This document shows positions 1 to 8,852 of a stretch of 8,852 nt of DNA, one piece after another. The stretch is from Psychrosphaera sp. (lineage in GTDB: Bacteria; Pseudomonadota; Gammaproteobacteria; Enterobacterales; Alteromonadaceae). Position 1 is the stretch's first letter, and the number at the start of each line of letters is the position of its first letter. The notes under the pieces are model-generated. The model searched no databases. It was not told the DNA's origin and worked only from the letters and a program-made list of their open reading frames with translations. The stretch spans positions 1 to 8,852 of the forward strand of contig JAOHFM010000054.1 in NCBI GenBank assembly GCA_028098005.1. Reading direction: 5' to 3'. Both the position numbers and the translations under genes were made by a program.

Positions 1-68
1 GGACGAGACTCGAACTCGCGACCCCCGGCGTGACAGGCCGGTATTCTAACCAACTGAACTACCGCTCC
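1..68 (-). tRNA. tRNA-Asp (anticodon GUC), 3' end cut by window edge
   Basis: Read on the minus strand from base 68, this is a canonical tRNA: acceptor 5' strand GGAGCGG, D-arm with GTTCAGTTGGTTAGAA, anticodon arm GGCCTGTCACGCC with anticodon GTC at 34-32, a variable region of Gs, and a T-arm with loop TTCGAGT. It is nearly identical to E. coli tRNA-Asp; one T-stem pair is swapped as a compensatory change (A-T for G-C). Only the first two bases of the 3' acceptor strand are inside the window; about nine bases (rest of the acceptor, discriminator, CCA) are missing. In E. coli the aspV tRNA-Asp also lies just downstream of dnaQ on the same strand, so the location looks ancestral. Identity is very secure. 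Confidence 0.97.
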
Positions 69-104
69 GTTGCTTATCACTTGTTGTCAGCTTTGCTAAA
101 CAAC

Positions 105-140
105 GGGGCGAATATTAAAGTTTGAATTCACTACCGTCAA
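105..140 (-). promoter_or_regulatory. Sigma-70 promoter of the tRNA-Asp gene
   Basis: On the minus strand there is a -35 box TTGACG (140-135), exactly 17 bp of spacer, and a -10 box TAATAT (117-112). A GC-rich discriminator (about 110-103) follows, and the start of transcription should be near 105, giving a leader of about 36 nt before the tRNA 5' end at 68. A near-consensus core with a GC-rich discriminator is the usual form of stable-RNA promoters under stringent (ppGpp/DksA) and growth-rate control; that regulation is inferred from family knowledge. Confidence 0.85.
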
Positions 141-176
141 CACCTTTTTTTAAAAAGTTGTTCTTTTGCTTAGTTT

Positions 177-1664
177 CTAATCATCTGGCAGAGAAAGGTC
201 TAAAATATCATCAGAACCTTCTTGTTTTGGTGCTTTATCACTCGCTTTTTCTTTATCAGAAGAGTCGTTTTTTTCACCGTCTTTAGATTTCTTTTTGAAT
301 TTTATTAATTTGAGCGGGTTAGGTATGCTTCTTTTTAGAACAATTAGCCAAATTACTAAAAAGCCCACCGTTAAAATGACTAAATTTAAGATAATAATTA
401 GCGCTATTGGGACCGGCTCTTCTTTTATTTCTACTTCATTCAATTGTTGCTCTTCATTTTGAGCTGTCTCGATTGGGTTTTCCGTTAATTCTTCGCCATT
501 CTCTGTTTTAATATCGCTAAGCGTTTCGGGTATTTCTGTAGTGAACGCAAACACTGGAGGCGAAAGAATAAACTCTCTTCCCTCTTTATCTTTACCAAAC
601 ACCTCTGTTTCTATTTGAAACTGACCATAATCGGCTTGGAACAAACTTATTTTTCGTTCTTGGTCTTTATTCAGGTGAAAGGTTTCTGTATCGCCGTTTG
701 GAAACGTGCTTACCCCTTGGAACACCAGTTCGTTTATATCTACATACCTATCGTCAACTTCAATAGTGACATAGTGGTAATTATCTTCTCCTGTCGCTTT
801 TTCAACTGTAAAGGTGATTGGGGCAGGTAAAACATTAATATCAGCTTGTACTACTTCCCGAGTAAACAACTCTGCTTGCGCTCTATACTTAGGCGTCCAC
901 TTACCTACTTCACTGTTGAAGTCATATTGAACAGTAAACTCACCATCTCTAGGCCTTTCATCAAGAACTCGCCCATCATCAAAAAATTCTCCCAATGTAT
1001 ATATACCGGCTCCAAAGTTTTTCAACTCAGCGTTATTAGTGGAGTATAAATACGCTCTAAGCCTTACCACATCACGGATGGCAGGATCTCTTATCAGTTC
1101 TCGGGCATTCGTTATTTTTGCTTTCGCTTTAATACGCTCAGTTTGAAATACGGATGATGGTAAGGGGTCAACTATAAGCTGGACGTCAGATAAAACTAAA
1201 ATTTTACTTGTGTCTTCTATGCGCCCTAGAGCTTGCCAAGGACCAGGCATGGGGTTTTTAAGCCTTATTAGGTCATAACTGACATCGGCATGCCAATCCA
1301 CCTCCCCTGTCTCTGCAGCCGTAACGTAAATCTTAGAACCGTCTGGTTTAACTAATACTACGGGCGATGAACCTCGTTTTCTAAACAGCAGTAACAACAG
1401 TTCATCCACCTCATAGTCAATTCTAAAGCGATTATTTAGGAGCTTTATTTGATTGCTACCTTTGAAGTTCTTTAGCATTTCTAATGTGGGTTGCGCTTGA
1501 GCTTTCGTAGGGTCGATAATTTTAGGTAAACTGGTGCCTGGCAGAGCATTTGCGCTGGCGATAGGAAGCAAAAAAGTGAACGCAAAAACAGTCAATATAC
1601 TTTTAAATATTGAAGTAGTTAATTTTATATTGAGTGCTTTTCTTAATGCTGAGTTGTTCGCCAC
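177..1664 (-). CDS. TIGR03503-family exported membrane-anchored protein, function unknown
   Basis: 495 residues. A Sec signal peptide covers about residues 1-40 (hydrophobic core, cleavage after ANA). A large extracytoplasmic part rich in beta-strand pattern follows. It holds an N-P-M-P-G-P-W motif (137-143) and an acidic DDG...D...DG stretch (229-241), both of the kind seen in beta-sandwich domains that accompany VWA-type surface proteins. A single membrane helix lies at about 420-443, then a charged cytoplasmic tail of about 50 residues (Lys-rich, then Asp-rich). This architecture and the place next to dnaQ fit family TIGR03503, a conserved group of unknown function whose species range was noted to resemble that of the GlyGly-CTERM sorting signal. 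The family name is from memory, not a search. The start is GTG, overlapping the end of dnaQ by 22 bp, so the two are almost certainly co-transcribed and translationally coupled. No terminator is visible before the tRNA promoter. Confidence 0.85.
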   Translation of the reverse strand: MANNSALRKALNIKLTTSIFKSILTVFAFTFLLPIASANALPGTSLPKIIDPTKAQAQPTLEMLKNFKGSNQIKLLNNRFRIDYEVDELLLLLFRKRGSSPVVLVKPDGSKIYVTAAETGEVDWHADVSYDLIRLKNPMPGPWQALGRIEDTSKILVLSDVQLIVDPLPSSVFQTERIKAKAKITNARELIRDPAIRDVVRLRAYLYSTNNAELKNFGAGIYTLGEFFDDGRVLDERPRDGEFTVQYDFNSEVGKWTPKYRAQAELFTREVVQADINVLPAPITFTVEKATGEDNYHYVTIEVDDRYVDINELVFQGVSTFPNGDTETFHLNKDQERKISLFQADYGQFQIETEVFGKDKEGREFILSPPVFAFTTEIPETLSDIKTENGEELTENPIETAQNEEQQLNEVEIKEEPVPIALIIILNLVILTVGFLVIWLIVLKRSIPNPLKLIKFKKKSKDGEKNDSSDKEKASDKAPKQEGSDDILDLSLPDD

Positions 1665-2353
1665 AATGGTGCTCCACCCTCTTTTTCTATTATGTCTAAA
1701 CGAGATTCATGCTCAGCAAGTTCGATTTCGCTCGCCTGAACTACCTTCAAATGTCTCATTTCCGTTTTATTTGATCCATCTTGGTTAAGTTGTTGCGCCT
1801 TTAATTGATGAGCTAAATCCATGTCCACTTGACCGCCCGTCATACGCAGATAAACATCAGCCAGTATTTCTGAATCGAGCAAGGCGCCGTGTAACATTCG
1901 GTGGGAGTTATCAATCTCGTATCGCCTACAAAGTGCATCCAAGCTGTTTTTTTGCCCTGGATGCTTATCTCTCGCCATGACTAATGTATCGACCACAGCA
2001 CAAAAGTCTGCAGTTTGCGTCCAGTCTTGCCATAAAATGCCAAATTCATTGTCCATGTGACCAATATCAAAAGGCGCATTATGAATTACCAGTTCGCCAC
2101 CTCTAATATAGTCAAAAAATTCATCGGCTATATCCCTAAACAAAGGCTTACCGCGCAAAAACTCATTAGTGATCCCGTGAACCCCAATCGCTTCGTCTTC
2201 AATCATTCGTTGCGGATCAATATAAACGTGGAAGTTATTGCCGGTAAGACGTCTGTTTACCATCTCGATACAACCAATTTCAATAATGCGGTGCCCAGCT
2301 CTTGGGTCAATACCTGTGGTTTCTGTATCTAAAATAATTTGTCGTTTGGCCAT
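1643..2353 (-). CDS. dnaQ: DNA polymerase III epsilon subunit (3'-5' proofreading exonuclease)
   Basis: 236 residues, close to the E. coli length (243). It removes misincorporated 3' nucleotides during replication as part of the polymerase III core. DEDDh exonuclease motifs are complete: DTETTG with D9 and E11 (ExoI), HNAPFD with D96 (ExoII), and LHGALLD with H155 and D160 (ExoIII). A linker after the domain carries QVDMDL (175-180), at the position of the E. coli beta-clamp binding motif QTSMAF. The C-terminus (about 200-233, ending in ...GGAPLW) matches the alpha-subunit binding segment of E. coli DnaQ. The ATG at 2353 gives the expected N-terminus, but no good Shine-Dalgarno sequence precedes it. 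It is divergent from rnhA, as in E. coli, and its 3' end overlaps the TIGR03503 gene. Confidence 0.98.
   Translation of the reverse strand: MAKRQIILDTETTGIDPRAGHRIIEIGCIEMVNRRLTGNNFHVYIDPQRMIEDEAIGVHGITNEFLRGKPLFRDIADEFFDYIRGGELVIHNAPFDIGHMDNEFGILWQDWTQTADFCAVVDTLVMARDKHPGQKNSLDALCRRYEIDNSHRMLHGALLDSEILADVYLRMTGGQVDMDLAHQLKAQQLNQDGSNKTEMRHLKVVQASEIELAEHESRLDIIEKEGGAPLWRTTQH
1672..1675 (-). promoter_or_regulatory. Ribosome binding site setting the GTG start of the TIGR03503 gene
   Basis: GGAG lies on the minus strand 7 nt upstream of the GTG at 1664-1662, inside the last codons of dnaQ. No in-frame ATG occurs before residue 63, and a later start would remove the signal peptide, so this site fixes the GTG as the likely start. 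Confidence 0.7.
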
Positions 2354-2364
2354 AATTTACTGTA

Positions 2365-2393
2365 TTCAATGATTTTGATAGTTAGAGTATACT
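2365..2393 (+). promoter_or_regulatory. Putative rnhA promoter within a palindromic -10 region
   Basis: TATACT (2388-2393) matches the -10 consensus in 5 of 6 bases. TTCAAT (2365-2370) sits 17 bp upstream as a weak -35 (3 of 6). Transcription would start near 2400, giving a leader of about 36 nt to the rnhA ATG. The -10 is part of a perfect 12-bp palindrome also usable on the opposite strand. Confidence 0.5.
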
Positions 2394-2415
2394 CTGTAAT
2401 TGAAAATAAAATCAC
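2386..2415 (-). promoter_or_regulatory. Putative dnaQ promoter, sharing its -10 with the rnhA promoter
   Basis: Read on the minus strand, TATACT (2391-2386) is a good -10 box. The best -35 at an acceptable distance is GTGATT (2415-2410, 18 bp spacer), only 3 of 6 matches. Predicted start near 2379, leaving a leader of about 26 nt before the dnaQ ATG. The -10 lies in the palindrome AGAGTATACTCT (2384-2395) and overlaps the rnhA -10 by four bases. The -35 is weak, so confidence is moderate. Confidence 0.45.
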
Positions 2416-2427
2416 CCATTAGGATCA

Positions 2428-2439
2428 ATGAGTTTATGA
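2428..2439 (+). other. Possible three-codon upstream ORF overlapping the rnhA start
   Basis: AGGA (2421-2424) stands 3 nt before an ATG (2428) opening the reading frame M-S-L-stop. Its TGA (2437-2439) overlaps the rnhA ATG (2436-2438) in an ATGA arrangement. The same AGGA is 11 nt from the rnhA ATG, long for direct use. This may be chance; translation of such a minimal ORF cannot be shown from sequence. Confidence 0.25.
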
Positions 2440-2897
2440 AATCCGTACAACTTTTCACAGACGGTTCCTGTTTAGGAAATCCCGGACCAGGCGGATATGG
2501 CGCACTACTTATTTATAACGGCCATAAAAAAGAATTACATCAGGGTTATAAAAAAACCACCAATAATAGAATGGAGCTTTTAGCCGTTATAAAAGGTCTT
2601 GAAGCCATTAGCGAATCCTGCAAGATAGACGTAACCACTGATTCAAACTACGTAAAAGATGGCATCACCAAATGGATTAAAAACTGGAAGAAAAACGGCT
2701 GGAAAACGGCTGCAAAGCAACCGGTAAAAAATGTAGATTTATGGAAAGCACTAGACAGCGCTGTTGCTAAACACACCATTGAATGGCATTGGGTTAAAGG
2801 TCATAGCGGCCACACTGAAAATGAAATTGTTGATGACCTAGCAAGAGCTGCAGCGGAGTCAAAAAACTTGTTGGAAGACAGCGGATTTCCAGGCTAA
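2436..2897 (+). CDS. rnhA: Ribonuclease HI
   Basis: 153 residues, against 155 in E. coli RNase HI, with very high similarity over the whole length. It cuts the RNA strand of RNA-DNA hybrids, for example R-loops and stray primers. The four catalytic acidic residues are present: D9 in FTDGSC, E47 in NNRMEL, D69 in TTDSNYV, and D133 in the DDLAR segment, with the general-base histidine H123 in VKGHSGH. The basic handle region used for hybrid binding is recognisable ([13 protein letters not shown], about 80-92). The ATG at 2436 was chosen because it gives the family N-terminus; an in-frame TTG at 2400 would add 12 residues and coincides with the predicted transcription start. It is divergent from dnaQ and followed by a hairpin terminator. 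Confidence 0.97.
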
Positions 2898-2900
2898 TTT

Positions 2901-2916
2901 TATTTGATATCAAATA
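2901..2916. repeat. Perfect 16-bp palindrome just after rnhA
   Basis: TATTTGATATCAAATA is fully self-complementary with no spacer and begins three bases after the rnhA stop codon. As RNA it could form only a weak AT-rich hairpin with a 4-nt loop. It precedes the main terminator and may be a protein-binding site, an mRNA 3'-end element or chance. Confidence 0.5.
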
Positions 2917-2920
2917 GAAA

Positions 2921-2948
2921 TAAAAAGCAGACTATCCTCTGCTTTTTA
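2921..2948. terminator. Bidirectional Rho-independent terminator between rnhA and the EamA gene
   Basis: TAAAAAGCAGA (2921-2931) and TCTGCTTTTTA (2938-2948) form a perfect 11-bp stem around the 6-nt loop CTATCC. An A-tract precedes and a T-tract follows the GC part on both strands, so transcripts from either side end in a hairpin plus U-run. The position between two convergent genes fits a shared terminator. Confidence 0.88.
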
Positions 2949-2972
2949 TAACAAACTAATTTTACTTTCTAT

Positions 2973-3824
2973 TTATCTCGTGTTACTAAGCGCATTACTC
3001 ACCACTGCACCAACAACAATTAACAAGGTTGCAACAATTATTGACACCGTTAGTTCACTAAAGCCAAATAAATACAAAGAAAGTGACGCGATTACGGGAG
3101 TACCAAAACTAATTGATGCTAACCAAGATTGGTTCCCCTCTTTCATACCAATGTCCCATAAATAAAAAGCACCGCCAGTTGGACCAATACCTATAAGTAC
3201 AAGCATCATGATTTCTATGTTTGTTAAATTCCATACTCCATTTTCAAACAGTAAATGACAACACAACGCAATCACTGCTACCGCCATTGCCACCCAAGAT
3301 ATGTCTTCTACATCACTTTTTGTTTTAGATAAAAACCAGGAGTAATTGGTCCATATCAACGCACACCCTAGTGCACATAGATAGCCAACGACTGCTAACG
3401 TACTTTCTCCTTGGTTTGAATCTAAGCCATCTGCGATCATTACTACTGTGCCACAGAAACCGATAATTCCACCTAAAACGGCAAATCGTTTATTGCCTTT
3501 GGTTGCTAATAATACGCCTAGCAATAAAGGCCAAAGATAGATAATTAAGGTTGCTTCAATGGGTGGTGCAAAACGAAGCGCTAAAAAATAGAATATATGA
3601 AAGCCGAATAAACCCGTTACCCCCACAAGCCATTGAGTTCTGTTCATTGCGGGCTTTTTGATTAAAGGCTCACGCTTAATGGCTCGTTTTACATAAACTA
3701 ACGAGCTCGCTATTGTGAAACAAATAAACAGAAGTTGAAACGGTGGGATACGATTAGTAAACACACTCAGTGCCGCTAACATACCCCACATAAAAATAGC
3801 AAAACAGCCTAAAAACGTTGCCAT
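2973..3824 (-). CDS. EamA-domain DMT-family transporter, YddG-like
   Basis: 283 residues from the chosen ATG. The sequence is hydrophobic throughout, with about ten predicted membrane helices arranged as two five-helix EamA repeats, the standard form of drug/metabolite transporters in the inner membrane. The segment around residues 78-100 (FYFLALRFAPPIEA, then YLWPL) strongly resembles exporters of the YddG group, which export aromatic amino acids in E. coli; substrate assignment here is only suggestive. The frame is open upstream to a TTG at 3839, but AGGGG sits 5 nt before the ATG at 3824, favouring this later start. It is convergent with rnhA across the shared terminator. It lies 96 bp downstream of the ABC permease gene on the same strand, so it may have its own promoter or receive read-through; no convincing promoter was found. 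A metabolite exporter is a firm call, the substrate is not. Confidence 0.88.
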   Translation of the reverse strand: MATFLGCFAIFMWGMLAALSVFTNRIPPFQLLFICFTIASSLVYVKRAIKREPLIKKPAMNRTQWLVGVTGLFGFHIFYFLALRFAPPIEATLIIYLWPLLLGVLLATKGNKRFAVLGGIIGFCGTVVMIADGLDSNQGESTLAVVGYLCALGCALIWTNYSWFLSKTKSDVEDISWVAMAVAVIALCCHLLFENGVWNLTNIEIMMLVLIGIGPTGGAFYLWDIGMKEGNQSWLASISFGTPVIASLSLYLFGFSELTVSIIVATLLIVVGAVVSNALSNTR

Positions 3825-3829
3825 CATTA

Positions 3830-3834
3830 CCCCT
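3830..3834 (-). promoter_or_regulatory. Ribosome binding site choosing the EamA start
   Basis: AGGGG on the minus strand lies 5 nt before the ATG at 3824-3822 and only 2 nt before the ATG at 3827-3825. The more upstream TTG (3839) would put this site inside the gene. It therefore supports 3824 as start. Confidence 0.6.
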
Positions 3835-3851
3835 AACAAAAAATTAAGAGC

Positions 3852-3884
3852 GCATAGTAACGGATGTAGGTAAAATTACTATGC
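3852..3884. repeat. Inverted repeat in the gap between the ABC exporter operon and the EamA gene
   Basis: GCATAGTAA (3852-3860) and TTACTATGC (3876-3884) are exact 9-bp inverted copies around a 15-bp spacer. Allowing a 2-base bulge extends pairing to GAG/CTC on the outside (3848-3850 and 3885-3886). No U-tract follows directly on either strand, so it is not a standard terminator. Dimeric regulator operator, mRNA-stabilising hairpin after the operon and leader element of the EamA gene are all possible. The rest of this roughly 96-bp gap shows nothing else convincing. Confidence 0.55.
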
Positions 3885-3920
3885 TCATGAGACATAAAAC
3901 TAAGTAAAAGTTATATATGC

Positions 3921-5159
3921 CTAGTCAGAATGCAGTGCTTCAATAGGGTTAAGTCTCGATGCTTTAATGGCCGGATACGCGCCAAAAGAAACCCCTACAA
4001 CCATGCATATCGCAAGAGACAAGAATATCGCCCACATTGACCAAGTCACAGCCCATTCAGAATAAAAGCCAATCACTTCCGAGAGTAGTAGCCCAAAACC
4101 AACGCCTAGTACCCCGCCTAAAAATGAAATAACAAAGCTCTCTGTAATAAATTGTAGCTTAATGTCTTGTTTTGTTGCGCCAACGGCCCTTAGCAAACCA
4201 ATTTCTTTAGTCCGCTCCAAAACATTAGCCAACATAATATTCATAATACCTATGCCACCTACCAACAATGAGATTCCCGCCACACAGGCCATAACAATAT
4301 TAAATATCTGCTGGGTTTGTTCTTGTTGTGCCAAAAGCTCAGATGGAATAATTAAGGTGTAATCCTCTATATCACTATGGCGAACGGAAAGTAGCTGTGA
4401 AATTGCTTTTGAAGCTAATATTGGGCTGTAACCTTTTTCAATTGACACTTTTACTACGTCTAATTCACTGGCTAACCTATCCGATGAAAACTTTTTTAAT
4501 GCCGTTGTTAGCGGAACAAAAACCCTATTTCTGTCCCCACCCAATTTCACGCCTTGAAACTCATCTTTATTTAGCTCCGGCTTTGTTAATACGCCCACCA
4601 CCTTTAGCCAAACATGGTTAACTTTTACTAATTGGCCTACCGGATCAGTGTTAGGAAATAAAGATTGAGCAGCATCAAAGCCTAAAACCGCCACTTGGCT
4701 TACATTATCAATGTCCGTTTTTGTGATCAGTCGTCCCTGAGTAGATGCTAGATTAGCAAGCGTAAAGTAACTTTCATTGACACCGATTGTCTCAGACTCA
4801 GCCTTTCCATATTCACTATACAAGGCATGCGTTTTTATCTCTTTTTCAGCACTAAAGCCGGTAATAAAAGGCAGCGTAGACAACATGGCATTAATATCTG
4901 ACATAGATAAGCCGAGTGTTTCTTCACGCAGCTCTTTAAGCTCATCTTTGCTGAATTGCTTTGTTTCAATGATTAAGTTGTTGACTCCCATAGAGTCAAT
5001 TAATTTTAACGCTTCTTTTTCTGCACCTTCGCCAATATTCAACATGGCTATTACAGCACCAACCCCAAAAATCATGCCTAGTAGGGTTAACAAGGTTCTT
5101 AGTTTTTGAGACGCAAGTTCACTCCATGCATCTATCACTAATGGTTTTAACTTATCCAT
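3921..5159 (-). CDS. MacB-like ABC transporter permease (FtsX domain)
   Basis: 412 residues. A mechanotransmission-type ABC permease in the inner membrane that works with a separate ATPase and periplasmic adaptors. The N-terminus has a short amphipathic stretch (SQKLRTLLTLLGMIFGVGAV) leading into membrane helix 1 (about 22-42). A periplasmic MacB_PCD domain of about 240 residues follows, then three C-terminal helices (about 286-311, 340-363, 374-396). The coupling segment ERTKEIGLLRAVGAT (around 315-328) that contacts the ATPase is well conserved, and the end SRLNPIEAL is the family's usual C-terminus. Unlike E. coli MacB, the ATPase is not fused. The ATG overlaps the end of the preceding adaptor gene by 8 bp, with GGGAGAG in that gene as ribosome binding site. 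It is the last gene of the exporter operon. Family is clear; cargo is unknown. Confidence 0.94.
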   Translation of the reverse strand: MDKLKPLVIDAWSELASQKLRTLLTLLGMIFGVGAVIAMLNIGEGAEKEALKLIDSMGVNNLIIETKQFSKDELKELREETLGLSMSDINAMLSTLPFITGFSAEKEIKTHALYSEYGKAESETIGVNESYFTLANLASTQGRLITKTDIDNVSQVAVLGFDAAQSLFPNTDPVGQLVKVNHVWLKVVGVLTKPELNKDEFQGVKLGGDRNRVFVPLTTALKKFSSDRLASELDVVKVSIEKGYSPILASKAISQLLSVRHSDIEDYTLIIPSELLAQQEQTQQIFNIVMACVAGISLLVGGIGIMNIMLANVLERTKEIGLLRAVGATKQDIKLQFITESFVISFLGGVLGVGFGLLLSEVIGFYSEWAVTWSMWAIFLSLAICMVVGVSFGAYPAIKASRLNPIEALHSD

Positions 5160-6354
5160 GTTTGTTCTCTCCCGGTGTACTTAACGCAATTTGGTCACCT
5201 TCATTAAGACCTGAAGTAACTTCTACTAAAAACAAGTTTTTAGCTCCCGTTGATATGGGCTGTTTTTTAAAACGATTTCCTTGCTTAACATAAACAAAGT
5301 TACCGCCATCTTCATTGTGTATTGCTTGTAACGGGGCAACCAACTTCTGGTCAAAGGCTTCAACATGAATGGTTGCCGATAGTTTTCGCCCTGGCCTAAA
5401 GGTATCGCTACCGGCTTGAGAAATACTCACCGTTACCTCAAAAAACTTTACCGGATTTCCTCTTTGAATTGTTCTGGCAAAGCCTGCAACTTCAACAACC
5501 TTGCCTGTAAAAACTTTATTAGGATAAGCGTCTAAGGTCAAACTGACGCTCTGATCTTTACCTAAACCAATAGCCTCTTTTTCTAAGACAAATAGTTTGG
5601 CTTGCATTTGCGATAAATTTGGAATTTTTGCAACAGCGCTTCCTGGAAACACAGTTTGACCTACCGTTGCTGATTCGCCACGCCAGTTTTTTTCGTAAAC
5701 TAATAAACCATCAAAAGGCGCTCTCACCTCCAATAAGGAAAGTGCTTGTTGATGCTGGTCTAGTTTAGATTGATGGCCGCTTTTTTGAATATCAAGCACA
5801 TCAACGGCGCTTTGACTTTGTTCACGAATGCTGCCTTTTTTCCAATCTAAGAACTCATCTTTGGCGCTTAAAAACTCGGTGTTTTCCATAGACTCAATGA
5901 TTTCTAATTGTGAATATATGCGTAAGTCATCCACAGAGTAGCTTTTCGCAAATTCAAACTCTTCACCTACAAACTCTTTTTCTGCTTTTACCTCAGTTTC
6001 ATCTTTATTTTTTTCTGTTACTTTTTTTACGATGTCTTTTTCTATTAACATCATATCTAGTTGCTCGTTACGTGAGTCTATGGATAGTTTTTCACCATCA
6101 AACTTTACTATTAGCTCACCTTTTTTTACTTCTTTATATTCTTCCGCTAGCCATGCAATAGTCATTGGTTGACGACCAGGAGAGTTTATTGTTTCCGATG
6201 AAGCGGCTTCAAGGTGTCCAGTTCCGGGTACATCTACCCTTAAATTAGTCGCTGCAACTGTATATGTAGGAATTGTTTCTTGTTCTTCAGAACATCCCAC
6301 CAGCAACAAAGACGAACATATCGCTAGCAACAAAGTCGCGTTTAAATACTTCAT
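5152..6354 (-). CDS. Third periplasmic adaptor (HlyD/MacA-type), lipoprotein with membrane-proximal domain
   Basis: 400 residues. Lipoprotein signal peptide with lipobox LVGC, lipidated Cys at 21, Ser at +2. Domains in order: first half of the lipoyl/biotinyl-like fold (about 55-87, ending KKGELIVKFD), alpha-helical hairpin (about 88-206), second lipoyl half (207-245, RAPFDGLLVY onward), beta-barrel (about 248-332, with the shared motif LDAYP at 274-278 and RPGRKL at 320-325), and a C-terminal beta-rich membrane-proximal domain (about 335-395, LVAPLQAIHN through GLNEGDQIAL). It is the only one of the three adaptors with that last domain and therefore the one most like complete MacA. Its start overlaps the preceding stop as ATGA, with GGAGG 6 nt upstream. 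Expected role: adaptor linking the permease to an outer-membrane channel. The canonical TolC-tip pattern R-x3-L-x6-S was not seen in the hairpin. Confidence 0.92.
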   Translation of the reverse strand: MKYLNATLLLAICSSLLLVGCSEEQETIPTYTVAATNLRVDVPGTGHLEAASSETINSPGRQPMTIAWLAEEYKEVKKGELIVKFDGEKLSIDSRNEQLDMMLIEKDIVKKVTEKNKDETEVKAEKEFVGEEFEFAKSYSVDDLRIYSQLEIIESMENTEFLSAKDEFLDWKKGSIREQSQSAVDVLDIQKSGHQSKLDQHQQALSLLEVRAPFDGLLVYEKNWRGESATVGQTVFPGSAVAKIPNLSQMQAKLFVLEKEAIGLGKDQSVSLTLDAYPNKVFTGKVVEVAGFARTIQRGNPVKFFEVTVSISQAGSDTFRPGRKLSATIHVEAFDQKLVAPLQAIHNEDGGNFVYVKQGNRFKKQPISTGAKNLFLVEVTSGLNEGDQIALSTPGENKHG

Positions 6355-7343
6355 GATTGTCCTCCTGCCATTTCCACTTTAACTTTCATTCCTGGGCGCA
6401 TTATTTCTGGATCAATATTTTCTATATCAATAAAAACATCAAATACGACTTTAGGATTTCTGTAAGACTTGCTTTTATAAGATTGCCCGAGCGTGGAAAT
6501 TTTGCCGACAAAAGGCAATTCAGGATAGGCGTCTAAGGTGATTTTTACTGAGTCACCTACATTGACTTTAGTTGTGTCTGGCTCATCAAATTCTGCCTGC
6601 ACAGCTATTTTATCTAACGAGGGTATAGTAAGTACTCGGCGGCCCTGCCAAATTGTCTCGCCTACCGCGGGCTTTTCGCCATCTTGTTCTGTTACATACA
6701 TAACAATGCCTGATTTACTGGCTTTAATGTTAAGTAAATTAATCTCAGATTTTAAGCGTTCAACATCAACGGTTAATCGATTGATGGTTGCTTCTGATAC
6801 TTCGGCGTTAATTGCTGTACTAGCATGATAATTTTCTAAACGTTGCTCTGCTTGTGCAAACCTAGCCTGCGCAATTTCATATTGTTTTGCCTGCTTTTCC
6901 TTTTCGATACCAGAACGAGACGCGTCAACAATTTCCGCCTTTCGTTGCTCTTTGTCTCTGTTCATTTTTGCTTCTGCTTTTGCAAGCTTTAAATCTTGTA
7001 ATATCTGTGTCTGGTTTAGTTCGCTCTGCTCTTTTTGTTTCACCGCTGCATCAAGTTCACTTTGCTTGCTCATTAAATCATTTCTTAGTTGCATGGGATC
7101 AAAGCGTATAACGGTATCGCCTTTTTTAACGAGTTTGTTTTCTTTTGCTAAGTACTGAATTTTATATTGCCACATGCTAGAAACGCTTGGAGGAGATATA
7201 GTTGCAGATTCTTTAGACACTAATATACCTGTTGCAGATAAACTCGACGCTTCAACTAATTTTGGTGCCACCTTGTTTTCTACACCGCAAGCGATTAACT
7301 GAACGGCTATCAACATGGCAATAGTCATTTTAAGTTTACTCAT
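6351..7343 (-). CDS. Second periplasmic adaptor (HlyD/MacA-type), short lipoprotein
   Basis: 330 residues. Lipobox LIAC with lipidated Cys at 19, Gly at +2. First lipoyl half about 47-82 (VKKGDTVIRFD), a strongly charged alpha-helical hairpin about 84-205 with many Lys, Glu, Gln and Ala in heptad-like spacing, second lipoyl half about 206-240 (KASKSGIVMYV, then GEKPAVGETI), and a beta-barrel about 244-326 with LDAYP (270-274) and RPGMKV (316-321). The protein stops right after the barrel: there is no membrane-proximal domain. It is clearly paralogous to its two neighbours, sharing the W...I..L..E...VKKGD...FD pattern and the LDAYP...F.GK barrel motif. It overlaps the adaptor before it by 8 bp and the one after by 4 bp; GAGGGAG lies ahead of its ATG. 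Individual role unknown; a subunit of a mixed adaptor ring is the most natural inference. Confidence 0.9.
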   Translation of the reverse strand: MSKLKMTIAMLIAVQLIACGVENKVAPKLVEASSLSATGILVSKESATISPPSVSSMWQYKIQYLAKENKLVKKGDTVIRFDPMQLRNDLMSKQSELDAAVKQKEQSELNQTQILQDLKLAKAEAKMNRDKEQRKAEIVDASRSGIEKEKQAKQYEIAQARFAQAEQRLENYHASTAINAEVSEATINRLTVDVERLKSEINLLNIKASKSGIVMYVTEQDGEKPAVGETIWQGRRVLTIPSLDKIAVQAEFDEPDTTKVNVGDSVKITLDAYPELPFVGKISTLGQSYKSKSYRNPKVVFDVFIDIENIDPEIMRPGMKVKVEMAGGQS

Positions 7344-8328
7344 CAGCTTCTCCCTCTACTACAACTTGTACGCTCATGCCTGGCAATAATTCAATGTTAG
7401 GTTGCTGCTTAAACTTAAGGTATATACGGTGGTATGAGCTATTGCTCCAATTTGCTATTTGTTCAGATTGACTCGCCACAGATTGAACCACGCCTTCAAA
7501 ATTTTGCTTTGGGAAGGCATCTAATTTAAGTGATGCGGCGCTGCCCGCCTTTACTTTATTAACATCAATTTCATGAACCCAAGCTTGAACTTGATAGCCG
7601 CCTTTCCCTTGCACTAACATTGCTTTCATCGATTGCTGAAGCATTGTGCCTGCCGTTATTTTTTCGCCATGCCAAGGGTGCATCATATGAGTAACTTGGC
7701 CTGTAATTTCAGCCCTCACCGACGCTCTTTTTAACGTTTGACGTTGGTAAGCCAAGCGCTCTTCTATTTTGATAATTGAAATTTTTTGTTTCGCTATTTC
7801 AACTTCCTGTTCTTTCTTCTTAACGATGAGTGCTTGTTCTGCTTTAATTTTATTTAATAACGCTCGCTCAAGCGCGATTTGATATCGTCCTTTGTCATAT
7901 TTACTAACGTCGGTAGAGGTGATATCCGCTTCAATTCTTGCTTTTTCTACTTCCAGTTCTGCAATAGCCAATGCGCTTTCTGCGTCCGTTACAGCTTGCT
8001 CTAAATCTAATTCCTTTTTCTTCAGCAATAGCTTCTCAGAAGATAACTGCTCTTCACTTTGCTTAATTTGAGATTTAATGGAGCCGGAATCAAAAACCGC
8101 TATCAGATCACCTTTATTGGCAATCTTACCCTCTTCAAACATCCATTGAATTTGAATTTGCCATCTATCGGTTCTAGGTGCACTTACGATCTGCTTTTCC
8201 AATGAGGCAATTTCACCGGTAATCAAAACCGATTCTGCATTTGCTACCGGCATATATAAAATGGCACTAGACATGAACGCTAGATGTATGAGTCGATTGG
8301 CTTTCAAAGCAGCTAACTTATTTAACAT
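7336..8328 (-). CDS. First periplasmic adaptor (HlyD/MacA-type), cleaved signal peptide, no lipid anchor
   Basis: 330 residues. The N-terminus is a Sec signal peptide with predicted cleavage after ANA (residue 31) and no lipobox cysteine, so the mature protein should be free in the periplasm. First lipoyl half about 46-82 ([10 protein letters not shown]), long charged helical hairpin about 84-202 (Lys/Glu-rich, coiled-coil-like), second lipoyl half about 203-235 ([10 protein letters not shown], then [10 protein letters not shown]), beta-barrel about 238-325 with LDAFP (269-273) and LPGMSV (315-320). It ends after the barrel with no membrane-proximal domain. The ATG overlaps the ATPase stop region by 11 bp; GGAGAG is the ribosome binding site. 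It is the first adaptor after the ATPase. Lack of both a lipid anchor and a membrane-proximal domain makes it likely to depend on the other adaptors for placement on the permease. Confidence 0.9.
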
Positions 8329-8852
8329 TATTGCTCTCCATGCTAATAATTTGCCCGTCTTTCATTCTCACTACTCTTTCTGCAAATTCAGCAATATCAT
8401 CTTCATGAGTCACCATCACGATTGTTTGACCTTGTTGATGCAGATCCGTTAATAACGCCATGATTTCTTCTGATGTTTTACTGTCGAGGTTACCCGTTGG
8501 TTCGTCAGCGAGCACAACCGCAGGGTTATTTATCAATGCACGAGCAATTGCGACGCGTTGCCGCTGGCCGCCAGACATTTCAAACGGTTTATGATGCATA
8601 CGATGTTCAAGTCCAACTTTTTTTAGTAAGCGGATCGCACGCTCTGTTGCTTCTTCATCTGATATATCGGAGTACCTGAGTGGCAACTTTACATTGCCAA
8701 TTGCGTCTAATTTAGGAAGTAAGTGGAAGGTTTGGAAGATAAACCCTATGTGTTCATTTCGGACTTTAGATAACGCTTCGTCAGACATAGAGGCGACATT
8801 TGCACCATTTAGATAATACTCTCCATGTGTAGGGGTATCCAAACAGCCTAGG
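8318..8852 (-). CDS. ABC transporter ATPase, MacB/LolD type, 5' end outside window
   Basis: 177 codons are visible and the frame is open through the window edge; the first visible residues [13 protein letters not shown] match the region just after Walker A in MacB/LolD ATPases, so about 50 N-terminal residues including Walker A are missing. An in-frame TTG at 8842 is internal, not a start. In visible numbering: Q-loop Q40 in [10 protein letters not shown], signature MSGGQRQR (92-99, Met in place of the usual Leu), Walker B VVLADE (112-117), D-loop GNLDS, and H-loop His149 in MVTHE. It provides ATP hydrolysis for the separately encoded permease. It is the most upstream gene of the operon seen here; the operon promoter and any preceding gene lie outside the window. 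Confidence 0.95.

Follow-up and report, generated by a model that had tools for sequence, protein, structure and literature searches.

The MacAB-TolC pump couples a two-fold motor, a six-fold adaptor ring and a three-fold channel. When all six adaptors are identical, the sharing of labour among the unequal positions of such a ring is hard to study. The excerpted text of PMC5985334 describes the pump as built from MacB as a dimer, MacA as a hexamer and TolC as a trimer. A mixed adaptor ring is taken as the consensus for TriABC-OpmH of Pseudomonas aeruginosa, an RND pump with a three-fold motor, with TriA and TriB in a 3+3 ratio and an overall stoichiometry of 3:(3+3):3 (PMC13328181, in excerpt). 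TriABC is also the multi-adaptor case given in reviews (PMC8277102, in excerpt). In the open-licence literature, a scope outside which most subscription papers fall, we found no description of an ABC exporter with three adaptors, in agreement with the original prediction for the locus described here.

That locus is a five-gene operon in an 8,852-nucleotide stretch of Psychrosphaera sp. DNA (contig JAOHFM010000054.1), referred to as the window. It encodes one ATPase, one MacB-like permease and three diverged adaptors, which we call A1, A2 and A3. The five genes are probably best explained by a mixed ring of the three adaptors, most likely with two copies of each, on a MacB-type motor.

Operon organization and subunit composition

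All five genes lie in a row on the minus strand, in the order ATPase, A1, A2, A3 and permease (Table 1). The gene coordinates and Pfam matches confirm the earlier claim of three consecutive, non-identical adaptor genes accompanying one permease and one ATPase. Successive genes, from ATPase to permease, overlap by 11, 8, 4 and 8 bases, as would be seen in a translationally coupled operon. The system can be assigned by its domains to the MacB-type (type VII) ABC exporters, with a MacB_PCD and FtsX core in the permease and a MacB/LolD-group ATPase encoded alongside. Compared with known structures, the permease family profile matches MacB best (7.6e-64). MacB is likewise the best NCBIfam model for the ATPase (2e-61, under the cut-off of the model), and both ATPase and permease fall under the cut-off of the NCBIfam MacB equivalog model. 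In MacAB-TolC, ATPase and permease form a single MacB polypeptide, whereas here they are encoded separately. The same separation of a MacB-like permease from its ATPase gene is described for YknWXYZ and Spr0693-0695 (PMC5985334, in excerpt), which differ in being Gram-positive systems with one adaptor.

Table 1 Features of the operon and its surroundings in the window.
Feature	Position	Strand	Description
ATPase (MacB/LolD/FtsE-type nucleotide-binding protein)	8318..8851	-	5' end beyond window; ABC_tran 3.3e-19
Adaptor A1, 330 aa	7336..8328	-	HlyD_3 2.9e-9, HlyD_D23 1.1e-7 (Pfam)
A1 hairpin, 129 residues, D80 to G210	7702..8088	-	
Adaptor A2, 330 aa	6351..7343	-	HlyD_D23 2.1e-10 (Pfam)
A2 hairpin, 129 residues, D82 to G212	6711..7097	-	
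Adaptor A3, 400 aa	5152..6354	-	Lipoprotein-type signal (LVGC), hairpin, beta-barrel, membrane-proximal domain
A3 hairpin, 129 residues, D86 to G216	5710..6096	-	Helices at residues 88-143 and 149-206 (structure model)
A3 membrane-proximal domain, about residues 340-393	5176..5337	-	Modelled strands; MacA alignment runs through
MacB-like permease, 412 aa, without ATPase domain	3921..5159	-	MacB_PCD 1.7e-32, FtsX 1.2e-22 (Pfam)
YddG-like exporter of aromatic amino acids (EamA), immediately downstream of operon	2973..3839	-	NCBIfam ArAmAcExpYddG 7.5e-73, under cut-off
Terminator-like hairpin, after YddG-like gene	2949..2920		
TIGR03503 family protein	177..1664	-	3.2e-109, above cut-off; no Pfam match

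The three adaptors each score above the Pfam cut-offs for HlyD_D23 and HlyD_3, and each has the hairpin, lipoyl and beta-barrel fold of MacA/HlyD-type periplasmic adaptors. Within the window they share 22.6% (A1-A2), 21.3% (A1-A3) and 28.0% (A2-A3) identity; the closest named relative, Psychrosphaera haliotis, is 82% identical for A1 and also 82% for A2. A KKGD/NKGD..FD pattern that the original prediction had assigned to all three fails in A3, which reads KKGE..FD. In the second lipoyl half, the loop that holds the glutamine gate ring in MacA, as located from an excerpted description, has other sequences in the window adaptors (NWRGESATVG in A3), with the pattern G-E-(K) common to all three.

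A1 is composed of lipoyl halves, hairpin and beta-barrel, without a membrane-proximal domain and without a lipobox. A2 begins with a lipoprotein-type signal (LIAC), continues with hairpin and beta-barrel and, in the window copy, also lacks the membrane-proximal domain. Both proteins thus stop after the beta-barrel. In this they are similar to EmrA of EmrAB-TolC, which has no membrane-proximal domain and gives the best structural match to the A2-family profile (1.2e-11); EmrA differs in being a single adaptor type that serves an MFS pump. MacA has a transmembrane helix, whereas A2 and A3 carry lipoprotein signals.

None of the seven window proteins compared with Pfam matches a channel family. 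Any one gene family within 4 kb of the operon recurs in at most 11 of the loci compared (up to 70), so that the neighbourhood gives no hint of a substrate. Window positions 1-70 on the minus strand look like the cut end of a tRNA gene, resembling tRNA-Asp; ARAGORN reports no tRNA at 1-70.

Retention of all three adaptors

A search with the A2 family in one genome collection gave 50 loci, all of which (50/50) have the order ATPase, A1, A2, A3, followed by the permease except in the contig-cut loci L011 and L035. In the long-read draft of Psychrosphaera haliotis (L001, 8990-11419), both A3 and the permease are broken into two frames apiece, probably as a result of assembly errors. Because starting from an adaptor would bias a test of adaptor retention, the search was repeated from the permease. 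In an order-level sample of 295 genomes, 22 contained a permease scoring at least 560 bits, the next best match scoring 262; six of these 22 loci were read via named twins from the A2-search set. A permease search of a phylum sample (398 genomes) added four further genomes, and sampling the families around three of these four (107, 107 and 109 genomes) brought in another 31 loci in 30 genomes.

From the permease side, 56 of 57 loci (in 56 genomes) encode A1, A2 and A3, and the remaining one, L131, ends at a contig end. Related loci lacking an adaptor, which had been named in advance as the finding that would speak against the prediction, were not found among these 57. The profiles of A1 and A2 select exactly the same 22 of the 295 genomes as the permease, with one match each, whereas a single adaptor accompanies each of the 14 next-nearest permeases whose loci were fetched. 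The full set is also present on two Pseudoalteromonas second replicons. A class-wide sample of 369 genomes (E 1e-80, up to four candidates scored per genome) returned only the centre genome itself, so that the distribution of the system is patchy.

The ATPase gene adjoins on the same strand in 98 of the 102 loci scanned; three of the others are contig-cut and one, L122, is without it. L122 is the second copy of the system in its genome and has an A1-A2 fusion in a 736-aa frame, followed by A3 and permease, with no same-strand ATPase alongside. In L094, an extra weak adaptor-like frame (11144-11674 on the plus strand, 52 bits) lies near the operon on the opposite strand. L051-L056 are short views of the contigs of L032, L029, L015, L021, L017 and L002 and were counted once.

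In a tree of 27 loci, A1, A2 and A3 form one clade each, with SH-aLRT support of 99, 95 and 99; a fourth clade unites nine single adaptors. The accompanying permeases are likewise split from those of single-adaptor systems with a support of 100. Close relatives were thinned before tree building, and L075_OUT was dropped by the tree program from the permease tree. Since each adaptor type forms a clade of its own, the triplication predates the sampled spread of the system, and A1, A2 and A3 have stayed separate ever since. Judged from these sequences, the triplication is old and no copy has been lost in these loci.

Fusion of A1 and A2

A single open frame of 638 to 674 aa encodes both A1 and A2 in four Glaciecola loci, and the two are also fused in 20 of the 35 loci L112-L146. 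Altogether, of the 101 loci that show both adaptors, 24 carry a fusion, always in the order A1-A2. None of the six fusions that were aligned has a separate signal sequence in its second half, so these are not simple read-through errors. Mapped onto a 90-row permease tree, the fused state switches 8 times, 6 of these switches being forced by well-supported branches. Nine protein clusters of fusion size occur in the protein database. A3 takes part in no fusion in the loci scanned; no triple fusion is found among the 16 matches listed (best 7991 candidates scored), and a search of the distant fusion against plasmid records gave no matches.

A structure model of a natural fusion reached middling confidence (pTM 0.55), with its A2 half covered by 14 of 33 alignment rows, and fits loosely when overlaid on TolC. 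Versions of its alignment with A1 rows on the A2 half, or with two misplaced rows, were set aside.

Adaptor fusion has been used before as an argument for adaptor pairs within the hexamer, from the naturally fused dimeric adaptor DSY0927 of Desulfitobacterium hafniense and from engineered fused AcrA (PMC4446572, in excerpt). In contrast to those proteins, the fusions here join two distinct paralogues of ancient origin, with a third adaptor making up the set. That the same pair of neighbours has fused again and again is the strongest evidence in our data for adjacency of A1 and A2, and it favours a mixed ring in which they stand side by side in a 1:1 ratio. It shows A1 and A2 to work together at 1:1 and carries nothing direct on A3.

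Hairpins, membrane-proximal domains and the arrangement of A3

A1, A2 and A3 share one exact spacing, 129 residues, between the D of 'FD' and the conserved G in the second half of the lipoyl domain, as opposed to 98 in E. coli MacA. The original estimate of about 117-122 residues for the hairpins agrees well with modelled spans of 119 in A3 and of 121 and 120 in the A1 and A2 halves of the natural fusion. Across the loci the spacing of each adaptor is nearly invariant, so that length co-variation cannot be used; the A3 count leaves aside L001, with its split A3 and permease, and the contig-cut L011 and L035. Constant spacing is also seen in other adaptor subfamilies (98 in MacA, and the same in four single adaptors), and equal hairpin length would equally be needed by separate homo-hexamers reaching the same channel. 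The tips of the hairpins differ among A1, A2 and A3. The canonical TolC-binding RLS motif of the hairpin tip (RxxxLxxxxxxS) is missing from all three adaptor families, with counts of 0 of 71 A1, 1 of 71 A2 and 0 of 68 A3 sequences; it is a weak marker, with just 3 of 9 single-adaptor controls containing it.

The membrane-proximal domain, confined to A3 in the window, is present in A3 in 19 of the 19 loci whose tails were inspected. This distribution, together with the restriction of fusions to the A1-A2 pair in the loci scanned, would suit an arrangement in two layers or complexes, with an A3 homo-hexamer on the permease and A1 and A2 in a separate 3+3 ring or accessory assembly. We consider such an arrangement unlikely. 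The window A1 and A2 have no permease-docking domain and yet accompany the permease in every uncut locus checked, and their hairpin spacing is equal to that of A3. Furthermore, A2 has a membrane-proximal-like C-terminal tail in several sister lineages (L081, L084, L086, L087, L088, L091, L096 and L115). The tail is altered in L085 and L095, and this pattern of presence, alteration and absence suggests repeated loss.

A mixed ring of another ratio or order, such as 1:1:4 or a variable mixture, would also accommodate the fusions, which set the A1:A2 ratio alone and leave the share of A3 free. It is distinctly improbable in our view, since 2+2+2 would be the simplest match to a two-fold motor, and strict keeping of three types would suit a ring with three separate positions more readily than a loose mixture. 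Redundant or interchangeable adaptors, each forming its own homo-hexamer to serve the permease with, for example, different channels or substrates, are conceivable given that tandem paralogues often begin as redundant copies and that the three tips differ, but are very improbable in view of zero loss in 56 uncut permease-first loci despite wide adaptor divergence across the clade, the difficulty of building separate homo-hexamers from fused A1-A2, and an A1 without membrane-proximal domain or lipid anchor.

Proposed assembly and implications

The mixed ring of three adaptors put forward in the original prediction is supported by the repeated A1-A2 fusions and the equal hairpin spacing, and we infer the 2+2+2 share. 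The five genes would then specify a single trans-envelope exporter, powered by ATP and of the MacB (type VII ABC) kind, with a motor of two permeases and two ATPases. Its periplasmic conduit would be a mixed ring, most likely ordered A1-A2-A3-A1-A2-A3, which would match the permease dimer in its two-fold symmetry. A3 may dock on the permease via its membrane-proximal domain, while A1 and A2 would supply the rest of the lipoyl/beta-barrel ring and of the hairpin tunnel and reach the outer-membrane channel, presumably of the TolC type, with their own tips. The stricter form of this model, an obligate hetero-hexameric (A1A2A3)x2 ring with one A1-A2-A3 set per MacB-type permease subunit, is evenly balanced in our judgement. 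Under a three-fold channel, a ring of two-fold order would remain mismatched, with each adaptor facing both types of groove.

The proposed exporter differs from MacAB-TolC, with its one adaptor gene and homo-hexamer, in having three diverged adaptors, known here from their genes. It resembles TriABC in bringing several different adaptors with unequal roles into one pump, and differs in having an ABC permease, a two-fold motor and three adaptors in place of an RND transporter, a three-fold motor and two. By the logic of TriABC, where 3:(3+3):3 is built on a three-fold motor, a two-fold motor with three adaptors would give 2:(2+2+2). If correct, the assembly would correspond, among ABC pumps, to the (TriA TriB)x3 ring of RND pumps with their three-fold symmetry, suggesting the rule that the number of adaptor types equals six divided by the symmetry of the motor.

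The operon represents a conserved and apparently undescribed exporter type of marine Alteromonadales-type bacteria and of several GC-rich lineages of the same phylum. Because different genes would occupy the ring positions, the symmetry question becomes directly testable: separate genes for each position, two of them tied together in some lineages, would allow position-specific mutations, labels and deletions.
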